From NCBI GenBank assembly GCA_017521485.1, contig JAFXCL010000033.1, positions 1 through 62,781 on the forward strand: DNA of 62,781 nt, read 5' to 3'. This stretch comes from Oscillospiraceae bacterium (GTDB lineage Bacteria; Bacillota; Clostridia; Oscillospirales; Oscillospiraceae). Below, one piece after another: positions 1 to 62,781 of the stretch. A model generated the notes under the pieces. It did not search any database and was not told the DNA's origin. It saw only the letters and a program-made list of their open reading frames with translations. Position numbers and translations under genes: made by a program. Position 1 is the stretch's first letter. Each line of letters starts with the position of its first letter.

Positions 1-366
1 AATTCTTAAAATTCTGTTTTTCCGCGGAACTCCGCGAAACTTTTTGCGCTACAATTCAGTTCAGCGCTACTTTTTTTCTTGAATTATTCTTGAATTACGA
101 CGAAACACCGTATACCATTTAGTACTATTTTGTATATTTATGCAATTATTTTAGACTAATTGGACTATTTAGTGCATAAAGTCTCATTGGTTTACATAAC
201 ATCCCGATGGCATTCAAGAGGTCAGCGGTTTGATTCTGCTTATCTATAACCAAACGCTTTTTTTGGGGCGCCGTGCTTTTCAAAGTTTTGTGTGCTTCAA
301 ATAAAGCCTGTTTTTTGTCTGCTTAATTAGATCAACCAGTTAGGTTTATATGATTGCGTCTCTTTT
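1..366. other. AT-rich gene-free left end
   Basis: I see no convincing protein gene here. The stretch is visibly AT-richer than the rest of the window. It contains a tRNA-Ala-like 3' half (listed separately) and a run of T after it. It looks like the boundary of an accessory segment, but the neighbouring sequence to the left is not available. Confidence 0.5.
205..252 (+). pseudogene. Decayed tRNA-Ala-like 3' half
   Basis: The stretch matches the 3' half of a clostridial tRNA-Ala. A GGTCAGCGG block leads into the T-arm, with stem AGCGG (224-228), loop TTTGATT (229-235; canonical T-loop C56 changed to T) and stem CTGCT (236-240). An acceptor-like strand follows and ends in ACCA at 249-252, with one extra base before the CCA. 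No matching 5' half lies within the preceding 200 nt, so this is not an intact tRNA. Such 3' halves are classically left by elements that integrate at tRNA genes, but no integrase gene is seen in the window. Confidence 0.5.
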
Positions 367-417
367 TTGTATATTCTCCTGATGCTCGTAAAAACTAAGG
401 TCAAAGGAGTGGTTTTT

Positions 418-705
418 ATGGATGGGCAAGAACTTGTAAAACAGACATTGGATCAGATTCCACAAGCAAGCACCAATGCAAAGCGAATTGTTGGTCTGGT
501 CAAGGAAGGCGGACGGATCACCGGTTATCAGTTATCTGACAATACCCTTGTGGAAAAACAACAGGCGGTGGATATGGCAAAGCAGGGACAGATCGCCGGT
601 GTGGGCATCGCCCACCGGGGAGATACCGAATACCTGAAATCTATTCCTGACGGCAGTGAAAACAACAATCTGGGCAACCTGCCTTCCGTGTCACCCCAAT
701 CTTAA
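418..705 (+). CDS. DUF3892 domain-containing protein
   Basis: A 95-residue soluble protein matching the DUF3892 pattern: an ITGYQLSDN strand, an acidic/basic helix (VDMAKQGQIAGVGIA) and the closing PDGSENNNLGNLP motif. The family has no established biochemical role; members are small proteins sometimes found with mobile or stress genes. The ATG at 418 is preceded by AAAGGAG at good spacing; an upstream in-frame ATG at 382 lacks such a site. A strong terminator follows, so the gene appears monocistronic. The family assignment is from pattern recognition and the function is unknown. Confidence 0.8.
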   Translation: MDGQELVKQTLDQIPQASTNAKRIVGLVKEGGRITGYQLSDNTLVEKQQAVDMAKQGQIAGVGIAHRGDTEYLKSIPDGSENNNLGNLPSVSPQS

Positions 706-706
706 A

Positions 707-743
707 AACAGGCACAGAATCGTTTTTGATTCTGTGCCTGTTT
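707..743 (+). terminator. Rho-independent terminator after DUF3892 gene
   Basis: AAAACAGGCACAGAATC pairs perfectly with GATTCTGTGCCTGTTTT around a short T-rich loop. Its T-tract ends the upstream gene and isolates it from the LytTR operon. Confidence 0.9.
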
Positions 744-834
744 TACCGCTTACGGCGTTAAGATGACCGATGGGTGGAATTTGCAACATTTTTTGTTTTG
801 GCTATGATACAATAGCATCACAGGAGGTGAAGTG

Positions 835-1272
835 ATGAAATTCAAGCTAATCATCGACAAAGAGAAAGACGAAGAAGTAGTAGCGACTGTCCACGGGCGC
901 ACCGCTCTGATTGATGAGATCGAAGCGCTCATTTCAAAGCACACGGACCGTATCCCCGCTTACACCCAGGACGATATTAAGATGCTGTCCGTTTCTGAAA
1001 TTGAATGTGTTACCGTACTAGACGGCAAGACTTATGCCATCGATTCTAAGAATTACCGTTATCGTCTGAAGCAGAGACTGTACGAATTAGAAGTGCAGCT
1101 CCCCGCTTCTTTCATCCGCATCAACAAAAGTACCCTGGCAAATGAAAGTGCTTTGGATCGGTTTACCGTCACCGTTGCCGGCAGTGTGGACGCGGTCTTC
1201 AAATGCGGTTATAGGGAGTACGTCTCCCGTCGTTGCTTTGCCCAAATCAAAAGGAGGTTTGAAGTAAAATGA
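835..1272 (+). CDS. LytTR DNA-binding domain transcriptional regulator
   Basis: A 145-residue protein. The C-terminal part (about residues 50-140) has the LytTR fold signature: an EIECVTVLDGKTYAID strand pair, the YRYRLKQRLYELE helix, FIRINKSTLAN, and a VFKCGYREYVSRRC closing strand. There is no receiver domain, so it is not a classical two-component regulator. Stand-alone LytTR proteins paired with a DUF3021 membrane protein form a known Firmicutes module in which the membrane partner is thought to control the regulator. The ATG at 835 sits 7 nt after AGGAGG; an adjacent GTG at 832 is less likely. The gene overlaps the next one by 4 nt, which implies coupled translation. Confidence 0.9.
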   Translation: MKFKLIIDKEKDEEVVATVHGRTALIDEIEALISKHTDRIPAYTQDDIKMLSVSEIECVTVLDGKTYAIDSKNYRYRLKQRLYELEVQLPASFIRINKSTLANESALDRFTVTVAGSVDAVFKCGYREYVSRRCFAQIKRRFEVK

Positions 1273-1688
1273 AAAAGTTTCTCAAAGAATTCTTATTCCG
1301 GGGCCTGATCTGCGCCAGTGGAGGTCCTATCGTCCTGGCAATCATCTACGGCATTCTGGGGGCTACCGGTGCTGTGGAAGCCTTCTTCCCGAAGGAGGTC
1401 TGTATGGGCATCCTGACGATCACACTGCTTGCTTTTATCGTTGCAGGGATGACCGCCATTTATCAGATGGAGCAGCTGCCCCTGCCTATGATGATCCTGC
1501 TTCACGGCGGTGCGCTGTATATTGCTTATATCCTCACATACCTGCTTAATGGCTGGCTGTTAAATCAGCTTACCCACATTCTTGTTTTCACCGGCATCTT
1601 TATCGCAGGCTATGCCCTTATTTGGCTCATCATCTACCGGGTTGAAAAATCCAAAGCCGCAAAGCTCAACAAAATGCTCAAAGGTTAA
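1269..1688 (+). CDS. DUF3021 family integral membrane protein
   Basis: A 139-residue protein with four hydrophobic segments (near residues 12-32, 46-66, 73-93 and 105-125) and a basic C-terminus. Its size, topology and position directly behind a LytTR gene, with an ATGA-type overlap, fit DUF3021. In described LytTR systems the membrane partner inhibits or tunes its regulator; that role here is inferred from context. The targets are unknown. A strong bidirectional terminator follows. Confidence 0.85.
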   Translation: MKKFLKEFLFRGLICASGGPIVLAIIYGILGATGAVEAFFPKEVCMGILTITLLAFIVAGMTAIYQMEQLPLPMMILLHGGALYIAYILTYLLNGWLLNQLTHILVFTGIFIAGYALIWLIIYRVEKSKAAKLNKMLKG

Positions 1689-1690
1689 AG

Positions 1691-1726
1691 AAAGCCACAG
1701 GATTGGAAACCCAATCCTGTGGCTTT
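1691..1726. terminator. Bidirectional terminator
   Basis: A 16-bp stem (AAAGCCACAGGATTGG with its complement) around an AAAC loop lies between two convergent operons. It has a T-run on the plus side and an A-run giving U's on the minus transcript. Confidence 0.9.
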
Positions 1727-1727
1727 T

Positions 1728-1928
1728 TTATTGTTTGTAATCTGTTTCGTAGCTACCGGCAGGCAGAATATGACCGCAGACACAGGTTTCGTCACTGGAA
1801 AGTGTTCCGGTCTTGCCGATCGGACCGCCCATCAGCACGAACACCTCAACATACTCTCCGCACTTTGGACATTTCACTTCCGTCAGCCGTGGCGTCCCTT
1901 TGCCTTCCTGGCATCCGTTAATCAGCAT
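1728..1928 (-). CDS. Small zinc-ribbon-like protein
   Basis: A 66-residue protein with two cysteine pairs, CPKC near residue 20 and CVC near residue 50, spaced as in a treble-clef or zinc-ribbon knuckle. GAGGTG precedes the ATG. It starts 9 nt after the methyltransferase gene stop and so is the last gene of a three-gene minus-strand operon. I do not recognise the family; metal binding is inferred from the cysteines. Confidence 0.6.
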   Translation of the reverse strand: MLINGCQEGKGTPRLTEVKCPKCGEYVEVFVLMGGPIGKTGTLSSDETCVCGHILPAGSYETDYKQ

Positions 1929-1937
1929 AATCGCACC

Positions 1938-2603
1938 TCACCAAATAAAGGGAATAATTCTATACTTGACTTTCTGCTTGTATTCGCAATAACCGGGTAG
2001 CTCTCTGGTCAGCAGTTCTTCCTCATCTTTGAGACGGACAACGATTACCGCTGGATAAAATCCAAAGGAGATCAGTGCATACCAAGAGCCCAGTACCAGT
2101 GGGATCATCAAAAACAGCAAAATGGTCACGGCGTACATAGGATGCCGGACGATGCCGTACAGTCCGGTATCCACCACAGTCTGTCCCTCTTCCACCTTGA
2201 CGGTACGGCTAAGGTATGCGTTTTCCCGCATCACCTCGGCGTACAGGGCGTAGGCAACCAAAAACAGTACCGATGCGATGATGACCACACAAGCAGGCAT
2301 AGCCGACCAGCCGAAACGGAAATCCAGACCAGCCACCACAAAACCAGCAACGAACATCAGTCCTGAGAACGCAACAACGCCTTTCTGCGTCCCCTTCTTT
2401 TCCTTGGCATCCAACCGCTTTTTCAGAAACTCCGGGGACTTCGCCAGCATCACAAAACCGGCAATCAGCATAGGAACAAACAGCAAACCCATAAACAGCC
2501 AACCGTATGTATACCGGAGTGTGCCGGCAGGCAAGAAGATCAGCAGTCCAACCAACAAAAAGCCACAGGTGAATTTTGTTAAGGCTTCAATCAGCAGTTT
2601 CAT
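1938..2603 (-). CDS. Isoprenylcysteine carboxyl methyltransferase (ICMT/PEMT)-like membrane protein
   Basis: A 221-residue polytopic membrane protein with about five to six hydrophobic segments. The C-terminal third carries the hallmark of the ICMT/PEMT superfamily: GLYGIVRHPMYA followed by a hydrophobic pair and an acidic KDEEELLTRELPGYCEYKQKVKYRIIPFIW tail. These enzymes use SAM to methylate membrane-embedded or lipid substrates. The bacterial substrate is usually unknown and cannot be read from the sequence. The ATG at 2603 has GAGGAG just upstream and overlaps the stop of the preceding DUF3786 gene, so the two are translationally coupled. Confidence 0.8.
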   Translation of the reverse strand: MKLLIEALTKFTCGFLLVGLLIFLPAGTLRYTYGWLFMGLLFVPMLIAGFVMLAKSPEFLKKRLDAKEKKGTQKGVVAFSGLMFVAGFVVAGLDFRFGWSAMPACVVIIASVLFLVAYALYAEVMRENAYLSRTVKVEEGQTVVDTGLYGIVRHPMYAVTILLFLMIPLVLGSWYALISFGFYPAVIVVRLKDEEELLTRELPGYCEYKQKVKYRIIPFIW

Positions 2604-3226
2604 ATGCGCTCCTCCATACCGCATTGCAGACGATTGAGCAGGTCACCCTGCAAATAAAAAGTGGTTTCAAAGTGCAGGAAGCTATTGGTGTTCCGATCCC
2701 ATAATAGCATCAGCTTAGGCTCAAATTCGTCGTCGCCTTGCCAAAATTGCAGCAGCACCGGAAAGAAAGGCGTTACCGGAAAATAGCAGGTCAGGTCTGC
2801 CCCTGCCACAGGCGGCTGCAGAACACCACCCAGCTTTTGTACCGCAGCTTTCAAATCATCCAACCGTCCGTCAAACAGTGTAGCGCATTTTTTGGTGAAG
2901 GTGTCCGTCTGAGTCACACCGGTAACCACAAATGTTCCCACGGTGCACCACTGATGGGATAGCGCCGGGGAAGCTTCGCCCTTGTGGTAGCACAGCAGGT
3001 CATAGACGGTCATCACCGTACTGAAATCCCGGCATTCCCGCCACTGACCGCAGATTTGTTCCTCAATACCACCACTGCATCTACAGATACGGCAAGGGGT
3101 GTTCAGATAGGTCAGGTAGATATACTGCGTATCCGCATCCAAGCGGAATTTCCGGATCATAAGCTTCTGGTCGTACTCCAGAAAGATCCGCTTTCCAGTA
3201 TCCACCTGAAGATCGTAATTGTCCAT
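2600..3226 (-). CDS. DUF3786 domain-containing protein
   Basis: A 208-residue soluble protein with the DUF3786 pattern: a YLTYLNTPCRICRCSGG strand and turn, a VYDLLCYHKGEA segment, and a C-terminal FPVLLQFWQGDDEFEPKLMLLWDRN block. The function is unknown; family members are common in anaerobes, and the cysteines near residue 50 could bind metal. Three in-frame ATGs (3250, 3232, 3226) compete. 3226 has an AAAGGTGG site at workable distance, whereas 3250 is only 1 nt from its GGAGG. It is the first gene of the DUF3786-methyltransferase-zinc ribbon operon. Confidence 0.75.
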   Translation of the reverse strand: MDNYDLQVDTGKRIFLEYDQKLMIRKFRLDADTQYIYLTYLNTPCRICRCSGGIEEQICGQWRECRDFSTVMTVYDLLCYHKGEASPALSHQWCTVGTFVVTGVTQTDTFTKKCATLFDGRLDDLKAAVQKLGGVLQPPVAGADLTCYFPVTPFFPVLLQFWQGDDEFEPKLMLLWDRNTNSFLHFETTFYLQGDLLNRLQCGMEERI

Positions 3227-3270
3227 AGGCATTGCCACCTTTCCAGCCATTCCTCCGTTACATTTACGTT

Positions 3271-3299
3271 ATTATATCACGGCGAAACAGCCCTTGCAA
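3271..3299 (-). promoter_or_regulatory. SigA-type promoter for the DUF3786 operon
   Basis: Read on the minus strand, TTGCAA (-35) and TATAAT (-10) are separated by exactly 17 nt, placing transcription start just before the first gene. Confidence 0.7.
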
Positions 3300-3310
3300 C
3301 AGCCGTCCTC

Positions 3311-3339
3311 TTGTGTAATCAGCCTTACTGTGGTATGAT
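3311..3339 (+). promoter_or_regulatory. Promoter for glycine-rich small membrane protein
   Basis: TTGTGT, 17 nt, TATGAT lies about 30 nt before the start at 3371. Confidence 0.5.
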
Positions 3340-3370
3340 TAGATCAAGCTAAACAAAGGAGTGCTGCTCT

Positions 3371-3592
3371 GTGAAGAAAAACGATAATAAATCGGATAAC
3401 AAAGTACAATATATGCCTATTGGTATGTGTCTTGGCCTTTCTATTGGTCTTGCCATTGGCTCAGCCGTGGGCAATATCAGTGTAGGTATGTGTTTAGGTC
3501 TTGGTATCGGTCTTTGCTTCGGTTCTGCGCTCGATGCCGCTAAGCACAGGAAAACTGACGAAAACCAAGCCGAAGAAAAGGAAGAAGAATAA
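3371..3592 (+). CDS. Small glycine-zipper membrane protein
   Basis: A 73-residue protein with a charged N-terminus. A glycine-rich hydrophobic core (about residues 15-55) holds two near copies of an I/V-GMCLGL-x-IGL motif, and the tail is strongly acidic and lysine-rich. The GxxxG-like spacing suggests helices that pack in the membrane. It starts at a GTG, 9 nt after AAGGAG. I cannot name a function. It has its own promoter and precedes an HTH regulator gene by about 100 nt. Confidence 0.7.
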   Translation: MKKNDNKSDNKVQYMPIGMCLGLSIGLAIGSAVGNISVGMCLGLGIGLCFGSALDAAKHRKTDENQAEEKEEE

Positions 3593-3690
3593 ATTTCACC
3601 CCACGGTTGGTTGATCTCTCCCCATTCAACCACCGGTTCGTGGACTATTTATGCTAGCTTAGCTATACTGATGGCGAAAGGAGGATGCCA

Positions 3691-4299
3691 ATGGATCAAG
3701 TAAAAATTGGAAAATTCATTGCCGAATGCAGAAAGAAAGCAAACTTAACCCAAATGCAGCTGGCAGAAAAATTAGGCATCACCGACAGAGCCATATCTAA
3801 ATGGGAGACAGGCAAATCTCTTCCCGATTCTTCCATTATGCTGGAGCTTTGCGGTATGTTAGGCATCACCGTCAACGATCTATTATCCGGGGAGGTAGTG
3901 ACTATGGATCATTACAACAAAAATTTAGAAAACAACTTGCTTGAAATGGTAAGGCAGAAAGAACAAGCAGACAAGAGGCTCTTGTCTTTGGAAGTGTTTA
4001 TCGGCATTACGGCAACAATCGTTCTATTTATATTCATCTTCCTTGCCGCCTTTGTGGAAATGGAAATCTGGCTCAAAGTTTCTCTTATAGTCCTTGGCTT
4101 TGTTCTGTTTTTTGCAGGCTGCTTCTACGCCTTGCGGATTGAGCAGGTAGCAGGCTATTACGCATGTAAAGAATGTGGGCACAAATACGTTCCCACATAT
4201 AAAGCAGTGAATTTAGCCCCCCATATGGGCAGGACCAGATATATGCGCTGCCCGGAGTGTGGCAAGAAGTCCTGGCAGAAAAAAGTATTGTCTAAATAA
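3691..4299 (+). CDS. XRE-family regulator with two TM helices and zinc ribbon
   Basis: A 202-residue protein. The N-terminal Cro/CI helix-turn-helix (about residues 5-60) includes LTQMQLAEKLGITDRAISKWETGKSLPD. A short linker leads to two transmembrane helices (about residues 105-150). The C-terminal zinc ribbon has the cysteine pairs CKECGHKY and CPECGKK. This places the DNA-binding domain at the inner face of the membrane. The ATG at 3691 is 6 nt after AAAGGAGG; the ATG at 3685 touches that site and is unlikely. The ligand and targets are unknown; a metal or envelope sensor is possible. Confidence 0.85.
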   Translation: MDQVKIGKFIAECRKKANLTQMQLAEKLGITDRAISKWETGKSLPDSSIMLELCGMLGITVNDLLSGEVVTMDHYNKNLENNLLEMVRQKEQADKRLLSLEVFIGITATIVLFIFIFLAAFVEMEIWLKVSLIVLGFVLFFAGCFYALRIEQVAGYYACKECGHKYVPTYKAVNLAPHMGRTRYMRCPECGKKSWQKKVLSK

Positions 4300-4330
4300 G
4301 CAAACGCGGCAGTTGAACTGCCGCTTTTGC
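4300..4330. terminator. Bidirectional terminator
   Basis: GCAAACGCGGCAGTT pairs with AACTGCCGCTTTTGC between convergent genes. Confidence 0.8.
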
Positions 4331-5149
4331 TTATTTGTTTTCTTTTTTCAGTCTTGCTTTGGCTTCTTCTACGGTTTCGCCGTCTTTGGTCAGGTAGGCA
4401 TCTACAAACTTATCCTCGATCTTGGCGTAGCCATCGACAACACCCTGTTCGATCTTCTTGTAGCCGTCTACAACACCTTTTTCAATCTTTTTGTAACCAC
4501 CGGTTACTGCTTCAGCGATTTTTGCGTTTGCTTTTACAATTTTTGATTTAGCCATATCTGTATATTTTCCTCCAATTAGATTGATTCCGAGCAGCAGCAC
4601 GACAATCCAAACTGCTGTTCCAGTAAATATGTTTAGTAATAAGATTTCTGCCGCTTCCATACCCGGAAAAGACACGAGCATTGATCTTTGCATTGTGTAG
4701 ATAGAAACACACGCATCAGCGAGTGAAATATTACGGAGTGTCTTTAATACCGGAGAAGTGGAACGCTTTGCTTTCACCATACCGATAATTGAAATAGTGA
4801 TTTTAGTAAATGTGTATGTAGCAATGGTAATCATTACAATTTCGTCAAAAGCGGTGCCTCTATCTTTAACAGCAGACATTACGTTCACACCTACTATGCA
4901 GAAAGAAAGCACAACCAATAAAGTTCCCGTAATGCGCCGTGCAAAAAGCTCGGTATCATAATTGCCACTTGCTTTTCGTTTAACCTGCAACACAGAAAAT
5001 CTTGTAATTGCAAGCACGGTATAATACGCACCTACTGTAATAAACCACCACGAATGTGTAAGAAAACCTATAATACAATTGCCGAACGCATAAGCAGCGT
5101 TAAATACAAGACTTGTATAAGGGCTTCTTACAAGATTTAATGCTTTCAT
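4331..5149 (-). CDS. Membrane protein with C-terminal 11-residue repeats
   Basis: A 272-residue protein. The first 190 or so residues contain about six hydrophobic segments. The remainder is a soluble amphipathic tail with at least three consecutive 11-residue repeats of the form VVDGYKKIEKG, followed by a diverged FVDAYLTKDGE unit and a charged end. Such hendecad repeats form long amphipathic helices in membrane-surface or coiled-coil proteins. The function is unknown. It overlaps the upstream membrane gene by 4 nt and lies divergent from a TetR gene that may control both. Confidence 0.8.
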   Translation of the reverse strand: MKALNLVRSPYTSLVFNAAYAFGNCIIGFLTHSWWFITVGAYYTVLAITRFSVLQVKRKASGNYDTELFARRITGTLLVVLSFCIVGVNVMSAVKDRGTAFDEIVMITIATYTFTKITISIIGMVKAKRSTSPVLKTLRNISLADACVSIYTMQRSMLVSFPGMEAAEILLLNIFTGTAVWIVVLLLGINLIGGKYTDMAKSKIVKANAKIAEAVTGGYKKIEKGVVDGYKKIEQGVVDGYAKIEDKFVDAYLTKDGETVEEAKARLKKENK

Positions 5150-5514
5150 TTGATACCTTTAATCATCGGAATGAGAGCAATTAGCATAACGATGCCCAGC
5201 AAGCCGATGAGTGTCCCCCACACGATCTGCTCCCATACAAGGCACATACACATACCTACGCCCAGAACCAGAATGGCACCAACAGCATAGAGGATACGCA
5301 AAATACTCTTTCCATTCATCTTAGGCAGCTTCTTGTTTTCCATCTTACACCAAACCAACAGTGTGATCACGCCCAGCACCAAGCCGATACCGCCAAAAAT
5401 CACGCCCTCCATAAAGGCGTTCCACTCCGGTAACAGCGCCATACACATACCCAGTGCAAACAACACTCCGCTTACAGTTCCCATAAGAAGCGCAATGAAA
5501 CTACTTTTTTTCAT
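5146..5514 (-). CDS. Small integral membrane protein
   Basis: A 122-residue protein with four predicted transmembrane helices and a short basic loop (CKMENKKLPKMNGK) between the second and third. It is the first gene of a two-gene minus-strand operon, coupled to the repeat-tail membrane protein by an ATGA overlap. The family is not recognised. Its position divergent from a TetR regulator suggests ligand-controlled expression. Confidence 0.75.
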   Translation of the reverse strand: MKKSSFIALLMGTVSGVLFALGMCMALLPEWNAFMEGVIFGGIGLVLGVITLLVWCKMENKKLPKMNGKSILRILYAVGAILVLGVGMCMCLVWEQIVWGTLIGLLGIVMLIALIPMIKGIK

Positions 5515-5533
5515 AAATAACCTCCATTAATCC

Positions 5534-5545
5534 AACACTTGTGTT
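5534..5545. promoter_or_regulatory. Candidate TetR operator
   Basis: The perfect palindrome AACACTTGTGTT lies in the intergenic space between the TetR gene and the divergent membrane operon, next to a TATAAT box at about 5561. This is the usual location for a TetR operator; binding is inferred. Confidence 0.4.
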
Positions 5546-5629
5546 TTTTTACAAACGTAGTATAATATTTCTGCAAAGGTAAAACAATCATCAATTTTGC
5601 GACAAATGTTGGAATAATGGAGAAATGTT

Positions 5630-6148
5630 ATGAACGTAAAAAATAATAAGCGACGCAAAGAGTCCCAGGAGAAAATAGAAAAAGCCTTTGTTGCATTGCT
5701 TCAGGGAAAGCAGATCAAGGATATTACGGTATCTGATCTCATTAAGATCACAGGGCTAAACCGCAGCACTTTCTATGCCAATTATTTGGATATCTTTGAT
5801 CTTGCCGATAAGACCAGGCAGAAACTGGAACTAGAATTCAGCAACCTCTTTGCTGATTATGATTACTTCAATGAGCACAGCGGTGCGCTGAAAATGTTCC
5901 AACATATTAAGGAAAATCAGCTTTTCTATCAGACATATTTTAAGCTGTGCTACGACGACAAACACCTGATTTCCATATACGACCCAAAGCGGGCTGAACA
6001 GGAGCATATTTCCGGAAACCTCAAATACCACATTGAATTTTTCCGGAACGGTCTCAACGCCATTATTAAGCTGTGGCTTGCCGGTGGCTGCAAGGAATCC
6101 CCGGAGGAAATGGCAGAGGTTTTGAAGCAAGAATACAGAGGAAGATAA
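5630..6148 (+). CDS. TetR/AcrR-family transcriptional regulator
   Basis: A 172-residue protein. The N-terminal TetR helix-turn-helix (about residues 12-58) includes KDITVSDLIKITGLNRSTFYANYLDIFDL. An all-helical ligand and dimerisation domain of the TetR_C type seen in DhaS-like regulators follows. It is divergent from the 5146-5514/4331-5149 membrane operon, its most likely target. A palindrome (5534-5545) lies between them. The ligand is unknown. Confidence 0.9.
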   Translation: MNVKNNKRRKESQEKIEKAFVALLQGKQIKDITVSDLIKITGLNRSTFYANYLDIFDLADKTRQKLELEFSNLFADYDYFNEHSGALKMFQHIKENQLFYQTYFKLCYDDKHLISIYDPKRAEQEHISGNLKYHIEFFRNGLNAIIKLWLAGGCKESPEEMAEVLKQEYRGR

Positions 6149-6154
6149 AACCGA

Positions 6155-6196
6155 CAGCGGCAGGGAGAAGTTTTCTCTCGGCCGCTGCTAGTTTTA
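6155..6196 (+). terminator. Terminator between TetR and CarD genes
   Basis: AGCGGCAGGGAGA pairs with TCTCTCGGCCGCT (one mismatch), followed by TAGTTTTATTT. Confidence 0.7.
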
Positions 6197-6706
6197 TTTG
6201 CTATTCTTTTCGATCCGTTCAAAGATATACGCCATTAGGTCATTTTTGCTTTTTAAATCCAGCACATACTGAAATTCATTGTACAGGATCTGCTCTGCAT
6301 CCCTGAAAAATCGCTCATCGGACATATGCAGGCGTTTACCCTCGGCTTCCCGCTCTTTTTTGTGGGTATAGATTGCCTTGATCATTTTGATCAGTTCCAG
6401 ATGGTCGCCCTTTGCCAGGATGTTTTTATAAAGCTCCTTGCGCTCATTTTCATTTACCACCCAGACTGCGTTTTCGTCCGGCATAGAATCGATCAACTTA
6501 TAGATCTCATCCTTGGTCAGCAGTCTGCGCATCTTTTTGAGAACATACTCGTTGTCCGTGGGCGCAAAAATCGTTGACCCTTTATCGCCCACAGGCTTCA
6601 GAACAAAGTAGGTCTTTTTCACACCGCTAATGGTTTTTTCCTCTTTATCTGTAATTTTACAAACGCCCTGGGCGCCGTAAATGATCACATCATTTACCTG
6701 AAACAT
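6194..6706 (-). CDS. CarD family transcriptional regulator
   Basis: A 170-residue protein. The N-terminal CarD/TRCF RNA-polymerase-interaction domain (VNDVIIYGAQGVCKITD... FVLKPVGDKGSTIFAPTDN, residues 3-60) is followed by a mostly helical C-terminal domain. CarD proteins bind the RNAP beta subunit and modulate open-complex stability. The start at 6706 is chosen because the domain begins immediately there and AGGAGGG lies 10 nt upstream; the reading frame extends further upstream, but that part has no recognisable protein. It has its own promoter and is divergent from a small gene at 6845. Confidence 0.9.
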   Translation of the reverse strand: MFQVNDVIIYGAQGVCKITDKEEKTISGVKKTYFVLKPVGDKGSTIFAPTDNEYVLKKMRRLLTKDEIYKLIDSMPDENAVWVVNENERKELYKNILAKGDHLELIKMIKAIYTHKKEREAEGKRLHMSDERFFRDAEQILYNEFQYVLDLKSKNDLMAYIFERIEKNSK

Positions 6707-6742
6707 AGCCCCTATCCCTCCTCTTTGCCAATTATATATAAA

Positions 6743-6771
6743 ATTATAACTTCTTTTTTCTGAGATTTCAA
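6743..6771 (-). promoter_or_regulatory. Promoter of the CarD gene
   Basis: On the minus strand, TTGAAA, 17 nt, TATAAT, about 40 nt before the CarD start. Confidence 0.75.
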
Positions 6772-6783
6772 AAGCACTTTTGC

Positions 6784-6812
6784 TTGAATTTCCAACAAAA
6801 ATATTGTACACT
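6784..6812 (+). promoter_or_regulatory. Promoter of the 75-aa hypothetical gene
   Basis: TTGAAT, 17 nt, TACACT, about 30 nt before the ATG at 6845. It is arranged back to back with the CarD promoter. Confidence 0.6.
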
Positions 6813-6844
6813 ATGCGCAGACTAAACAAACAGGAGACGCTTTT

Positions 6845-7072
6845 ATGAAGGAATATGAGATCGTTGCCAAGTTTTTGAACGGCTGCGCCGGCGCTGCCCA
6901 TCCGCAAACCTTTTTTGAGGAAGCAGAGCTGGGCAGCACCGACGACTTTGTTCGCACCAAGCACGGTAAGGATTTTGAAAAATTTCAGAAAGAAGTTCTG
7001 CCCAGCGGTCAGATCGTATACACCTATTATAACGGCACTGTGACCTATATTTACGAATTTACAGAAATATAA
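6845..7072 (+). CDS. Hypothetical 75-aa protein
   Basis: A compact 75-residue soluble protein with a mixed alpha/beta composition, a GCAGAAHPQTFFEEAELG loop and a tyrosine-rich end (TYYNGTVTYIYEFTEI). I do not recognise the family. It has a promoter and a strong terminator of its own, which supports a real monocistronic gene. Confidence 0.65.
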   Translation: MKEYEIVAKFLNGCAGAAHPQTFFEEAELGSTDDFVRTKHGKDFEKFQKEVLPSGQIVYTYYNGTVTYIYEFTEI

Positions 7073-7076
7073 GCGA

Positions 7077-7108
7077 AGGGCGTGTTGCAAAAGCAACACG
7101 CCCTTTTT
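7077..7108 (+). terminator. Terminator after 75-aa gene
   Basis: AGGGCGTGTTGC, loop AAAA, GCAACACGCCCT, then TTTT. Confidence 0.85.
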
Positions 7109-7179
7109 GCAAGTCTACGGAGCATAGGTTGTCCGTTCCGTGCTTTTGTGGTATGCTTGTGGGGAAAGGATGTGGGGCA

Positions 7180-7764
7180 ATGAATTGCTATGTAACAGGG
7201 ACGACTATTAAGCAGTTGCGGGAGAGCCGAAACCTGACCCAGGGGGAGCTGGCTGAGAAGATCGGTGTCAGCAGCAAAACCGTCTCCAAATGGGAGACTG
7301 CCAAAGGCCTGCCGGATATTTCTCTGCTTCAGCCGCTGGCGCAGGCATTGGGTATCTCCGTGATCGAACTGATGAACGGTGAGCATATCACCAACAAGAA
7401 TATTTCCGCCAATATGCTACGGTGCAAGTTCTATGTGTGTCCTGTCTGCGGAAATGTGATCCACAGCACCGGCGATACAGTTGTCAGCTGTTGCGGTATC
7501 ACCTTACCTGCCCTGGAAGCAGAAGACGCAGACGATGCCCACGGCATCACCATAGAAAAAGTGGAGGACGAGCATTTTATCTCGATCCCCCACCCTATGA
7601 CCAAACAGCATTTTATTTCCTTTGTGGCATTCGTAACCGACCACCGAACGCAAATGGTAAAGTTCTACCCCGAAGGCAACGCCGAAACCCGCCTGCAACT
7701 GAGAGGCAGAGGGTATCTGTATTACTACTGTAACCAACACGGCCTGTTTTTTAAAAAAGTATAA
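7180..7764 (+). CDS. XRE HTH fused to desulfoferrodoxin-like iron module
   Basis: A 194-residue protein. Residues 8-62 form a Cro/CI helix-turn-helix (LTQGELAEKIGVSSKTVSKWE). Residues 85-194 align with class I desulfoferrodoxin (superoxide reductase). Cys87, Cys90, Cys104 and Cys105 match the desulforedoxin-type center I. His121, His138 (PHPM), His144, Cys184 and His187 (CNQHG) match the five ligands of the catalytic non-haem iron center II. The lysine before the first His ligand of the enzyme (EKH) is absent (DAH here), which favours a redox or oxygen sensor over an active reductase. The ATG at 7180 follows GAAAGGA by 9 nt. It stands alone upstream of tRNA-Pro. Confidence 0.85.
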   Translation: MNCYVTGTTIKQLRESRNLTQGELAEKIGVSSKTVSKWETAKGLPDISLLQPLAQALGISVIELMNGEHITNKNISANMLRCKFYVCPVCGNVIHSTGDTVVSCCGITLPALEAEDADDAHGITIEKVEDEHFISIPHPMTKQHFISFVAFVTDHRTQMVKFYPEGNAETRLQLRGRGYLYYYCNQHGLFFKKV

Positions 7765-7829
7765 TTACAAAAGAGGAAGAATTTGATTGATTTTTACAGC
7801 GTGGTCGTGTATAATACACCCTGTACGAT

Positions 7830-7905
7830 CCAGGTGTAGCGCAGTTGGTAGCGCGCCTGCTTTGGGAGCAGGATGCCGCGAGTTCGAGTCTCGCCACTTG
7901 GACCA
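7830..7905 (+). tRNA. tRNA-Pro (anticodon UGG)
   Basis: A complete cloverleaf. Acceptor CCAGGTG pairs with CACTTGG. The anticodon stem CCTGC/GCAGG holds the loop TTTGGGA (anticodon TGG). The T-arm is GCGAG-TTCGAGT-CTCGC, and the encoded ACCA lies at 7902-7905. A TATAAT box lies about 13 nt upstream. Confidence 0.97.
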
Positions 7906-7947
7906 AAAGTCCGGAGTCCGCTTCTGCGGATTCTGGACTTTTGCTTT
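7906..7947 (+). terminator. Terminator after tRNA-Pro
   Basis: AAAGTCCGGAGTCCGC pairs imperfectly with GCGGATTCTGGACTTTT and is followed by a short T-rich stretch. Confidence 0.75.
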
Positions 7948-8310
7948 AATGGGTGAGCGTTACTATGCGGCATCCTGCGACCAAAGCAGGTCTCCTGCTT
8001 TGGGGGAGCGAGGGAAGCGCTGCCAGTGGCAGGAGAAGCGACCCGATCGAGTGGCTGCGGTCTATATTTTCAAGGTGCCGTGTGCGCCGCTGATGCTACG
8101 CCACTCCGCTTAAAATTGAATTATCCTGCAAGGGAATCCCTTTTTTGTGCTGTCCGCACAAACTGGGGCAGTTCACTTCTGGTCTCCCTTTTATAATTGC
8201 TATAAGAAAGAGACTCGAATAATCTAAATGCAACGCGGGCGAGCGTTGCCGCCGACGGCTCGACGGAGGCCAGTTTCTCAATCAAAACAGCTCTATTTTC
8301 TCTTCGGTCC
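7948..8310. other. Gene-free stretch with partial tRNA-Pro copies
   Basis: No credible gene. 7966-7990 is an inverted copy of the tRNA-Pro anticodon arm and variable loop, with about two differences over 24 nt. A direct copy of the CCTGCTTTGGG arm follows at 7994. Nothing recognisable lies from 8050 to 8310. Confidence 0.55.
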
Positions 8311-8339
8311 TTGATAGTTTTTGTCACTTGTGGTACAAT
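8311..8339 (+). promoter_or_regulatory. Promoter of the MATE gene
   Basis: TTGATA, exactly 17 nt, TACAAT, about 30 nt before the ATG. Confidence 0.8.
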
Positions 8340-8373
8340 TCTTGCATACATAGAATTCGGAGGTTACTAACCT

Positions 8374-9762
8374 ATGAGCGCAGTGCGCAGTAACGCAGAT
8401 AAAATACAGATATTCGAAAAAATGCCTGTTCCAAAGGCATTGGCAACGATGGCGATCCCCACCATTATCAGCCAGCTGATCACGCTGATCTACAATATTG
8501 CGGACACCTGGTTTATCGGCCAGACAGACAATCCTTATATGGTGGCAGCCTCCAGCCTTGTGCTGACGGTCTTTTTGATGACCGTCGCCATTACCAACCT
8601 TTTCGGTGTTGGCGGTGGCACACTGGCAGTGCGGCTACTTGGCAGTGGCGAAGAACAGGAGGCACGAAAGGTCGTATCCCTGAGCCTTTCTCTGGCAGCA
8701 GGCGCTTCTCTGCTTTATTCCGTTTGCTGTCTGATCTTTATGAATCCCCTGCTGCGGTTTCTGGGCGCAAGTGATAATACCATTGGCTATGCCCGCCAAT
8801 ACCTCTTCTTCGTAGTGGTGCTGGGCGGCATTCCCACAGTGCTCTCTTCCACGATGAGCTCTATGCTGCGAAATGTGGGATTTTCAAAAGAGGCAGCTTT
8901 TGGCTTAAGTCTTGGCGGCATCCTCAATGTGGTGCTGGACCCTCTGTTTATGTTCGTTTTACTCCCTGACGGCTATGAGGTTATGGGCGCAGCCATTGCC
9001 ACCTTGCTTTCAAACTGCATTTCCTTTATTTATTTTATTTTGATCTATCGGCGGGTTCAAAACACATCTATTTTATCACTTCCTAAGCGCATCGAAAAGG
9101 TTCGCCCCCAGTCGGTCAAATCCCTGTTTTCTGTAGGCGTACCTGCGGCGATCGGTGTTTTGCTGTTTGATGTGACCAGTATGGTCCTGAACCGTCTGGT
9201 ATCCTCCCACGGAGATCTTCAGCTGGCAGCAATGGGCATCGTCTTAAAAATCGAACGGCTGCCTATGAATATCGGCATTGGCTTTTGCCTGGGTATGGTA
9301 CCTCTGGCCGCCTATAACTATGCCTCCGGAAACTATTCTCGGATGCGCAAATTTTTCACCGCTGCTATGCTTTCCGGACTTGCCGTATCGGTAACGTGCG
9401 TTATTCTCTATTCCTTTGCTGCTCCCTGGCTGATCCACGCCTTTATTAACGATCCGGAGACCATAAGCTACGGTGTTCCCTTTCTCAAAGCGCGAAGCCT
9501 TGCCTCTCCTGTGATGTTTTTAAGCTTCCACCTTGTGCATTTTATGCAGGCAATCAACAAAGGTAAGATCTCCTTCTGTATGCCCATCATCCGTCAGCTT
9601 GTTTTGAACATTCCTATTTTGCTGCTGCTAAACCGCCTTTTCGGTATGTCCGGTATCATCTGGACTCAGCTGACTGCAGACTCCATCAATGTGATTTTCT
9701 CTTTCATCTTCTATTTCTGCGTTATGAAAACATTAGATCGTCGAAGAGATGAGAAACTCTAA
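8374..9762 (+). CDS. MATE family multidrug/Na+ efflux transporter
   Basis: A 462-residue polytopic membrane protein with about twelve transmembrane helices in two six-helix halves. The N-terminal MATE signature is ATMAIPTIISQLITLIYNIADTWFIGQ. The DinF/NorM superfamily exports cationic drugs or metabolites using H+ or Na+ gradients; the substrate cannot be deduced. It has its own SigA promoter, a GGAGG ribosome binding site, and a terminator shared with the convergent hydrolase gene. Confidence 0.93.
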   Translation: MSAVRSNADKIQIFEKMPVPKALATMAIPTIISQLITLIYNIADTWFIGQTDNPYMVAASSLVLTVFLMTVAITNLFGVGGGTLAVRLLGSGEEQEARKVVSLSLSLAAGASLLYSVCCLIFMNPLLRFLGASDNTIGYARQYLFFVVVLGGIPTVLSSTMSSMLRNVGFSKEAAFGLSLGGILNVVLDPLFMFVLLPDGYEVMGAAIATLLSNCISFIYFILIYRRVQNTSILSLPKRIEKVRPQSVKSLFSVGVPAAIGVLLFDVTSMVLNRLVSSHGDLQLAAMGIVLKIERLPMNIGIGFCLGMVPLAAYNYASGNYSRMRKFFTAAMLSGLAVSVTCVILYSFAAPWLIHAFINDPETISYGVPFLKARSLASPVMFLSFHLVHFMQAINKGKISFCMPIIRQLVLNIPILLLLNRLFGMSGIIWTQLTADSINVIFSFIFYFCVMKTLDRRRDEKL

Positions 9763-9774
9763 TATATAAGAAGA

Positions 9775-9799
9775 AGCGTGTTCGTCTGAACACGCTCTT
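9775..9799. terminator. Bidirectional terminator
   Basis: AGCGTGTTC, loop, GAACACGCT between the convergent MATE and hydrolase genes. Confidence 0.8.
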
Positions 9800-9803
9800 T
9801 CCA

Positions 9804-10736
9804 TTACTGACGGAAGAATTCCCCAACCGCCTGCAGATACTGCTGCTGGGCTACCGGATAGCTCAGTCCGTGTGCCGCACTGGGAACGGTCATCAGTTTT
9901 TTCCGGCTGGCACAGGCTTCATAATTGCGCCGGCTCATTTCACAGGGAACATAGTCGTCCGCTTCTCCGTGGATGAAGAACACCGGAACTTTGCAATTCT
10001 TCACTGCTTCCACCGGAGACATCTCTTCCAGATCGAACTTGCCAAAGATTTTGGCACCCAGTTTTACAAAGGGGTAGGCAAGCTTAGGCGGCAATCCGAT
10101 CTCTCGTATCACTGTCTGGATGATTTCTTTTGGGGAAGTGTAGCCGCAGTCTGCCAGCACACCGATCACATTCTCCGGCAGGGGTGTGCCCGCTGCCATC
10201 AGGACGGTAGCCGCGCCCATAGAAATCCCGCAAAGGTAAATTTTCACATCCGGACCGAAATGGTCGATCATAAAGTCCACCCACTTCAGGCAGTCCCGAT
10301 GCTCCAAAATGCCAAAGGTGATCACATTTCCCTGACTTTTTCCGCTGCAGCGCTGATCTACGATCAAAGCACTTCTGCCCAGCTGGAAGCACCGCTGAAC
10401 ACCGCCGGCAAGATCCCGCTCCGCAGTGCCCCGATAGCCGTGGAACATCAACTCAATGGGCGCGCCGGGGGCATATTCATAATACCGTCCCCGCAGGCGC
10501 AAGCCGTCAACAGATGTGATCTCAAATTCCTCGCAGGGAATTTCCCGGGTCTGGCGTGCCCAATTTTCGATCGTCTCCCGGAATTGGCCGTATATTTCAT
10601 TCTCCGGCAAGCCTACAGGATGCTGTTTTGCCCGTCGGGACACAAAAAATGCCATTCGGTAGCATAGGTAGGCGATCAGCAGGCTCATCAAAAGAATCGC
10701 CCCCACCGCCCCTGTTAAAATCCAAACCAGTTTCAT
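9804..10736 (-). CDS. Membrane-anchored alpha/beta hydrolase
   Basis: A 310-residue protein. An N-terminal transmembrane anchor (residues 5-28) precedes an alpha/beta-hydrolase fold. The nucleophile is Ser172 in the GISMG elbow, the likely acid is Asp260/261 in HGEADDYVP, and His289 lies in AAHGLSYP. The ELMFHGYRG oxyanion strand is near residue 98. The arrangement resembles the YqkD/BEM46-type serine hydrolases; the substrate is unknown. It is transcribed alone on the minus strand. Confidence 0.88.
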   Translation of the reverse strand: MKLVWILTGAVGAILLMSLLIAYLCYRMAFFVSRRAKQHPVGLPENEIYGQFRETIENWARQTREIPCEEFEITSVDGLRLRGRYYEYAPGAPIELMFHGYRGTAERDLAGGVQRCFQLGRSALIVDQRCSGKSQGNVITFGILEHRDCLKWVDFMIDHFGPDVKIYLCGISMGAATVLMAAGTPLPENVIGVLADCGYTSPKEIIQTVIREIGLPPKLAYPFVKLGAKIFGKFDLEEMSPVEAVKNCKVPVFFIHGEADDYVPCEMSRRNYEACASRKKLMTVPSAAHGLSYPVAQQQYLQAVGEFFRQ

Positions 10737-10830
10737 TTCCTACTTCCTTTTACTATGTGGTGCCTTCATTATAACCTTATATTTCCTATTATAGTATATG
10801 CCATAAGAAAATCAATTGCTTTTATGAAAA

Positions 10831-10888
10831 AAGGAACGGCATAGGGCAATACCTCCTTATGGAGTGTTGCCCTACAGGCCGTTCCCTA
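10831..10888 (-). terminator. Long terminator hairpin after DivIVA-like gene
   Basis: GGAACGGC plus TAGGGCAATACCTCC pair with GGAGTGTTGCCCTA and GCCGTTCC. Read on the minus strand, a run of T follows. Confidence 0.75.
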
Positions 10889-10891
10889 CAT

Positions 10892-11338
10892 TCAGTTTTC
10901 CTCGGAGTTGCCGGAATAGAGTGTATCTACAGTCTCCCGGAGCGTTGCTTTTGCCTCCAGAACAGACTGCTCGCAAGATTGCATTTTTGCCGTCGCGGCG
11001 CTGATCTGCTCCGCGACCTCTTCTGCCTTTTGGCAGATCTGCCGCGCGCGGTCATTTGCCAGACGCTCTGTCTTCTCTGCCCGGCGATAGGCTTCCAGCT
11101 CTGCAGCCTCACCGCCCTGCTGGGCAAGCTTGGCCTCCAGTTCGGCACATCTTGCCAGCGCCGCCTCCAGCCGCGCCTGCAGCTCGCTGTCAGACGGTGC
11201 TGCCTTTGCATTTTCCAGTTGGGTGTTTAGCTGCTGGATCTGAGACTGATAGTGATTGGTAAGATATTCAATATACTGCACCACATCATTGCGGTTGAAG
11301 CCGCCCAATGCGGAACGAAAACGCTGTACTGCCGGCAT
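10892..11338 (-). CDS. DivIVA-like coiled-coil protein
   Basis: A 148-residue protein. The N-terminus (FRSALGGFNRNDVVQYIEYL) resembles the DivIVA/GpsB membrane-binding motif (F-x-x-x-GG-ascending acidic helix). The rest, residues 25-140, is almost continuous heptad coiled coil rich in A, E, Q and K. DivIVA-type proteins mark curved membrane or septa and recruit partners; this short version lacks obvious additional domains. It is a monocistronic minus-strand gene. Confidence 0.7.
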   Translation of the reverse strand: MPAVQRFRSALGGFNRNDVVQYIEYLTNHYQSQIQQLNTQLENAKAAPSDSELQARLEAALARCAELEAKLAQQGGEAAELEAYRRAEKTERLANDRARQICQKAEEVAEQISAATAKMQSCEQSVLEAKATLRETVDTLYSGNSEEN

Positions 11339-11450
11339 AAAAAGCCCTCCTTGCGGCGTGTTTTTCTAGAGTATAGCATATTTTTGCCGAAAAAACAACT
11401 ATTTCTGCGAAGAATTGGGAAAGGTTGGGGATTTTTTTGAAAATCACCCC

Positions 11451-11479
11451 TTTACAAAGCAGACGGAGTTTGTTATAAT
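11451..11479 (+). promoter_or_regulatory. Promoter of tRNA-Arg
   Basis: TTTACA, 17 nt, TATAAT, ending 11 nt before the mature tRNA 5' end. Confidence 0.9.
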
Positions 11480-11490
11480 AGCGAGGCTAT

Positions 11491-11566
11491 GCACCGGTGG
11501 CTCAATGGATAGAGCATCGGATTCCGGTTCCGAGGGTTGGGGGTTCGAGTCCCTTCCGGTGTACCA
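11491..11566 (+). tRNA. tRNA-Arg (anticodon CCG)
   Basis: A complete cloverleaf. Acceptor GCACCGG pairs with CCGGTGT (G-U at position 1-72). The anticodon stem TCGGA/TCCGA holds the loop TTCCGGT (anticodon CCG). The T-arm is GGGGG-TTCGAGT-CCCTT, and the encoded ACCA lies at 11563-11566. Confidence 0.97.
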
Positions 11567-11568
11567 AA

Positions 11569-11602
11569 AAAGAGGATGCCTTTTAGGCATCCTCTTTTTT
11601 GG
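11569..11602 (+). terminator. Terminator after tRNA-Arg
   Basis: AAAAGAGGATGCC, loop TTTTA, GGCATCCTCTTTT. The inverted repeat continues outward into the tRNA 3' end on one side and an inverted tRNA copy on the other. Confidence 0.9.
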
Positions 11603-11640
11603 TGCACCGGGAAGATAGGGACTCGAACCCTTCCGGTGTA
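11601..11640 (-). pseudogene. Inverted partial copy of tRNA-Arg 3' end
   Basis: Read on the minus strand this gives GGGTTCGAGTCCC, then a CCGGTGCACCA acceptor end, i.e. a tRNA T-arm and acceptor with encoded CCA but a short insertion between them. A further direct scrap of the tRNA-Arg acceptor (CTTCCGGTGTAC) follows at about 11629. It cannot fold as an intact tRNA. Confidence 0.6.
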
Positions 11641-11696
11641 CGCGTAGCATAGCTACGCTTCCAAACTGTGGTGCTGAATCCCCTACATTTACTCAC

Positions 11697-11725
11697 AAAA
11701 AAGCACCGCAGATGCGGTGCTTTTT
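11697..11725 (-). terminator. Terminator after GDPD gene
   Basis: AAAAAGCACCGCA, GA, TGCGGTGCTTTTT; a perfect stem immediately downstream of the minus-strand gene. Confidence 0.85.
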
Positions 11726-11735
11726 AACTATCATT

Positions 11736-12554
11736 TCAAGGTCTAAATCCTTCAAAAATGGGAATCCAGCCTTCTTCCAAGGCTTTATCATAGTCTTCCT
11801 GATTGGTGATGGTCCATGCAACACCCTGTGCGCCCCAAATCTTTCGTGCAAGCCAGACGCCCAAGGTCTTTCTGTGGGCGAAGCAGTAGGCAGTAAAATC
11901 CGGAACTGTGAGAAAGTTTCCCAGCTGATTACCCAGAATGAATTTCAGATACCATTTCAGCTCCACTTCCGAGGCTCTAAAGAAGTTTTCTGCCAGCTGA
12001 CCCCGGCAAATATCAGGTCTGTTCTTGCGAAGCCACCAGAGCACCCGGGGGTCAAAGGACTCAATGCAGAAATCCCCCTTATAGTTCTCCAGCAGGTCGC
12101 AGACCGCTTTGGCAAGTGCGGCATGGTTTCCCCGCTCTGCCTTCAGCTCCACGATCATCGGCGCTTTGCCGTCAAAGAGCTCCAGCACTTCCCCAAACAA
12201 GGGGATCGGCTCGTCTGTGCCCTCCAGACGGTACTGGGAAAGCGTTTCCCCTGTCAGGTCTTCGATCTGCACATCGATTCCGGCGGTGCGCTTCAAACTT
12301 GCATCGTGGATGACAGCAAGCTGTCCGTCTGCCATTAAGTGCACATCCAGCTCGATACCGTAACCGCCATCCAGCGCCAGACGGAACGCTTCCATAGAGT
12401 TCTCCGGCACGCCATTTCCGTGAAGTCCCCGGTGAGCATAGCCCCAGCCCCGGAGGAAGGATAGCTGTTTATGACCGCAGCGACAGCGCAGAGCCAGCAC
12501 ATACAGGATAAGCAAGAGAATCAGAGATTCCAGAATGATCAGTAATGTTGTCAT
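11736..12554 (-). CDS. Glycerophosphodiester phosphodiesterase family protein
   Basis: A 272-residue protein with an N-terminal hydrophobic anchor (residues 3-24) followed by a GDPD TIM barrel. Catalytic His41-Arg42 lie in AHRG, Glu68 and Asp70 in the metal-binding IELDVH, and His83 in VIHD. GDPDs hydrolyse deacylated phospholipid head-group diesters to glycerol-3-phosphate plus an alcohol. The anchor suggests action at the membrane. It lies 15 nt downstream of a GPH transporter gene and is probably co-transcribed with it. Confidence 0.9.
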   Translation of the reverse strand: MTTLLIILESLILLLILYVLALRCRCGHKQLSFLRGWGYAHRGLHGNGVPENSMEAFRLALDGGYGIELDVHLMADGQLAVIHDASLKRTAGIDVQIEDLTGETLSQYRLEGTDEPIPLFGEVLELFDGKAPMIVELKAERGNHAALAKAVCDLLENYKGDFCIESFDPRVLWWLRKNRPDICRGQLAENFFRASEVELKWYLKFILGNQLGNFLTVPDFTAYCFAHRKTLGVWLARKIWGAQGVAWTITNQEDYDKALEEGWIPIFEGFRP

Positions 12555-12569
12555 CGTTCTGTTTCCTTA

Positions 12570-14135
12570 TCAGTCGTCGTTATCAAAAGCCTCCAGGCCT
12601 TTTTTTGCCTCAATTTTGCTGTCACCGTGTTTCACCATCAGCATAGTAACGAAAGCCAGTGCTACAAAAACGGAAGCATATGGGAACAGGGTCGTCCAGG
12701 CAATGCGCTTCATAAGCAGGCCCGAGAAATAGGGGGTCAACGACTGGGCCGCCATAGAAGCAGTATAGTACAATCCGGTATATTTACCCACATCTGCACC
12801 GGAACACATCTCCACCACCATAGGGAAGGAATTAACATTGATCGTCGCCCAGCCAATGCCTGCCAGAATAAACATGATCGTCATCAGCCAAGCAGGGCTT
12901 GTGGCAGTGAGGAAGCAGGCTGCAAAGAACGCAGTAAAGAGCATCGCAACACCGGCTAAAATTGTTTTCTTTCTGCCAATTCTGGATGCGATCATTCCCA
13001 CGGGTATGTAGGTTACGATAGCAGAAGCATTTGCCAGCAGCAAGGTCAGGGTGGCATCCTTGTCCAATACGCTCTGGGCGTATACCGTATACTTGGAAGT
13101 GATGGCGTTATAGCCTGCATACCAGAACACCACAGAGGCAAGGAGGAAAATCAGGCTGCGGCGCTTTTCCTTATCCAGCGCTTTCTTTCCCGGAACAGCC
13201 TCCTCCCCTTCATCCAGACCCAGTGCAACACTCTCTTTCTGCATCTGGGCTGCCCATTTAGGTTCCTTGACTGTAAGCAGGAAAATAATCAGAGCCGCCA
13301 GCATAATGCCGCCCACGATCCCATACACACCGGTGTAGCTCATATAGGCGTTTTTCACCTTGGATATTGCCAGCACCGAACCAAGCGCCAGCACGATAAT
13401 ACCGCCGGCGTTACCCATCAGGTTAATGACGGCATTTGCTTTGGAGCGCAAGGGTTTTAAAGTTACATCCGGCATCAACGCCACAGCGGGTGTGCGGAAA
13501 ATTGCCATTGAGATCAACAAAAGCAAAAGGATCACAATATAGATAATCAGCGTTGTGGGGTTTTGAGCGGTAGCATTGTTTGCACAAGCCTGCCGGGCAG
13601 GAACCACATAGCGGGTATAGAGATTGACCTCCACTTCCCTGCCAAAGGAATTGATTTGGGTGGTTTTAGAGTCGGTGGTAAGGGATACAAACTCAGCCTT
13701 ATCGGGATAGACCTCAGATAGTTTGTATTCCACGCCCTCGGGGGTCTTCAGCAGGGTATCCTTTTGGGCATCGTAGATGCGCTCCATGGTGGCAGGGTCG
13801 TTCACCTTGGAATAAGCATCAATGTTCTTCAGCTGTGCATTGTCTGCAAAGCTTAAAAGGATCATAAACACCACTGCCATAATCGTGCCCGCACGCACAA
13901 AGGGTGTGCGGCGGCCGGAACGATGCTTGCAACGGTCAGAAATCCCGCCAAACAGCGGCAGCATAAACAGGGCCAGAATATTATCCAGCGCCAGAACAAT
14001 GCCGGACAAGTCCTGACTCATACCGAATTTATTTGTCAGGGTCATGGCGATCGTCACATCATAAATTTGCCAGAAAGCACAGATCAGAAAAAAGGCAAAG
14101 CCTACGAAAATCGTGCGTTTGTAGTCAAGCTTCAT
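12570..14135 (-). CDS. MFS/GPH-type sugar transporter
   Basis: A 521-residue protein with about twelve transmembrane helices. The N-terminal half holds the GGISDRCKHRSGRRTPFVRAG loop typical of the SLC45/GPH branch. A long extracytoplasmic insert of roughly 100 residues (KNIDAYSKVNDPATM... RYVVPARQACANN) sits between the third and fourth helices. These transporters are usually cation-sugar symporters, but the specific sugar cannot be read. The ribosome binding site is TTGGAGG. It is the first gene of a two-gene unit with the GDPD. Confidence 0.85.
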   Translation of the reverse strand: MKLDYKRTIFVGFAFFLICAFWQIYDVTIAMTLTNKFGMSQDLSGIVLALDNILALFMLPLFGGISDRCKHRSGRRTPFVRAGTIMAVVFMILLSFADNAQLKNIDAYSKVNDPATMERIYDAQKDTLLKTPEGVEYKLSEVYPDKAEFVSLTTDSKTTQINSFGREVEVNLYTRYVVPARQACANNATAQNPTTLIIYIVILLLLLISMAIFRTPAVALMPDVTLKPLRSKANAVINLMGNAGGIIVLALGSVLAISKVKNAYMSYTGVYGIVGGIMLAALIIFLLTVKEPKWAAQMQKESVALGLDEGEEAVPGKKALDKEKRRSLIFLLASVVFWYAGYNAITSKYTVYAQSVLDKDATLTLLLANASAIVTYIPVGMIASRIGRKKTILAGVAMLFTAFFAACFLTATSPAWLMTIMFILAGIGWATINVNSFPMVVEMCSGADVGKYTGLYYTASMAAQSLTPYFSGLLMKRIAWTTLFPYASVFVALAFVTMLMVKHGDSKIEAKKGLEAFDNDD

Positions 14136-14301
14136 AGTTTGTCCTCCAATTTATATGCTGCCGCTTTTTGTGGTATTTTGTAGAAATACTGCATTTTCCA
14201 GTATTTCCATTATACAACAGGGTGGGGCGCATTGCAATTGACTTTTTTCGCTGGGAATATTATAATCAGGGTAACTGCACAATGCTTTTAAGAGGTAACC
14301 T

Positions 14302-16221
14302 ATGAGTAAAGTGATCTTTCAAATTGAAGGCGGCGCACCGGTGACAATCGACTGCAATCCGGGGGATAATCTTCTGGAGGCTGCCCGCCGTGCCAATGTG
14401 GCAATCGATGCCCCCTGCTCCGGCAACGGCTCCTGCGGCAAGTGCCGGGTAAAGCTTTTAGAGGGCGAGCTGGACTGCATCATAAGCCGCCACATTACCC
14501 AAGAAGAATGGGAGCAAGGCTGGCGCTTAAGCTGCAACGCCAAGGTAACCGGTGACTGCACTGTCCTTGTGCCGGACATCGCCTCTGCCTACCAGAGCCG
14601 TATGAAAACTGCCGATCTTTCCTCTCCCGAGGAATTGGCAATTTTTGAAGCTGCCCAGCAGGGTCTGCTGGAGAGCGGCATTTCCTTTGAAAACAATTTC
14701 CGCGCTGTGGTGTTTGCAATGTCCGCCCCCTGCGAGGATGATACCATGCCCGATAACGAGCGGCTGACCTGGGCACTCCAGGCTGAACTGGGCGTAGAAA
14801 ATGTACACATTCCCTTCCCGGTGATGGTGAAGCTTGCCCACACCCTTCGGGAAAATGATTTTTATGTTTGTGTCAAGGGCGAATTGCAGGGAGATACCTT
14901 CCTGTGTATGGACATCACCGCTGCTGACGATACTGCCATTGTGGGCTGTGCCATTGACATCGGCACAACCACCGTCACAATGGTGCTGACCGATCTGACA
15001 AGCGGTAAGCTCCTTGCCAAAGGCTCTTCCGGCAACGGTCAGATCCGTTTTGGCGCGGATGTAATTAACCGCATTATTGAGCAGGGTCGCCAGGGCGGTA
15101 AGAAAAAGCTCCAGGATGCTATTGTAAAAGACACCCTGACCCCCATTATTGCTAACCTCTGCAAAACTGCCGGCATTTCCGCCCGGAGCATTTTGCGGCT
15201 GAGTATCGGCGCTAATACCACAATGAACCATCTTCTCTTAGGTGTGGATACAGACCCTGTGCGGATGGACCCTTATATTCCCAGCTTCTTTTCTTGGGAG
15301 GGGCTGCTTGCCGGTGACCTGCATCTGCCTGCCAATCCCCTTGCTCCAGTGGTGATCGCCCCCAATATCGGGTCTTATGTAGGCGGTGACATTACCGCCG
15401 GCACACTGGCTTCCCGGATCTGGGATAAGGACGAAATGAGTCTTTTTATCGATCTGGGCACAAATGGCGAGATCGTATTTGGCAGCCGGGACTTTTTGAT
15501 GTCCTGTGCCTGTTCTGCCGGTCCTGCCTTTGAGGGCGGTGACATTTCCTGCGGTATGCGTGCCACCGACGGCGCGATTGAAGCCTGCACCATCGATGCA
15601 GATACAATGGAGCCTACTTTGACAATTGTAGGCGAAAAAGGCCAAAAGCCGGTAGGTATCTGCGGCTCGGGTATTATTGACATTATCGCAGAGCTGTTTG
15701 GGTGCAAGATCATCAATCCAAAGGGGCTATTTGTCCGGGAGGGCGACCGGGTCAAGCGGGATGCCCACGGGATGGGCAGATATGTGATCGCTACAGCCGA
15801 TGAATCGGAGACCGGCAGAGAGGTTTCTATCAACGAGGTGGACATCGATAACTTTATCCGTGCCAAGGGTGCGATCTTCTCCGCTGTGGACACGCTGCTG
15901 CAATCTGTAGATATGACCCCCGATTGCATCGACAAGGTATATGTAGCCGGCGGCATCGGCTCGGGCATCAATATGCAAAACGCCGTGCGCATCGGTATGT
16001 TCCCGGATGTGGAGCTGGAGAAGTATCAGTACATTGGAAACTCCTCCCTAACCGGTGCTTATGCTATGGTTCTCAGCGACGAGGCAATTAGAAAGTGTTC
16101 GGAAGTGGCAGCCAATATGACCTATCTGGAGCTGTCTACTTATCCCGGCTATATGGATTCCTTCGTGGCGGCTTGCTTTATCCCCCACACCGATGCAAGA
16201 CTGTTTCCCAGCAGCCTATAA
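14302..16221 (+). CDS. RACo-type ferredoxin/ASKHA corrinoid-protein activator
   Basis: A 639-residue protein. The N-terminal plant-type 2Fe-2S ferredoxin has Cys39, Cys45, Cys48 and Cys78. A linker follows, then a C-terminal ASKHA-fold domain (DUF4445) with phosphate loops AIDIGTTTVTMVL, LFIDLGTNGEIVFG and YVAGGIGSGINM. RACo-family proteins reductively reactivate Co(II) corrinoid proteins at ATP cost in the Wood-Ljungdahl pathway and in O/N-demethylases. Here the gene is alone, about 42 kb from cooS-acsB, so the partner could be AcsCD or a methyltransferase elsewhere. Confidence 0.9.
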   Translation: MSKVIFQIEGGAPVTIDCNPGDNLLEAARRANVAIDAPCSGNGSCGKCRVKLLEGELDCIISRHITQEEWEQGWRLSCNAKVTGDCTVLVPDIASAYQSRMKTADLSSPEELAIFEAAQQGLLESGISFENNFRAVVFAMSAPCEDDTMPDNERLTWALQAELGVENVHIPFPVMVKLAHTLRENDFYVCVKGELQGDTFLCMDITAADDTAIVGCAIDIGTTTVTMVLTDLTSGKLLAKGSSGNGQIRFGADVINRIIEQGRQGGKKKLQDAIVKDTLTPIIANLCKTAGISARSILRLSIGANTTMNHLLLGVDTDPVRMDPYIPSFFSWEGLLAGDLHLPANPLAPVVIAPNIGSYVGGDITAGTLASRIWDKDEMSLFIDLGTNGEIVFGSRDFLMSCACSAGPAFEGGDISCGMRATDGAIEACTIDADTMEPTLTIVGEKGQKPVGICGSGIIDIIAELFGCKIINPKGLFVREGDRVKRDAHGMGRYVIATADESETGREVSINEVDIDNFIRAKGAIFSAVDTLLQSVDMTPDCIDKVYVAGGIGSGINMQNAVRIGMFPDVELEKYQYIGNSSLTGAYAMVLSDEAIRKCSEVAANMTYLELSTYPGYMDSFVAACFIPHTDARLFPSSL

Positions 16222-16383
16222 TAATTGAAAATTGACAATGGACAATTGACAATTACGGTTAAGATACGATAGCACCTGCGGTGACGGGGATGGGCAATGC
16301 CCCTCCCTTACAGTTCTTCCCTCATCCGCCCCAGTTTGCGAACTGGGGCACCTTCCCCCAGGGGAAGGCTAATATAAAAGTTG
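16222..16383. repeat. Cluster of short dispersed intergenic repeats
   Basis: Three repeat types found elsewhere in the window lie side by side. One is an AATTGAAAATTGACAATGG-type A/T repeat (16224-16256; relatives at 35227 and 54416). The second is a GGGCAATGCCCCTCCC hairpin (16293-16312; relatives at 43351 and 57720). The third is a CCTTCCCCCAGGGGAAGG palindrome (about 16351; relative at 27368). There is no gene. Confidence 0.6.
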
Positions 16384-16412
16384 GGCGAGGTGCGCATTTG
16401 CACCTCGCCCTT
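16384..16412 (-). terminator. Terminator after M23 peptidase gene
   Basis: GGGCGAGGTGC, short loop, GCACCTCGCCC downstream of the minus-strand peptidase. Confidence 0.75.
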
Positions 16413-16449
16413 TACAAAGAGGAAAGAAAATGAAGAAGCAATCAACTGG

Positions 16450-17109
16450 TTATTCCTGGCTCAGGAAATCTTCCGGGTCCACATACTGGTCATTACAGGT
16501 CACACTGAAGTGGACATGGTCGCCAATGGCGTTTTCCAGAAGGGCAGTATCTCCCACATAGCCAATGGTCTGACCGGCAGTCACTGTATCACCGGCAGCG
16601 ACCTTCAGTTCCTCCGCAAGGCTGCTGTACTGGGTCATATAACCGCCCTCATGGCTGATGACAACGGTTGTACCCATTGTCTCATCCTCATAGACCGTAT
16701 AGACCTGTCCGTCCGCCGCTGCCATTACCGCAGCGCCCGGTTCTGCAACATAGTCGATACCGCTGTGGACACGCCAGTCCCGGGTGGTCTGGTTATAGCT
16801 CAGGCAATCCATTGCATAGTCGGCAGCCACATCACCGTTGACCGGTTTCGTGATCTTGCCGGGAAGCTTTGCTTTCGTGGGTTCGGTGGCATTGTCCGTT
16901 CCGGGAATCTCCCCGGACTGGGTCGCCACAGCCTCCACCCCATCCTGACTGTCCCCATTTACGGTCGCTGCAGGATCGTTTTGCAGACTGGTTTCATTTG
17001 CGTTTCGGTAATACAAATAGCCGGAAATCCCAATGGCCGCAGCACACAGGATCAGGGCTATGTAGTAGCCCTTACCGCCAAAGCCTTTGGTGAAATTTTT
17101 CTTGCTCAT
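16450..17109 (-). CDS. spoIIQ: M23 (LytM) peptidase, SpoIIQ-like
   Basis: A 219-residue protein: a short cytoplasmic N-terminus, one transmembrane anchor (about residues 16-36), a low-complexity linker and a C-terminal LytM domain. Zinc ligands and catalytic residues appear intact (HSGID... and DHVHFSV). This size and order match SpoIIQ, the forespore partner of SpoIIIAH; clostridial SpoIIQ keeps the zinc site, unlike Bacillus. It could also be a general envelope M23 hydrolase. The start at 17109 has CGGAGGTG upstream. Confidence 0.7.
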   Translation of the reverse strand: MSKKNFTKGFGGKGYYIALILCAAAIGISGYLYYRNANETSLQNDPAATVNGDSQDGVEAVATQSGEIPGTDNATEPTKAKLPGKITKPVNGDVAADYAMDCLSYNQTTRDWRVHSGIDYVAEPGAAVMAAADGQVYTVYEDETMGTTVVISHEGGYMTQYSSLAEELKVAAGDTVTAGQTIGYVGDTALLENAIGDHVHFSVTCNDQYVDPEDFLSQE

Positions 17110-17206
17110 TTCAAGCACCTCCGAAGTCATTATTTCCAGTATTTCGGAGGTTAAACCATTTTTTTGAAAATATTTTCCCTCCAGTATATTTTTGCGGAAA
17201 ATATCG

Positions 17207-17235
17207 TTGACAATCCGGTTGTTTTAATGTATATG
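17207..17235 (+). promoter_or_regulatory. Promoter of the pot operon
   Basis: TTGACA, 17 nt, TATATG; a TATACT overlapping just downstream may shift the -10. It lies about 60 nt before the potA ATG. Confidence 0.6.
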
Positions 17236-17297
17236 TATACTTGTTATAGTGTTTATTTCGACACGATTTATCTTTATGAAAGAAACGGGGGAGGATA

Positions 17298-18419
17298 ATG
17301 TCCAAAGAACTCATCAGACTCCAGGATCTTGTTATGGAGTTCGACGGGGAGCGGATACTTGATGGTATCAACCTCTATTTTAATGACCACGAATTTCTCA
17401 CGCTGCTTGGTCCCTCCGGCTGCGGCAAAACCACCACTCTGCGTATTATTGGCGGGTTTTTGACCCCCACCTCCGGCAGGGTGCTTTTTGACGGCAAGTG
17501 CATCAACGATGTGCCCCCCTACGAGCGGCAGATCAACACGGTGTTTCAGCGCTATGCCCTATTCCCTCACCTGAATGTGTATGATAACATCGCCTTCGGT
17601 CTGAAGGTGGCAAAGCTGCCCAAAGATGAGATCCACACCCGGGTGCAGGAGATGCTGGAAATTGTAGGACTGCAAGGCTTTGAAAACCGACGGATCGACA
17701 AGCTTTCCGGCGGTCAGCAGCAGCGTGTTGCCATTGCCAGAGCGCTGGTCAACCGCCCCAAGGTCCTTCTTCTGGACGAACCTTTGGCGGCACTGGATCT
17801 GCGTCTGCGCAAGGATATGCAAAATGAGCTTAAGCGCATCCAGCAGGCGATGGGCATCACCTTTATTTATGTGACCCACGATCAGGAAGAGGCTCTTTCT
17901 ATGTCCGACACGGTGGTGGTTATGGACAAGGGCCGGATTCAGCAGATCGGCAAGCCTGAGGATATTTATAACGAGCCGAAGAATGCTTTCGTTGCCGACT
18001 TTATCGGCGAAAGTAACATTCTCGACGGTGTGATGAACGCCGATTACAAAGTCAAGTTCTTCGGCCGCACCTTCCGGTGTCTGGATGCAGGCTTCCAGCC
18101 CAACGAGCCGGTGGATGTTGTCATCCGTCCGGAAGATATCGACTTTGTAGACCCGGAGGCAGGTCATCTGACCGGCACGGTCACTTCCGTCACCTTCAAG
18201 GGCCTGAACTACGATATTATCGTAGACTTCAAAGGCTTCAAGTGGCTTATCCAGACCACCGATCATCAGCCGGTGGGTGCCACTGTGGGCATTCGTCTGA
18301 ACCCCGAGGATATTCACGTGATGCACAAGAGTGAATATTCCGGTCTGTTCGGTGACTACAGCTCCTACTCCGCTGAGTATGACGAGCTGACGGAGGATGC
18401 CGACGATGAAGAAGAATAA
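17298..18419 (+). CDS. potA: Spermidine/putrescine ABC transporter ATPase
   Basis: A 373-residue protein. The ABC domain has Walker [10 protein letters not shown] (residues 38-46), Q-loop near [10 protein letters not shown], signature LSGGQQQR, Walker B LLLDEP and the H-loop THDQEE. A C-terminal TOBE-type domain (about residues 270-350) is present, as in PotA/MalK-like subunits. It energises polyamine uptake through PotB and PotC. The stop overlaps the potB start by 14 nt. The C-terminus is very acidic ([11 protein letters not shown]). Confidence 0.93.
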
Positions 18420-19227
18420 ATCTATCCTCCTGAGCACCCCTTATATTCTGTGGATGCTGATCTTCACCCTGATCCCCCTGGGTGTGGTGGGCTACTATGC
18501 CCTCACTGACCCGGAAACCGGGGTGTTCACTTGGGGCAACATCCGGGATCTGTGGCTGTTTGCCCCCACTTTAGGCATTTCTGTGTGGTACTCTCTGGTA
18601 TCTGCCCTGATCTGCCTGCTACTAGGTTATCCCGTGGCATACTACATTGCCCATCGGGGCGCTACTGCCCAGAAGATTCTCTATATGCTGGTAATGCTTC
18701 CCATGTGTATGAGCTTTTTGCTCCGTACGCTGGCTTGGGTAGGTCTATTAGAGACCAACGGCATTATCAATCAATTCCTAAACGCATTGGGTATCCGGTC
18801 ACTGAATATGATCGGCACACCCGGCGCGGTGATTTTGGGTATGGTGTATAACTACCTGCCCTATATGATTTTGCCGCTGTATGCCATCATTGTTAAGATC
18901 GATTCCCGGCTGATCGAAGCTGCGGAAGATTTGGGCTGCACTCCGGTGCAGGTCTTCTCACGGGTAGTCCTGCCCCTGTCTATGCCCGGAATTCTCTCCG
19001 GCATTACTATGGTATTTGTGCCTGCGGTCTCCACCTTCTATATTTCCCAAAAGCTGGGCGGTACAGACACGATGCTCATTGGCGACGTGATCGAGCGGCA
19101 GTTCAAATCCGCCGGCAACCCCAATCTGGGTGCTGCCCTGAGCCTTGTTCTGATGCTTCTGGTGTTTGTGTGCACCGGCATTATGAACCGGTTTGGCTCT
19201 GACGAGGAAGGCGGTGTGGTGGTATGA
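18406..19227 (+). CDS. potB: Spermidine/putrescine ABC transporter permease
   Basis: A 273-residue protein with six transmembrane helices. The EAA loop [26 protein letters not shown] is near residue 165, typical of PotB. The ATG at 18406 lies 9 nt after GGAGG; an in-frame ATG at 18397 abuts that site. It overlaps both neighbours, giving a tightly coupled potA-potB-potCD operon. The substrate class is inferred from overall PotABCD similarity. Confidence 0.92.
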
Positions 19228-21131
19228 AAAAAACAAACCGCTTGTTTACCGTCCTGATCTTCATTTTCCTGTATATTCCTATGGCTGTGCTGATCGTAGG
19301 CTCTTTTAACACCGGCAAAAATCTTGCGGTGTTTGAGGGCTTCACTTTAAATCAGTACCGGGAGCTTTTCCGGGATCAGGATCTTTTGGCACTGCTGGGT
19401 AACTCCCTGCTGATCGCCATTTTGTCCACTGCCATTGCAACCGCTTTCGGTACACTCTCTGCGGTGGGCATTTACCGGATGAAGCCGAAGCTGCGCAAGG
19501 CAGTAATGAGCCTGACGAATATCCCCATGACAAATCCGGATATTGTCACCGGTATTTCCCTTTCTCTTCTGTTTGTGTTTATCGGCACAGGTCTTTTAGG
19601 GCAGCGGCAGAGCCTAAACTTCTGGACACTCCTCCTTGCCCACATTACATTCAATCTGCCTTATGTGATTTTAAATGTAATGCCCAAGCTGCAGCAGATG
19701 AATCCGGCGCTCCAGGATGCGGCAATGGACTTGGGCTGTACGCCCCTCCAGTCCTTCTTCAAGGTAACCATTCACGAGATCATGCCCGGCATCATCTCCG
19801 GTGCGATCATGGCATTTACCATGAGTCTGGATGATTTCGTCATCAGCTACTTTGTCACCGGCTCCCAGTTTGTAACACTGCCTGTTAAAATTTACTCCTT
19901 CACCAAAAAGCCCATTCATCCCAAGATCTATGCAATGTTCACTCTATTGTTCTTGCTGATCTTTGTGCTGATGGTGACGATGAATCTTCTCCAGCTGCGG
20001 GGCGAAAAGCAAAAAGCTGAGAAGCGGGCCAAGGACGAAAGCAAAGCAATGCGGACCTTTAAGCGGGTGGCAGCGGCAGCATGCGCCTTTATTCTGCTTC
20101 TGGGTAGTGTATTGCTGATCGCTACTACCCGACAGGATAAGGTCACCCTCAATGTAATGAACTGGGGTCAGAACATCGCTGACGGCAGTGACGGAACGAT
20201 GGATCTGATCGCCGCCTTTGAAGAGGCCTATCCTTATATCGATGTGAATTACTCTGAGTACGCCTCCAATGAGGAGCTTTATTCCAAGCTCTCCGGCGGC
20301 GGTCTGGTGGTGGATCTGATCATCCCCTCGGATTATATGATCGCCCGAATGATTTCGGAGGATATGCTGCTCCCGCTGGATTTTGAGAACATTCCCAATT
20401 ACGAAAATGTGATCGAAACCTACAAAAATCAGGCTTACGACCCGGAAAACAAGTACTCTGTGCCCTATACTTGGGGCACGGTGGGTATTATTTACAACAG
20501 TAAATATGTGGACGAAGCAGATGTGACCGGCTGGGAGCTTTTGTGGAATGAAAAGTATAAAGGTCAGATCCTGATGTTCGATAATTCCCGGGATGCCTTC
20601 GGTGTTGCCCAGTATATGTTGGGACTGGATGTAAACACCACCGACAAAGCCGAGCTTCAGAAGTGTGCGGATGTGCTATCTGAGCAGCGGCCGCTGGTGC
20701 AGCAGTATGTGATGGATCAGGTCTATTCCAAAATGGAAGAAGGCAACGCCTGGATCGCCCCTTACTATGCAGGCGATGCCATGATGATGATGGAAAATAA
20801 CGAGGATCTTCGGTTCTATCTGCCGGAAGATCAGGCGTTCAACCTGTTCATTGACGCCATGTGCATCCCCGCCTGCTGTCAGGAAAAAGAAGCTGCAGAG
20901 CTGTTCATTAACTTTATGTGCGACCCGGAAATTTCCGGTGCCAATATGGACTATATCTGCTACGGCTCTCCCATCGCAGGTGCAGATGCCTATATGGAGG
21001 ATTATCTGGCAGAAAGCGAGATCATCTATCCTCCCGAGGAGATCCTGAAGCGGGGTCAAAGCTATGGCTTCCTGCCGGAAGAGATCACCCGGTATGTGGA
21101 AAACCTGTTCTTGCAGGTAAGACTCAATTAA
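19224..21131 (+). CDS. PotC permease fused to PotD polyamine-binding protein
   Basis: A 635-residue fusion. Residues 1-265 are a PotC-type permease (six TM helices, EAA loop DAAMDLGCTPLQSFFKVTIHEIMPGI). A charged linker (GEKQKAEKRAKDESK) leads to one more transmembrane helix (about residues 283-300). Residues 305-635 form an extracellular PotD-type binding protein (VMNWGQNI, IIPSDYMIARM, YAGDAMMMM). Seven membrane passes put the binding domain outside, so it needs no lipoprotein signal. Similar fusions are known in Firmicutes. A strong terminator follows. Confidence 0.93.
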   Translation: MKKTNRLFTVLIFIFLYIPMAVLIVGSFNTGKNLAVFEGFTLNQYRELFRDQDLLALLGNSLLIAILSTAIATAFGTLSAVGIYRMKPKLRKAVMSLTNIPMTNPDIVTGISLSLLFVFIGTGLLGQRQSLNFWTLLLAHITFNLPYVILNVMPKLQQMNPALQDAAMDLGCTPLQSFFKVTIHEIMPGIISGAIMAFTMSLDDFVISYFVTGSQFVTLPVKIYSFTKKPIHPKIYAMFTLLFLLIFVLMVTMNLLQLRGEKQKAEKRAKDESKAMRTFKRVAAAACAFILLLGSVLLIATTRQDKVTLNVMNWGQNIADGSDGTMDLIAAFEEAYPYIDVNYSEYASNEELYSKLSGGGLVVDLIIPSDYMIARMISEDMLLPLDFENIPNYENVIETYKNQAYDPENKYSVPYTWGTVGIIYNSKYVDEADVTGWELLWNEKYKGQILMFDNSRDAFGVAQYMLGLDVNTTDKAELQKCADVLSEQRPLVQQYVMDQVYSKMEEGNAWIAPYYAGDAMMMMENNEDLRFYLPEDQAFNLFIDAMCIPACCQEKEAAELFINFMCDPEISGANMDYICYGSPIAGADAYMEDYLAESEIIYPPEEILKRGQSYGFLPEEITRYVENLFLQVRLN

Positions 21132-21134
21132 AAA

Positions 21135-21171
21135 AGAATCAGCCGGACCTTTCGATGGTCCGGCTGATTCT
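21135..21171. terminator. Bidirectional terminator
   Basis: AGAATCAGCCGGACC, TTTCGAT, GGTCCGGCTGATTCT between the convergent pot operon and aspS. Confidence 0.92.
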
Positions 21172-21174
21172 CAT

Positions 21175-22953
21175 TTAATTCAAGTGGCTTTCGTTGATGA
21201 GGATATGCACATCGTCCAGCTGCTTCTGGGAAACAGCAGTGGGTGCGTCCATCATCAGGTCCTGTGCGTTCTTATTCATGGGGAATGTGATGACCTCACG
21301 GATGCTCTCCTCGCCGGTCAGCAGCATCACCAGACGGTCAACGCCGGGAGCAGCGCCTGCGTGGGGAGGTGCGCCGTAGGTAAAGGCATTGTACATAGCC
21401 GGGAACTTGGCTTTCACATCCTCTTCGCCCAGGCCTACCATCTGGAAGGCTTTCACCATGATCTCCGGATTGTGGTTACGGACAGCACCGGAGGCACTTT
21501 CATAGCCGTTAATAACCAGATCGTACTGGTCTGCATTGATTGCCAGCAGCTTATCGTTATCGCCCTCGGCGTCCAGCAGAGTCTGCATACCGCCCTGGGG
21601 CATGGAGAAGGGGTTGTGGCAGAATTCCAGCTGGCCGGACTCCTCGCCCATTTCGTACATGGGGAAGTCCACGATCCAGCACATTGCGTACTGCTCCTCG
21701 TCGAAATGACCGGGAATGCGGCGACCCATCATAGTCCGGATCACACCTGCAGTCTTCTGAGCAGCGGTCTTCTTACCGGCTGCCATACATACAAAGCTGC
21801 CGGGCTTCAGGTTTAGTGCTTCTGTCAGGGCAGCCTTTTGCTCCGTCAGGAACTTGGAAATGCCACCGGTGAGCTCACCGTTCTCGTCCACCTTAAACCA
21901 GCAGCATTTGTTGCCGGTCTGGACTTCCACATCCGCAAGGAGCTTATCGATCCACTTGCGACCCTCGGTGAAGTTATCCACAGCCACAGCCTTCACAACC
22001 GCATTCTGGAAAGGTCCAAACTCTGTGCCTGCAACAGCTGCGGTGATGTCCTGAATTTCCAGGTCGATACGCAGGTCCGGCTTATCAGAGCCGTAGCGCT
22101 CCATAGCCTCATTAAAGGGAATATGACGGAAAGGTGCTTGAGAGATCCGCTTATACTTACCGAACTTTTCGAACACAGGCACCAGCACTGTCTCCAGAAT
22201 GTGCAGCACGTCCGCCTGAGAGGCAAATGCCATTTCCATATCCATCTGATAGAACTCGCCGGGGGTGCGGTCTGCACGGGCATCCTCATCCCGGAAGCAG
22301 GGGGCGATCTGGAAGTAGCGGTCAAAGCCGGAGGTCATCAGCAGCTGCTTGAACTGCTGAGGTGCCTGGGGCAGGGCATAGAACTTGCCGGGGTGGTTTC
22401 TGGCGGGAACCAGATAGTCACGGGCGCCCTCGGGGGAAGATGCGGTCAGGATGGGCGTTGTCATCTCCAGGAAGCCCTGCTCAGTCATAAGTCTGCGCAG
22501 CTCTGCAACCACCTGACAGCGCAGAATGATATTCTGTTTGACAGCAGGATTCCGCAGGTCCAGATAACGGTACTTCAGGCGAACATTCTCGTCCGCATCC
22601 TTACTCTTATTGATCTCAAAGGGAAGCTGATTGTGGATACACTTGCCCAGAATTTCGATTTTTTCAGGAACAACCTCAATATCGCCGGTAGCCTGCTTGG
22701 GATTCTTGCTCTCCCGCTCCCGGACGATGCCGGTGACAGAAATGGTGGATTCCTTATTTACAGACTTGATGACATTCATCATTTCTTCGGTCTCTACCAC
22801 GATCTGAGTCGTGCCGTAGTAATCCCGAAGGACCAAAAACGCAAAGTTCGCGCCCACCTCGCGGATATTCTCCAGCCAGCCCACCAGGGTGACGGATTTT
22901 CCTGCATCGGCAATGCGCAGCTCGCCGCAGGTATTGGTTCTGGATTGGAACAT
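21175..22953 (-). CDS. aspS: Aspartyl-tRNA synthetase
   Basis: A 592-residue class II synthetase. The N-terminal OB-fold anticodon-binding domain (residues 1-110) is followed by the catalytic core with motif 2 FRDEDARADRTPGEFYQ, the bacterial GAD insertion domain (about residues 290-420) and motif 3 GVDRLVMLL near the C-terminus. The length is typical of bacterial AspRS. Charging specificity (tRNA-Asp alone or also tRNA-Asn) cannot be read with certainty. It is monocistronic, and I see no T-box leader in the 160-nt upstream gap. Confidence 0.96.
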   Translation of the reverse strand: MFQSRTNTCGELRIADAGKSVTLVGWLENIREVGANFAFLVLRDYYGTTQIVVETEEMMNVIKSVNKESTISVTGIVRERESKNPKQATGDIEVVPEKIEILGKCIHNQLPFEINKSKDADENVRLKYRYLDLRNPAVKQNIILRCQVVAELRRLMTEQGFLEMTTPILTASSPEGARDYLVPARNHPGKFYALPQAPQQFKQLLMTSGFDRYFQIAPCFRDEDARADRTPGEFYQMDMEMAFASQADVLHILETVLVPVFEKFGKYKRISQAPFRHIPFNEAMERYGSDKPDLRIDLEIQDITAAVAGTEFGPFQNAVVKAVAVDNFTEGRKWIDKLLADVEVQTGNKCCWFKVDENGELTGGISKFLTEQKAALTEALNLKPGSFVCMAAGKKTAAQKTAGVIRTMMGRRIPGHFDEEQYAMCWIVDFPMYEMGEESGQLEFCHNPFSMPQGGMQTLLDAEGDNDKLLAINADQYDLVINGYESASGAVRNHNPEIMVKAFQMVGLGEEDVKAKFPAMYNAFTYGAPPHAGAAPGVDRLVMLLTGEESIREVITFPMNKNAQDLMMDAPTAVSQKQLDDVHILINESHLN

Positions 22954-23116
22954 ATTGTTTTCCCCTTGTTTCGTAAATTTATTGTTTTATTTTCTCATAA
23001 AACGCCCTAATTGTCAATGACCTACATCATCGGAAAAGATCGAAAAATGTCGAATAAGACCATCTTGAAAAACGTCTCAAATCGTGGTATTCTAAAGCCC
23101 AGGGAGGTGATGATTC

Positions 23117-23806
23117 ATGCATCGGCTATTGATTGCGGACAGTGATGACGGTTTTCTGATGGCTGCCAAAGAAGCTTTTTCTTCAGATTTTGAAGTTATG
23201 ACTTGTCAGGACGGCGAAACAGCTTTAGAGCTGCTGTCAACCCTCCAGCCTCAGGTGCTGATTGTGAATCTTATGCTGCCCTTTAAGGACGGTCTGACGG
23301 TATTACAGGAAGCTGCTGTTCTGCCGCCGGTAACCATTGCCACCACCCCTATCATTCTGCCCTATATTGAAAATGCCTGTTCTGCCCTGAAAATAGGATA
23401 CCTTATGGTCAGCCCGCAACTGAACGCTTTGCGGGTGCAGGCCATCCAAATGGTAAACCAGTGGAACTCTGATCAAACACCGCCAGATCTCCGATCTCAG
23501 GCGATTTTGCATCTGCACATTCTGAACTTTCCCACCCATCGCATCGGTTATCGGCAGCTGTGTGATGCCATTCCTTTATATTATCAAGATCGTGAGCAAT
23601 GTCTGGACACCGTCTTGTATGCATCTGTAGGCCTTATGTGTGGCAGAACAGGAAAAACCGTTGAGCGATCTATGCGTGCAGTTATCGTACAGGCTTGGGA
23701 TCATCGGGACAAGCTGGTTTGGAGTAAATATTTTCCAAACCACAAAGCCTGTCCCTCCAATAAAGTCTTCTTCGATGCCATCGCAGATCATTTATACGAA
23801 TCATAA
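23117..23806 (+). CDS. Spo0A-like protein with degenerate receiver
   Basis: A 229-residue protein. Residues 3-115 form a receiver-like domain. The phosphoacceptor position is Asn51 (VLIVNLMLPFKDG where Spo0A has Asp), and the conserved lysine is replaced by Ser99 (MVSP instead of LKP). Asp8/Asp10/Asp11 of the acidic pocket remain. Residues 125-229 match the Spo0A C-terminal DNA-binding domain, including the TVERSMRAVIVQAW recognition helix and PSNKVFFDAIADHL. It is probably a phosphorylation-independent paralogue. The ATG follows GGGAGGTGAT. The gene is monocistronic. Confidence 0.85.
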   Translation: MHRLLIADSDDGFLMAAKEAFSSDFEVMTCQDGETALELLSTLQPQVLIVNLMLPFKDGLTVLQEAAVLPPVTIATTPIILPYIENACSALKIGYLMVSPQLNALRVQAIQMVNQWNSDQTPPDLRSQAILHLHILNFPTHRIGYRQLCDAIPLYYQDREQCLDTVLYASVGLMCGRTGKTVERSMRAVIVQAWDHRDKLVWSKYFPNHKACPSNKVFFDAIADHLYES

Positions 23807-23844
23807 ACAAACACACTGTGCCGGTGGTTTTCTCTATACAATAA

Positions 23845-23873
23845 GGGCGTGCTGCTTATTTTGCAGCACGCCC
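23845..23873 (+). terminator. Stem-loop after the Spo0A-like gene
   Basis: GGGCGTGCTGC, TTATTTT, GCAGCACGCCC; a perfect stem, but the tail is not strongly U-rich. Confidence 0.55.
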
Positions 23874-23987
23874 AACACGTTTATTGTATAATATTTATTT
23901 TGATCTGTCAACCGTTCTTTGTCCTCGTAGGAAATATTTATGACTTTACACGAAAGACTATCCGTTATTTTGTACAATATTACATCT

Positions 23988-24458
23988 TGCAAAAGACAGA
24001 AAGTTGTGATATTTTATAGTCAGAAAGGGTGATACCAATGTACAAGTAAATTCCTTTCAAGCTCATAAAGATCCGCAGGCTTCTGATTTGTTAACGAAGT
24101 AAGAAGTACATTTGGATGTAAGTGATCGAAGTCATTAGTGTAAGACAAAACAGTAACCTCTTTAGCAAATATCTTAAACTGGGTTTTAAAATGACGGGTC
24201 AGAACCAAAGACGGAATCTGAAATGAGCAAATAAGACAAAGTTTTCCTCTGAAGAAATACTTTACCCCACATAAGCGCATCCCGCTGATGGGATATATGC
24301 CATGAATTTGTAGTGAGAGGGAATGGATTGATGGTTGGAAAGCTTAGTCGAGCCTGTAGAAAGCGAGGTTAACCAATGATGTTAGATACTAAGAGTGAAC
24401 AGAAATGACCCTTGATTGTAGTAATCGAAAGATACTCAATCAAGGGTCATTTCTTTTT
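23988..24458 (+). ncRNA. Candidate large structured noncoding RNA
   Basis: About 470 nt, AT-rich compared with its neighbours, with no convincing ORF on either strand. TACAAT at 23972-23977 could be a -10 box. Complementary segments include CCAATGTAC (24034) with GTACATTTGG (24105), GTCATT (24130) with AATGAC, a TTCCTCT (24242) / AGAGGGAA (24315) long-range pair, a CATCCC/GGGAT hairpin near 24290, and ATTGATGGTT (24326) with AACCAAT (24370). It ends at a perfect intrinsic terminator. I cannot assign a known family. Confidence 0.4.
24404..24458. terminator. Strong terminator
   Basis: ATGACCCTTGATTG pairs perfectly with CAATCAAGGGTCAT, then TTTCTTTTTTTATTTTT. It is oriented to end a plus-strand transcript arriving from the gene-free region, and it may also serve the convergent trkH. 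Confidence 0.92.
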
Positions 24459-25922
24459 TTATTTTTGTCTGTGAGGGCTCCAAGTGCTGCGACTCAGGAG
24501 TATCAGCATCGGGAATATCTCCAGTCTGCCCGCCAGCATATCTACAATCAGAATCATCTTAGAAAATGCGCTGTACGCCCCGAAATTGCAGGTAGGTCCT
24601 ACTGCCTCCAGTCCGGGGCCTATATTATTGAAGCACGCCAGCACCGCTGACAGGTTCGTTCCGGTGGAAAAGCCATCGAGTGAAATGAGCAAAAAGCTCA
24701 ATATCACAATAATCACATAGGCCGCTAAGTAAGCATTGGTATTCGAGAGTACCTTTTCATCCATTGGCCGTCCGTTGTTGCGGACGATCTGAACCTTTTG
24801 GGGATTTAGGATCTGCCGGATGTTCCGCCGCAAAATCTTAAACAGCAATAGCACTCTTGCTACCTTAATACCGCCGCCCGTAGAACCGGCACAAGCGCCG
24901 ATCACCATCAGTGTCAGCAGAACGGTTTTGGAAAAGCTGGGCCACAGGTCAAAGTCTGTAGTGGCAAAGCCGGTGGTGGTCATAATGGACGCCACCTGAA
25001 AGCTTGCGTGGCGCAAGGTCTCCCCTGCACTGGAGTAAATATCCCGGATGTTCCAGAAGATCAGTCCAATTGCTGCGATGGCAATGCCAAAATACAGCCT
25101 CAGCTCCTCATCCTTGAATACGCCTCTTATCTGCCGCAAAAGGATCAGATAATAGCAGCTGAAGTTCACACCGAACAGCAGCATAAACACCGTTGTCACA
25201 TTCTGGATATAGGGACTGTAGCTTGCTATCGAGTCATTTTTAACGGCAAAGCCGCCTGTTCCCGCTGTGCCAAAGGCTGTGCAAACTGCTTCCAGCAGAG
25301 GCATTTTTCCGCACAAAAGAAATATAATATTTATGACGGTCATAACCACATAAATTATATATAAGATCATAGCTGTCTGCCGCATTTTCGGCACCAGCTT
25401 ACCCACATCCGGGCCGGGGCTTTCCGCCCGCAGCAGGTGCATGGTAAAACCGCTGCCCTTGCCGCTGCTTGGTGCCACTGCCAGCAAAAACACCAGCACA
25501 CCCATACCGCCCAGCCAATGGCTGAAGCTGCGCCAATACAGCAGGCCCTTGGGTAAGCTCTCTACCTCCGGCAAAATAGATGCACCGGTGGTAGTAAAGC
25601 CGGATACGATCTCAAACAGCGCATCCACAAAGCCGGGAATCCGTCCGGAGAGCCAAAACGGCAAGCATCCCAGTAAACTCAGGGTAATCCAGCTAAAACT
25701 GACACACACAAAGCCCTCTCTGGCACCAAACAGCCGTCCGGCTTTGCGACATAACAGGAACAAAACGCCTGCCACTGCTGCCATAATTGCCAGTGTATAT
25801 AAAAAACCCGTTACCGCGTCCCACTCGCCGTATCCCAGGCTGATCGCCAATGCCGGCAGCAGGAACACGCCTTCCACGGCGATAATCTGGGCAAGGAAAC
25901 GCCCTATCATCTTAACATTCAT
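24459..25922 (-). CDS. trkH: TrkH-family potassium uptake channel subunit
   Basis: A 487-residue membrane protein with four M1-P-M2 repeats. Filter-like segments include TTTGASI, GTGGFAVK, TTGFATTDF and, near the C-terminus, CFNNIGPGLEAVGP. Together with TrkA it forms a gated K+ channel/symporter. The start at 25922 is 13 nt after the trkA stop with GAGAAAGG upstream. Gene order trkA-trkH on one transcript is standard. Confidence 0.92.
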   Translation of the reverse strand: MNVKMIGRFLAQIIAVEGVFLLPALAISLGYGEWDAVTGFLYTLAIMAAVAGVLFLLCRKAGRLFGAREGFVCVSFSWITLSLLGCLPFWLSGRIPGFVDALFEIVSGFTTTGASILPEVESLPKGLLYWRSFSHWLGGMGVLVFLLAVAPSSGKGSGFTMHLLRAESPGPDVGKLVPKMRQTAMILYIIYVVMTVINIIFLLCGKMPLLEAVCTAFGTAGTGGFAVKNDSIASYSPYIQNVTTVFMLLFGVNFSCYYLILLRQIRGVFKDEELRLYFGIAIAAIGLIFWNIRDIYSSAGETLRHASFQVASIMTTTGFATTDFDLWPSFSKTVLLTLMVIGACAGSTGGGIKVARVLLLFKILRRNIRQILNPQKVQIVRNNGRPMDEKVLSNTNAYLAAYVIIVILSFLLISLDGFSTGTNLSAVLACFNNIGPGLEAVGPTCNFGAYSAFSKMILIVDMLAGRLEIFPMLILLSRSTWSPHRQK

Positions 25923-25935
25923 AGAAACCTTTCTC

Positions 25936-27294
25936 TCAGGCAAAAATATCGTTCATTCTCTGAAGCACGCCCCGGCCGCTGGTAACCACCACAACCGTAT
26001 CTCCCTGTGTAAACACGCAGTCGCCGTTGGGGATCTGGGTCTGGGTGCCGTGGGTAATTCCCACCACCAGCACATTGGGCTTCAGCTTCATATCTTTCAG
26101 AGGGATATTGCAGTTTCTGGTGGTTTCGTCCACCAAAAATTCCACCGCCTCCACCTGCCCGTCCGCAATGGCGTGGACAGATACAGCCGCGCCGGTCTGA
26201 TTTCCCATAGCCCGCACATAGCGTACGATCTGGTTGCAGCACAACTCCTTGGGACAAATCATACTGCCCAGCGCCATAGAGTCGCCGATGCTGCTGTTTT
26301 CGCCCCGGCTGAGCTTTGTGATGATCTGGGGAACGCCCCGGCTTCCGCCGTACAGGGAGATCACCATATTGGTCTCGTCCATACCAGTGAGGGTCACCAG
26401 TGCATCGCAGTCACCGATTCCCTGCTCCTCCAGTGTGATCTGGCTGCTGCAATCGGCGTGGATCACAGAGGTTTTGGGGAGCATCTGTGCCAGTTCCACA
26501 CACCGCTGATGATCCTTTTCCAGCAGCTGTACAGAAATGCCGTCTTTCTCCAGAAAGCTTGCTATGTAGTAGCTGACCCGACCACCGCCGCAAAGCATTA
26601 CCTTGCGTACCTTCCGGGTAATGATTCCCAGATTTTTCAGCAGGACGGTAAGATTTTCCTTAGGCGCAGTTACGAAGATCCGGTCACCCTCCCGCAGCAC
26701 AAAGTTACCGCTGGGCGCTACCGCCGCACCTGCACGAAGCACCGCGCACACCAGTACACGGCACTTGACAATGCTGCTCATATCACTTAAGGATACATCA
26801 CACAGCTTGCTGTCCTTGCCGATTCGAAGCTCCACAATTTCTGTGCGGCCCTTGGCAAAGGAATCTCTGCGCAAAAAGCCCGGAAAACGCAGCAGCCGTT
26901 CAATCTCCACCGCAGCCTGCCGCTCCGGATTGACGGTCATAGACAAAGGGAACACATCCCGCATTGTCATAACCTGATCTGCATATTCCGGATTGCGGAT
27001 ACGGGCAATGGTGTGCAGATTTTTATTTAGTCCATGACCGGTCATACAGCACAAAAGATTCACTTCGTCTGCATTGGTGGCTGCGATCAGCAGATCTGCC
27101 CCGGCGACACCTGCCCGCAAGAGCACCTCTTTGGATGCGCAGTTTCCCAAAACCGCAATGGCATCATACTGCTCCACTGCTGTTTCCAGAATATGGCTAT
27201 CCCGGTCGATCAAGGTAAGGTTATGCCCCTCAGCCACCAGCTGACGCGCCAGGGTCAGGCCAACCTTGCCACCGCCTGCAATGATAATATCCAT
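25936..27294 (-). CDS. trkA: Trk system regulatory subunit TrkA
   Basis: A 452-residue cytosolic protein made of two RCK halves. Each has a Rossmann NAD(H)-binding motif (IIAGGGKVGLTLA near residue 4 and VMLCGGGRVSYYIA near residue 230) followed by a TrkA_C domain. The tandem arrangement is typical of TrkA as opposed to single-RCK KtrA. It gates TrkH in response to nucleotides. TAGGAGG lies 5 nt upstream of the ATG at 27294; the longer frame start at 27324 lacks a site. Confidence 0.93.
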   Translation of the reverse strand: MDIIIAGGGKVGLTLARQLVAEGHNLTLIDRDSHILETAVEQYDAIAVLGNCASKEVLLRAGVAGADLLIAATNADEVNLLCCMTGHGLNKNLHTIARIRNPEYADQVMTMRDVFPLSMTVNPERQAAVEIERLLRFPGFLRRDSFAKGRTEIVELRIGKDSKLCDVSLSDMSSIVKCRVLVCAVLRAGAAVAPSGNFVLREGDRIFVTAPKENLTVLLKNLGIITRKVRKVMLCGGGRVSYYIASFLEKDGISVQLLEKDHQRCVELAQMLPKTSVIHADCSSQITLEEQGIGDCDALVTLTGMDETNMVISLYGGSRGVPQIITKLSRGENSSIGDSMALGSMICPKELCCNQIVRYVRAMGNQTGAAVSVHAIADGQVEAVEFLVDETTRNCNIPLKDMKLKPNVLVVGITHGTQTQIPNGDCVFTQGDTVVVVTSGRGVLQRMNDIFA

Positions 27295-27359
27295 AATGCC
27301 TCCTAAAAGGTCAATTTTTATCATTATAGCAGACCCATTGTAAAAGTCAAATTTTAGTT

Positions 27360-27411
27360 TGACAATGCCTTCCCCTGGGGGAAGGCAGTTCCCGATAAAT
27401 AGAAATTTACC
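27360..27411. repeat. Dispersed repeats upstream of trkA
   Basis: A CCTTCCCCTGGGGGAAGGC palindrome is followed by CCCGATAAATAGAAATTT, an 18-nt string that recurs exactly near 54546. No gene. Confidence 0.5.
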
Positions 27412-27427
27412 GTTTTCATAACAAAGA

Positions 27428-27455
27428 AATGGCGCGTTGCAAGCAACGCGCCATT
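27428..27455 (-). terminator. Terminator after mgtC-like gene
   Basis: AATGGCGCGTTGC, AA, GCAACGCGCCATT. Confidence 0.75.
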
Positions 27456-27462
27456 AACCTTA

Positions 27463-28137
27463 TCACAGTTCTTCTACAAATACAACGCCGGGAATCTCAA
27501 CGATCTGATCCAGCAATTCCGCATGCTTATAGCGGCGCTGTGACACCAGTGTGGCAGAATACGCCCGGATCACTTCTTCCTTTGCGGAGCTGTTTTCCCG
27601 CTGGACATTGCTGATATTCAGGTCCTTTTCCCGAACCAGACGCAGGAAATCACCCAAAGTCACGTCTTTGTCCAGTTCCACATACACATCCATACGCTTG
27701 GTCATACTGTGCATCTTGTTATCCATTTTCTGCAGAAGGGTCATAATCACAAAGATCGCAACACCGCCCACAATGGCTGCCTCATAGAAGCCAATACCCA
27801 GCGCAAGACCAACTGCTGCAGCTGACCAAAGACCTGCTGCTGTGGTTAATCCTTTGATCCGACTGTGGCGGGTAATGATGATCGTGCCGCCGCCCAGAAA
27901 ACCGATGCCGCTGACTACCTGCGCACCCATACGAACCGGGTCGCCAGTCCCGAAAAACTGGAAAATGTATTGGTTTGTCAGCATGATCAGACAAGCGCCG
28001 GTACAAACCAGCATATATGTACGCAAGCCTGCCGGGCGGTTTTTTATGCCCCGCTCCATTCCCAGCAAACCGCCAAGAATCACTGCACAAAGGATGCGAA
28101 GGGCAACTGCTAAATAAGTAACTTCTCTTAATTCCAT
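27463..28137 (-). CDS. MgtC/SapB family membrane protein
   Basis: A 224-residue protein. The N-terminal MgtC domain has four or five transmembrane helices with the signature GLLGMERGIKNRPAGLRTYMLVCTGA and GAQVVSGIGFLGGGTII. The C-terminal ACT-like soluble domain (about residues 145-224) binds no obvious cofactor. MgtC proteins affect Mg2+ adaptation and ATP synthase activity in some pathogens; in commensal Clostridia the role is unclear. It is monocistronic. Confidence 0.9.
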   Translation of the reverse strand: MELREVTYLAVALRILCAVILGGLLGMERGIKNRPAGLRTYMLVCTGACLIMLTNQYIFQFFGTGDPVRMGAQVVSGIGFLGGGTIIITRHSRIKGLTTAAGLWSAAAVGLALGIGFYEAAIVGGVAIFVIMTLLQKMDNKMHSMTKRMDVYVELDKDVTLGDFLRLVREKDLNISNVQRENSSAKEEVIRAYSATLVSQRRYKHAELLDQIVEIPGVVFVEEL

Positions 28138-28259
28138 ACCATTACCTCCCAGATTAAAATGAGATTTTATCCTATTTCTTTCCGGTTGTCAAGTCTTTTT
28201 ACTAAAATATGGTGCGATTTTCCATTTCTTTTTAGCAGATTTTCCCAAATTCTTGAATT

Positions 28260-30410
28260 TTATTCTTTCTGGGTATTCTTTTCCCAGTCCGCTTCCCGTT
28301 GCTGACAGGTAAAGAGGATCACTTGCCTTCCCTTTGCTTCCTGGGCAAGAATCTTCATTGCCGCAGCCAGCCGGTCATCGTCAAAGCGAACCAATGCATC
28401 ATCCAGCACCACAGGTGCGCCCGGTGTCAGTTCCTCTGCTACCGCTAGGCGAAGCGCCAGATAAAGCTGGTCTACTGTGCCGTCGCTCCGGCGTTGGGCG
28501 TCCCGGAGGGTATCTTCATCTGCTGCTGCAATGCTCAGACGCATATCCTCCGCCATTACCACCCGTTGGTAGCGATCCCCTGTCATCGCCTGAAACAGCT
28601 CCTGCGTTCGTTTGGAAATCTTCGGAGCAAACCGACGCTGCAAAGCAGCACCGGCTTTGGAAAGGGCAGATTGTGCCATTTCAATGGCATCGTAATAAGC
28701 TTCCAGACGCAAAATGCGCTGCTTTTCCTTTTCTAGTTCGCTGCGCAGCTGTGCCTCGTGACCCTGAATCTGCCGCTGACCGTCACATTCCGCCAACTTC
28801 AGCTGCACCTGCCGCTGTTCAAATTTTGCGCTGTCGAGAATGTCCACCGTCTGCCGGTAGGAATAATTCAGCATATCCTGCGCCTGGGGCGGCTGGACAG
28901 GCTGGGTCATTTCCTCCAGTGTCTTTGCAAATTCCTCAGCCCGGTATACTTCCTTATCGGCTTTTTCCAAATCTGCTCTCAGATGCTGTGCTTGCTCCAG
29001 CTGCTGCCGTTTTTGGGCAATGGGCATCTGGCCGGCAAATTCCCGGATACGCTTATGCAGGTCATCTTCCTTTTGCGCAAGATTCCGTTCCCGATCTGTA
29101 TAGTTCTGCAAAGATTGCCAGTAAGCAGTACTTTCCCGGGCATAGGTTTGGGCTTCTGCCAGCCAAGTGTCCGGTGCTTTTCCGGGATATTTTCCTTGCA
29201 GCTGCTGGGCCTGCTTCCGGACCTTACTTTTTCCCGCAATGCCCAAAGCCAATGCAATCACAGCCACTGCTAATCCCAAACCGGCAACTGCGTATGACAA
29301 GGGTGCAGCAAGGGCTACCAATGCGCCTGCTGCTGTCAATGCGCCTACAATGGCACAGATCACTACGCCGGTGCGCTTTTGCTTTTTCTGAAGCCCATTC
29401 CAGCGATCCAGATCCTTTTCCACCTGTGCCAAAGCTTCTTCCGGGGCAAGCTCTGCAAAAATAGAAGGCGCTTCAGGTTCTTCAGGCTTTTGGGGTAATG
29501 CATCCCGCTGTGCCTGCAGCCGAAGCTGCTCCTGCATCAGATGGTCTGCCAGCTGCAAAAGCTGAGCTTCTTCTCCCTCCGGAAGCTGGGACACTTCTGC
29601 TTCCAGTGCCATCCGACGGTCTTTTGCCTCTTTGGCTGCCTGTCTGGCATTTTGGAGTTTTTCCGCCTCTTCCAAATACTTGGCATAATCCAGCGCCTGT
29701 TTATGGTTCTCTAACTGCCGGATCTGCTCCTCCAGCTCCTGCTGCCGGGTCTGCAAGCTTTCGGTCCGCTGCTGCAGATCCTGCAAGCTGTCTAACTGCT
29801 GTCGGAGTGTCTCACGCCGTGCCTCTGCCTCGGGGATCAGACCGTTTGCCTTGTTGGAGCGGCATTTATTTTTCAGATCCCGCAGCGTCTGCCCCAGCCG
29901 GTCGGCTGTGCCGCTTTCGTCACCGGTGGTGACCAGGTTATTGAGTCTGCGCCGCAGTGCCTCATCCTGTGCCACCGGCAGGTCCGTCAGGCGGATAAAG
30001 CCCGCCCGGGAAAAAACACTGCGCTCAACGCCCAAAAGCATCTGACCGCAATTGCTGCTGCTCAGCTCCGGAACATCCAAGCCACTTGCCGTTTCATAGG
30101 CCCGGAAAATACCCATAGGGGTACGGGCATTGGAGGTGCGCTCGATGGTAATATCCCGTCCGTTCCAGTTCAGATCGATCCGACCGGACATGGCCGCTCC
30201 GGACCATGGGGCATACCGCTCCTTATCGGGAATAGCAGTGCCGCTTGCCCGGGCGCGGGTATCGATCCCATACAGCATATTCACAAGGAACGCACACCAT
30301 GTACTTTTTCCCCATTCATTGGGGGCATGGATCACATTCAGACCCGGCTTCAGGGTCAGTGTTTCGTGTTCTAATTTTCCGAAGGTGGCAGTCATAGAAT
30401 AGATTCTCAT
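28260..30410 (-). CDS. SbcC/YhaN-like AAA ATPase with membrane hairpin
   Basis: A 716-residue Rad50/SbcC-type protein. The N-terminal Walker A is APNEWGKST (near residue 36). Long coiled coils (about residues 165-345 and 440-580) flank two transmembrane helices (about residues 360-410, VVICAIVGALTAAGALVALAA and the following one). The C-terminal half-site has SDGTVDQLYLALRLAVAEEL and Walker B VVLDDALVRFDDDR. The pattern fits the B. subtilis YhaN branch. It overlaps the nuclease gene by 4 nt. The start at 30410 has GGAGG 10 nt upstream; the frame upstream has no homologous content. Confidence 0.85.
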   Translation of the reverse strand: MRIYSMTATFGKLEHETLTLKPGLNVIHAPNEWGKSTWCAFLVNMLYGIDTRARASGTAIPDKERYAPWSGAAMSGRIDLNWNGRDITIERTSNARTPMGIFRAYETASGLDVPELSSSNCGQMLLGVERSVFSRAGFIRLTDLPVAQDEALRRRLNNLVTTGDESGTADRLGQTLRDLKNKCRSNKANGLIPEAEARRETLRQQLDSLQDLQQRTESLQTRQQELEEQIRQLENHKQALDYAKYLEEAEKLQNARQAAKEAKDRRMALEAEVSQLPEGEEAQLLQLADHLMQEQLRLQAQRDALPQKPEEPEAPSIFAELAPEEALAQVEKDLDRWNGLQKKQKRTGVVICAIVGALTAAGALVALAAPLSYAVAGLGLAVAVIALALGIAGKSKVRKQAQQLQGKYPGKAPDTWLAEAQTYARESTAYWQSLQNYTDRERNLAQKEDDLHKRIREFAGQMPIAQKRQQLEQAQHLRADLEKADKEVYRAEEFAKTLEEMTQPVQPPQAQDMLNYSYRQTVDILDSAKFEQRQVQLKLAECDGQRQIQGHEAQLRSELEKEKQRILRLEAYYDAIEMAQSALSKAGAALQRRFAPKISKRTQELFQAMTGDRYQRVVMAEDMRLSIAAADEDTLRDAQRRSDGTVDQLYLALRLAVAEELTPGAPVVLDDALVRFDDDRLAAAMKILAQEAKGRQVILFTCQQREADWEKNTQKE

Positions 30411-31477
30411 GGCAGCTTTACCTCCTGTCCGTCTAATATCCTGCGGCAGATCCGAGCCGCCAGAAGCGCCCGGTTTGCAGCCTCCTCGCTGGTGCCGTCC
30501 ACCGTTTCTTTCAGTGCAGAAAACAGCAGTCCCTCCAGAGAGTCCTGGTCGGTGTTGCCCCACAGATCCACCTCCGGCTGGGTCTCATCCCGCAACAGAA
30601 GATTGGGGATATGGGAAAACCTTTCCTGCAAAGCCTCGAGCTCCAGACCGGAACTATAACCGGAAAGGGTCACTCTGTAAAAGTCCCCGCTCTCCACCGC
30701 AGGCAGCACCCCTGCCAGCGCAGCTGTCGCATCCTCGCTCACATCCACATCCTCGTCGTAAAAACGGGGTGTATCCAGCATCACAAACCGGACACTGACG
30801 GTATCTTCCAATGTAGCAATGATCACGCCCTTCTCCCCTGTTTCATCAAAGCCGTGACCCATGGGGCAGCCGGGCCAGACACAAACGGTCTCGCCGCCGG
30901 GCAGACTTCCCTGCTTGTGGATATGTCCCAACGCCAGATAATCAAGGCCCGATTCCTGAACCTGATATTTTGTAATGGGGCAGTAAGTAGAACTCACATT
31001 TCCCGCCTCTGCGTGGAGGGCGCCAATGTGCCATTTTTCCTGTCCCTCTGCCCGGAAGCGCTTTAGTAAGCCCGGGCAGTCCATTGCCTCATAACCGCCG
31101 CCGTAGATCCGGCAGTCCAGCTCTGGCAGGACAATGCTTTCTATCTGGGATTTTTTAAATATATGCACATTTTCCGGCCACTGCTCTTCTAAGTATGGAC
31201 TGCCGGGTGCGCAAAAATCGTGGTTACCGGGGGTAATGATCACCGGAATCTTTAGACTTCCCAGTATTTCTTTTACATTGGTAAGGGTTTGTTTGCTCCA
31301 TGCCCCGTCAAACAGGTCGCCGGTCAAAAGCATCAGGTCGCACTGCTCCTGCTTGCAAAGAGATGCGATCTTTTCCGGTATTTTTTTCATTTCCCGGCGC
31401 AGAGACTGTGCCGCATTTTCCTCCAACGAGCTAAGGGGCGCATCTAAGTGCCAATCAGCGCTGTGCAGAATTTTCAT
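30407..31477 (-). CDS. SbcD/YhaO-like DNA repair exonuclease
   Basis: A 356-residue calcineurin-like metallophosphoesterase. Metal-binding motifs are ADWHLD (residues 7-12), GDLFDG, GNHDF, HAEAG and GHIHKQG. The Mre11/SbcD fold pairs with the Rad50-like ATPase encoded next; the stop and start codons overlap. Such pairs process DNA ends. The gene overlaps the ymdB tail by 23 nt, so ymdB, the exonuclease and the ATPase form one operon. Confidence 0.9.
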   Translation of the reverse strand: MKILHSADWHLDAPLSSLEENAAQSLRREMKKIPEKIASLCKQEQCDLMLLTGDLFDGAWSKQTLTNVKEILGSLKIPVIITPGNHDFCAPGSPYLEEQWPENVHIFKKSQIESIVLPELDCRIYGGGYEAMDCPGLLKRFRAEGQEKWHIGALHAEAGNVSSTYCPITKYQVQESGLDYLALGHIHKQGSLPGGETVCVWPGCPMGHGFDETGEKGVIIATLEDTVSVRFVMLDTPRFYDEDVDVSEDATAALAGVLPAVESGDFYRVTLSGYSSGLELEALQERFSHIPNLLLRDETQPEVDLWGNTDQDSLEGLLFSALKETVDGTSEEAANRALLAARICRRILDGQEVKLP

Positions 31478-32249
31478 CGATCATATCCACCCTTTCTACC
31501 TTTTGACACAGGCCCGTGGCTGTGTCCACTGTAAAGAGTACTGCTTCCATTTTTGTCGGGCCTTCAGCCCACTGGTAGCGGCTTGTGAGATCTCCCCGGA
31601 ACTTTGCAATAGACAGCTCCGGACGGATGCCCAGCACCGAGTGCTTCGGTCCGGTCATACCCAAGTCCGTCACATAGCCTGTTCCCTTGGGAAGCACCTG
31701 TGCATCCGCTGTAGGCACGTGGGTATGGGTGCCCCACAGGGCACTGATCCGACCGTCCAGCATATAACCCATCGCCAGCTTTTCGGAGGTAGCCTCTGCG
31801 TGAAGCTCCACGAAGACCAGCTTGGTATCTATGTTCTTGAGGATCTTTTCTACCTGCAGAAAGGGATTATCCGGGGTGTAGTCCATATTCACCCGCCCCT
31901 GCAGATCGATCACCGCCACCGGACCGCAGGGAGAATCAAAAATACCCCAGCCTCTGCCCGGTGCTTGCGGGGCATAGTTTGCCGGGCGCAAGATCCGGGC
32001 GTTATCCTCCATATAGCTAACGATCTCCCGCTTGCCGAAGGTGTGGTTACCCATTGTGATCACATCCGCACCGGCATCGAGAATATCCTCCGCCTGCCGG
32101 GGGGTAATGCCTACCACACTGGCGTTTTCCCCGTTAACGATCACAAAATCCGCATTTGTTTTCCGTTTCAGATACCGAAGGCTGTGGCATACCCGGTCCA
32201 TTCCGGGATTTCCCACCACATCGCCAACTGCTAAAACCTTAAATTCCAT
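31455..32249 (-). CDS. ymdB: TIGR00282 metallophosphoesterase (YmdB)
   Basis: A 264-residue protein with the YmdB order of motifs: VGDVVGNPG, NGENAS, MGNHTFGKRE, VELHAEATSEK and GTHTHVPTADA. YmdB hydrolyses 2',3'- and 3',5'-cyclic nucleotides and influences biofilm and RNA decay in Bacillus. The ATG at 32249 lies 7 nt after GGAG; an ATG at 32261 is the alternative. It is first in the operon with the YhaO/YhaN-like genes. Confidence 0.93.
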   Translation of the reverse strand: MEFKVLAVGDVVGNPGMDRVCHSLRYLKRKTNADFVIVNGENASVVGITPRQAEDILDAGADVITMGNHTFGKREIVSYMEDNARILRPANYAPQAPGRGWGIFDSPCGPVAVIDLQGRVNMDYTPDNPFLQVEKILKNIDTKLVFVELHAEATSEKLAMGYMLDGRISALWGTHTHVPTADAQVLPKGTGYVTDLGMTGPKHSVLGIRPELSIAKFRGDLTSRYQWAEGPTKMEAVLFTVDTATGLCQKVERVDMIDENSAQR

Positions 32250-32276
32250 AGATGTCTCCATTCTATAATAACGCAA

Positions 32277-32339
32277 TCATCGTACAGGAGATTGCCACGT
32301 CGCTTCGCTCCTGGCAATGACACGCATTTTCGTCAGTTT
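32277..32339. repeat. Dispersed palindromic repeat
   Basis: ATTGCCACGTCGCTTCGCTCCTGGCAAT is an imperfect palindrome of a type widespread in bacterial intergenic regions. It lies between the convergently spaced ends of ymdB and araC-type genes. Confidence 0.45.
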
Positions 32340-33479
32340 CTATTTTACTGACTTTGCGTATTCTGAGGGGGTAATTCCGAATTTCTCCTTAAACTGGCGG
32401 GAGAAATGGTGGATGGTAGAATACTGCAGTGCTGCCGCGATCTCCGTAAAGTTCCGGTTGCCCTCCCGGATCATCTGCTTGCTCTCCTGGAGCTTGATCC
32501 GGCGGATATACTCACCGGGAGAGATTTGCAAATGCTTATGAAACAGCGCTGTTAAGTAACTTGTGCTCACATCTGTCATCTTCGCAACCTGTGTTACAGA
32601 CATTTTCTCCCGCACATGCTGGCTGATATACTGCTGGGCACGGCGAATGATATCATTTTCATTATTAACACAGTGGAGCGGTTGTATCCGGTCGTTGGGC
32701 TGCTCTGCTGTCCGCAGGAGGGTAATCAGCATCGTTGTCAGCAGGCTGATGATCATATCGTTGGCTGATTTGTTCATTTTCTCCTGCTCGTGGAGCATCT
32801 GCTGCATCAGGGCGATCGCCTTTTGGGGAGATCGGAACTTCCGGTTTACCAAGCTGGAAACATCAATGCCGGACACATCAAAGGAAATGGTAATATACCG
32901 GGGTGCAATGCCCATATCGGAATACTGCATATGCCATTGACCCGGGGCATACAGAACCATATCTCCCTGCTCCAGCAGCAGATCCTGTCCGTCTGCCACA
33001 GAGTGAAGCGTTCCCCGATCCACATAGGTCAGCTCCATCATACTATGGGACTCACCCGGAAAAATGAATCCCTGTTCCTTTTCGTGATAGAAAAAGGTAT
33101 AAATACAGTCCACCCGCAGCTTGGGGCGGATTTCAAAACTGCCTGCCTCCCGGACCTGAACCGGCTGGGGTACATATTTTCCGCCTATTTTGGCGGTTGC
33201 ATTGGTGTGCAGTGCAGTCAATGCAAACCATACGCCCTTACGAACCCACACCTGTTTATCTAAGTAAAAGTCCCGAAAGGCCTCTCCGTCTGGGGAAACG
33301 GAAAGAATCGTCTGTCCGTACTCGCTGTTAAGCCAGGTATCTTCCTGACAATGATAAACAAAGGTTTTTGCCGGCGTAAGGGTTATGCTGTTGTAATTGA
33401 TTTGTGTAAACGCCTGTTCTTTTTCAGGCAAAATCGTACCGTATTGTTTGAAGTTTATCTGATTTAAGTTCCAAATCAC
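32340..33479 (-). CDS. AraC family transcriptional regulator
   Basis: A 379-residue protein. The middle section (about residues 125-215) has a cupin-type AraC ligand-binding pattern (HSMMELTYVDRGTLHSVADGQDLLLEQGDMVLYAPGQWH). Residues 280-379 are the double helix-turn-helix (MSVTQVAKMTDVSTSYLTALFHKHLQISPGEYIRRIKLQESKQ). These regulators usually control sugar or polysaccharide genes. The target is not obvious: the gene stands alone beside a MITE-like element. GGGGGA precedes the ATG. Confidence 0.9.
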   Translation of the reverse strand: MIWNLNQINFKQYGTILPEKEQAFTQINYNSITLTPAKTFVYHCQEDTWLNSEYGQTILSVSPDGEAFRDFYLDKQVWVRKGVWFALTALHTNATAKIGGKYVPQPVQVREAGSFEIRPKLRVDCIYTFFYHEKEQGFIFPGESHSMMELTYVDRGTLHSVADGQDLLLEQGDMVLYAPGQWHMQYSDMGIAPRYITISFDVSGIDVSSLVNRKFRSPQKAIALMQQMLHEQEKMNKSANDMIISLLTTMLITLLRTAEQPNDRIQPLHCVNNENDIIRRAQQYISQHVREKMSVTQVAKMTDVSTSYLTALFHKHLQISPGEYIRRIKLQESKQMIREGNRNFTEIAAALQYSTIHHFSRQFKEKFGITPSEYAKSVK

Positions 33480-33502
33480 AGGTAATTCCCCCTAAAACGC
33501 GA

Positions 33503-33872
33503 AATAGCGCCACCATTTCGGTGACGCTCAGAGTGTCGAAAAAGACGACAAGACAAGCAACTCACACTCGTCGGCGTATATGGATACGGTAGAGGGTGAG
33601 TTGCGATGTAAGTCAAAATGCATCTTTTTGTAAGTTTTGGGGGAATATCATACTTTCTCACCGACGAGAAAGTATGCAAAGAGTCGCCGAGGACCTCCCG
33701 TATGGTCCTCGGACTCCCCAGACGGCCTAAGGGGGAAGCGGATTGGATTTGCAACTTCCAGCATTTCCTCCGCTTCCCCCTTAGGAAACCCTTTGATTGC
33801 TTATTCAAACATGCATTTTAACGGTTGGCGCCTTTTCCGGCGCTCTGAGCATCACCGAGAGGTGACGCTATT
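33503..33872. repeat. MITE-like element with ~30-bp terminal inverted repeats
   Basis: The left end (33503-33533, AATAGCGCCACCATTTCGG...) and right end (33843-33872) are inverted copies with about four differences and one indel. Nested inside are AAAATGCAT/ATGCATTTTA inverted segments, CCTAAGGGGGAAGCGGA with its complement, a CCGAGGACC...GGTCCTCGG hairpin and a TTTCTC...GAGAAA hairpin. There is no transposase or credible ORF. It looks like a non-autonomous, multiply palindromic insertion of about 370 bp. Confidence 0.6.
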
Positions 33873-33917
33873 ATTATATCGCAAATAGTCGAAAATGGCA
33901 AATATTTTTTAAGGAAA

Positions 33918-35198
33918 TTATCTCTGATATTCAAATTCCATATCGTAAATATCCACCACATCTCCGTCCTGAATCCCCATTTCCTCCAAACGGGCAAACA
34001 GTCCGCATTTACGCAGCTGCTGGTCGAAGTAGTTTCTCGACTCGTAATCGTCGAAATTGATGTTGATAATCAGCCGCTCCAGCCAGGTTCCGGTGACTAC
34101 CCAGGTATTGCCAAGATGCTCGATCTCCAGCTCGGAAGGATCGCCCACAGCAGTAACTACTTCCACATATTCCGGCTCGTAAATGGTTACAGGGGGCAGC
34201 GTGCGCAGCTTTTCTGCCACCACACGCATAAGTGTCTTTGTGCCCTGAGTCGTACCTGCGGAAATTTCATAAAGCTCACAGCCTGCCGCTTCCACATGCT
34301 TGCGCAGCCGCTGCAAATTATCAGATTCCGGCATTAAAAGGTCGGTCTTATTTGCCGCTACGATCATGGGGCGGTTACTCAAATCCACAGAGTAATTCTG
34401 GAGCTCCGCGCAAATGGCATCGAAATCCTCCACAGGATCTCTGCCTTCACTGCCGGACACATCGATCACATGAACCAGCAGCCGACAGCGGTCGATATGC
34501 CGCAGAAAATCGTGACCCAAGCCTGCGCCCTCTGCTGCACCCTCGATAATACCGGGAATATCCGCCATTACGAAAGATACGCCTTCATCCACATAAATAA
34601 CGCCCAAATTGGGAAACAGCGTGGTAAAGTGGTAGTTTGCGATCTTGGGGCGGGCATTGGAAGTAACGGACAGGAGGGTGGATTTACCCACATTGGGGAA
34701 GCCTACCAGACCCACATCTGCCAGAAGCTTTAATTCCAGCACCACATCCCGTTCCTGACCCTTCAGTCCAGCCTTTGCAAACCGGGGAACTTGCCGGGTG
34801 GGGGTGGCATAATGGGCATTGCCCCAGCCGCCTCTGCCGCCTTTGGCAAGAATGAAGTCCTCGCCGGTGGACATGTCCACAATAATAGCGCCGGACTCTG
34901 CGTCCCGGACTACCGTACCGCGAGGCACTTGGATGATCAGGGGCTCCCCCCGCTTACCACTCATTTTCCGACCCTGACCGTTCTGACCTGCCTGTGCGGC
35001 ATACTTGCGCTTATAGCGAAAATCCAGCAAGGTGGACAGATTATCGTTGACCCGCAGGATCACACTGCCGCCGTGACCGCCGTCGCCGCCGTCCGGACCG
35101 CCGGCTGCCACATATTTTTCCCGGTGGAACGCCACCGCGCCGTCGCCGCCGCGACCGCCGATGACGGTGATCCGCACCTTATCTACAAACATTTCCAT
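33918..35198 (-). CDS. obg: GTPase Obg/CgtA
   Basis: A 426-residue protein. The glycine-rich Obg domain (residues 1-158, with GGRGGDGAVAFHRE, GGPDGGDGGHGG and GKRGEPL) is followed by a G domain with G1 GFPNVGKST, G3 DIPGI and NKTD, and a C-terminal OCT domain (about residues 345-426) typical of Firmicutes. It is an essential ribosome-assembly and stress GTPase. It lies downstream of rplU-prp-rpmA on the same strand, a conserved order, but a 190-nt repeat-rich gap and terminator intervene. Confidence 0.96.
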   Translation of the reverse strand: MEMFVDKVRITVIGGRGGDGAVAFHREKYVAAGGPDGGDGGHGGSVILRVNDNLSTLLDFRYKRKYAAQAGQNGQGRKMSGKRGEPLIIQVPRGTVVRDAESGAIIVDMSTGEDFILAKGGRGGWGNAHYATPTRQVPRFAKAGLKGQERDVVLELKLLADVGLVGFPNVGKSTLLSVTSNARPKIANYHFTTLFPNLGVIYVDEGVSFVMADIPGIIEGAAEGAGLGHDFLRHIDRCRLLVHVIDVSGSEGRDPVEDFDAICAELQNYSVDLSNRPMIVAANKTDLLMPESDNLQRLRKHVEAAGCELYEISAGTTQGTKTLMRVVAEKLRTLPPVTIYEPEYVEVVTAVGDPSELEIEHLGNTWVVTGTWLERLIININFDDYESRNYFDQQLRKCGLFARLEEMGIQDGDVVDIYDMEFEYQR

Positions 35199-35226
35199 AG
35201 AAAAGCCTCCTTTGTATGAGGTAAGA

Positions 35227-35350
35227 ATTGAAAATTCAAAATGGAAAATTGAAAATTAAGGTATGCCCTGCGGGCATATATTTATAATTATGTCATTTGC
35301 GTCAGCAAATACCACAATTTTCAACTTTCAATTTTCAACTTTCAATTCAA
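35227..35350. repeat. Paired A/T-rich inverted repeats
   Basis: AATTGAAAATTCAAAATGG (35227 on) and its inverted counterpart TTTTCAACTTTCAATTTTC (35318 on) flank a CCCTGCGGGCAT segment. The unit is a copy of the family also at 16224 and 54416. Confidence 0.55.
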
Positions 35351-35354
35351 GTAA

Positions 35355-35384
35355 AAAGGCGTGTTGCAATGCAACACGCCCCAT
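35355..35384 (-). terminator. Terminator after rpmA
   Basis: GGCGTGTTGCA/TGCAACACGCC stem with an A-run on the plus strand, giving U's on the minus transcript. Confidence 0.8.
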
Positions 35385-35392
35385 TTACGACC

Positions 35393-35677
35393 TTACTGCT
35401 CCACAGCGTACACGGAGCACTGACGGCGATCCTTACCCTTACGCTCAAACTTGACAGTACCGTCAACCAGAGCAAACAGAGTGTCATCGCTGCCGATACC
35501 GACATTGACACCGGGATGGATATGAGTGCCTCTCTGACGAACCAGAATGTTGCCAGCCAGAACGAACTGACCGTCAGCACGCTTTACGCCCAGGCGCTTT
35601 GCCTCAGAATCACGACCGTTCTTGGTAGAACCGCCGCCCTTATGGTGCGCGAAGAACTGAATACCAATTTTCAGCAT
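35393..35677 (-). CDS. rpmA: Ribosomal protein bL27
   Basis: A 94-residue protein. The N-terminal MLKIGIQFF extension precedes the mature [21 protein letters not shown] start. This is the Firmicutes-type prepeptide removed by the Prp protease encoded immediately upstream. The core motif [19 protein letters not shown] is typical. The N-terminus of mature L27 reaches the peptidyl-transferase centre, so cleavage is needed for function. Confidence 0.97.
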
Positions 35678-35681
35678 GGTG

Positions 35682-36005
35682 TTACACCTCCAAAACTTCG
35701 ATATAATCCGGATAATCGTCCCGCATACTGCACAAAGTGAGCATCATTCCGGCAAGCACTGCCTGAACTGCTTCTTCTTCATCGCAGGAAGCGGGGAGGG
35801 TCAGGGTGATGCGAGCATCCTCGTCCTTGACCCGGACTTTGGCTTTTGCGCCACACACATCGTTGATGGTGGTCTCAGCCATTGTCACAACAGCGGAGAC
35901 AGCTGCACAGACAATATCAGCGCCAGCCTCGGCATAGCCTGCATGGCCGGACACGGAAAAACCTGTGATTCTGTCTTCCTCAGTAAAAAATTCGCATCTA
36001 GTCAT
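35682..36005 (-). CDS. prp: Ribosomal-processing cysteine protease Prp
   Basis: A 107-residue protein with the catalytic His in GHAGYAEAG (about residue 21) and Cys in [11 protein letters not shown] (about residue 33), the hallmark of Prp. It cleaves the N-terminal extension of L27, here encoded 4 nt downstream. Its position between rplU and rpmA is the conserved Firmicutes arrangement. Confidence 0.95.
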
Positions 36006-36007
36006 AA

Positions 36008-36319
36008 TTACAGAGCGATCTTGGTGATCTCCACCTTGGTGTAGGGCTGACGATGACCGATCTTCTTCTTCTCGTTCTTCTTAGCCTTGTACCGCAGGAC
36101 AGTGATCTTCTTGCCCTTGCCGTTCTTGACGACCTTAGCCTCCACGGAAGCACCCTCCACAACGGGAGCGCCGATCTTGGAGTTCTCGCCGTCCAGCACT
36201 GCCAGGACCTGGTCGAACTTCACAGTGGATTCAGCCTCTGCCTCCAGCTTCTCGATGTACAGGACATCACCCTCGGAGACGGTGTACTGCTTACCACCGG
36301 TCACGATAACTGCTTTCAT
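36008..36319 (-). CDS. rplU: Ribosomal protein bL21
   Basis: A 103-residue protein with the L21 pattern ([18 protein letters not shown] at the start, [30 protein letters not shown] near the end). It is the first gene of rplU-prp-rpmA, separated from prp by 2 nt. A strong promoter and a leader probably forming the L21 autoregulatory element lie upstream. Confidence 0.97.
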
Positions 36320-36404
36320 TTCTTTTCACCTACTTTATATTGTGTAGTCTCGCTTTAAAGGCGGGTGCATTTTGGGCGCACCACTTGAACCTCTTCAATG
36401 CGGC
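36320..36404 (-). promoter_or_regulatory. Likely ribosomal protein L21 leader
   Basis: The roughly 85-nt untranslated leader between the rplU promoter and its start carries a GGTGCGCCC...GGGCGCACC-type stem (GTGGTGCGCCCAAAATGCACCCGC on the minus strand) and a CCTTTAAAGCGAGACTAC segment. Its position and size fit the Firmicutes L21 leader that binds L21 for feedback. Assignment is by context. Confidence 0.5.
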
Positions 36405-36410
36405 TGGTCC

Positions 36411-36439
36411 ATTTTAGCAAAACTTCCTGTAAAAGTCAA
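36411..36439 (-). promoter_or_regulatory. Promoter of rplU-prp-rpmA
   Basis: On the minus strand, TTGACT, 17 nt, TAAAAT. Confidence 0.8.
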
Positions 36440-36459
36440 GTATTATTTTCAGCTTTTTA

Positions 36460-36488
36460 TTGCCTTTTTGCCGGTTTCTTGGTATACT
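36460..36488 (+). promoter_or_regulatory. Promoter of apbE
   Basis: TTGCCT, 17 nt, TATACT, about 30 nt before the ATG at 36520. Confidence 0.6.
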
Positions 36489-36519
36489 TGGTAACAGAAT
36501 GTTGGAAGAAGGAACTTTT

Positions 36520-37455
36520 ATGAAACGACTTTTATGTCTGCTGGCAGTTTGGGGTCTTATTTTGGGCCTTGCCGGCTGCAAAAATACAAAGCCGGTGCAA
36601 AAGACCGTGTTCGCAATGGACACGGTTATGGACCTGCAAATCTGGGGTGCAGATGCAGAGGCTGCTGCCGAACGCATCGCCTCCCTTTTAACAGACCTGG
36701 ACCGCACCTGGTCTGCCGCAAAGGAGGAGTCCCTGATCGGACAGCTAAACAGGGGCAAGGATATTGCCTTAACCGAGGAGCAGTCCCAGCTTCTAACCAG
36801 GGTGCAGCAGCTCTCTGAACACACAAGCGGTGCATTTGACCCCCAAATGCTTTCTGTAAGCCGGGCGTGGGGATTTTACGAAAAGGAATATAGGATTCCT
36901 ACAGAAGAAGAAATTTCCCTTGCCCTGTCTGATCCCAAGTGGGATCTGGGCGCTGCGCTGAAAGGCTATGCCGGTGACCGAGCTGTTGCATTATTGGAAA
37001 ATTCCAATGTGGACTGTGCTATTTTAAATTTAGGCGGCAACATTCAGACCTACGGGCAGAAAGCAGACAAGACGCCCTGGCAGATCGGTATTCAGAACCC
37101 CGGGGGCAGTGATTATGTGGGTATTTTATCCGTTGTGGGCACTTGTGCCGTGGTCACCTCCGGAGATTATCAGCGGTATTTTGAAAAAGATGGCATCCGC
37201 TATCATCACATTATGGACCCGGAAACAGGTTGTCCTGCCGATTCCGGTCTGGCTTCTGTGACTGTGATCTGCAGAAACGGTCTGACTGCCGATGCTCTGT
37301 CTACTGCCCTGTTTGTAATGGGATTGGAAAAAGGAACAGAACTCTGGCGACAAAGCAACGATTTCGAGGCGGTGTTTATCACCACTGAGGGCGAGATTTA
37401 TGCCACAGCCGGGGCAGCCCTTTCCGGCTGTGAATATGAGGTGATCGACCGATGA
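36520..37455 (+). CDS. apbE: ApbE-family FAD:protein FMN transferase (lipoprotein)
   Basis: A 311-residue protein. The lipoprotein signal ends in LGLAGC (Cys20), so the enzyme is tethered outside the membrane. ApbE motifs are FAMDTVMDLQIWG, FDPQMLSVSRAWGFY, DLGAALKGYAGD and HHIMDPETGCPA with its metal-binding region. ApbE attaches FMN covalently to Thr/Ser in targets such as Rnf/Nqr subunits. It overlaps the NusG-II gene by 4 nt. No flavinylation target is in the window. Confidence 0.93.
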   Translation: MKRLLCLLAVWGLILGLAGCKNTKPVQKTVFAMDTVMDLQIWGADAEAAAERIASLLTDLDRTWSAAKEESLIGQLNRGKDIALTEEQSQLLTRVQQLSEHTSGAFDPQMLSVSRAWGFYEKEYRIPTEEEISLALSDPKWDLGAALKGYAGDRAVALLENSNVDCAILNLGGNIQTYGQKADKTPWQIGIQNPGGSDYVGILSVVGTCAVVTSGDYQRYFEKDGIRYHHIMDPETGCPADSGLASVTVICRNGLTADALSTALFVMGLEKGTELWRQSNDFEAVFITTEGEIYATAGAALSGCEYEVIDR

Positions 37456-37808
37456 AAACGAAATTCTGGATCATTCTCACCGCTTGTATTGTGGCTGTAT
37501 GTCTGGGGCTGACCTTATGGCTATACCGCTCCGGCGAAGCTGCCAAGACGGTCACCGTCATTTCTGAAGGAGAGGTTCTCTACACCCTTCCCCTTTCTGT
37601 GGACCAGACCATTGCGGTCACCTCCAAAAGAGGTACGAATACGGTTACGGTAAAGGACGGCAAGGTGGCAGTCACCCAGGCAGACTGCCCAGACGGACAC
37701 TGTATGGCAAGAGGCTTCTGCGACCGGGGCGCACAGATCGTGTGTCTGCCAAACCGATTGGTTTTGCAATTTTCCAGCGACCCGGCAATTGATGGGATCA
37801 GTCAATAA
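37452..37808 (+). CDS. NusG domain II-containing membrane-anchored protein
   Basis: A 118-residue protein. The N-terminal anchor (residues 5-26) is followed by a NusG_II beta domain with conserved cysteines in ADCPDGHCMARGFC and IVCLPNRLVLQF. Such proteins are regularly encoded with ApbE or Rnf genes and are thought to serve extracytoplasmic redox or flavoprotein assembly; the exact role is not established. It is coupled to apbE by an ATGA overlap. Confidence 0.88.
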   Translation: MKTKFWIILTACIVAVCLGLTLWLYRSGEAAKTVTVISEGEVLYTLPLSVDQTIAVTSKRGTNTVTVKDGKVAVTQADCPDGHCMARGFCDRGAQIVCLPNRLVLQFSSDPAIDGISQ

Positions 37809-37840
37809 AAATGGCATCTACCTTGCGTAGATGCCATTTC
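37809..37840 (+). terminator. Terminator after apbE operon
   Basis: AAATGGCATCTACC, TTGC, GTAGATGCCATTT. Nearly the same hairpin recurs at 38097. Confidence 0.85.
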
Positions 37841-38096
37841 AGAGAGTCGAAAAAGCCGCCAACCGTCAAAATGGAACATATCACATAAGAGCGTCATCCC
37901 GAGCATAGGCGCAGCCGGCATCGAGGGATCTTCGCGCCCACAAAAATGGAAAACTCCTTGCTACGCAAGGCATTTTGACTTACTGCACAAACCGGACCCT
38001 AACGTACCACTTGTACGCCGACGGGTCCGGTTTGTTTGTCTTGGCGACTTTATCGACCTCTGCCAGTCTGTCGAAAAATACTTTTTCGACAGACTG
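37841..38096. repeat. Repeat patch related to the 33.5-kb MITE-like element
   Basis: It starts with TCAGAGAGTCGAAAAAGCCG, which resembles the inner left end of the 33503-33872 element. It contains inverted CGTCAAAATGG/CATTTTGACTT segments, a GTCATCCCGAGC...TCGAGGGATC repeat, an AACCGGACCC...GGGTCCGGTT stem and an AGTCTGTCGAAAAA/TTTTTCGACAGACT stem. There is no gene. Confidence 0.5.
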
Positions 38097-38130
38097 AAAT
38101 CGCATCTACCTTGCGTAGATGCGATTTCTT
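38097..38130. terminator. Terminator after thrC
   Basis: AAATCGCATCTACC, TTGC, GTAGATGCGATTT, then TTTTT on the plus strand. It is a near duplicate of the hairpin at 37809. Confidence 0.8.
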
Positions 38131-38132
38131 TT

Positions 38133-39593
38133 TTACAGGTTCATTACAAATTCCAGCATTTTGTCCTTTTCGATCACGCCGGTGTGCCGTTCTTTCTTTT
38201 CCTGCAGACCGCTCAGGTTCTGAGGAATGGGAACGCCAGTTTTCTCCTGCAGACGGTCCATCATTGCAAATTCGTCCAGTGTCTGCTCCCCTTCCAGTGC
38301 CGTCAGCACCGCTGCGGGGAACTTATAGGGAGATGCGGTGGACAGCACCACCATAGGCCGGTGATCGCCGGTCTCGGCTACATAGCTTTCTGCCACAGCC
38401 CAGCCGGTAGCGGTGTGGGTATCGCACAGATAGTTCTGCTCTTTGAACACTTTTTCAATGGTCTTGCTTGCCTGTGCATCATCACAGAAGCCTGCCCAGA
38501 ACTCTTGGGAAATAGCATCTTTCATCTCTTCCGGCACGGTGTAAACGCCCTCCCGGTTCAGCTTACCCATTAACTGGGCAACCAGCGCCGTATCGCCGCC
38601 GGACATAAAGAACAAAAGCCGCTCCAGATTGGAGGAGACCAGAATGTCCATAGAGGGAGAAATGGTCTTATGGAGGGGGCGGCGGCGGTCATAAGTACCG
38701 GTGCGGATAAATTCGGTCAGGATATTGTTGGCATTGGAGGCGCACACCAGCTTGCCCACAGGCAGACCCAGCTTTTTTGCCAGCCAGCCTGCCAGAATGT
38801 CGCCGAAATTTCCGGTGGGTACACAGAAATTCACCTTGTCGCCCATTGTGATTCTTCCCCGCTTTAAAAGGTCTGCATAGGCCTTGAAGTAGTAGGTGAT
38901 CTGGGGTGCAAGTCTGCCAATATTAATGGAGTTTGCAGTGGACAGACGGCTGCAGTTGCCTCCGGGCAGGCAGCCGTTTTCGGCGGCTGCGAAAATGTTT
39001 TTCACGCCGGTCTGGGCATCGTCAAAGTTGCCCTTAACCGCACAAACTGCTACATTGCTGCCCTCCTGGGTCACCATTTGTGCCCGCTGGACCTTGGAAA
39101 CGCCGCCATCGGGATAGAACACGCAGATCTTCACGCCCGCTACATCCTGGAAACCCGCCAGTGCCGCCTTGCCGGTATCACCGGAGGTTGCGGTTAGAAT
39201 CAGGATATCCTCTGCCATTCCCTTTTGGGTCTTGGCTTTGGTTAAAAGCTGGGGCAGCATACACAGCGCCACATCCTTAAATGCAGATGTGGGGCCCCGG
39301 AACAGCTCCAGTACTGTAAATTTGCCGGTATCCACGGTGGGTGTCAGCTCTTCGGTCTGGAATTTGCCGGTATAAGCCTTGCGTACCAGATCGTCCATAT
39401 TTTCAATATCCGGCAGCATTGCGCCGATGATCCGGGCTGCCATAGACATGGTATCTTCCTGCAGACAAGCTGCCACATCGATGGTGGGAAGCTGCTGGGG
39501 TACATACAGTCCGCCGTCCGGTGCAAGACCGGACAGAACAGCCTGGGCACTGTCAACTTTTGTATCGACTGAGCGAGTGGAATGGTAAAGCAT
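38133..39593 (-). CDS. thrC: Threonine synthase
   Basis: A 486-residue PLP enzyme of the longer bacterial/yeast type. The N-terminus is YHSTRSVDTKVDSAQAVLSGLAPDGGLYVPQ; the PLP lysine is in GPTSAFKDVALCML, and TATSGDTGKAALAG binds phosphate. It converts O-phosphohomoserine to threonine. The start at 39593 follows AGGAGG by 5 nt; the frame upstream is not conserved in type. It is divergent from hom-lysC-asd. No thrB is present in the window. Confidence 0.95.
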   Translation of the reverse strand: MLYHSTRSVDTKVDSAQAVLSGLAPDGGLYVPQQLPTIDVAACLQEDTMSMAARIIGAMLPDIENMDDLVRKAYTGKFQTEELTPTVDTGKFTVLELFRGPTSAFKDVALCMLPQLLTKAKTQKGMAEDILILTATSGDTGKAALAGFQDVAGVKICVFYPDGGVSKVQRAQMVTQEGSNVAVCAVKGNFDDAQTGVKNIFAAAENGCLPGGNCSRLSTANSINIGRLAPQITYYFKAYADLLKRGRITMGDKVNFCVPTGNFGDILAGWLAKKLGLPVGKLVCASNANNILTEFIRTGTYDRRRPLHKTISPSMDILVSSNLERLLFFMSGGDTALVAQLMGKLNREGVYTVPEEMKDAISQEFWAGFCDDAQASKTIEKVFKEQNYLCDTHTATGWAVAESYVAETGDHRPMVVLSTASPYKFPAAVLTALEGEQTLDEFAMMDRLQEKTGVPIPQNLSGLQEKKERHTGVIEKDKMLEFVMNL

Positions 39594-39662
39594 AGGGTCC
39601 TCCTGCAAAAACATAGAAAACTGCACAAAAGTTTTGCAGTTTCCTCCTGAGTACTTGTTTTT

Positions 39663-39677
39663 ATGCAACTATTGCAT
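39663..39677. promoter_or_regulatory. Palindrome in the thrC-hom intergenic region
   Basis: ATGCAACTATTGCAT is a perfect inverted repeat overlapping the -35 of the hom promoter and lying upstream of divergent thrC. It is a plausible shared operator; the binding protein is unknown. Confidence 0.45.
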
Positions 39678-39700
39678 TTTTATTAATCTTATGATATACT
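39672..39700 (+). promoter_or_regulatory. Promoter of hom-lysC-asd
   Basis: TTGCAT, 17 nt, TATACT, about 60 nt before the hom ATG. Confidence 0.7.
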
Positions 39701-39758
39701 GTTTCCTATTAAAAAGCAAGTGTTTTCGTCATAAAACACGAAACGGGAGGTACATAGT

Positions 39759-40889
39759 ATGCGGATTGGTTTGTTAGGCTTTGGTGTCGTGGGCCGGGGT
39801 GTCTATGACATTATTGCACTCCGCTCAGATATGGAAGTTGCAAAGGTTGTGTGTCTGGAGGATATTTCTCTGCCTGACGCACAGGTAACAAAGCACTTTG
39901 ACGATGTGCTGAGCGACAGCACCATCAACACTGTTGTGGAGGCAATGGGCGGTCTGCACCCGGCGTATGAGTTCGTCCGGGCTGCGATCGAGGCAGGCAA
40001 AAACATTGTCACCTCCAATAAGGCACTGGTTGCCACATTCTATGACGAGCTGATTCCCCTGGCAGAAAGCAAGGGCGTCTGCTTCCGCTGCACCGCAGCC
40101 GTGGGCGGCGGTATCGGCTGGCTGAGCGAATTGGAGCGTGCCCGCCGTGCCCAGTCTATCCACCGGGTAGGCGGTATTATGAACGGCACCTGCAACTACA
40201 TTCTCGACTCTATGACCCGTCTGGATCTTAGCTATGCCGATGCCCTTTCTCAGGCACAGGCACTGGGCTATGCTGAGGCAAATCCCTCCACCGATGTGGA
40301 CGGCATCGACACCTGGCATAAGCTGATCCTTTCTTCTAATATTGGTTTTGGCATCACTCTGGACCCGGAAAGCGTTCCCGCTGCGGGTATCCGGAATATC
40401 CGGGCAGAGGATGTGGCTAACTTCAAAGCCCACGGTCTTGTATGCAAGCTGATCTCCACCGGCAAGAGCCAGGACGGCAGCTTCAGCGCTTATGTGCAGC
40501 CTACACTGGTCCATCAGGGCGAACCGGAGGCAGCCGTTCCCGCCAACTACAATCTGATCACACTGGTAGGCAGTGCATCCGGCCGTATGAGCTTCTACGG
40601 TCAGGGCGCAGGCCGTTACCCCACTGCATATAATGTGGTGCAGGACTGCGTGGACGTTCTGTCCGGCAAGCATTTTTACAGCCCCTACGGCAAGAAGATC
40701 AGCGCCGTCAATGCCGATGCCCTGTGCTACTATGTCAGCGGTGTGCAGGATAGCTGGCTGGAAGACAACCGGCAGGCCACCTGGGGCGATGCTGTGATCA
40801 CCAAGCCTGTTTCCGTAAAGGCAATGCATGCTTGGCTTAAGAATCATCCGGATGCATTTATCGCTGCTCTTCCCGTCAGCGAACAATAA
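39759..40889 (+). CDS. hom: Homoserine dehydrogenase, ACT-less form
   Basis: A 376-residue NAD(P)-dependent enzyme. The Rossmann motif is GLLGFGVVGRGVYDI (residues 3-17). The catalytic domain has GTCNYILDSM, the AEANPSTDVDGID substrate loop and conserved lysines in NKAL. It reduces aspartate semialdehyde to homoserine. The protein stops about 60 residues short of typical bacterial Hom and lacks the C-terminal ACT domain that confers threonine feedback. It is first in hom-lysC-asd, with GGGAGG before the ATG. Confidence 0.94.
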   Translation: MRIGLLGFGVVGRGVYDIIALRSDMEVAKVVCLEDISLPDAQVTKHFDDVLSDSTINTVVEAMGGLHPAYEFVRAAIEAGKNIVTSNKALVATFYDELIPLAESKGVCFRCTAAVGGGIGWLSELERARRAQSIHRVGGIMNGTCNYILDSMTRLDLSYADALSQAQALGYAEANPSTDVDGIDTWHKLILSSNIGFGITLDPESVPAAGIRNIRAEDVANFKAHGLVCKLISTGKSQDGSFSAYVQPTLVHQGEPEAAVPANYNLITLVGSASGRMSFYGQGAGRYPTAYNVVQDCVDVLSGKHFYSPYGKKISAVNADALCYYVSGVQDSWLEDNRQATWGDAVITKPVSVKAMHAWLKNHPDAFIAALPVSEQ

Positions 40890-40917
40890 TAACATTCCTC
40901 CTGAAAGAAGGTAAAAT

Positions 40918-42234
40918 ATGCTTAAAGTTGCAAAATTCGGCGGCTCTTCTATGGCAGACGCCGGTCAGTACCGGAAGGTACGGGATATCCTGGTCTCTGA
41001 CGATGCCCGCCGGGTGGTGGTGGTTTCCGCCGCCGGTAAGCGGGATAAGAACGACCACAAGCTCACAGACCTGCTGTATCTGTGCTACGCCCACCTGCAG
41101 TACGGTGTGGACTGCACCCCTGTTTTTGATATGATCACCTCCCGGTATCTGGAGATCCGGGATGATCTGAAGCTGGAGCTGGATCTGGAAACAGAGTTTG
41201 CAGAGCTCAAGCAGCAGCTAATCGCTAAGCAGATCACACAGGATGCCCTCGTCAGCCGTGGCGAGTACTTCTCCGCCAAGCTGATGGCTGCCTTCCTGGG
41301 TTTCCAGTTTGTAGATGCCGCCGACTGGGTCAAGTTCAATATGGACGGCTCTGTCAATGAAGAAACTTCCTATGCTGCCCTGAAAAATGCAGTTAAGGGT
41401 GCCGGTATCGTCACCCCCGGCTTCTACGGCGTGATGCCCAACGGTGCGATCCGCACCTTCTCCAGAGGTGGCAGTGACATCACCGGCGCACTGGCAGCCG
41501 CCGCGCTGGATGCAGATGTATACGAAAACTGGACCGATGTGTCCGGTATTCTGATGGCTGACCCCCGGATCGTAGAAAATCCCCAGCCTATCCCCGAGGT
41601 TACCTACGACGAGCTGCGGGAGCTGAGCTACTCCGGCGCACAGGTGCTCCACGAGGGTACGATCTTCCCCGTCCGGGAGAAGAACATCCCCTTAAACATC
41701 CGCAATACCAATGCACCCGACGACCCCGGCACAATGATCCAGGAAAGCTTCGATACGGACGCAGATCCCAACCTGTTCATCACCGGTATTACCGGCAAGA
41801 AGGATTTCACCATCATCTCCCTGTCCAAGCGGGGACTGAGCAACGAGATCGGCACACTGCGCAAGGTCCTGTCCGTTCTGGAAAAGTACAATATTTCTGT
41901 GGACTATGTTCCCAACGGCATCGACAGTGTTTCCGTGGTGGTATCTACCGAAGCCATTGCCAATGATCTGTACTCTGTTCTGGCGGAGATCCAGCAGGAT
42001 GTGCATCCTGACTCTCTGGAAGTTCAGGACCAGATCGCTGTGGTTGCCGCTGTGGGCCGCCGGATGGCATTCCGTCCCGGTACTTCCGGTAAGGTCTTTG
42101 CCGCACTGGGTCAGGCTGGCATCAACATCCGTATGATCAACCAAGGTCCGGACGAACTGAACATCATCTTTGGCGTGGATAACAAGGACTTTGCCGAGGC
42201 TATCCGCGTGCTGTACAACAGCTTCGTAAAATAA
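40918..42234 (+). CDS. lysC: Aspartate kinase
   Basis: A 438-residue protein. The kinase domain begins with VAKFGGSSMADAGQYRK and has SRGEYFSAKLMAAFL, TFSRGGSDITGA and the ENWTDVSGI/DPRIV ATP-site loop. Two C-terminal ACT domains (about residues 300-438, ISLSKRGLSNEIGTLRKVLSVLEKYNISVDYVPNG and AVVAAVGRRM...) provide allosteric control. It catalyses the first step from aspartate to lysine, threonine and methionine. It lies 28 nt after hom. Confidence 0.95.
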   Translation: MLKVAKFGGSSMADAGQYRKVRDILVSDDARRVVVVSAAGKRDKNDHKLTDLLYLCYAHLQYGVDCTPVFDMITSRYLEIRDDLKLELDLETEFAELKQQLIAKQITQDALVSRGEYFSAKLMAAFLGFQFVDAADWVKFNMDGSVNEETSYAALKNAVKGAGIVTPGFYGVMPNGAIRTFSRGGSDITGALAAAALDADVYENWTDVSGILMADPRIVENPQPIPEVTYDELRELSYSGAQVLHEGTIFPVREKNIPLNIRNTNAPDDPGTMIQESFDTDADPNLFITGITGKKDFTIISLSKRGLSNEIGTLRKVLSVLEKYNISVDYVPNGIDSVSVVVSTEAIANDLYSVLAEIQQDVHPDSLEVQDQIAVVAAVGRRMAFRPGTSGKVFAALGQAGINIRMINQGPDELNIIFGVDNKDFAEAIRVLYNSFVK

Positions 42235-42245
42235 TATATAATCTA

Positions 42246-42267
42246 GGGGCGACCCTCCCGGTCGCCC
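42246..42267. repeat. GC-rich hairpin between lysC and asd
   Basis: GGGCGACC, CTCC, CGGTCGCCC. It lies inside the operon, so it probably acts as a processing or attenuation hairpin, not a full terminator: there is no T-run. Confidence 0.5.
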
Positions 42268-42292
42268 TGCTCAATATTTGGAGGTAATAACA

Positions 42293-43297
42293 ATGGGTAA
42301 GCTTTATACCGTTGCTGTTCTGGGCGCAACCGGCGCTGTGGGACAGGAAATGATCAAAATTCTGGAGGAGCGCAACTTCCCCGTGGGTAAGCTCGTTCCC
42401 CTTGCCAGTGCCCGCAGTGCAGGCAAGACCCTGAAGTTCAAGGGCGAGGATGTCACCATTGGACTGGCTTGCGATGAGGCATTTGAGGGTGTGGATATTG
42501 TTCTGGGCGCCGTGGAAAATGACATCGCCCAGAAGTTCGCTCCCGCAATCGTCAAGGCTGGCGCTGTGTTCGTGGACAACTCTTCCGCTTTCCGTATGGA
42601 CCCCAAGGTTCCTCTGATCGTTCCTGAGGTCAACGCCGAGGATGTAAAATGGCACAACGGCATCATCTCTAACCCCAACTGCTCCACCATCATTACCATC
42701 ACTGCTGTCAACGCCCTCAACAAGCTCTCCCCCATTAAGGCAATGACCGCTTCTACTTATCAGGCTGTTTCCGGCGCCGGTGCCGGCGGTCCTATCGAGC
42801 TGATGGGCGAGGTGGAAGCTCTTAGTAAGGGCGAGACCTACGAGCCTAAGATCTTCCCCTATCAGATCGCTTTCAACCTGATCCCCCAGATCGGCGGTGA
42901 GGCTTATGAAGGCTACACCAGCGAGGAAATGAAGATGCAGAACGAGGGCAGAAAGATCATGCACCTGCCCGAGCTGAATGTTACCTGCACCTGTATCCGT
43001 GTGCCTGTCGTACGCAGTCATTCCATTTCCGTGAGTGTGAAGTTCGATAAGCCTGTGACGGTTGAAGAAGTTCGGGAAGTGATCGCTAATGCCCCCGGCT
43101 GTAAGCTGGTGGACGATCTTGCTAAGAAGCAGTACCCCATGCCTCTGGACACCACCGATCAGGATATCGTGTTCGTGGGCCGTATCCGTCCCGACCTGAC
43201 CGATCCCTGCGGTATCAGCCTGTGGTGCTGCGGCGACCAGGTCCGCAAGGGTGCTGCCACCAACTGCATCCAGATCGCAGAACTGCTGGTAAAATAA
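42293..43297 (+). CDS. asd: Aspartate-semialdehyde dehydrogenase
   Basis: A 334-residue protein. The NADP-binding motif is VAVLGATGAVGQEM, the catalytic Cys lies in SNPNCSTIITI, and the catalytic His region is RVPVVRSHS. It forms aspartate semialdehyde, the branch point feeding Hom and the lysine pathway. The ATG at 42293 follows GGAGG by 8 nt; an in-frame TTG at 42278 overlaps that site and is rejected. It is the last gene of hom-lysC-asd. Confidence 0.95.
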   Translation: MGKLYTVAVLGATGAVGQEMIKILEERNFPVGKLVPLASARSAGKTLKFKGEDVTIGLACDEAFEGVDIVLGAVENDIAQKFAPAIVKAGAVFVDNSSAFRMDPKVPLIVPEVNAEDVKWHNGIISNPNCSTIITITAVNALNKLSPIKAMTASTYQAVSGAGAGGPIELMGEVEALSKGETYEPKIFPYQIAFNLIPQIGGEAYEGYTSEEMKMQNEGRKIMHLPELNVTCTCIRVPVVRSHSISVSVKFDKPVTVEEVREVIANAPGCKLVDDLAKKQYPMPLDTTDQDIVFVGRIRPDLTDPCGISLWCCGDQVRKGAATNCIQIAELLVK

Positions 43298-43304
43298 AAT
43301 ACAA

Positions 43305-43337
43305 AAAGACGCATTCGGATGAATGCGTCTTTTTAAA
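43305..43337 (+). terminator. Terminator after asd
   Basis: AAAAAGACGCATTC, GGAT, GAATGCGTCTTTTT; a perfect stem. Confidence 0.92.
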
Positions 43338-43350
43338 TGCAAAATGCACC

Positions 43351-43374
43351 GGGAGGGGCAATGCCCCTCCCCTA
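43351..43374. repeat. GGGAGGGGCAATGCCCCTCCC hairpin repeat
   Basis: A perfect palindrome sitting between asd and mgtE. Close relatives lie at 57720 and 16293. It may act as a terminator for the minus-strand mgtE. Confidence 0.6.
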
Positions 43375-43384
43375 AAATTCAATA

Positions 43385-44761
43385 TCAAATATTCAGAAGC
43401 ATTTTTGCAGCCAGGAAGTAGACAAGGAGCGACACCGCATCCACGATGGATGTGATGAAGGGGCTTGCCATCACTGCCGGGTCTAATTTCAGCGCCTTTG
43501 CGCCCAATGGCAGCACTGCGCCGACAATTTTTGCCAGCAGAACTGTAATAAACAAAGCAATGCACACCACTGCATCGATCATCAGGGTAATATCCTCATT
43601 TCCCAGCAGCAGTCGGTCTACTAGCCAGATCTTTCCGAAGCAGACCACTGCCAGCGCAAGGCCGCAAAGCACCGCGGTGCGGATCTCTTTCCACATCACC
43701 CGGGGCAGATCTGCAAACCGCAATTCTCCCAAGCTCAGCGCACGGATCACCGTAACCGAGGACTGGGAGCCGGAGTTACCGCCTGTGCCCATCAGCATGG
43801 GGATAAAGGCAGTCAGCGCCACCTGGGCTGCCAGGGAATCTTCAAAGCCGGTGATGATCATACCGGTGAAGGTTGCAGACACCATCAGTAGCATCAGCCA
43901 GGGGATGCGGTTTTTGAACAACTCCCAGACCGTGCTTTTCAGGTAAGTCTTTTCCGAGGGCAGCATACCGCCCATCATTTCGATATCCTCGGTAGCCTCC
44001 TCTTCCATAACGTCCATTGCGTCATCGAAGGTAACGATACCCACCATCCGGTTTTCTCCGTCCACCACCGGCAGCGCCAGAAAATCGTACTTGCGGAACA
44101 TCTGTCCTACTTCTTCCTGGTCTGTATGGGTGGTAACGGAAATAATATTTTCGATCATCAGTTCCCGGATGGGCATTTCATCGTCCGGCGCAAGGAGCAG
44201 ATCCTTTACTGTCACCAATCCGATCAGCTTTCTGCCTTCGGTCACATAGCAGGTGTAGATCGTCTCCTTGTCCACGCCCTGCCGGCGGATGCGTAAAATC
44301 GCCTCCTCCACCGTCATATCCGGGCGCAGGGAGACATATTCCGTAGTCATAATCGAGCCGGCGGAATTTTCCGGATACCGCAATATCTGATTGATGGATC
44401 TGCGCATTTCCGGATCAGCCTGACGCAAAATACGCTTTACCACATTGGCGGGCATTTCTTCTACCAGATCTGCCGCATCGTCCACATATAATTCGTCAAT
44501 AATTTCCTTAAGCTCATTATCGGAAAAACTGCGGATCAGCAGTTCCTGCGCATCCACATCCATTTCCACAAAGCTCTCTGCCGCCAGCTCTTTCGGCAGC
44601 AGGCGGAACAAAAGAGGAATCTTCTGCTCCTCCAGAGAAGAGAAAAATGCCGCAATATCCGCCGGGTTCAGTGTACCCAGAACATCCCGGGCGGTGGAAT
44701 ACTTCTTCTCCTCCAGCATTTTAATCAGTGTTTTTTCAACGATCTCAAACCGTTCTGTCAT
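43385..44761 (-). CDS. mgtE: MgtE magnesium transporter
   Basis: A 458-residue protein with the MgtE layout: a superhelical N-domain (residues 1-130), a CBS pair (about residues 135-260, with IMTTEYVSLRPDMTVEEA and MIENIISVTTHTDQEE), then five transmembrane helices with the GTGGNSGSQSSVTVIRALSLGE pore motif. The CBS and N domains close the channel when Mg2+ is high. It is preceded by a leader with a small ORF and possible pseudoknot, which suggests extra control. Confidence 0.95.
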   Translation of the reverse strand: MTERFEIVEKTLIKMLEEKKYSTARDVLGTLNPADIAAFFSSLEEQKIPLLFRLLPKELAAESFVEMDVDAQELLIRSFSDNELKEIIDELYVDDAADLVEEMPANVVKRILRQADPEMRRSINQILRYPENSAGSIMTTEYVSLRPDMTVEEAILRIRRQGVDKETIYTCYVTEGRKLIGLVTVKDLLLAPDDEMPIRELMIENIISVTTHTDQEEVGQMFRKYDFLALPVVDGENRMVGIVTFDDAMDVMEEEATEDIEMMGGMLPSEKTYLKSTVWELFKNRIPWLMLLMVSATFTGMIITGFEDSLAAQVALTAFIPMLMGTGGNSGSQSSVTVIRALSLGELRFADLPRVMWKEIRTAVLCGLALAVVCFGKIWLVDRLLLGNEDITLMIDAVVCIALFITVLLAKIVGAVLPLGAKALKLDPAVMASPFITSIVDAVSLLVYFLAAKMLLNI

Positions 44762-44784
44762 CCGGTGTCCTCCTTCATTTTGAT

Positions 44785-44877
44785 TTAAGAAGCAAGCACG
44801 CGGACCATCAGCGGATGCCCATTACAGACGGGCAGACTACTTCGGTCCGGTATATTTCCGCTACTGCCAGCGTCCAT
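44785..44877 (-). CDS. 30-codon leader ORF upstream of mgtE
   Basis: The ATG at 44877 lies 6 nt after a perfect AGGAGGG. It encodes 30 residues beginning MDAGSSGNIPDRSSLP and ending in MVRVLAS, then TAA, 23 nt before mgtE. Its codons overlap an RNA fold: an AGCGGA/TCCGCT stem and a CGGACC/GGTCCG stem interleave as a pseudoknot around a GCCC/GGGC hairpin. It may be a regulatory leader peptide, or the ORF may be incidental to a structured RNA. No Mg2+ M-box consensus is recognised. Confidence 0.55.
   Translation of the reverse strand: MDAGSSGNIPDRSSLPVCNGHPLMVRVLAS
44801..44862 (-). promoter_or_regulatory. Predicted pseudoknot in mgtE leader RNA
   Basis: Along the minus-strand transcript: AGCGGA (44862-44857), CGGACC (44849-44844), hairpin GCCC/GGGC (44833-44817), TCCGCT (44815-44810), GGTCCG (44806-44801). 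The first pairs with the fourth and the second with the fifth, giving crossing helices of 6 bp each. The structure is inferred by eye. Confidence 0.45.
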
Positions 44878-44912
44878 AATTTTCCCTCCTTTTTGAAAAA
44901 ACAGATATTATT

Positions 44913-44942
44913 ATTGTACTTCTCTGCAGCCGTCTTTGTCAA
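44913..44942 (-). promoter_or_regulatory. Promoter of mgtE leader
   Basis: On the minus strand, TTGACA, 18 nt, TACAAT. Transcription would start near 44906, giving a leader of about 145 nt with the small ORF close to its 5' end. Confidence 0.75.
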
Positions 44943-45138
44943 GGTGGGGAAGCAGATATTTTCCTTGAAGAAATCTTTCTGTCGAAAAAACCGGAATTGT
45001 GAGGAAGCGGCTGTGAAATCTGTCAAAAAGTTTATCTAGACTTTAGACATATTGACTCTTTTCTAAACGGCTTTTTTATGTTATTCTATAGGTGGCGGTA
45101 TATTGCCGTTAAGTCCGTAAACTTAAGGAGTTGTCATT

Positions 45139-46329
45139 ATGTATTTCCAGAAAAAACGCTGCATTGCAATGCTTCTGGCCGGCGGTCAGGGAAGCCGTCT
45201 TAAGGTCCTGACCGAAAAGACCGCAAAACCTGCTGTTCCCTTCGGGGGAAAATACCGCATTATCGATTTTCCACTTAGTAACTGCGTCAACTCCGGTATT
45301 GATACTGTAGGCATCCTGACCCAATATCAGCCTCTGGAGCTCAATGAGTACATAGGCAACGGCCAGCCTTGGGGACTGAACAAGACCCACAGCTGCGCAC
45401 AGGTTCTGCCTCCCTATGAGCGGCACGATAAAAAAAGCGGCTGGTATAAAGGCACAGCCAATGCAATCTATCAAAATATCGACTTTATTGAGCGCTTTGA
45501 TCCGGATTATGTGGTGATTTTGTCCGGTGACCATATTTACAAAATGGACTATGCCGCGATGGTGGCATATCACGAGGAAAATAATGCCTCCTGCACCATT
45601 GCGGTCCGGGATGTTCCCTTAAAAGAAGCCTCCCGGTTTGGCATTCTAAACACCAACCCCGATGGCACGATCTATGAATTCGAGGAAAAGCCGAAAAAGC
45701 CCAAGTCCACCAACGCCTCTATGGGTATTTATGTGTTCAACTGGGATGTGCTCCGTCAGGCACTGATCGCTGACGAGGACGACGACACATCCTCTAATGA
45801 TTTCGGCAAGAATATTATCCCCAATCTCCTAAACGCCGGTCACAAAATGATGGCCTATACCTTCGACGGCTACTGGAAGGATGTGGGAACGATTGATTCT
45901 TTGTGGGAAGCCAATATGGAACTTCTGGGCAAAGACCCGGAATTCAACATCCGGGGTGACGAACGCAGCAAGATCTGCGCCCGGAACAACGCCCTCCCCT
46001 CCTCCTATATTGACGCACAGGCAAGCATTTCAGGTAGTTTCATTGCTGAAGGCTCTGAAATCTACGGAACGGTCCGCCACAGTGTGATCTCCATAGGCTG
46101 CTCTGTGGGAGAAGGTGCGCTGGTAGAGGACAGTGTGGTAATGCCCGGTGTTGTGATCGAATCCGGTGCCATCGTCCGCCACGCCATTCTGGGCGAAAAC
46201 AGCAAGGTCTGCCGCAATGCCGTGGTAGGCGGCGCATTTGCCCCCAACGAGAAAAAGCAGATCAGCGTCACTTCCAAGGGTGCTGTGGTAGAGGCCGGTA
46301 CAGCTTTGCTGCCCGGAGAAATGCTGTAA
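45139..46329 (+). CDS. glgC: Glucose-1-phosphate adenylyltransferase catalytic subunit
   Basis: A 396-residue protein. The nucleotidyltransferase N-domain has [37 protein letters not shown], the [10 protein letters not shown] metal site and [17 protein letters not shown] left-handed beta-helix follows at the C-terminus (about residues 290-396). It makes ADP-glucose for glycogen. It is first of the glgC-glgD-glgA-GH13 cluster; 13 nt separate it from glgD. The ribosome binding site is AAGGAG. Confidence 0.96.
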
Positions 46330-46342
46330 GGAGGTAATCAAT

Positions 46343-47455
46343 ATGAATGTAATGGGTATTATTTTCGCAAACGACGGCTCCTTAGGCTCTCTGACCGCCC
46401 AGCGCACAATGGCAAGCCTGCCCTTCGGCGGCCGCTACCGTCAGGTGGACTTTGCCCTGTCCAATCTTGCCGCCATCGGCGTGCGCCATGTGGGCATTGT
46501 TACCCGCCACCACTACCAGTCCCTTGTGAACCATATCGGTTCCGGTGAGGAATGGGGTATGGAGCTGGAAGAGGGCGGTCTGGAATTTTTGACCCCCTAT
46601 GCCATGAGCAAGACCGACACCTATCGGGGCAAGCTGGAGTCCCTCCATGCCGCAATGGGCTTCTTGGAGTACGGTGCAGAAGATGAACACCTGGTGATGA
46701 TCGATTCTTCTGTTCTGAGCAATATCGATCTTTCCGACGTGATCGCCAAGCACATTGCCAGTGGCAAGGATGTGACGGTGGTTACCAAAGCCGGTGTGTG
46801 CAACGGCAAACAGCAGTTTGATCTGGCTATGAAGCTGGACAAGAACGGGAATATTTCCGATATGGCTGTTGACTATGCTGCGCCTGCCGATTATGTGGCG
46901 TCTATGGATATTTATGTGGTAAGCAAAAAGTGGCTTGCCCAACAGGTGAAGGAGCATATTGCCCACAATCTGTACCATATGGACCGGGATCTGGTGCTGG
47001 GTCAGTGGCAGAAAGGCGCGATCACGGTAAATCCCTATGTCTTCCCCGGTGAAGTGCTGTTTACTGAATCTGTGGATGATTATTTTGCAAACAACCTTTC
47101 TCTGCTGGATAAAAAGATGCGCCACGATCTGTTTGGCTACAACCATCCGGTGTACACCAAAGTCCGTGACCGCGTACCTACCTACTACGGCGAAAGCTGT
47201 GTTGTAGAAAACTGTCTGGTTGCCGACGGCTGTATGCTTGACGGCAATGTAAAAAACAGCATTCTGTTCCGGCAGGTATCCATCTGCGCCGGTGCAGAGG
47301 TAGAAAACTGTGTGATTATGAACGATACTGTAGTGGGAGAAAACAGTGAGCTGAAATATGTGATCCTGGACAAGGATGTGACCGTCCGTCCGGGCGCACG
47401 GCTGATCGGCACGCCCCATAATCCCATTGTAGTCAAGAGAGGAGATACTGTATGA
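46343..47455 (+). CDS. glgD: GlgD, ADP-glucose pyrophosphorylase paralogue
   Basis: A 370-residue GlgC paralogue. The fold and FGGRYRQVDFALSNL motif are kept. However, the pyrophosphorylase loop GGxGxRL is replaced (FANDGSLGSLTAQRTM), so it is likely a regulatory or weakly active subunit that pairs with GlgC, as known in Firmicutes GlgCD. A beta-helix C-terminus is present. It overlaps glgA by 4 nt. Confidence 0.94.
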   Translation: MNVMGIIFANDGSLGSLTAQRTMASLPFGGRYRQVDFALSNLAAIGVRHVGIVTRHHYQSLVNHIGSGEEWGMELEEGGLEFLTPYAMSKTDTYRGKLESLHAAMGFLEYGAEDEHLVMIDSSVLSNIDLSDVIAKHIASGKDVTVVTKAGVCNGKQQFDLAMKLDKNGNISDMAVDYAAPADYVASMDIYVVSKKWLAQQVKEHIAHNLYHMDRDLVLGQWQKGAITVNPYVFPGEVLFTESVDDYFANNLSLLDKKMRHDLFGYNHPVYTKVRDRVPTYYGESCVVENCLVADGCMLDGNVKNSILFRQVSICAGAEVENCVIMNDTVVGENSELKYVILDKDVTVRPGARLIGTPHNPIVVKRGDTV

Positions 47456-48894
47456 GAATCGCGGTCCTTGCCTCCGAAGGCGCGCCATACTGCAAATCCG
47501 GTGGCTTGGGCGATGTGATGGAGGCACTGCCTGCTGCCCTTTCCCGGATCGACGGAAATGAAGTGGTGCTGATTCTTCCTTATTATAAGAAGATCAAGGA
47601 AAATCCCGCTTACGAAGTAGAGCAGGTGGCTCAGTTTGATGTGGACTTGGGCTGGCGGCGGCAGTATGCCGGTGTCCTGAAGCTTAAAAACCGGAAAGAC
47701 AATGTGCAGGTCTATTTTATTGACAGTCTGTACTATTTCGGTGGTCGCGACGGTGCGATCTACGGCCATCTGGATGACGGTGAACGGTTCGCATTTTTCT
47801 CCAAGGCCTGTCTGATCGGTCTTGCCGTTATGAATTTCATCCCCGATGTGATCCAGTGCAACGACTGGCAGACTGCTCCTGTTCCGGTGCTTCTGAAGGC
47901 CCAGTTCGGCGCTTGCTTTGGAAACACCCGGTGTATGTTCACCATCCATAACATTGAATATCAGGGCTGGGCAAGCGCTGACTTCTTCGACGATGTGCTG
48001 GCACTGCCGGAGGAATACCGTCTCCGCTTGGATATGAGCGGTGCGGTCAATGTGATGAAGGGTGCGATCGAAGCTTGCGATATGGTCACCACAGTCTCTG
48101 AAAGCTACGCAAAGGAACTGATGTACCCCTACTATGCCCACGGTCTGGACAGCGTGATCGCAGGTAACTGCGGAAAGCTCACCGGTATCACCAACGGCAT
48201 TGACACCGGCACATTCAATCCGGAGACTGACCCGGCTCTGCCTGCCCATTATAACGCCCAAAGCATTGCTGTAGGCAAAGCCGCCTGTAAGGCAGCTCTG
48301 CAAAAGGAAGTAGGACTGCCGGTCCGGGAGGATGTTCCTGTGCTGGTAATGGTGACCCGCCTTGCCGGACACAAGGGTCTGGACCTGCTGTGCCACATTG
48401 GCTACCGGCTGATGCAGGAGGATTGCCAGCTTGTAATTTTAGGTACCGGCGAAGCCCATTACGAGAATTTCTTCCGGGAGCTTGCCAGAAAGTTCCCCAA
48501 AAAAGCAGCCGCAAAAATCACTTTTGATCTGGGCCTTGCCTCCCGCATTTATGCCGGCGGCGACATTTATCTGATGCCCTCCAAATCTGAGCCTTGCGGC
48601 CTGAGCCAGATGAATGCTATGCGCTACGGTACTGTTCCGGTGGTCCACGCCACCGGCGGTCTGCGGGACACCGTTCCCCCTTGCGATAAAGAAGGCAAGG
48701 GCGGTCTTGGCTTTACTTTCCAGAGCTACAATGCAGACGATTTTTACGGTGCGCTGCAAAATGCCCTGCGCCTGTACCACAACGATCCGGATGCTTTCCG
48801 GGCATTGCAGGTAACTGATATGCAGCAGGACTTCAGCTGGAACGTTCCCGCCGGACGGTATATGGAGCTTTTCAGAAAAATGCTCGGTCATTAA
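47452..48894 (+). CDS. glgA: Glycogen synthase (GT5)
   Basis: A 480-residue GT-B enzyme. The N-domain ADP-glucose motif is YCKSGGLGDVMEALP (residues 14-28). The C-domain has VTRLAGHKGLDLL, and SKSEPCGLSQMNAMRYGT carries the conserved acidic donor-site residues. It extends alpha-1,4-glucan using ADP-glucose from GlgC/GlgD. It is translated by overlap with glgD. A small terminator-like hairpin follows before the GH13 gene. Confidence 0.96.
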   Translation: MRIAVLASEGAPYCKSGGLGDVMEALPAALSRIDGNEVVLILPYYKKIKENPAYEVEQVAQFDVDLGWRRQYAGVLKLKNRKDNVQVYFIDSLYYFGGRDGAIYGHLDDGERFAFFSKACLIGLAVMNFIPDVIQCNDWQTAPVPVLLKAQFGACFGNTRCMFTIHNIEYQGWASADFFDDVLALPEEYRLRLDMSGAVNVMKGAIEACDMVTTVSESYAKELMYPYYAHGLDSVIAGNCGKLTGITNGIDTGTFNPETDPALPAHYNAQSIAVGKAACKAALQKEVGLPVREDVPVLVMVTRLAGHKGLDLLCHIGYRLMQEDCQLVILGTGEAHYENFFRELARKFPKKAAAKITFDLGLASRIYAGGDIYLMPSKSEPCGLSQMNAMRYGTVPVVHATGGLRDTVPPCDKEGKGGLGFTFQSYNADDFYGALQNALRLYHNDPDAFRALQVTDMQQDFSWNVPAGRYMELFRKMLGH

Positions 48895-48900
48895 CACCAC

Positions 48901-48926
48901 AGCCCCCTTGCAAAAGGGGGCTTTTA
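48901..48926 (+). terminator. Hairpin between glgA and GH13 gene
   Basis: AGCCCCCTTGCAAAAGGGGGCT followed by TTTA. It may reduce read-through into the GH13 gene. Confidence 0.65.
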
Positions 48927-48936
48927 AGGAGTACCA

Positions 48937-50778
48937 ATGCGTATTTTGTTTGATTCCAAAAAAACAGAATATAAAGCCCCCTTCGGTACAGTCACTCCGA
49001 ATGAAAAATGCACGTTGCATATTCACATTCCCGTGACTGTGCCTGCAGTTTTTGTGGAATGTATTTTCTCTTGGGAAAACGGAAGTCCTGCATTTACTGT
49101 GCCAATGACTCCTGTAGAAACCCGGGGTAGCTATCAGGTTTACCGGGGAGAATTTTCCATCCCCCAGCCGGGTCTGTATTTTTACCACTTCCGGGTGGAG
49201 AAGCCCCACAGCAGTTTCCGCCTGTATAAAGCAGGTGATGGTACCAATATGGAAGCTGGCGACTGCTGGCAGCTTTCCTGTATCCCCGCAGATTTCACTA
49301 CCCCGGACTGGGCAAAGGGTGCGGTGATCTATCAGGTTTTCCCGGACCGGTTTTGTAAATCCGGAGATTGTGACCTGACCGGCAAACTGACCCCCTATAC
49401 CCTCCACGAAAATTGGGATGAAGAAGTGGCTTGGCAGCCTACCCCGGAGGGACAAGTTCTCAACAACGATTTCTACGGAGGTAATTTCCGGGGCATTACC
49501 GAAAAAATGGACTATATTGCCTCTTTGGGCACAACTATTTTGTATTTAAATCCCATTTGCAAAAGCTTTTCCAGCCACCGCTATGACACCGGCGACTACA
49601 AGACTCCCGATCCCATGCTGGGTACGATTGACGATTTTAAGCAAATGTGTCAAGCCGCCCACAGCCGGGGAATCCGGGTGATCCTGGACGGGGTCTTTTC
49701 CCACACCGGCGCAAACAGTCTGTATTTTGATCGGGAGCGCACCTTCGGTGGCAAGGGTGCTTACTGCACCACCGATTCCCCCTATTACAGCTGGTATAAT
49801 TTTCAGCACCATCCGGACACCTATACAAGCTGGTGGGGCTTTGACACCCTGCCCACGGTCAACAAAATGGATCCCGGCTTTATTTCCTATGTGATCACCG
49901 GTGAAGATTCCGTGGTAGAACACTGGCTGAAGCTGGGTGCAGACGGTTTCCGTCTGGATGTGGCAGACGAGCTGCCCAATGAATTTATTAAGCTCCTAAA
50001 AGATCAAATTCGTAAGATCCGCCCGGATGCCCTGCTGATCGGCGAAGTATGGGAGGATGCCTCCAACAAAGTCGCCTACGATGTCCGCCGCCGCTATTTT
50101 GTAGACAGTGTGCTGGATTCTGCCATGAACTACCCCTTCCGCACCGCAATACTGAATTTTATGAAGGGAATTGACAACGGCCAGGGTCTGCGGCAGACTG
50201 TGGAAACGATCCGGGAGAATTATCCCCCGCAGGTGTTCTTATGCAATATGAATCTGCTAGGCACCCACGATACCCCCAGAATCCGCACCGCCCTTGTGGA
50301 CGATTTCGACGGCAGTCGGGAAGCGCTTGCCCGCCGTTTTCTGTCGAAGGAACAGAAGGATCGGTCAAAGAAAATGCTGATGCTGGCATCCTTTCTGCAA
50401 TATATGCTCCCCGGCGCACCCAGCCTGTACTACGGCGATGAAGCGGGTATGGAGGGTGGCAAAGATCCCTTTAACCGGCGCACTTATCCTTGGGGCGGGG
50501 AAGATAATGACCTGCTGGAGCATTTCCGGCAGCTTGGCAGTCTTCGTAAGAACGAGGAGGTCCTGCGGCTTGGAGATGTGGAATTTCAAGTGGCAGAGAA
50601 TCAGAAGTTAAGCTTTACCAGAGCTTATCAGGGGCGTCGCCTGCAGATTTATGTAAACCGCAGTGAGGAGGTCTGGGACATTCCCGGAAAGAAGGTGCTG
50701 TATGGACGCAGCCTTAATTCCATCTCCCCCGGACGGCTGTCGTTAGCCCCTATGGATTTCTGCCTTATGGAGGTATGA
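48937..50778 (+). CDS. GH13 alpha-glucan hydrolase (neopullulanase/cyclomaltodextrinase-like)
   Basis: A 613-residue protein without signal peptide, so probably cytosolic. The N-terminal beta-sandwich (about residues 1-115) is followed by the (beta/alpha)8 barrel. The nucleophile is Asp in DGFRLDVADE, the acid Glu in LIGEVWED, and the transition-state Asp in LLGTHDTPRI. The C-terminal beta domain closes the protein. The architecture fits neopullulanase/maltogenic amylase types acting on maltodextrins or glycogen. It lies in the glg cluster and is followed by a 56-aa gene. Confidence 0.92.
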   Translation: MRILFDSKKTEYKAPFGTVTPNEKCTLHIHIPVTVPAVFVECIFSWENGSPAFTVPMTPVETRGSYQVYRGEFSIPQPGLYFYHFRVEKPHSSFRLYKAGDGTNMEAGDCWQLSCIPADFTTPDWAKGAVIYQVFPDRFCKSGDCDLTGKLTPYTLHENWDEEVAWQPTPEGQVLNNDFYGGNFRGITEKMDYIASLGTTILYLNPICKSFSSHRYDTGDYKTPDPMLGTIDDFKQMCQAAHSRGIRVILDGVFSHTGANSLYFDRERTFGGKGAYCTTDSPYYSWYNFQHHPDTYTSWWGFDTLPTVNKMDPGFISYVITGEDSVVEHWLKLGADGFRLDVADELPNEFIKLLKDQIRKIRPDALLIGEVWEDASNKVAYDVRRRYFVDSVLDSAMNYPFRTAILNFMKGIDNGQGLRQTVETIRENYPPQVFLCNMNLLGTHDTPRIRTALVDDFDGSREALARRFLSKEQKDRSKKMLMLASFLQYMLPGAPSLYYGDEAGMEGGKDPFNRRTYPWGGEDNDLLEHFRQLGSLRKNEEVLRLGDVEFQVAENQKLSFTRAYQGRRLQIYVNRSEEVWDIPGKKVLYGRSLNSISPGRLSLAPMDFCLMEV

Positions 50779-50779
50779 T

Positions 50780-50950
50780 TTGGAAAAAGAAAGCTTTTTC
50801 AGCGGTTATTGCCGCACGGTAGACGGCAGCCGAATGGTATCCGTTGTCACCGAGGACGGTAAGTTAACGGAAGTAGATTGCAGCTATGACGGTTGCCCCT
50901 ACACCGCAAACTGCACCGTTGCAAAGCAAATCGAAGAATTGACAAACTAA
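50780..50950 (+). CDS. Small Cys-rich protein, TTG start
   Basis: A 56-residue protein starting at TTG 50780, 6 nt after GGAGGT, which itself lies within the end of the GH13 gene. Sequence features are FFSGYCRTVDGSRMVSVVTEDG at the start and a DCSYDGCPYTANCTVAKQIEELTN end, with four cysteines in C-x4-C-x5-C plus an upstream C spacing that could bind metal. The family has no known function to me. A terminator follows. The start codon and short gap imply coupling to GH13 translation. Confidence 0.7.
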   Translation: MEKESFFSGYCRTVDGSRMVSVVTEDGKLTEVDCSYDGCPYTANCTVAKQIEELTN

Positions 50951-50953
50951 AAA

Positions 50954-50986
50954 GCAGGGAGTGTTGCAATGGCAACACTCCCTTTT
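50954..50986 (+). terminator. Terminator after glg cluster
   Basis: GGGAGTGTTGC, AATG, GCAACACTCCC, then TTTTCTTT. Confidence 0.88.
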
Positions 50987-51068
50987 CTTTGCCGGGTTTA
51001 GATTGAAGCATTTCGGTCATAATATAATGTATGCTTATGGCAATCCATTCTACAAGGAGGCTGACCCT

Positions 51069-52511
51069 ATGGCCAACCACAACCGCCCAACACCCCACCG
51101 TAAATTCGGTATGCGCGACAATCTGGGTTATCTGTTCGGCGACTTTGGTAATGACTTTACGTTCATTCTCTCCACCACAATCCTGATGAAGTTCTATACC
51201 GATGTAATGGGTGTTTCTGCCGGTGTGGTGGGTACGCTGATGATGCTTGCCCGGTTTGTGGACGCTGTCACCGATGTGACGATGGGCAGAATCTGCGATG
51301 CATCCAAGCGCACCAAAGCCGGTAAATTCAAGCCTTGGCTGCTGCGAATGTGCGTCCCTGTGGCACTGTCTTCCTTTTTAATGTATGCACCGGGACTGGA
51401 TGCCAACATTGCCCATAACTGGTCCTACGGTGTGCGGACCGGCTGGTTAATTGTCACCTATCTTTTGTGGGGCTCGTTCTGCTATACCGGTATCAATATT
51501 CCCTACGGTTCTATGGCTTCTGCCATCTCTCCCAATGCCGGTGACCGGGCAAGTTTATCCACCTTTCGCACCCTGGGTGGCACACTTGCAGGCATTTTTA
51601 TCGGCGTGGGACTTCCCCTGTTTGCCTACAAAACCATTCGTTTGGAAAACGGCGGAACGCAGGATGTGCTCTCCGGTCAAAATGTGGCAATTGCTGCCGG
51701 TGTATTTTCCATCCTTGCGATCCTATGCTACTTGCTGTGCTATAAAATGTGTACCGAGCGGGTGGTGTCCGACAAAATCGCCGAAAAGGGACCTTCTGTG
51801 GGGCAGATGCTAGGTAGCGCCCTGCGCAACCGGGCGCTGATTTCCATTATTGTTGCATCTGTCTTTATGCTGCTGGCACAGCTGACTATGCAGAATATGA
51901 TGAGCTATGTATATCCGGACTACTACAACGCCGCCTATTTACAAAGTGTTGGCTCTTTGACAATGGTTTTAGGTATGGGCACTGCCGCCGCAATTGCCAA
52001 ACCGGTTACCACAAGGTACGGAAAAGCAGAGGTGTCTTCTTTGTGCAGTGTGGCAGGTGCGATCGTCTGTCTGGCAATCTGGATCATCCGGCCAAATGTA
52101 TATGTATATATGGCGATGACCTCCCTATTCTGGCTGTTTTTGGGTGTTTTCTCAATGGTCAATTGGGCTCTGATCACCGATGTGATCGACTACTCGGAGT
52201 TGAAAAACGGCATCCGGGAGGATGGCTCGGTGTATGCCATGTACTCCTTTGCCCGGAAGCTGGGGCAGGCACTGGCATCCGGTCTTTCCGGCTGGCTGCT
52301 GACTGCCATTGCCTACAACGAAAACGCATTGGCAGAAGGGGTTGCACAGACGGATGCGGTGAAAAACGGGATCTTTACCATTTCTACCCTGGTTCCAGCC
52401 ATCGGTTTTATACTGCTTGCGGCTGTGCTGTGGTTCTGGTATCCTCTGCACAAAAAGCAGGTGGATGCGAATATTATGGCGCTGAAGAAAAAACACGGAG
52501 ATTCCCACTAA
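51069..52511 (+). CDS. GPH-family sugar:cation symporter
   Basis: A 480-residue protein with twelve transmembrane helices. The N-terminal GPH signature is RDNLGYLFGDFGNDFTF and VDAVTDVTMGRICDASKRTKAGKFKPW; a matching second-half motif is WALITDVIDYSELKNGIREDG. These symporters take up glycosides, pentosides or hexuronides. Its place directly after the glycogen/GH13 cluster suggests an oligosaccharide substrate, not proven. The start at 51069 follows AAGGAGG; upstream codons overlap the terminator and are excluded. Confidence 0.9.
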   Translation: MANHNRPTPHRKFGMRDNLGYLFGDFGNDFTFILSTTILMKFYTDVMGVSAGVVGTLMMLARFVDAVTDVTMGRICDASKRTKAGKFKPWLLRMCVPVALSSFLMYAPGLDANIAHNWSYGVRTGWLIVTYLLWGSFCYTGINIPYGSMASAISPNAGDRASLSTFRTLGGTLAGIFIGVGLPLFAYKTIRLENGGTQDVLSGQNVAIAAGVFSILAILCYLLCYKMCTERVVSDKIAEKGPSVGQMLGSALRNRALISIIVASVFMLLAQLTMQNMMSYVYPDYYNAAYLQSVGSLTMVLGMGTAAAIAKPVTTRYGKAEVSSLCSVAGAIVCLAIWIIRPNVYVYMAMTSLFWLFLGVFSMVNWALITDVIDYSELKNGIREDGSVYAMYSFARKLGQALASGLSGWLLTAIAYNENALAEGVAQTDAVKNGIFTISTLVPAIGFILLAAVLWFWYPLHKKQVDANIMALKKKHGDSH

Positions 52512-52547
52512 GCCAGCTCCCGCCAAATCCCATAACTGCGTCAAACC

Positions 52548-52624
52548 GTAGGGGGCGTCGCCTCGACGCCCCGCCCCGGAATTACCAAGGTTTCAAACGG
52601 GACGCAGTTCGCGGCGTCCCCTAC
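52548..52624. repeat. Small palindromic intergenic element
   Basis: Left GTAGGGGGCG and right CGTCCCCTAC are inverted and flank a GCGTCG/CGACGC hairpin. An AACTGCGTC (52534) / GACGCAGTT (52601) pair adds a second inverted set. The rest of 52512-52846 holds no gene that I can see. Confidence 0.5.
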
Positions 52625-52846
52625 AACAGGCACACCAACAAACTGAAATTTGTTGTTTTCTCTGCCGCTGGAACAATGTGTTTCAGCGGCAGACTGTTTG
52701 TTAAATGTATACAAATAATCGCCCCAGCCAACTGGAAATTGCTCCCATTTTTTTCAAATTTTGTGCCTAGTTAATTTTCCGTTTTTGCATTATACTTAAA
52801 TGAGACTGGGCAGGTTTTCCTGCACATAATTTTAGGAGGTAACAAA

Positions 52847-54319
52847 ATGGCAAAAGCCCCCAAATTAGACGCCAAGGGCTATCGGCAGTTCGGCATGCGC
52901 GACAAGCTCGCTTATGCTGCCGGTGACTTGGGCTGTAACATGAGCTTTGCCCTGAAGGGCACTGTTCAAACATTCTGGCTGGTCTATATGATGATGGAGA
53001 CCGGTCTATTATCTATCCTGCTGCTGATCGTACAGATCTGGGACGCGATCAACGATCCTATGATCGGTTCTATGATCGATGCTGACAGACGGCAGTATAG
53101 ACGCGGTAAATTCAAGCAATACATCTTTGTTGGTTCCTGCGGTCTATTGGTCGCCGGTGCAGCAGTGTTCCTGCCCTTCCCCAATGCGCCTGTAGTCATC
53201 AAGGCTATGTTGTTCATTGTAGGTTATATCATTTGGGATGCCGCATATACTGTTGCCAACGTTCCCTATGGTTCTATGCTTTCTCTGGTAACCGAAGATG
53301 CCGGCGAGCGCGCACAGCTTTCCACCTGGCGTTCTGTGGGCTCTATGGTCGGTAACCTGCTACCCAACATCATCCTGCCTATGCTGATCTGGCACAAGGA
53401 AGTGGATGCTGCCGGCAATCCCATTCTGAACCCCGAAACCGGTGTTCAGGTCCAGACCCTGCTGGGTGACCGTGTTTTCTGGGCTGCACTGCTGATGGGT
53501 GTTATTGGCTTTGTTTGCTTCCAGTTTATGCTCAAGAACATCACCATCCGTGTGGACGAGAACACTGTCAAGGCCGGTGAAGAAAACGCAAAATTCAATG
53601 TGGTTAAGGCATTCGGCAACTTCCTGAAGAACCGTCCCGCTGTGGGCGCCACTCTGGCTGCTATGGGTATGTTCCTGGGTATGAATGCTGCTACCACCGC
53701 TGTTACCATTATGTTCGCTACATACTTCGGTATGGCGCAGCTGTCCGGTGTGGTACAGCTGATCGGCTTTTTGCCTATGTTCCTCTTTATGCCCTTTATT
53801 AAGAAGATCGTTAACAAGTTTGGCAAGAAGGAAGCATCCGTTGCAGGTACGATTGCTTCTCTGATCGGCGGCCTCATCATGCTGACCTTCCCCCTGTTTG
53901 CAAACAAGAGCATTGCTCTGATCGTTTACCTGGTCGGTCTGGTTGCCTTCGGTCTGGGCATGGGTGTTTACACCTGTGTTTCCTGGGCGCTGATGGCTGA
54001 CGCCATTGACTACAACGAGTGGAAGACCGGCAGCCGCGAGGAAGGTACTGTCTACTCCCTGCACTCCTTCTTCCGTAAGCTGGCACAGGGCGTTGGCCCC
54101 TCTGTGGTGCTGCTGATCATGGGTGCTCTGGGCTACGTTTCCGAGCTGGGTACTGCAGGTCAGTCCGCTGCTACCTCCTACAATATGTGCTGGCTGGTTG
54201 CGGGTCTGTATATGTTCTCTGCTGTTGTGCAGTTCATCGGTATCGCTGTCATCTATAACCTGGATAAGAAGACCATGGCTCAGATGAACGACGAGCTGGC
54301 TGCCCGCAAGGGTGAGTAA
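52847..54319 (+). CDS. GPH-family sugar:cation symporter (second copy)
   Basis: A 490-residue paralogue of the preceding transporter, with twelve transmembrane helices. Motifs are RDKLAYAAGDLGCNMSF, IWDAINDPMIGSMIDADRRQYRRGKFKQY and, in the second half, WALMADAIDYNEWKTGSREEG. Codon use is strongly biased to C-ending optimal codons, suggesting high expression. It has its own AGGAGG site and terminator. The substrate is unknown; the context is carbohydrate metabolism. Confidence 0.9.
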   Translation: MAKAPKLDAKGYRQFGMRDKLAYAAGDLGCNMSFALKGTVQTFWLVYMMMETGLLSILLLIVQIWDAINDPMIGSMIDADRRQYRRGKFKQYIFVGSCGLLVAGAAVFLPFPNAPVVIKAMLFIVGYIIWDAAYTVANVPYGSMLSLVTEDAGERAQLSTWRSVGSMVGNLLPNIILPMLIWHKEVDAAGNPILNPETGVQVQTLLGDRVFWAALLMGVIGFVCFQFMLKNITIRVDENTVKAGEENAKFNVVKAFGNFLKNRPAVGATLAAMGMFLGMNAATTAVTIMFATYFGMAQLSGVVQLIGFLPMFLFMPFIKKIVNKFGKKEASVAGTIASLIGGLIMLTFPLFANKSIALIVYLVGLVAFGLGMGVYTCVSWALMADAIDYNEWKTGSREEGTVYSLHSFFRKLAQGVGPSVVLLIMGALGYVSELGTAGQSAATSYNMCWLVAGLYMFSAVVQFIGIAVIYNLDKKTMAQMNDELAARKGE

Positions 54320-54346
54320 TTCCATCTGATCTTAATACGAACTTTT

Positions 54347-54372
54347 CCCCTCCGGGCAACCGGAGGGGATTT
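54347..54372 (+). terminator. Terminator after GPH transporter
   Basis: CCCCTCCGG, GCAA, CCGGAGGGG, followed by ATTTTGTTTCCTTTTT. Confidence 0.85.
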
Positions 54373-54415
54373 TGTTTCCTTTTTGTCAAATTTCAGTTTG
54401 ACGCGCTGCTGCGCG

Positions 54416-54565
54416 AATTGAAAATTGAAAATGGAAAATTGAAAATTTCGGTATTTCCTTCGGAAATAAATGAAATCCTGTCCGCTTTGCGGACACATTC
54501 ATTTTGCATTTTGCATTCTGCATTTTGAAATTTTATCGGGCATCGCCCGATAAATAGAAATTTGT
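54416..54565. repeat. Dispersed A/T and palindromic repeat cluster
   Basis: AATTGAAAATTGAAAATGG (54416), TTCCTTCGGAAAT and GTCCGCTTTGCGGAC hairpins, a run of GCATTTTGCATT direct repeats, and ATCGGGCATCGCCCGAT with CCCGATAAATAGAAATTT shared with 27390. It lies upstream of the GntR promoter. Confidence 0.55.
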
Positions 54566-54573
54566 ATTTCCTG

Positions 54574-54602
54574 TTGACAACTCTGTATTCCCGTGTTATA
54601 TT
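54574..54602 (+). promoter_or_regulatory. Promoter of the GntR-ABC operon
   Basis: TTGACA, 17 nt, TATATT, directly followed by the operator. Confidence 0.85.
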
Positions 54603-54620
54603 AACTGTACTAGTACAGTT
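54603..54620. promoter_or_regulatory. Operator for YtrA-type GntR regulator
   Basis: AACTGTACTAGTACAGTT is a perfect 18-nt palindrome immediately after the -10, with an extra half site (GGTACAGTTAATAC) behind it. It lies where repressor binding would block initiation, implying autoregulation. Confidence 0.8.
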
Positions 54621-54654
54621 GGTACAGTTAATACATTCGTTAGGAGGTATGCCT

Positions 54655-55029
54655 ATGATCCATCTGGACTACCGGGATTCCCGGCCGATCTACACACAAA
54701 TCGTAGACAACTTTCGTATTCTGATTCAAAAGGGCATCCTGCAGGAGGGAGATAAACTGCCCTCCGTCCGTGAGCTGGCGGCAGAGCTTTCCATCAATCC
54801 CAACACCATTCAGCGGGCTTACCGGGAGCTGGAAGTAACCGGCTATATTGCATCGGTCACCGGCAAAGGCAGCTTTGTCTGCGGAAAGACCCGGAAAAGT
54901 CAGGAAGAACAACCATTGTGGGAGGCGCTGGACGGCGCTGTATCACAGCTACTGACATTGGGCGTTTCCCAATATGAAATCATTCAGCATCTCAAGCAAG
55001 GAGGGGATATTGATGCTTCAAATGAGTAA
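54655..55029 (+). CDS. GntR-family (YtrA subfamily) transcriptional regulator
   Basis: A 124-residue protein with an N-terminal winged helix (RPIYTQIVDNFRILIQKG... KLPSVRELAAELSINPNTIQRAYRELEVTGYI) and a short C-terminal dimerisation helix pair, the size of YtrA-type GntR repressors. It is the first gene of an operon with an ABC ATPase and permease, the usual YtrA context (antibiotic or cell-wall stress). The ATG at 54655 is 7 nt after AGGAGG; 54649 is too close. It overlaps the next gene by 17 nt. Confidence 0.93.
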   Translation: MIHLDYRDSRPIYTQIVDNFRILIQKGILQEGDKLPSVRELAAELSINPNTIQRAYRELEVTGYIASVTGKGSFVCGKTRKSQEEQPLWEALDGAVSQLLTLGVSQYEIIQHLKQGGDIDASNE

Positions 55030-55894
55030 TGTAACAAAACGCTTTGGGGATTTTAAGGCGCTGGACGGCCTGACAATGGCCATTCCCAAGGGCGCTGTCT
55101 ACGGACTGGTAGGACCCAACGGTGCAGGTAAATCCACTGCCATCCGTGTGCTCACCGGTGTGTACCGCCCGGATGATGGCACGGTCACAATGGAGGGCCT
55201 GCCTATTTATGAAAACCCCAACACCAAGGTGTGTATGAGCAGTATCCCCGATGATGTATTTTTCTTCCCTTCTGCCACCTTGGAGGATATGCGTTCCTAT
55301 TATCAGGGCATCTATCCAGGCTTTGATGACGATCTGTTTCAGCGTCTTTACGAGGTGTTTCAGCTTCCGAAGAAGTCCCCCATCCGCCGGTTCTCCAAGG
55401 GTATGCAGAAGCAGGCCGCTTTCCACCTGAGTATCTGCACCCGCCCGGATGTGCTGGTGCTGGATGAGCCGGTGGACGGTCTGGACCCGGTGATGCGCCG
55501 GCAGGTATGGAGTTTGATCCTTTCCGATGTAGCCCAAAGAAACACCACGGTTTTGATTTCTTCTCACAATCTCCGGGAGCTGGAGGACATCTGCGACCAT
55601 GTGGGCATTATGGATCACGGCAAGCTCCTTTTGGAGCGGAGCTTAGCGGATATGCAGGGCTCGATCCACAAGCTGCAAATGGTAAGTGCCCAGACTCCGG
55701 AGCTGGAAATCTTGCACGAAAGCAACTCCGGCAGATTGCGCACGCTGATCGTCCGGGGCTCTGCAGAGGAAATTGTCCAAAAAACCAAGCTGTGCGAGCC
55801 TGCCTATTTTGATGTGCTGCCCCTTTCTTTGGAAGAGATTTTCATTTACGAGCTGGGAGGTGTGAATTATGAAGTTAAGAACATCATTCTTTAA
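55013..55894 (+). CDS. ABC transporter ATP-binding protein
   Basis: A 293-residue ABC ATPase. Walker A is GPNGAGKST, the signature region IRRFSKGMQKQAAFHLSI, Walker B VLVLDEPVDGLDP and the H-loop ISSHNL. It pairs with the ABC-2-type permease encoded next (26-nt overlap). The YtrB-like pattern, downstream of a YtrA-type regulator, suggests export or stress sensing. The start at 55013 follows AAGGAGGGG. Confidence 0.92.
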   Translation: MLQMSNVTKRFGDFKALDGLTMAIPKGAVYGLVGPNGAGKSTAIRVLTGVYRPDDGTVTMEGLPIYENPNTKVCMSSIPDDVFFFPSATLEDMRSYYQGIYPGFDDDLFQRLYEVFQLPKKSPIRRFSKGMQKQAAFHLSICTRPDVLVLDEPVDGLDPVMRRQVWSLILSDVAQRNTTVLISSHNLRELEDICDHVGIMDHGKLLLERSLADMQGSIHKLQMVSAQTPELEILHESNSGRLRTLIVRGSAEEIVQKTKLCEPAYFDVLPLSLEEIFIYELGGVNYEVKNIIL

Positions 55895-57710
55895 CGGCAC
55901 TGTCCTGCGCAAGGACATCACCCGCTTTGCACCGGTTTGGGGTCTTTACTCCATTTTCACCCTGATGGCATTTTTTCTGATCTGGGAATCGGAAAACACC
56001 GCTGCCCGCTTTGCAAACAATGCCAGCTATGTGATGCAGGCCATGGGCATTGTAAACTTTGCCTACGCCACCATTTGTGCATTGGTGCTTTTCGGCGACC
56101 TGTTTAACACGAAGCTTTGCAATGCCCTTCACGCCTTTCCTCTTCGTCGGGAAGGATGGTTTTTGACCCACTGCGCCGCAGGCTTTTTATTCTGTCTTGT
56201 GCCAAACACCGCCGCAGCGCTGCTGGCAGCCGCCCTTTTACAGGAGTACTGCTATCTGGCTTTTTTGTGGTTGGCAATTATGCTTTTGCAGTTTTTATTC
56301 TTTTTCGGCGCGGCTGTGTTCTCTGTAATGTGTGCCGGAAACCGGTTGGGTGCGCTGGCAGTATGCGGTATCTTTAATTTACTGGCAGTGCTGGTAGCCT
56401 GGCTGTTTATGACCTTCTACGATCCCTTCCTTTATGGCATTGAGCTGGATGTAGAGCCTTATCTGAATTTTAGTCCGGTAGTAGGCTTCCACCATTTCCA
56501 ATATGTAGAAACCGTTTATGACAAAATGGCAAATACCACGGTTTTTAAGGGTTTTCTGGCTGAGCAGTGGCAATATCTGTTCATTGCCGCCGGTGTTGGC
56601 GCAGTGCTGCTGGTCCTTGCTTTACTGATCTACCGGGGTCGCCATTTGGAAAACGCAGGTAATCTAATTTCCCTGAAGCCGGTGGGCCCTGTATTCCTCA
56701 TTATTTACACCCTGTGCGCCGGCGCGGTGATGTACTATGTGTCTGAGATTTTCTCCGGCAACGGCAGATATGTGTTCATTTTCCTTGGCTTTGCCATCGG
56801 CTTCTTCACAGGTAAGATGCTTCTGGAAAAGAAGGTTAATGTGTTTCGGTGGAAAACCTTCCTCGGCTTTGGCATATTGCTGACAGTTTTTGGTATCACT
56901 GTAGGTCTGACAAAGCTTGACCCGGCAGGCGTTACCCGCTATGTGCCGGAAGTGCAGGAAGTCAAACAAGTACAGATCAGCCCCAATGCTTCCCGGTACT
57001 ACTACGAACATTCCAAATGCATCCTTACAGAGCAGGCAGATATTGAAGCGATCACCAAAATCCATCAGGATCTGGTGGATAATCGAAAAGCCAGCAAGGA
57101 TTCTGCCCTGCGGATCACCTACACTCTGCAAAGCGGACGGACGGTGGAGCGGCAGTATTATGTGGATATGCAAAGTGATGCCGCAGAGGTCCTGCGAGGC
57201 TATTACAGCTCTCCCCAATATATACTGGGAACAGAGGATATTGCGGCGCTTCTGGAAAATGCCTTTATGCTGGAGTTCAGGAGCAACGAAGAGGAAATTC
57301 CCTATATTTGCATAGGGGGCAGCAATATGGATCAGCAAATCTATGTGGACAAATATGAAGAAAATGCCATTATTTATTCTGTGGAGGACTTGGCAGAAGC
57401 AGGCACTTCTCCCACAGGATTGAATGTGGAGCTTGCCCGGGGGCTTATGGATGCCATTCTTGCCGACTGCAAGGCAGGCAAAATGGCACCGCCCTGGGAA
57501 TACCACGAGGGTGAGGATACCTTTGGCTGGTTAACGATCCAGTCCTTCATGCCCCAGTCCGAAACACTGAATCTAAACAGCAACAGCATTTCCGCTTCTA
57601 TTTCCACCTATGAGGTCATCGATTATACACCGGTTTCCTATCTGGAGGTCAAGATATTCGAAAACTGTACCAATACCATTGAATATCTGAAAAGTATAGC
57701 CGAACAATAA
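55869..57710 (+). CDS. ABC-2 type permease with extracytoplasmic C-terminal domain
   Basis: A 613-residue protein. Roughly the first 350 residues carry eight or so transmembrane helices. The last 250 residues form a soluble, mainly beta domain (from VQEVKQVQISPNASRYYYE on), probably outside the cell, similar to the DUF6449-type tail of YtrC/YtrD-like permeases. It is co-encoded with the ATPase. The substrate is unknown; the tail may sense the cargo. Confidence 0.82.
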   Translation: MKLRTSFFNGTVLRKDITRFAPVWGLYSIFTLMAFFLIWESENTAARFANNASYVMQAMGIVNFAYATICALVLFGDLFNTKLCNALHAFPLRREGWFLTHCAAGFLFCLVPNTAAALLAAALLQEYCYLAFLWLAIMLLQFLFFFGAAVFSVMCAGNRLGALAVCGIFNLLAVLVAWLFMTFYDPFLYGIELDVEPYLNFSPVVGFHHFQYVETVYDKMANTTVFKGFLAEQWQYLFIAAGVGAVLLVLALLIYRGRHLENAGNLISLKPVGPVFLIIYTLCAGAVMYYVSEIFSGNGRYVFIFLGFAIGFFTGKMLLEKKVNVFRWKTFLGFGILLTVFGITVGLTKLDPAGVTRYVPEVQEVKQVQISPNASRYYYEHSKCILTEQADIEAITKIHQDLVDNRKASKDSALRITYTLQSGRTVERQYYVDMQSDAAEVLRGYYSSPQYILGTEDIAALLENAFMLEFRSNEEEIPYICIGGSNMDQQIYVDKYEENAIIYSVEDLAEAGTSPTGLNVELARGLMDAILADCKAGKMAPPWEYHEGEDTFGWLTIQSFMPQSETLNLNSNSISASISTYEVIDYTPVSYLEVKIFENCTNTIEYLKSIAEQ

Positions 57711-57719
57711 ATATTTGCG

Positions 57720-57742
57720 GGAGGGGCAGTGCCCCTCCCCTA
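57720..57742. repeat. GGGAGGGGCAGTGCCCCTCCC hairpin repeat
   Basis: A palindrome followed by CTACTTTTTCT; it may serve as terminator for the ABC operon. It belongs to the family at 43351 and 16293. Confidence 0.65.
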
Positions 57743-57847
57743 CTTTTTCTCCGCGCTTATCTCCCAAAAAAATCCCCTTTAACAAAAGCACCAAAATCCC
57801 CCCTCGGGGGATGAACATTTCCAGTCGAAATGTAGCTAAAACAACAA

Positions 57848-57876
57848 TTGACTTTCTACGGAAAAATGAGTAAAAT
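57848..57876 (+). promoter_or_regulatory. Promoter of cooS-cooC-acsB
   Basis: TTGACT, 17 nt, TAAAAT, about 70 nt before the cooS start. Confidence 0.75.
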
Positions 57877-57946
57877 AACACTGATACATTATGGGCTCAT
57901 GCTGTCCGTATGAGCCGGATATTTTGCAATATAGGAGGAAACAAGA

Positions 57947-59851
57947 TTGAAGGATTGGGCATTTACAACCACCGTCGAGGAGATGGAATCTGCTACCAAC
58001 TCTCTGCTGGAAAACGGCAAAAAGGTTGGCGCTGACACCTGGCAGCAGCGTGTCAAGAACCAGACCCCTCACTGCGGCTTCGGCGAAGCAGGCACTTGTT
58101 GCCGGATCTGCTCCATGGGTCCCTGCCGCATCACCCCCAAGGCACCCCGCGGCATCTGCGGCTGCGATGTTCACGGCATCGTTGCCCGTAACTACCTGCG
58201 CTTTACCGTTGGCGGTACGGCTGCACACTCCGACCACGGTCGTGAGATCATGCACACCCTGCACCAGACTCGCGAGGGCGGCAACTATCAGGTCAAGGAC
58301 CCTGAAAAGCTGATCCGCATCGCAACCGAGTGGGGCGTGGAGACCGAGGGCAAGGATATTTATGACCTGGCTCACGAAATGGCTGAGATTGGCCTGCTGG
58401 AGTACGGCTTCCCCTTCGGCGAGCAGAAGTTCGCACAGCGCGCTCCCGAGCACACCAAGGAGCTTTGGAGAAAGGCGGACATTATGCCCCGCGCTATCGA
58501 CCGGGAGATCGCAACTGCTATGCATATGACCCATATGGGTTGTTCTTCCCTGCCTGAAGCACTGATCCGCCAGGCACTGCGCGCCGGCCTTAGTGACGGC
58601 TGGGGCGGTTCTATGATGGGTACCGAGTTCTCCGACGTTATGTTCGGCACTCCCAAGCCCATGGACACCGAAGCAAACATCGGTGTTATGGAGAAGGACA
58701 ACGTAAACATCGTTGTTCACGGCCACGATCCTTCCCTGTCCGAAATGATCGTATATTACGCAAACGATCCTGAGATGATCGCTTATGCCAAGAGCCTGGG
58801 TGCTAAGGGCATTACCGTTTCCGGCGTTTGCTGTACCTCCAACGAAGTGACTATGCGTCACGGTATTCCTATGGCAGGTAACTTCCTGAACCAGGAAAAT
58901 GTTGTACTTACCGGTGCTTGTGAAGCAATCGTTGTGGACGTGCAGTGTATCTTCCCTGCACTGGGCCCCCTTTCTAAGTGCTTCCACACCAAGTTTATCA
59001 CCACCTCCCCCATTGCCCGGATGCCCGACTCCGAGTTCATCCAGTTCCACGCAGAAACTGCCGGTGAGAACGCAAAGGCAATCGTGAAGATGGCGATTGA
59101 AAACTTTAAGAACCGTACACCTGAGCTGGTGAACATCCCCAGCCAGAAGCAGAAAGCTCGCGTGGGCTACTCTGTTGAGGCTATTAAGAAGGTTCTCGAC
59201 GGCGTTGCCAACACCCAGGTCGATGAAATGGGCACCACCAAGCCTCTGGTCGAATGTGTGCATTCCGGTGTTATCCGCGGTGCTGTGGCAATGGTTGGCT
59301 GTAATAACCCCAAGGTCCGCCCCGACACTGCACACATTGAGCTTATGAAGAAGCTGCTGGAGAACGACATCGTCGTCATCACCACCGGCTGTTCTGCTCA
59401 GGCTGCTGCAAAGGCAGGCCTGATGGATCCCGAGCAGGCTAAGGAATACTGCGGTGCAGGTCTGAAGCGTGTTTGTGAGCTGGCTGGCATTCCTCCCGTG
59501 CTGCACATGGGCTCCTGCGTGGATATTTCCCGTATGATGGTTCTGGCTTCCGATATTGCCAAGGACTGGGGCATTAACATTTCCCAGGTTCCCGTGGTTG
59601 GCTGTGCTCCCGAATGGATGAGTGAGAAGGCTGTTTCCATCGGTAACTACGTTGTGGCTACCGGTATTGAGACCTTCCTGGGTGTTGATCCCTACTCCAA
59701 GGGCTCTACAGAAGTCACTGAACTGCTGCAGGGTGAAAACGGCGTGAATCAGTGGGTTGAGGCAAAGTTCGTTGTGGACACCGATATCGACGCACTGGGC
59801 GACAAGATGATTGCTTGCATTGAGGCTAAGAGAGCTGCCTTGGGTATCTAA
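57947..59851 (+). CDS. cooS: Carbon monoxide dehydrogenase catalytic subunit
   Basis: A 634-residue Ni-Fe CO dehydrogenase. The N-terminal Fe-S cysteines lie in HCGFGEAGTCCRICSMGPC (Cys43, 51, 52, 55, 60), with further ones at Cys71 and Cys73 (clusters D and B). C-cluster ligands are visible as the His of VVHGHDPSLSE and the cysteines in SGVCCTSNEV, LTGACEAIV, MVGCNNPK, TTGCSAQ and MGSCVDISRM. It interconverts CO2 and CO, supplying AcsB. It starts at TTG, 8 nt after AGGAGG. It is first of cooS-cooC-acsB. Confidence 0.97.
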   Translation: MKDWAFTTTVEEMESATNSLLENGKKVGADTWQQRVKNQTPHCGFGEAGTCCRICSMGPCRITPKAPRGICGCDVHGIVARNYLRFTVGGTAAHSDHGREIMHTLHQTREGGNYQVKDPEKLIRIATEWGVETEGKDIYDLAHEMAEIGLLEYGFPFGEQKFAQRAPEHTKELWRKADIMPRAIDREIATAMHMTHMGCSSLPEALIRQALRAGLSDGWGGSMMGTEFSDVMFGTPKPMDTEANIGVMEKDNVNIVVHGHDPSLSEMIVYYANDPEMIAYAKSLGAKGITVSGVCCTSNEVTMRHGIPMAGNFLNQENVVLTGACEAIVVDVQCIFPALGPLSKCFHTKFITTSPIARMPDSEFIQFHAETAGENAKAIVKMAIENFKNRTPELVNIPSQKQKARVGYSVEAIKKVLDGVANTQVDEMGTTKPLVECVHSGVIRGAVAMVGCNNPKVRPDTAHIELMKKLLENDIVVITTGCSAQAAAKAGLMDPEQAKEYCGAGLKRVCELAGIPPVLHMGSCVDISRMMVLASDIAKDWGINISQVPVVGCAPEWMSEKAVSIGNYVVATGIETFLGVDPYSKGSTEVTELLQGENGVNQWVEAKFVVDTDIDALGDKMIACIEAKRAALGI

Positions 59852-59930
59852 TCTGCTGATCGGCTCTGTATAAGCAGCTGTTCCGCAAGCGAATATTTGT
59901 TCCTATAATATAATACGAGGTCTTTTCTAA

Positions 59931-60701
59931 ATGAAAGTAGCGATTACCGGAAAGGGCGGCGTGGGTAAAACCACCCTGTCCTCCACCCTGGCCCGGCTCT
60001 ACGCAGACGAAGGACGCACCGTCCTTGCTGCCGATGTAGATCCCGATGCCAATCTGGGCCTTGCCTTGGGTCTTTCCCAAGAGGAAGTAGACCAGATCGT
60101 TCCCATTTCCAAAATGCGCACGCTTGTAGAGGAGCGCACCGGTGCAAATGCCGCAAATAAGTTTTTCAAGTTAAATCCCCAGGTCTCCGACATTCCGGAC
60201 ACCTTCTCCAAGGAAATTAACGGCGTAAAGCTTTTGGTGATGGGCACCGTGGATGTGGGCGGCAGCGGCTGTGTGTGTCCTGAGCACGTCATGCTCAAGA
60301 GCATCCTTTCTGCAATGACCTATCGCAAGGACGATGTGGTGATTATGGATATGGAAGCAGGTCTTGAGCATCTTGGCAGAGGCACTGCAGCAAATATGGA
60401 TCAGTTCATCGTGGTGATCGAACCCGGTGCCAGATCTGTGCAGACCTACCGCAATGTCAAGCGGCTGGCAGCAGACTTAGGCGTTAAGCAGGTTCGTGTG
60501 GTAGCCAACAAGATCCGGGATGCGCAGGATGAGGAATTTATCCGCAGTGCCATCCCTGCAGAAGATCTTCTTGGTTTTATCCACTACAACCCCGAGATCA
60601 TCGACGCAGACCGTCAGGGAAAATCGCCCTACGACTTCAGCCCCGCAGCAATTGAAGAAATTCGGAAAATCAAAGCAATATTAGACCGTGAACAAAACTA
60701 A
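59931..60701 (+). CDS. cooC: CO dehydrogenase nickel-insertion ATPase CooC
   Basis: A 256-residue MinD/SIMIBI-type ATPase. The deviant P-loop is AITGKGGVGKTTLSS (residues 4-18). Switch I is near DVDPDANLGLALG, switch II at DMEAGLEHLGRG, and GSGCVCPEHVMLK has the CxC motif that binds nickel at the dimer interface. It matures CooS (and possibly AcsB). It lies 79 nt after cooS and 18 nt before acsB. Confidence 0.96.
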   Translation: MKVAITGKGGVGKTTLSSTLARLYADEGRTVLAADVDPDANLGLALGLSQEEVDQIVPISKMRTLVEERTGANAANKFFKLNPQVSDIPDTFSKEINGVKLLVMGTVDVGGSGCVCPEHVMLKSILSAMTYRKDDVVIMDMEAGLEHLGRGTAANMDQFIVVIEPGARSVQTYRNVKRLAADLGVKQVRVVANKIRDAQDEEFIRSAIPAEDLLGFIHYNPEIIDADRQGKSPYDFSPAAIEEIRKIKAILDREQN

Positions 60702-60719
60702 CACGAGGAGGATAAGAAG

Positions 60720-62781
60720 TTGACACTTTTTGATAGAGTTTTCGGCGGTAATGACTATAACTACACCCGTACAGTCGCCGCCATTGACGCTGCTATCGCC
60801 CAGTATGGCGAAGCAGAACCCGTCGCATTCCCCAACACTGCTTATAACCTGCCCTGCTACTACAGCATCACCGGTAAAAAGATCAATAACCTGGGTGAGT
60901 TGAAGGCAGCTCTTCTGAACGACGTTCAGCCTATGATGACCCGCAACCCCCGCCTGCAGGATGCATTTGACAGCGGTATTGCTTCTGCTCTGTGCGCAGA
61001 GTTTTTGGAAGTGCTCAAGTACCTGCACGGAGCTGAGCCTTACGCAGAGCCCGAGATGGGCTTCCTCAGTGACGCATTCATCCGTAATCTGGGTCTGCCT
61101 CTGGTTACCGGCGATATCCCCGGCGTTGCCGTTATCATCGGTGGCGCAGAAGATCCTGCTGAAACTGTTGAGCTGGCTAAGTCCTATCAGGCTCTGGGCC
61201 TTCTGGTCACCCTGACCGGCAATTCCGTTAAGCACTGCGCTGACTCCGGCATGAACCTGGGCGAAGGCGTCCGTGTTGTGCCTCTGGGCTATGAGGATCA
61301 GTCTGTTATCCATGTTGTTTCCGTGGCTCTGCGTGCAGCACTGATCTTCGGTGCTATTCAGCCCGGCGACACCAAGGCTCTGTACAAGTACACCATGGAC
61401 CGTATCCGTGCCTTTGTTAACGCATACAAGTCCCTGACTGATGAGATCGTTTCCTACGGTGCAGGCGCTATTCAGCTTGGCTTCCCTGTTATCTCCAACG
61501 AGACGGAGAATATGTTCCGTGTTCCCAAGAGCCTGATCCAGCAGCTGGACACCTCCAAGTGGAATGCAACCTCTCTGGAAGCCCGCGACATCAAGCTGAA
61601 GATCACCAAGATCGACATTCCTGTCTCCTATGCTACCGCTTTCGAAGGTGAGATCATCCGTAAGGGCGATATGCAGGTGGAAGTGGACGGCTCCCGTGTG
61701 GACTGCTTCGAGCTGGTCCAGACCAGAGAGCTGCAGGAGGTCGAGGATCACAAGATCACTGTGATCGGCCCCGAGATCGACGAAATTCCCGTGGGCTCCA
61801 AGATCTCCCTGTCCTACACTGTTGAGGTTGCCGGCAAGGCTATGCAGTCCGACTTCGAGGCTGTTATGGAACGTAAGATCCACGCCTGGATCAACTGCAT
61901 CGAGGGCGTTATGCACACCGGTCAGCGTGATATGATCCGCGTGCGTATCTCTAAGGCTGACTTCGAGGCTGGCTTCAAATTCCGCCATCTGGGCGAGGTG
62001 CTGTACGCAAAGGTCAAGAGCGAGTTCGAGGCCGTTGTAGACAAGTGCCAGGTCACCATCGTTGTGGATGCTGAGCAGAACAAGGCTCTGCGCGCACAGG
62101 CAAATGAGATCTTCAACAAGCGCGATGCAAGACTGGCTTCCATGACCGATGAGTCTGTGGATACCTTCTACACCTGTATTATGTGTCAGGCATTCTCTCC
62201 CAGCCACGTATGTATCGTTACTCCCGAGCGTCTGGGTCTTTGCGGTGCGGTTTCCTGGCTGGATGCTAAGGCTACTCAGGAGCTGGATCCCACCGGTCCT
62301 TGCCAGCCCATTCTCAAGACCGGCTGTCAGGACGAAAAGCTGGGCCGTTACGACTCTATGGACGAGGCTGTGCGCAAGTACTCTCAGGGTGCTGTTGAGA
62401 AGATCACTCTGTACTCCCTGTTCCAGGATCCCATGACCTCCTGCGGCTGCTTCGAGTGTATCTGCGGCGTTGAGCCCTGCTCCATGGGCGTGGTTATCAC
62501 CTGCCGTGAGCACGCAGGTATGACACCTCTGGGTATGAGCTTCTCCGAGATGGCTTCCATGACCGGCGGCGGTGTTCAGACACCCGGCTTTATGGGTCAC
62601 GGCAAGCACTTCATCTCCTCCAAGAAGTTCATCGCAGCCGAAGGCGGCCCCGGCCGTATCGTCTGGATGCCTAAGATGCTGAAGGATCAGATGCGTGAGC
62701 GTCTGGACAAGACTGTTCTGGAAATGTACGGTGTTGAGAACTTCACCGATATGATCGCAGATGAGACTATCTGTGAGGAAG
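60720..62781 (+). CDS. acsB: Acetyl-CoA synthase (CODH/ACS beta subunit), 3' end cut by window
   Basis: A partial CDS of 687 codons, starting at TTG 60720, 8 nt after GAGGAGG. A-cluster ligands are Cys486, Cys489, Cys498, Cys508 (CIMCQAFSPSHVC... GLC) and the Cys575-Gly576-Cys577 motif binding the distal nickel. All are offset by exactly 20 from the Moorella numbering as I recall it. The enzyme condenses CO, a methyl group from the corrinoid protein and CoA into acetyl-CoA. About 20-25 C-terminal residues are missing beyond the window. The frame is intact. Confidence 0.97.
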   Translation, partial: MTLFDRVFGGNDYNYTRTVAAIDAAIAQYGEAEPVAFPNTAYNLPCYYSITGKKINNLGELKAALLNDVQPMMTRNPRLQDAFDSGIASALCAEFLEVLKYLHGAEPYAEPEMGFLSDAFIRNLGLPLVTGDIPGVAVIIGGAEDPAETVELAKSYQALGLLVTLTGNSVKHCADSGMNLGEGVRVVPLGYEDQSVIHVVSVALRAALIFGAIQPGDTKALYKYTMDRIRAFVNAYKSLTDEIVSYGAGAIQLGFPVISNETENMFRVPKSLIQQLDTSKWNATSLEARDIKLKITKIDIPVSYATAFEGEIIRKGDMQVEVDGSRVDCFELVQTRELQEVEDHKITVIGPEIDEIPVGSKISLSYTVEVAGKAMQSDFEAVMERKIHAWINCIEGVMHTGQRDMIRVRISKADFEAGFKFRHLGEVLYAKVKSEFEAVVDKCQVTIVVDAEQNKALRAQANEIFNKRDARLASMTDESVDTFYTCIMCQAFSPSHVCIVTPERLGLCGAVSWLDAKATQELDPTGPCQPILKTGCQDEKLGRYDSMDEAVRKYSQGAVEKITLYSLFQDPMTSCGCFECICGVEPCSMGVVITCREHAGMTPLGMSFSEMASMTGGGVQTPGFMGHGKHFISSKKFIAAEGGPGRIVWMPKMLKDQMRERLDKTVLEMYGVENFTDMIADETICEE

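Follow-up and report, generated by a model that had tools for sequence, protein, structure and literature searches.

A helix-turn-helix protein with a superoxide-reductase-derived module in an Oscillospiraceae bacterium: a likely autoregulated transcription factor and its candidate second target in relatives

The stretch of DNA analysed here (the window, 62,781 nucleotides from an Oscillospiraceae bacterium) encodes a protein in which a Cro/CI-type helix-turn-helix (HTH) head is followed by a desulforedoxin-like (Dx) and a superoxide-reductase-like (SOR) module. We consider it likely, and the best reading of the data, that this HTH-Dx-SOR protein is an autoregulated transcription factor with the SOR-derived iron site as its sensor. 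The sequence comparisons point to this architecture, to conserved iron ligands, to a predicted operator of near-constant geometry at the gene's own promoter, to a second target in relatives, and to covariation of the operators at both places. A transcription factor had been proposed in an earlier note on the same DNA, and this part of its reading is well supported by the sequence, the conserved own operator, and the covarying copy before chloramphenicol-acetyltransferase-like (CAT-like) genes of relatives.

On rechecking positions 7180-7764, the open reading frame, coordinates, and residue numbers of the earlier note all proved correct (Table 1). The Cro/CI HTH that it had placed in the N-terminal part was recovered with Pfam as HTH_3 (PF01381, E 4.1e-16, residues 10-64), at 59.2 bits against a gathering score of 23, as expected of the XRE/Cro-CI type, and the structure model has predicted HTH helices at residues 7-16, 21-28, 32-39, 47-57, and 61-66. 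The note had further proposed a desulfoferrodoxin-like module, to be checked by a domain search with PF01880 and HTH_3; in this search, Desulfoferrodox (PF01880) matched residues 135-190 significantly (E 2.1e-7; 31.9 bits against a cut-off of 22.2). Furthermore, the NCBIfam model dfx_rbo matches residues 82-190 (E 6.1e-11), at 42.6 bits and thus below its cut-off of 146.9 for the SOR enzyme, and a sequence search of the PDB returned 1dfx (E 2e-9). PF06397 (Desulfoferrod_N), which matches the canonical SOR of the same genome, was not reported for the fusion module at E <= 0.01. The Dx cysteine motif of the window protein is CX2CX13CC, its loop being two residues shorter than in the CXXCX15CC motif quoted in SORGOdb. 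The fold, predicted from a 67-row alignment (pLDDT 87.6, pTM 0.62), is matched best in the PDB by desulfoferrodoxins and SORs, including 1dfx (E 3.6e-9, target TM 0.73) and 1y07_D (target TM 0.78), while the predicted head resembles the P22 c2 repressor 3jxb_C (target TM 0.89). Domain and fold searches therefore agree on the order that defines HTH-Dx-SOR proteins, an N-terminal HTH and then the Dx and SOR modules.

Table 1. Coordinates of the HTH-Dx-SOR gene, its modules, and its predicted promoter elements in the window.
Feature	Position	Strand	Basis
HTH-Dx-SOR gene, 194 aa	7180..7764	+	ORF, domain searches, structure prediction
Cro/CI-type helix-turn-helix, residues 7-66	7198..7377	+	HTH_3 match 10-64; predicted helices
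Desulforedoxin-like ribbon CX2CX13CC, residues 82-112	7423..7515	+	Sequence, NCBIfam dfx_rbo span
Superoxide-reductase-like module H121, H138, H144, C184, H187, residues 119-190	7534..7749	+	Sequence, domain and structure matches
Predicted operator CTACGGAGCATAG, imperfect palindrome CTACG-N3-CRTAG, just upstream of -35	7115..7127	+	Pattern match, conservation
Predicted -35 element TTGTCC	7129..7134	+	Geometry relative to -10 in relatives
Predicted -10 element TATGCT, 17 bp spacer	7152..7157	+	Spacing in relatives

Directly downstream of the fusion gene, the window holds a tRNA-Pro (TGG; 7830-7905) and after it a MATE-like transporter ORF (8374-9762, named by eye). Positions 3685-4299 encode another XRE regulator, which contains a hydrophobic stretch and two C-terminal CxxC motifs that by eye resemble a zinc ribbon.

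The fusion or its 3' part was found in 26 of 99 relatives (E <= 1.2e-39), and matches, some of them partial, occur in 119 of 400 genomes of the same family (E <= 1e-25) and in 65 of 291 genomes of the class (E <= 1e-20). A scan of named genomes with the C-terminal module yielded at least 536 relatives, of which the best 80 were used. These 80 come mostly from Oscillospiraceae and other Clostridia and include Treponema ruminis, Peptostreptococcus sp. D1, Faecalibacterium longum, Pseudoflavonifractor capillosus, and an Acidaminococcaceae MAG. The HTH is whole in 77 of the 80, the gene being cut or interrupted in L134, L172, and L208. In five loci (L024, L028, L208, L297, and L303), the 3' part starts at the same HTH codon (RETG.G.PD), directly behind what appears by eye to be the end of a large serine recombinase, and 5' halves ending at SKWET(G) are present in two genomes (L051 and L052); a mobile element seems to use the HTH coding sequence as its integration site. 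Two further copies deserve mention. In F. longum (L193), the gene from position 3794 encodes 381 aa, with a C-terminal extension to HTH-Dx-SOR that by eye resembles a GNAT acetyltransferase. A 67% identical copy with operator is found in a record labelled as an unverified 'Bacteriophage sp.' from human stool (L280, MT835563.1), which may be mislabelled and in reality a bacterial contig.

In the window, a palindrome with the consensus TCTACGNNGCGTAGGTTG lies directly next to the -35 element of the fusion gene's promoter, the TTG of the operator motif being the start of that element. This operator is the sole zero-mismatch occurrence of CTACGNNNCRTAG in the assembly of the own genome (84% complete). 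Among the 26 loci of relatives, 20 carry a 19-mer near TCTACGNNGCGTAGGTTGC about 66-80 nt before the start. The pattern-defined 19-mer is absent from the remaining six: L005, L023, and L024 have too little or interrupted upstream sequence, while L026-L028 are distant and L028 is also interrupted; operator variants are visible by eye in L026 and L027. A matrix built from the 20 loci was then scored out of sample on 73 of the best 80 named relatives, five training duplicates and two loci with short upstream sequence having been dropped. A score of at least 12 within 120 nt was reached in 65 of these 73, compared to 0/72 downstream stretches, 0/67 stretches 1.4-1.5 kb upstream, and 1/73 when the best of 20 shuffles per stretch was taken. 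The eight low scorers comprise six with an in-register variant, L144 with a site at 148 nt, and the interrupted L208.

The geometry of the promoter is nearly constant, with the best -10 element lying 17 bp downstream of the -35 hexamer in 71 of 76 relatives. Assuming a transcription start about 7 nt after the -10 element, the operator is centred near -43. A generic promoter scan of the window did not report this operator-linked promoter. For 40 further members from the class, 14 scored at least 12; by eye, a site or variant is present in 33, with TANNNT exactly 17 bp on in 29. The own-promoter operator is thus conserved across genera and reaches a spirochaete. In L339 and L342, the site lies 439 and 458 nt upstream, ahead of a small ORF that precedes the gene. 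Such an ORF of ~115 aa is found upstream of HTH-Dx-SOR in L282 (2638-2982), L337, L339, and L342, and the sites found in L282, L339, and L342 all precede the ORF and not the gene directly. The small ORF of L282 had no Pfam match.

The operator also follows the gene from genome to genome. Twenty exact copies of the 17-mer are spread over 18 of the 99 relatives' genomes, and the reversed-pattern control occurs in none of the 99. The 17-mer was found in 17 of the 26 relatives with the gene compared to 1 of the 73 without it, although HTH matches exist in all 99. Of the 20 occurrences, 15 immediately precede the gene, two precede a 5' part of it at the end of a contig, and two precede CAT-like genes; the last belongs to a promoter-like stretch that no gene follows, in a relative in which the fusion was not matched. 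A survey of neighbouring ORFs (at least 90 aa, within about 4 kb) revealed no family in more than 5 of the 80 loci, and since even the largest neighbour-gene cluster is confined to these 5/80 loci, it is the gene itself with which the operator travels.

A wide regulon, by comparison, can be set aside. In 48 genomes chosen from the best 80 named relatives, 58 matches with up to one mismatch were found, 41 of them at own promoters, and the 17 others were no commoner than in the reversed control (17 vs 17). These 17 non-self matches fall into 16 regions: 13 are inside mechanical ORFs of at least 80 aa, two lie before sister XRE genes, and two belong to a stretch that is duplicated within one contig. 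For the 19-mer with up to one mismatch, 61 relatives gave 22 matches compared to 10 in the control; among the 16 of these 22 that were opened, 13 are at own promoters (two of them before contig-end 5' parts) and 3 before CAT-like genes. The own genome gave 36 matches at this threshold and 258 in the control, which is poorly matched there. The regulon detectable from sequence is therefore tiny.

The duplicated stretch (L245, G100:C51, positions 419 and 1969) has one copy followed by a gene remnant with only start and end, and an operator-promoter without a gene behind it is found in L033 (G048:C93, 1133-1149); both are possible fossils of lost gene copies. The similar operators at position 1501 of L243 and of L244 precede sister XRE regulators with hydrophobic C-terminal parts, and the head family may share a mode of autoregulation.

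The CAT-like genes behind the extra operator matches form one subfamily, its members being 60-78% identical to one another and at most 40.5% identical to the other CAT proteins compared. An operator precedes the subfamily genes of genomes G005, G009, G032, and G115 (scores 31.8, 28.4, 31.8, and 14.0), at a distance of 396 nt in G005 and 324 nt in G032. When the 400 genomes of the same family were searched with one subfamily member, 10 more were identified (46-69% identical to the query), and for 9 of these a site lies 72-110 nt before the match. Five of the nine sites score 12.8-24.2; the other four (1.4-7.8) were accepted by eye and do not exceed the top score reached in unrelated CAT loci (7.8). 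TANNNT follows exactly 17 bp on at all nine. In G446, the tenth case, the CAT-like gene is preceded on the same strand, at about 40 bp, by the 3' part of an interrupted HTH-Dx-SOR gene. The regulator gene, or at least its 3' part, is present in 9 of these 10 genomes compared to 119/400 overall (p 1.1e-4), with only the 3' part matched in G446 and G512, and G579 (97% complete) has a CAT site without the regulator. A generic link to CAT genes was rejected on the basis of 30 loci scored for 33 matches and 21 for 21 matches, as no locus outside the subfamily exceeds 7.8, bar a truncated CAT-family fragment of T. ruminis (20.0). The own genome, in its 84% complete assembly, gave no CAT match, and the second target is therefore one seen in relatives only.

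Own and CAT operators change together. In G638 and G584, both sites are the identical 19-mer TCAACGGAGCGTTGCTTGC; the form CAACGG..CGTT is common to both in G471 and G767, and they share GCGTTGATTG in G476 and TCTGCG in G722. Summed over 12 pairs, the mismatches amount to 34, compared to a mean of 55.7 for shuffled pairing (reached in 0 of 20,000 shuffles). G512 and G446 were excluded because their regulator gene is interrupted, and G579 because it has no regulator. Two 8-pair sets, in which near relatives were thinned to one per genus except for g251 with two, gave 27 vs 42.0 and 28 vs 39.1 (p 5e-4 and 7e-4), and these sets draw pairs from three of the four genomes whose CAT sites were accepted by eye. 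Regulator and CAT genes are on different draft contigs in 11 of the 12 genomes and ~13 kb apart in T. ruminis. Shared promoter ancestry could add to the similarity. A recognition-helix rule, in which residue 33 changes from K to Q or R along with a change from CTACG to CAACG, had fitted four genomes and was abandoned with L304, which has CAACG together with K33. Binding of the element by the fusion protein would be the simplest account of operator, geometry, and covariation, and we regard it as highly probable from these comparisons.

Turning to the iron sites, all nine ligands are at the positions that had been noted (C87, C90, C104, C105, H121, H138, H144, C184, and H187), including the His4Cys set of centre II expected of an SOR enzyme. 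The reported absence of the active-site lysine also holds, as the residue before H121 is an alanine (DAH and not EKH). Conservation was examined in 142 aligned sequences, 102 from relatives and named genomes (four exact duplicates dropped, near-duplicates such as L010/L146 retained) and 40 of the 65 from the class sample. All nine ligands are present in 123 of the 142, and the conservation that the earlier note required among homologues hence holds for most members but not for every one. C87, C90, C104, and H138 are kept in 142/142, C105 in 138 (His in the other 4), H144 and C184 in 139 each, H187 in 132, and H121 in 130. Since 19/142 members lack at least one ligand, not all of them can have both full centres. 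Lysine directly before H121 (position 120) was found in 5/142, while an acidic residue two positions before H121, at the place of the glutamate of SORs, is present in 103/142. On these counts, most members retain the iron ligands and few have the catalytic lysine. The absence of the lysine alone does not exclude enzyme activity, and centre I could be bound to zinc instead of iron.

The retained ligands could also belong to a trigger enzyme, that is, a protein that still reduces superoxide or another oxidant and that its HTH makes its own repressor. Such proteins have a precedent in PutA of proline metabolism, which acts as its own repressor. Here the active product would be the module itself, because the sole near-universal target of the operator is its own gene; non-self operator matches at the level of the control, the lack of conserved neighbour genes, and the strongly kept centre II ligands are all compatible with this. 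Furthermore, lysine-less SORs seem to exist: a PDB title names a T24K mutant of Ignicoccus hospitalis neelaredoxin, so the native residue is Thr, at what we take to be the place of the lysine in a presumably active native protein. However, it speaks against an enzyme that the lysine is found in so few homologues, that the CX13CC loop is unlike that of the enzyme, and that the acetyltransferase target in relatives is better explained by a true regulator. Moreover, contig C43 of the own genome (locus L001) encodes a 124-aa canonical Dx-SOR with CX2CX15CC and EEKH (PF01880, 1.9e-17; PF06397, 1.8e-6). The fusion is thus not the only SOR-type gene of the cell, and with an EKH-bearing Dx-SOR in the same genome the enzyme duty seems covered. 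We therefore judge a trigger enzyme unlikely. The canonical SOR gene is followed by peroxiredoxin-like and disulfide-reductase-like ORFs (names by eye); a link of the operator to this gene was considered and dropped, as no site was seen before it by eye.

Alternatively, the module may be concerned with metal status or structure, its Cys and His sites holding Zn or Fe for folding, for dimerisation, or for a report on supply, with redox not being the signal. Desulfoferrodoxins are dimers, and His in place of C105 in 4/142 sequences is compatible with Zn. In two related genomes (L046 and L048), the operator has the CAT gene on one side and a ZIP-like transporter ORF (by eye) on the other, and an annotated ZIP gene follows the HTH-Dx-SOR homologue on a Monoglobus plasmid (L281, NZ_OY725727.1). 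From these two genomes and the one plasmid arrangement, a ZIP transporter is a possible target of the operator, but no further ZIP gene was found in the operator-match regions that were opened, and the ligands of the redox-active centre II are kept nearly as strongly as those of centre I, which makes a module without a redox role rather improbable. Finally, the palindrome might serve a related XRE regulator in place of HTH-Dx-SOR, as the similar sites before the sister regulators of L243 and L244 with their other C-terminal parts could suggest. This is very hard to reconcile with an exact 17-mer in a single one of the 73 relatives that lack the gene yet have HTH matches, and with a site that changes along with the HTH-Dx-SOR gene across the family.

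For an autoregulated transcription factor, the following mechanism can be proposed. The HTH would bind the palindrome, whose centre is about 43 bp upstream of the predicted transcription start and which touches the -35 element of the gene's own promoter; in some relatives the HTH would also bind a like element before a CAT-fold acetyltransferase gene at another place in the genome. The desulfoferrodoxin-derived C-terminal part would most likely act as redox sensor and dimer platform, and a change in iron state at centre II (His4Cys) may alter the hold of the head on DNA. From ligand retention, lysine loss, and the behaviour of centre II known from desulfoferrodoxins, we infer that the iron site is probably the sensor. 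The protein would accordingly be expected to bind iron; candidate signals are superoxide, O2, NO, and iron status, and regulation may be positive or negative. A site centred near -43, just upstream of a weak -35 element, would fit activation of the lambda-CI/OR2 type at least as well as repression.

Compared with known systems, the fusion module resembles the Dx-SOR enzymes (1dfx, 2ji1) in its fold and in the order and identity of the nine ligands, and differs from them in the HTH head, the missing catalytic lysine, the shorter Dx loop, and a shorter spacing from the first to the second His. Like P22 c2, lambda CI, and other Cro/CI (XRE) regulators, the protein has an HTH_3 head and a palindromic (here predicted) operator at its own promoter, whereas its metal-site C-terminal module replaces their usual oligomerisation domain. 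PerR, SoxR, FNR, and NsrR couple redox sensing at an Fe site to DNA binding, in folds unrelated to that of the fusion, and we know of no iron regulator of these types that uses an SOR-derived site.

The earlier note had cautioned that related architectures may exist, and this was justified: HTH-Dx-SOR is a class of SORGOdb, published in 2011 (PMC3116461). In the portions of that paper available to us, 19 of 325 proteins are listed under this class, the Dx motif is given as CXXCX15CC, and HTH-Dx-SOR, with an N-terminal HTH before the Dx-SOR module as in the window protein, is a sequence class for which those portions state no operator, target, or function (PMC3116461). The CX13CC loop, the rarity of the lysine, the operator, and the second target in relatives are what is described here for the window family in addition. 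The note had known of no characterised example, and none was found in the open-licence PMC literature, nor a functional study of HTH-Dx-SOR proteins among these papers. TrtA of Treponema denticola is likewise an XRE-type regulator in an anaerobe and is tied to oxygen stress, but according to its description it is a different XRE protein of 104 aa with no recognised similarity after residue 81, and it was discarded as a characterised relative (PMC12724145). The architecture was therefore already known; new are the operator and the covarying second target in relatives.

If the iron site is a true sensor, this would be a new use of the SOR fold. Many strict gut anaerobes are thought to manage without OxyR or SoxR, and superoxide sensing in these organisms is poorly understood. 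It is conceivable, and we offer it tentatively, that HTH-Dx-SOR proteins are widespread factors of anaerobes in which a lysine-less SOR iron site serves as a redox switch, activating from near -43 their own gene and in some species that of an acetyltransferase, in a self-contained circuit for sensing superoxide (or NO) unlike those of PerR, SoxR, and FNR. With the operator and its matched second target, what was a curiosity of domain architecture becomes a testable circuit, made up of a promoter with its 19-mer, a candidate target, and naturally occurring pairs of operator and regulator variants.
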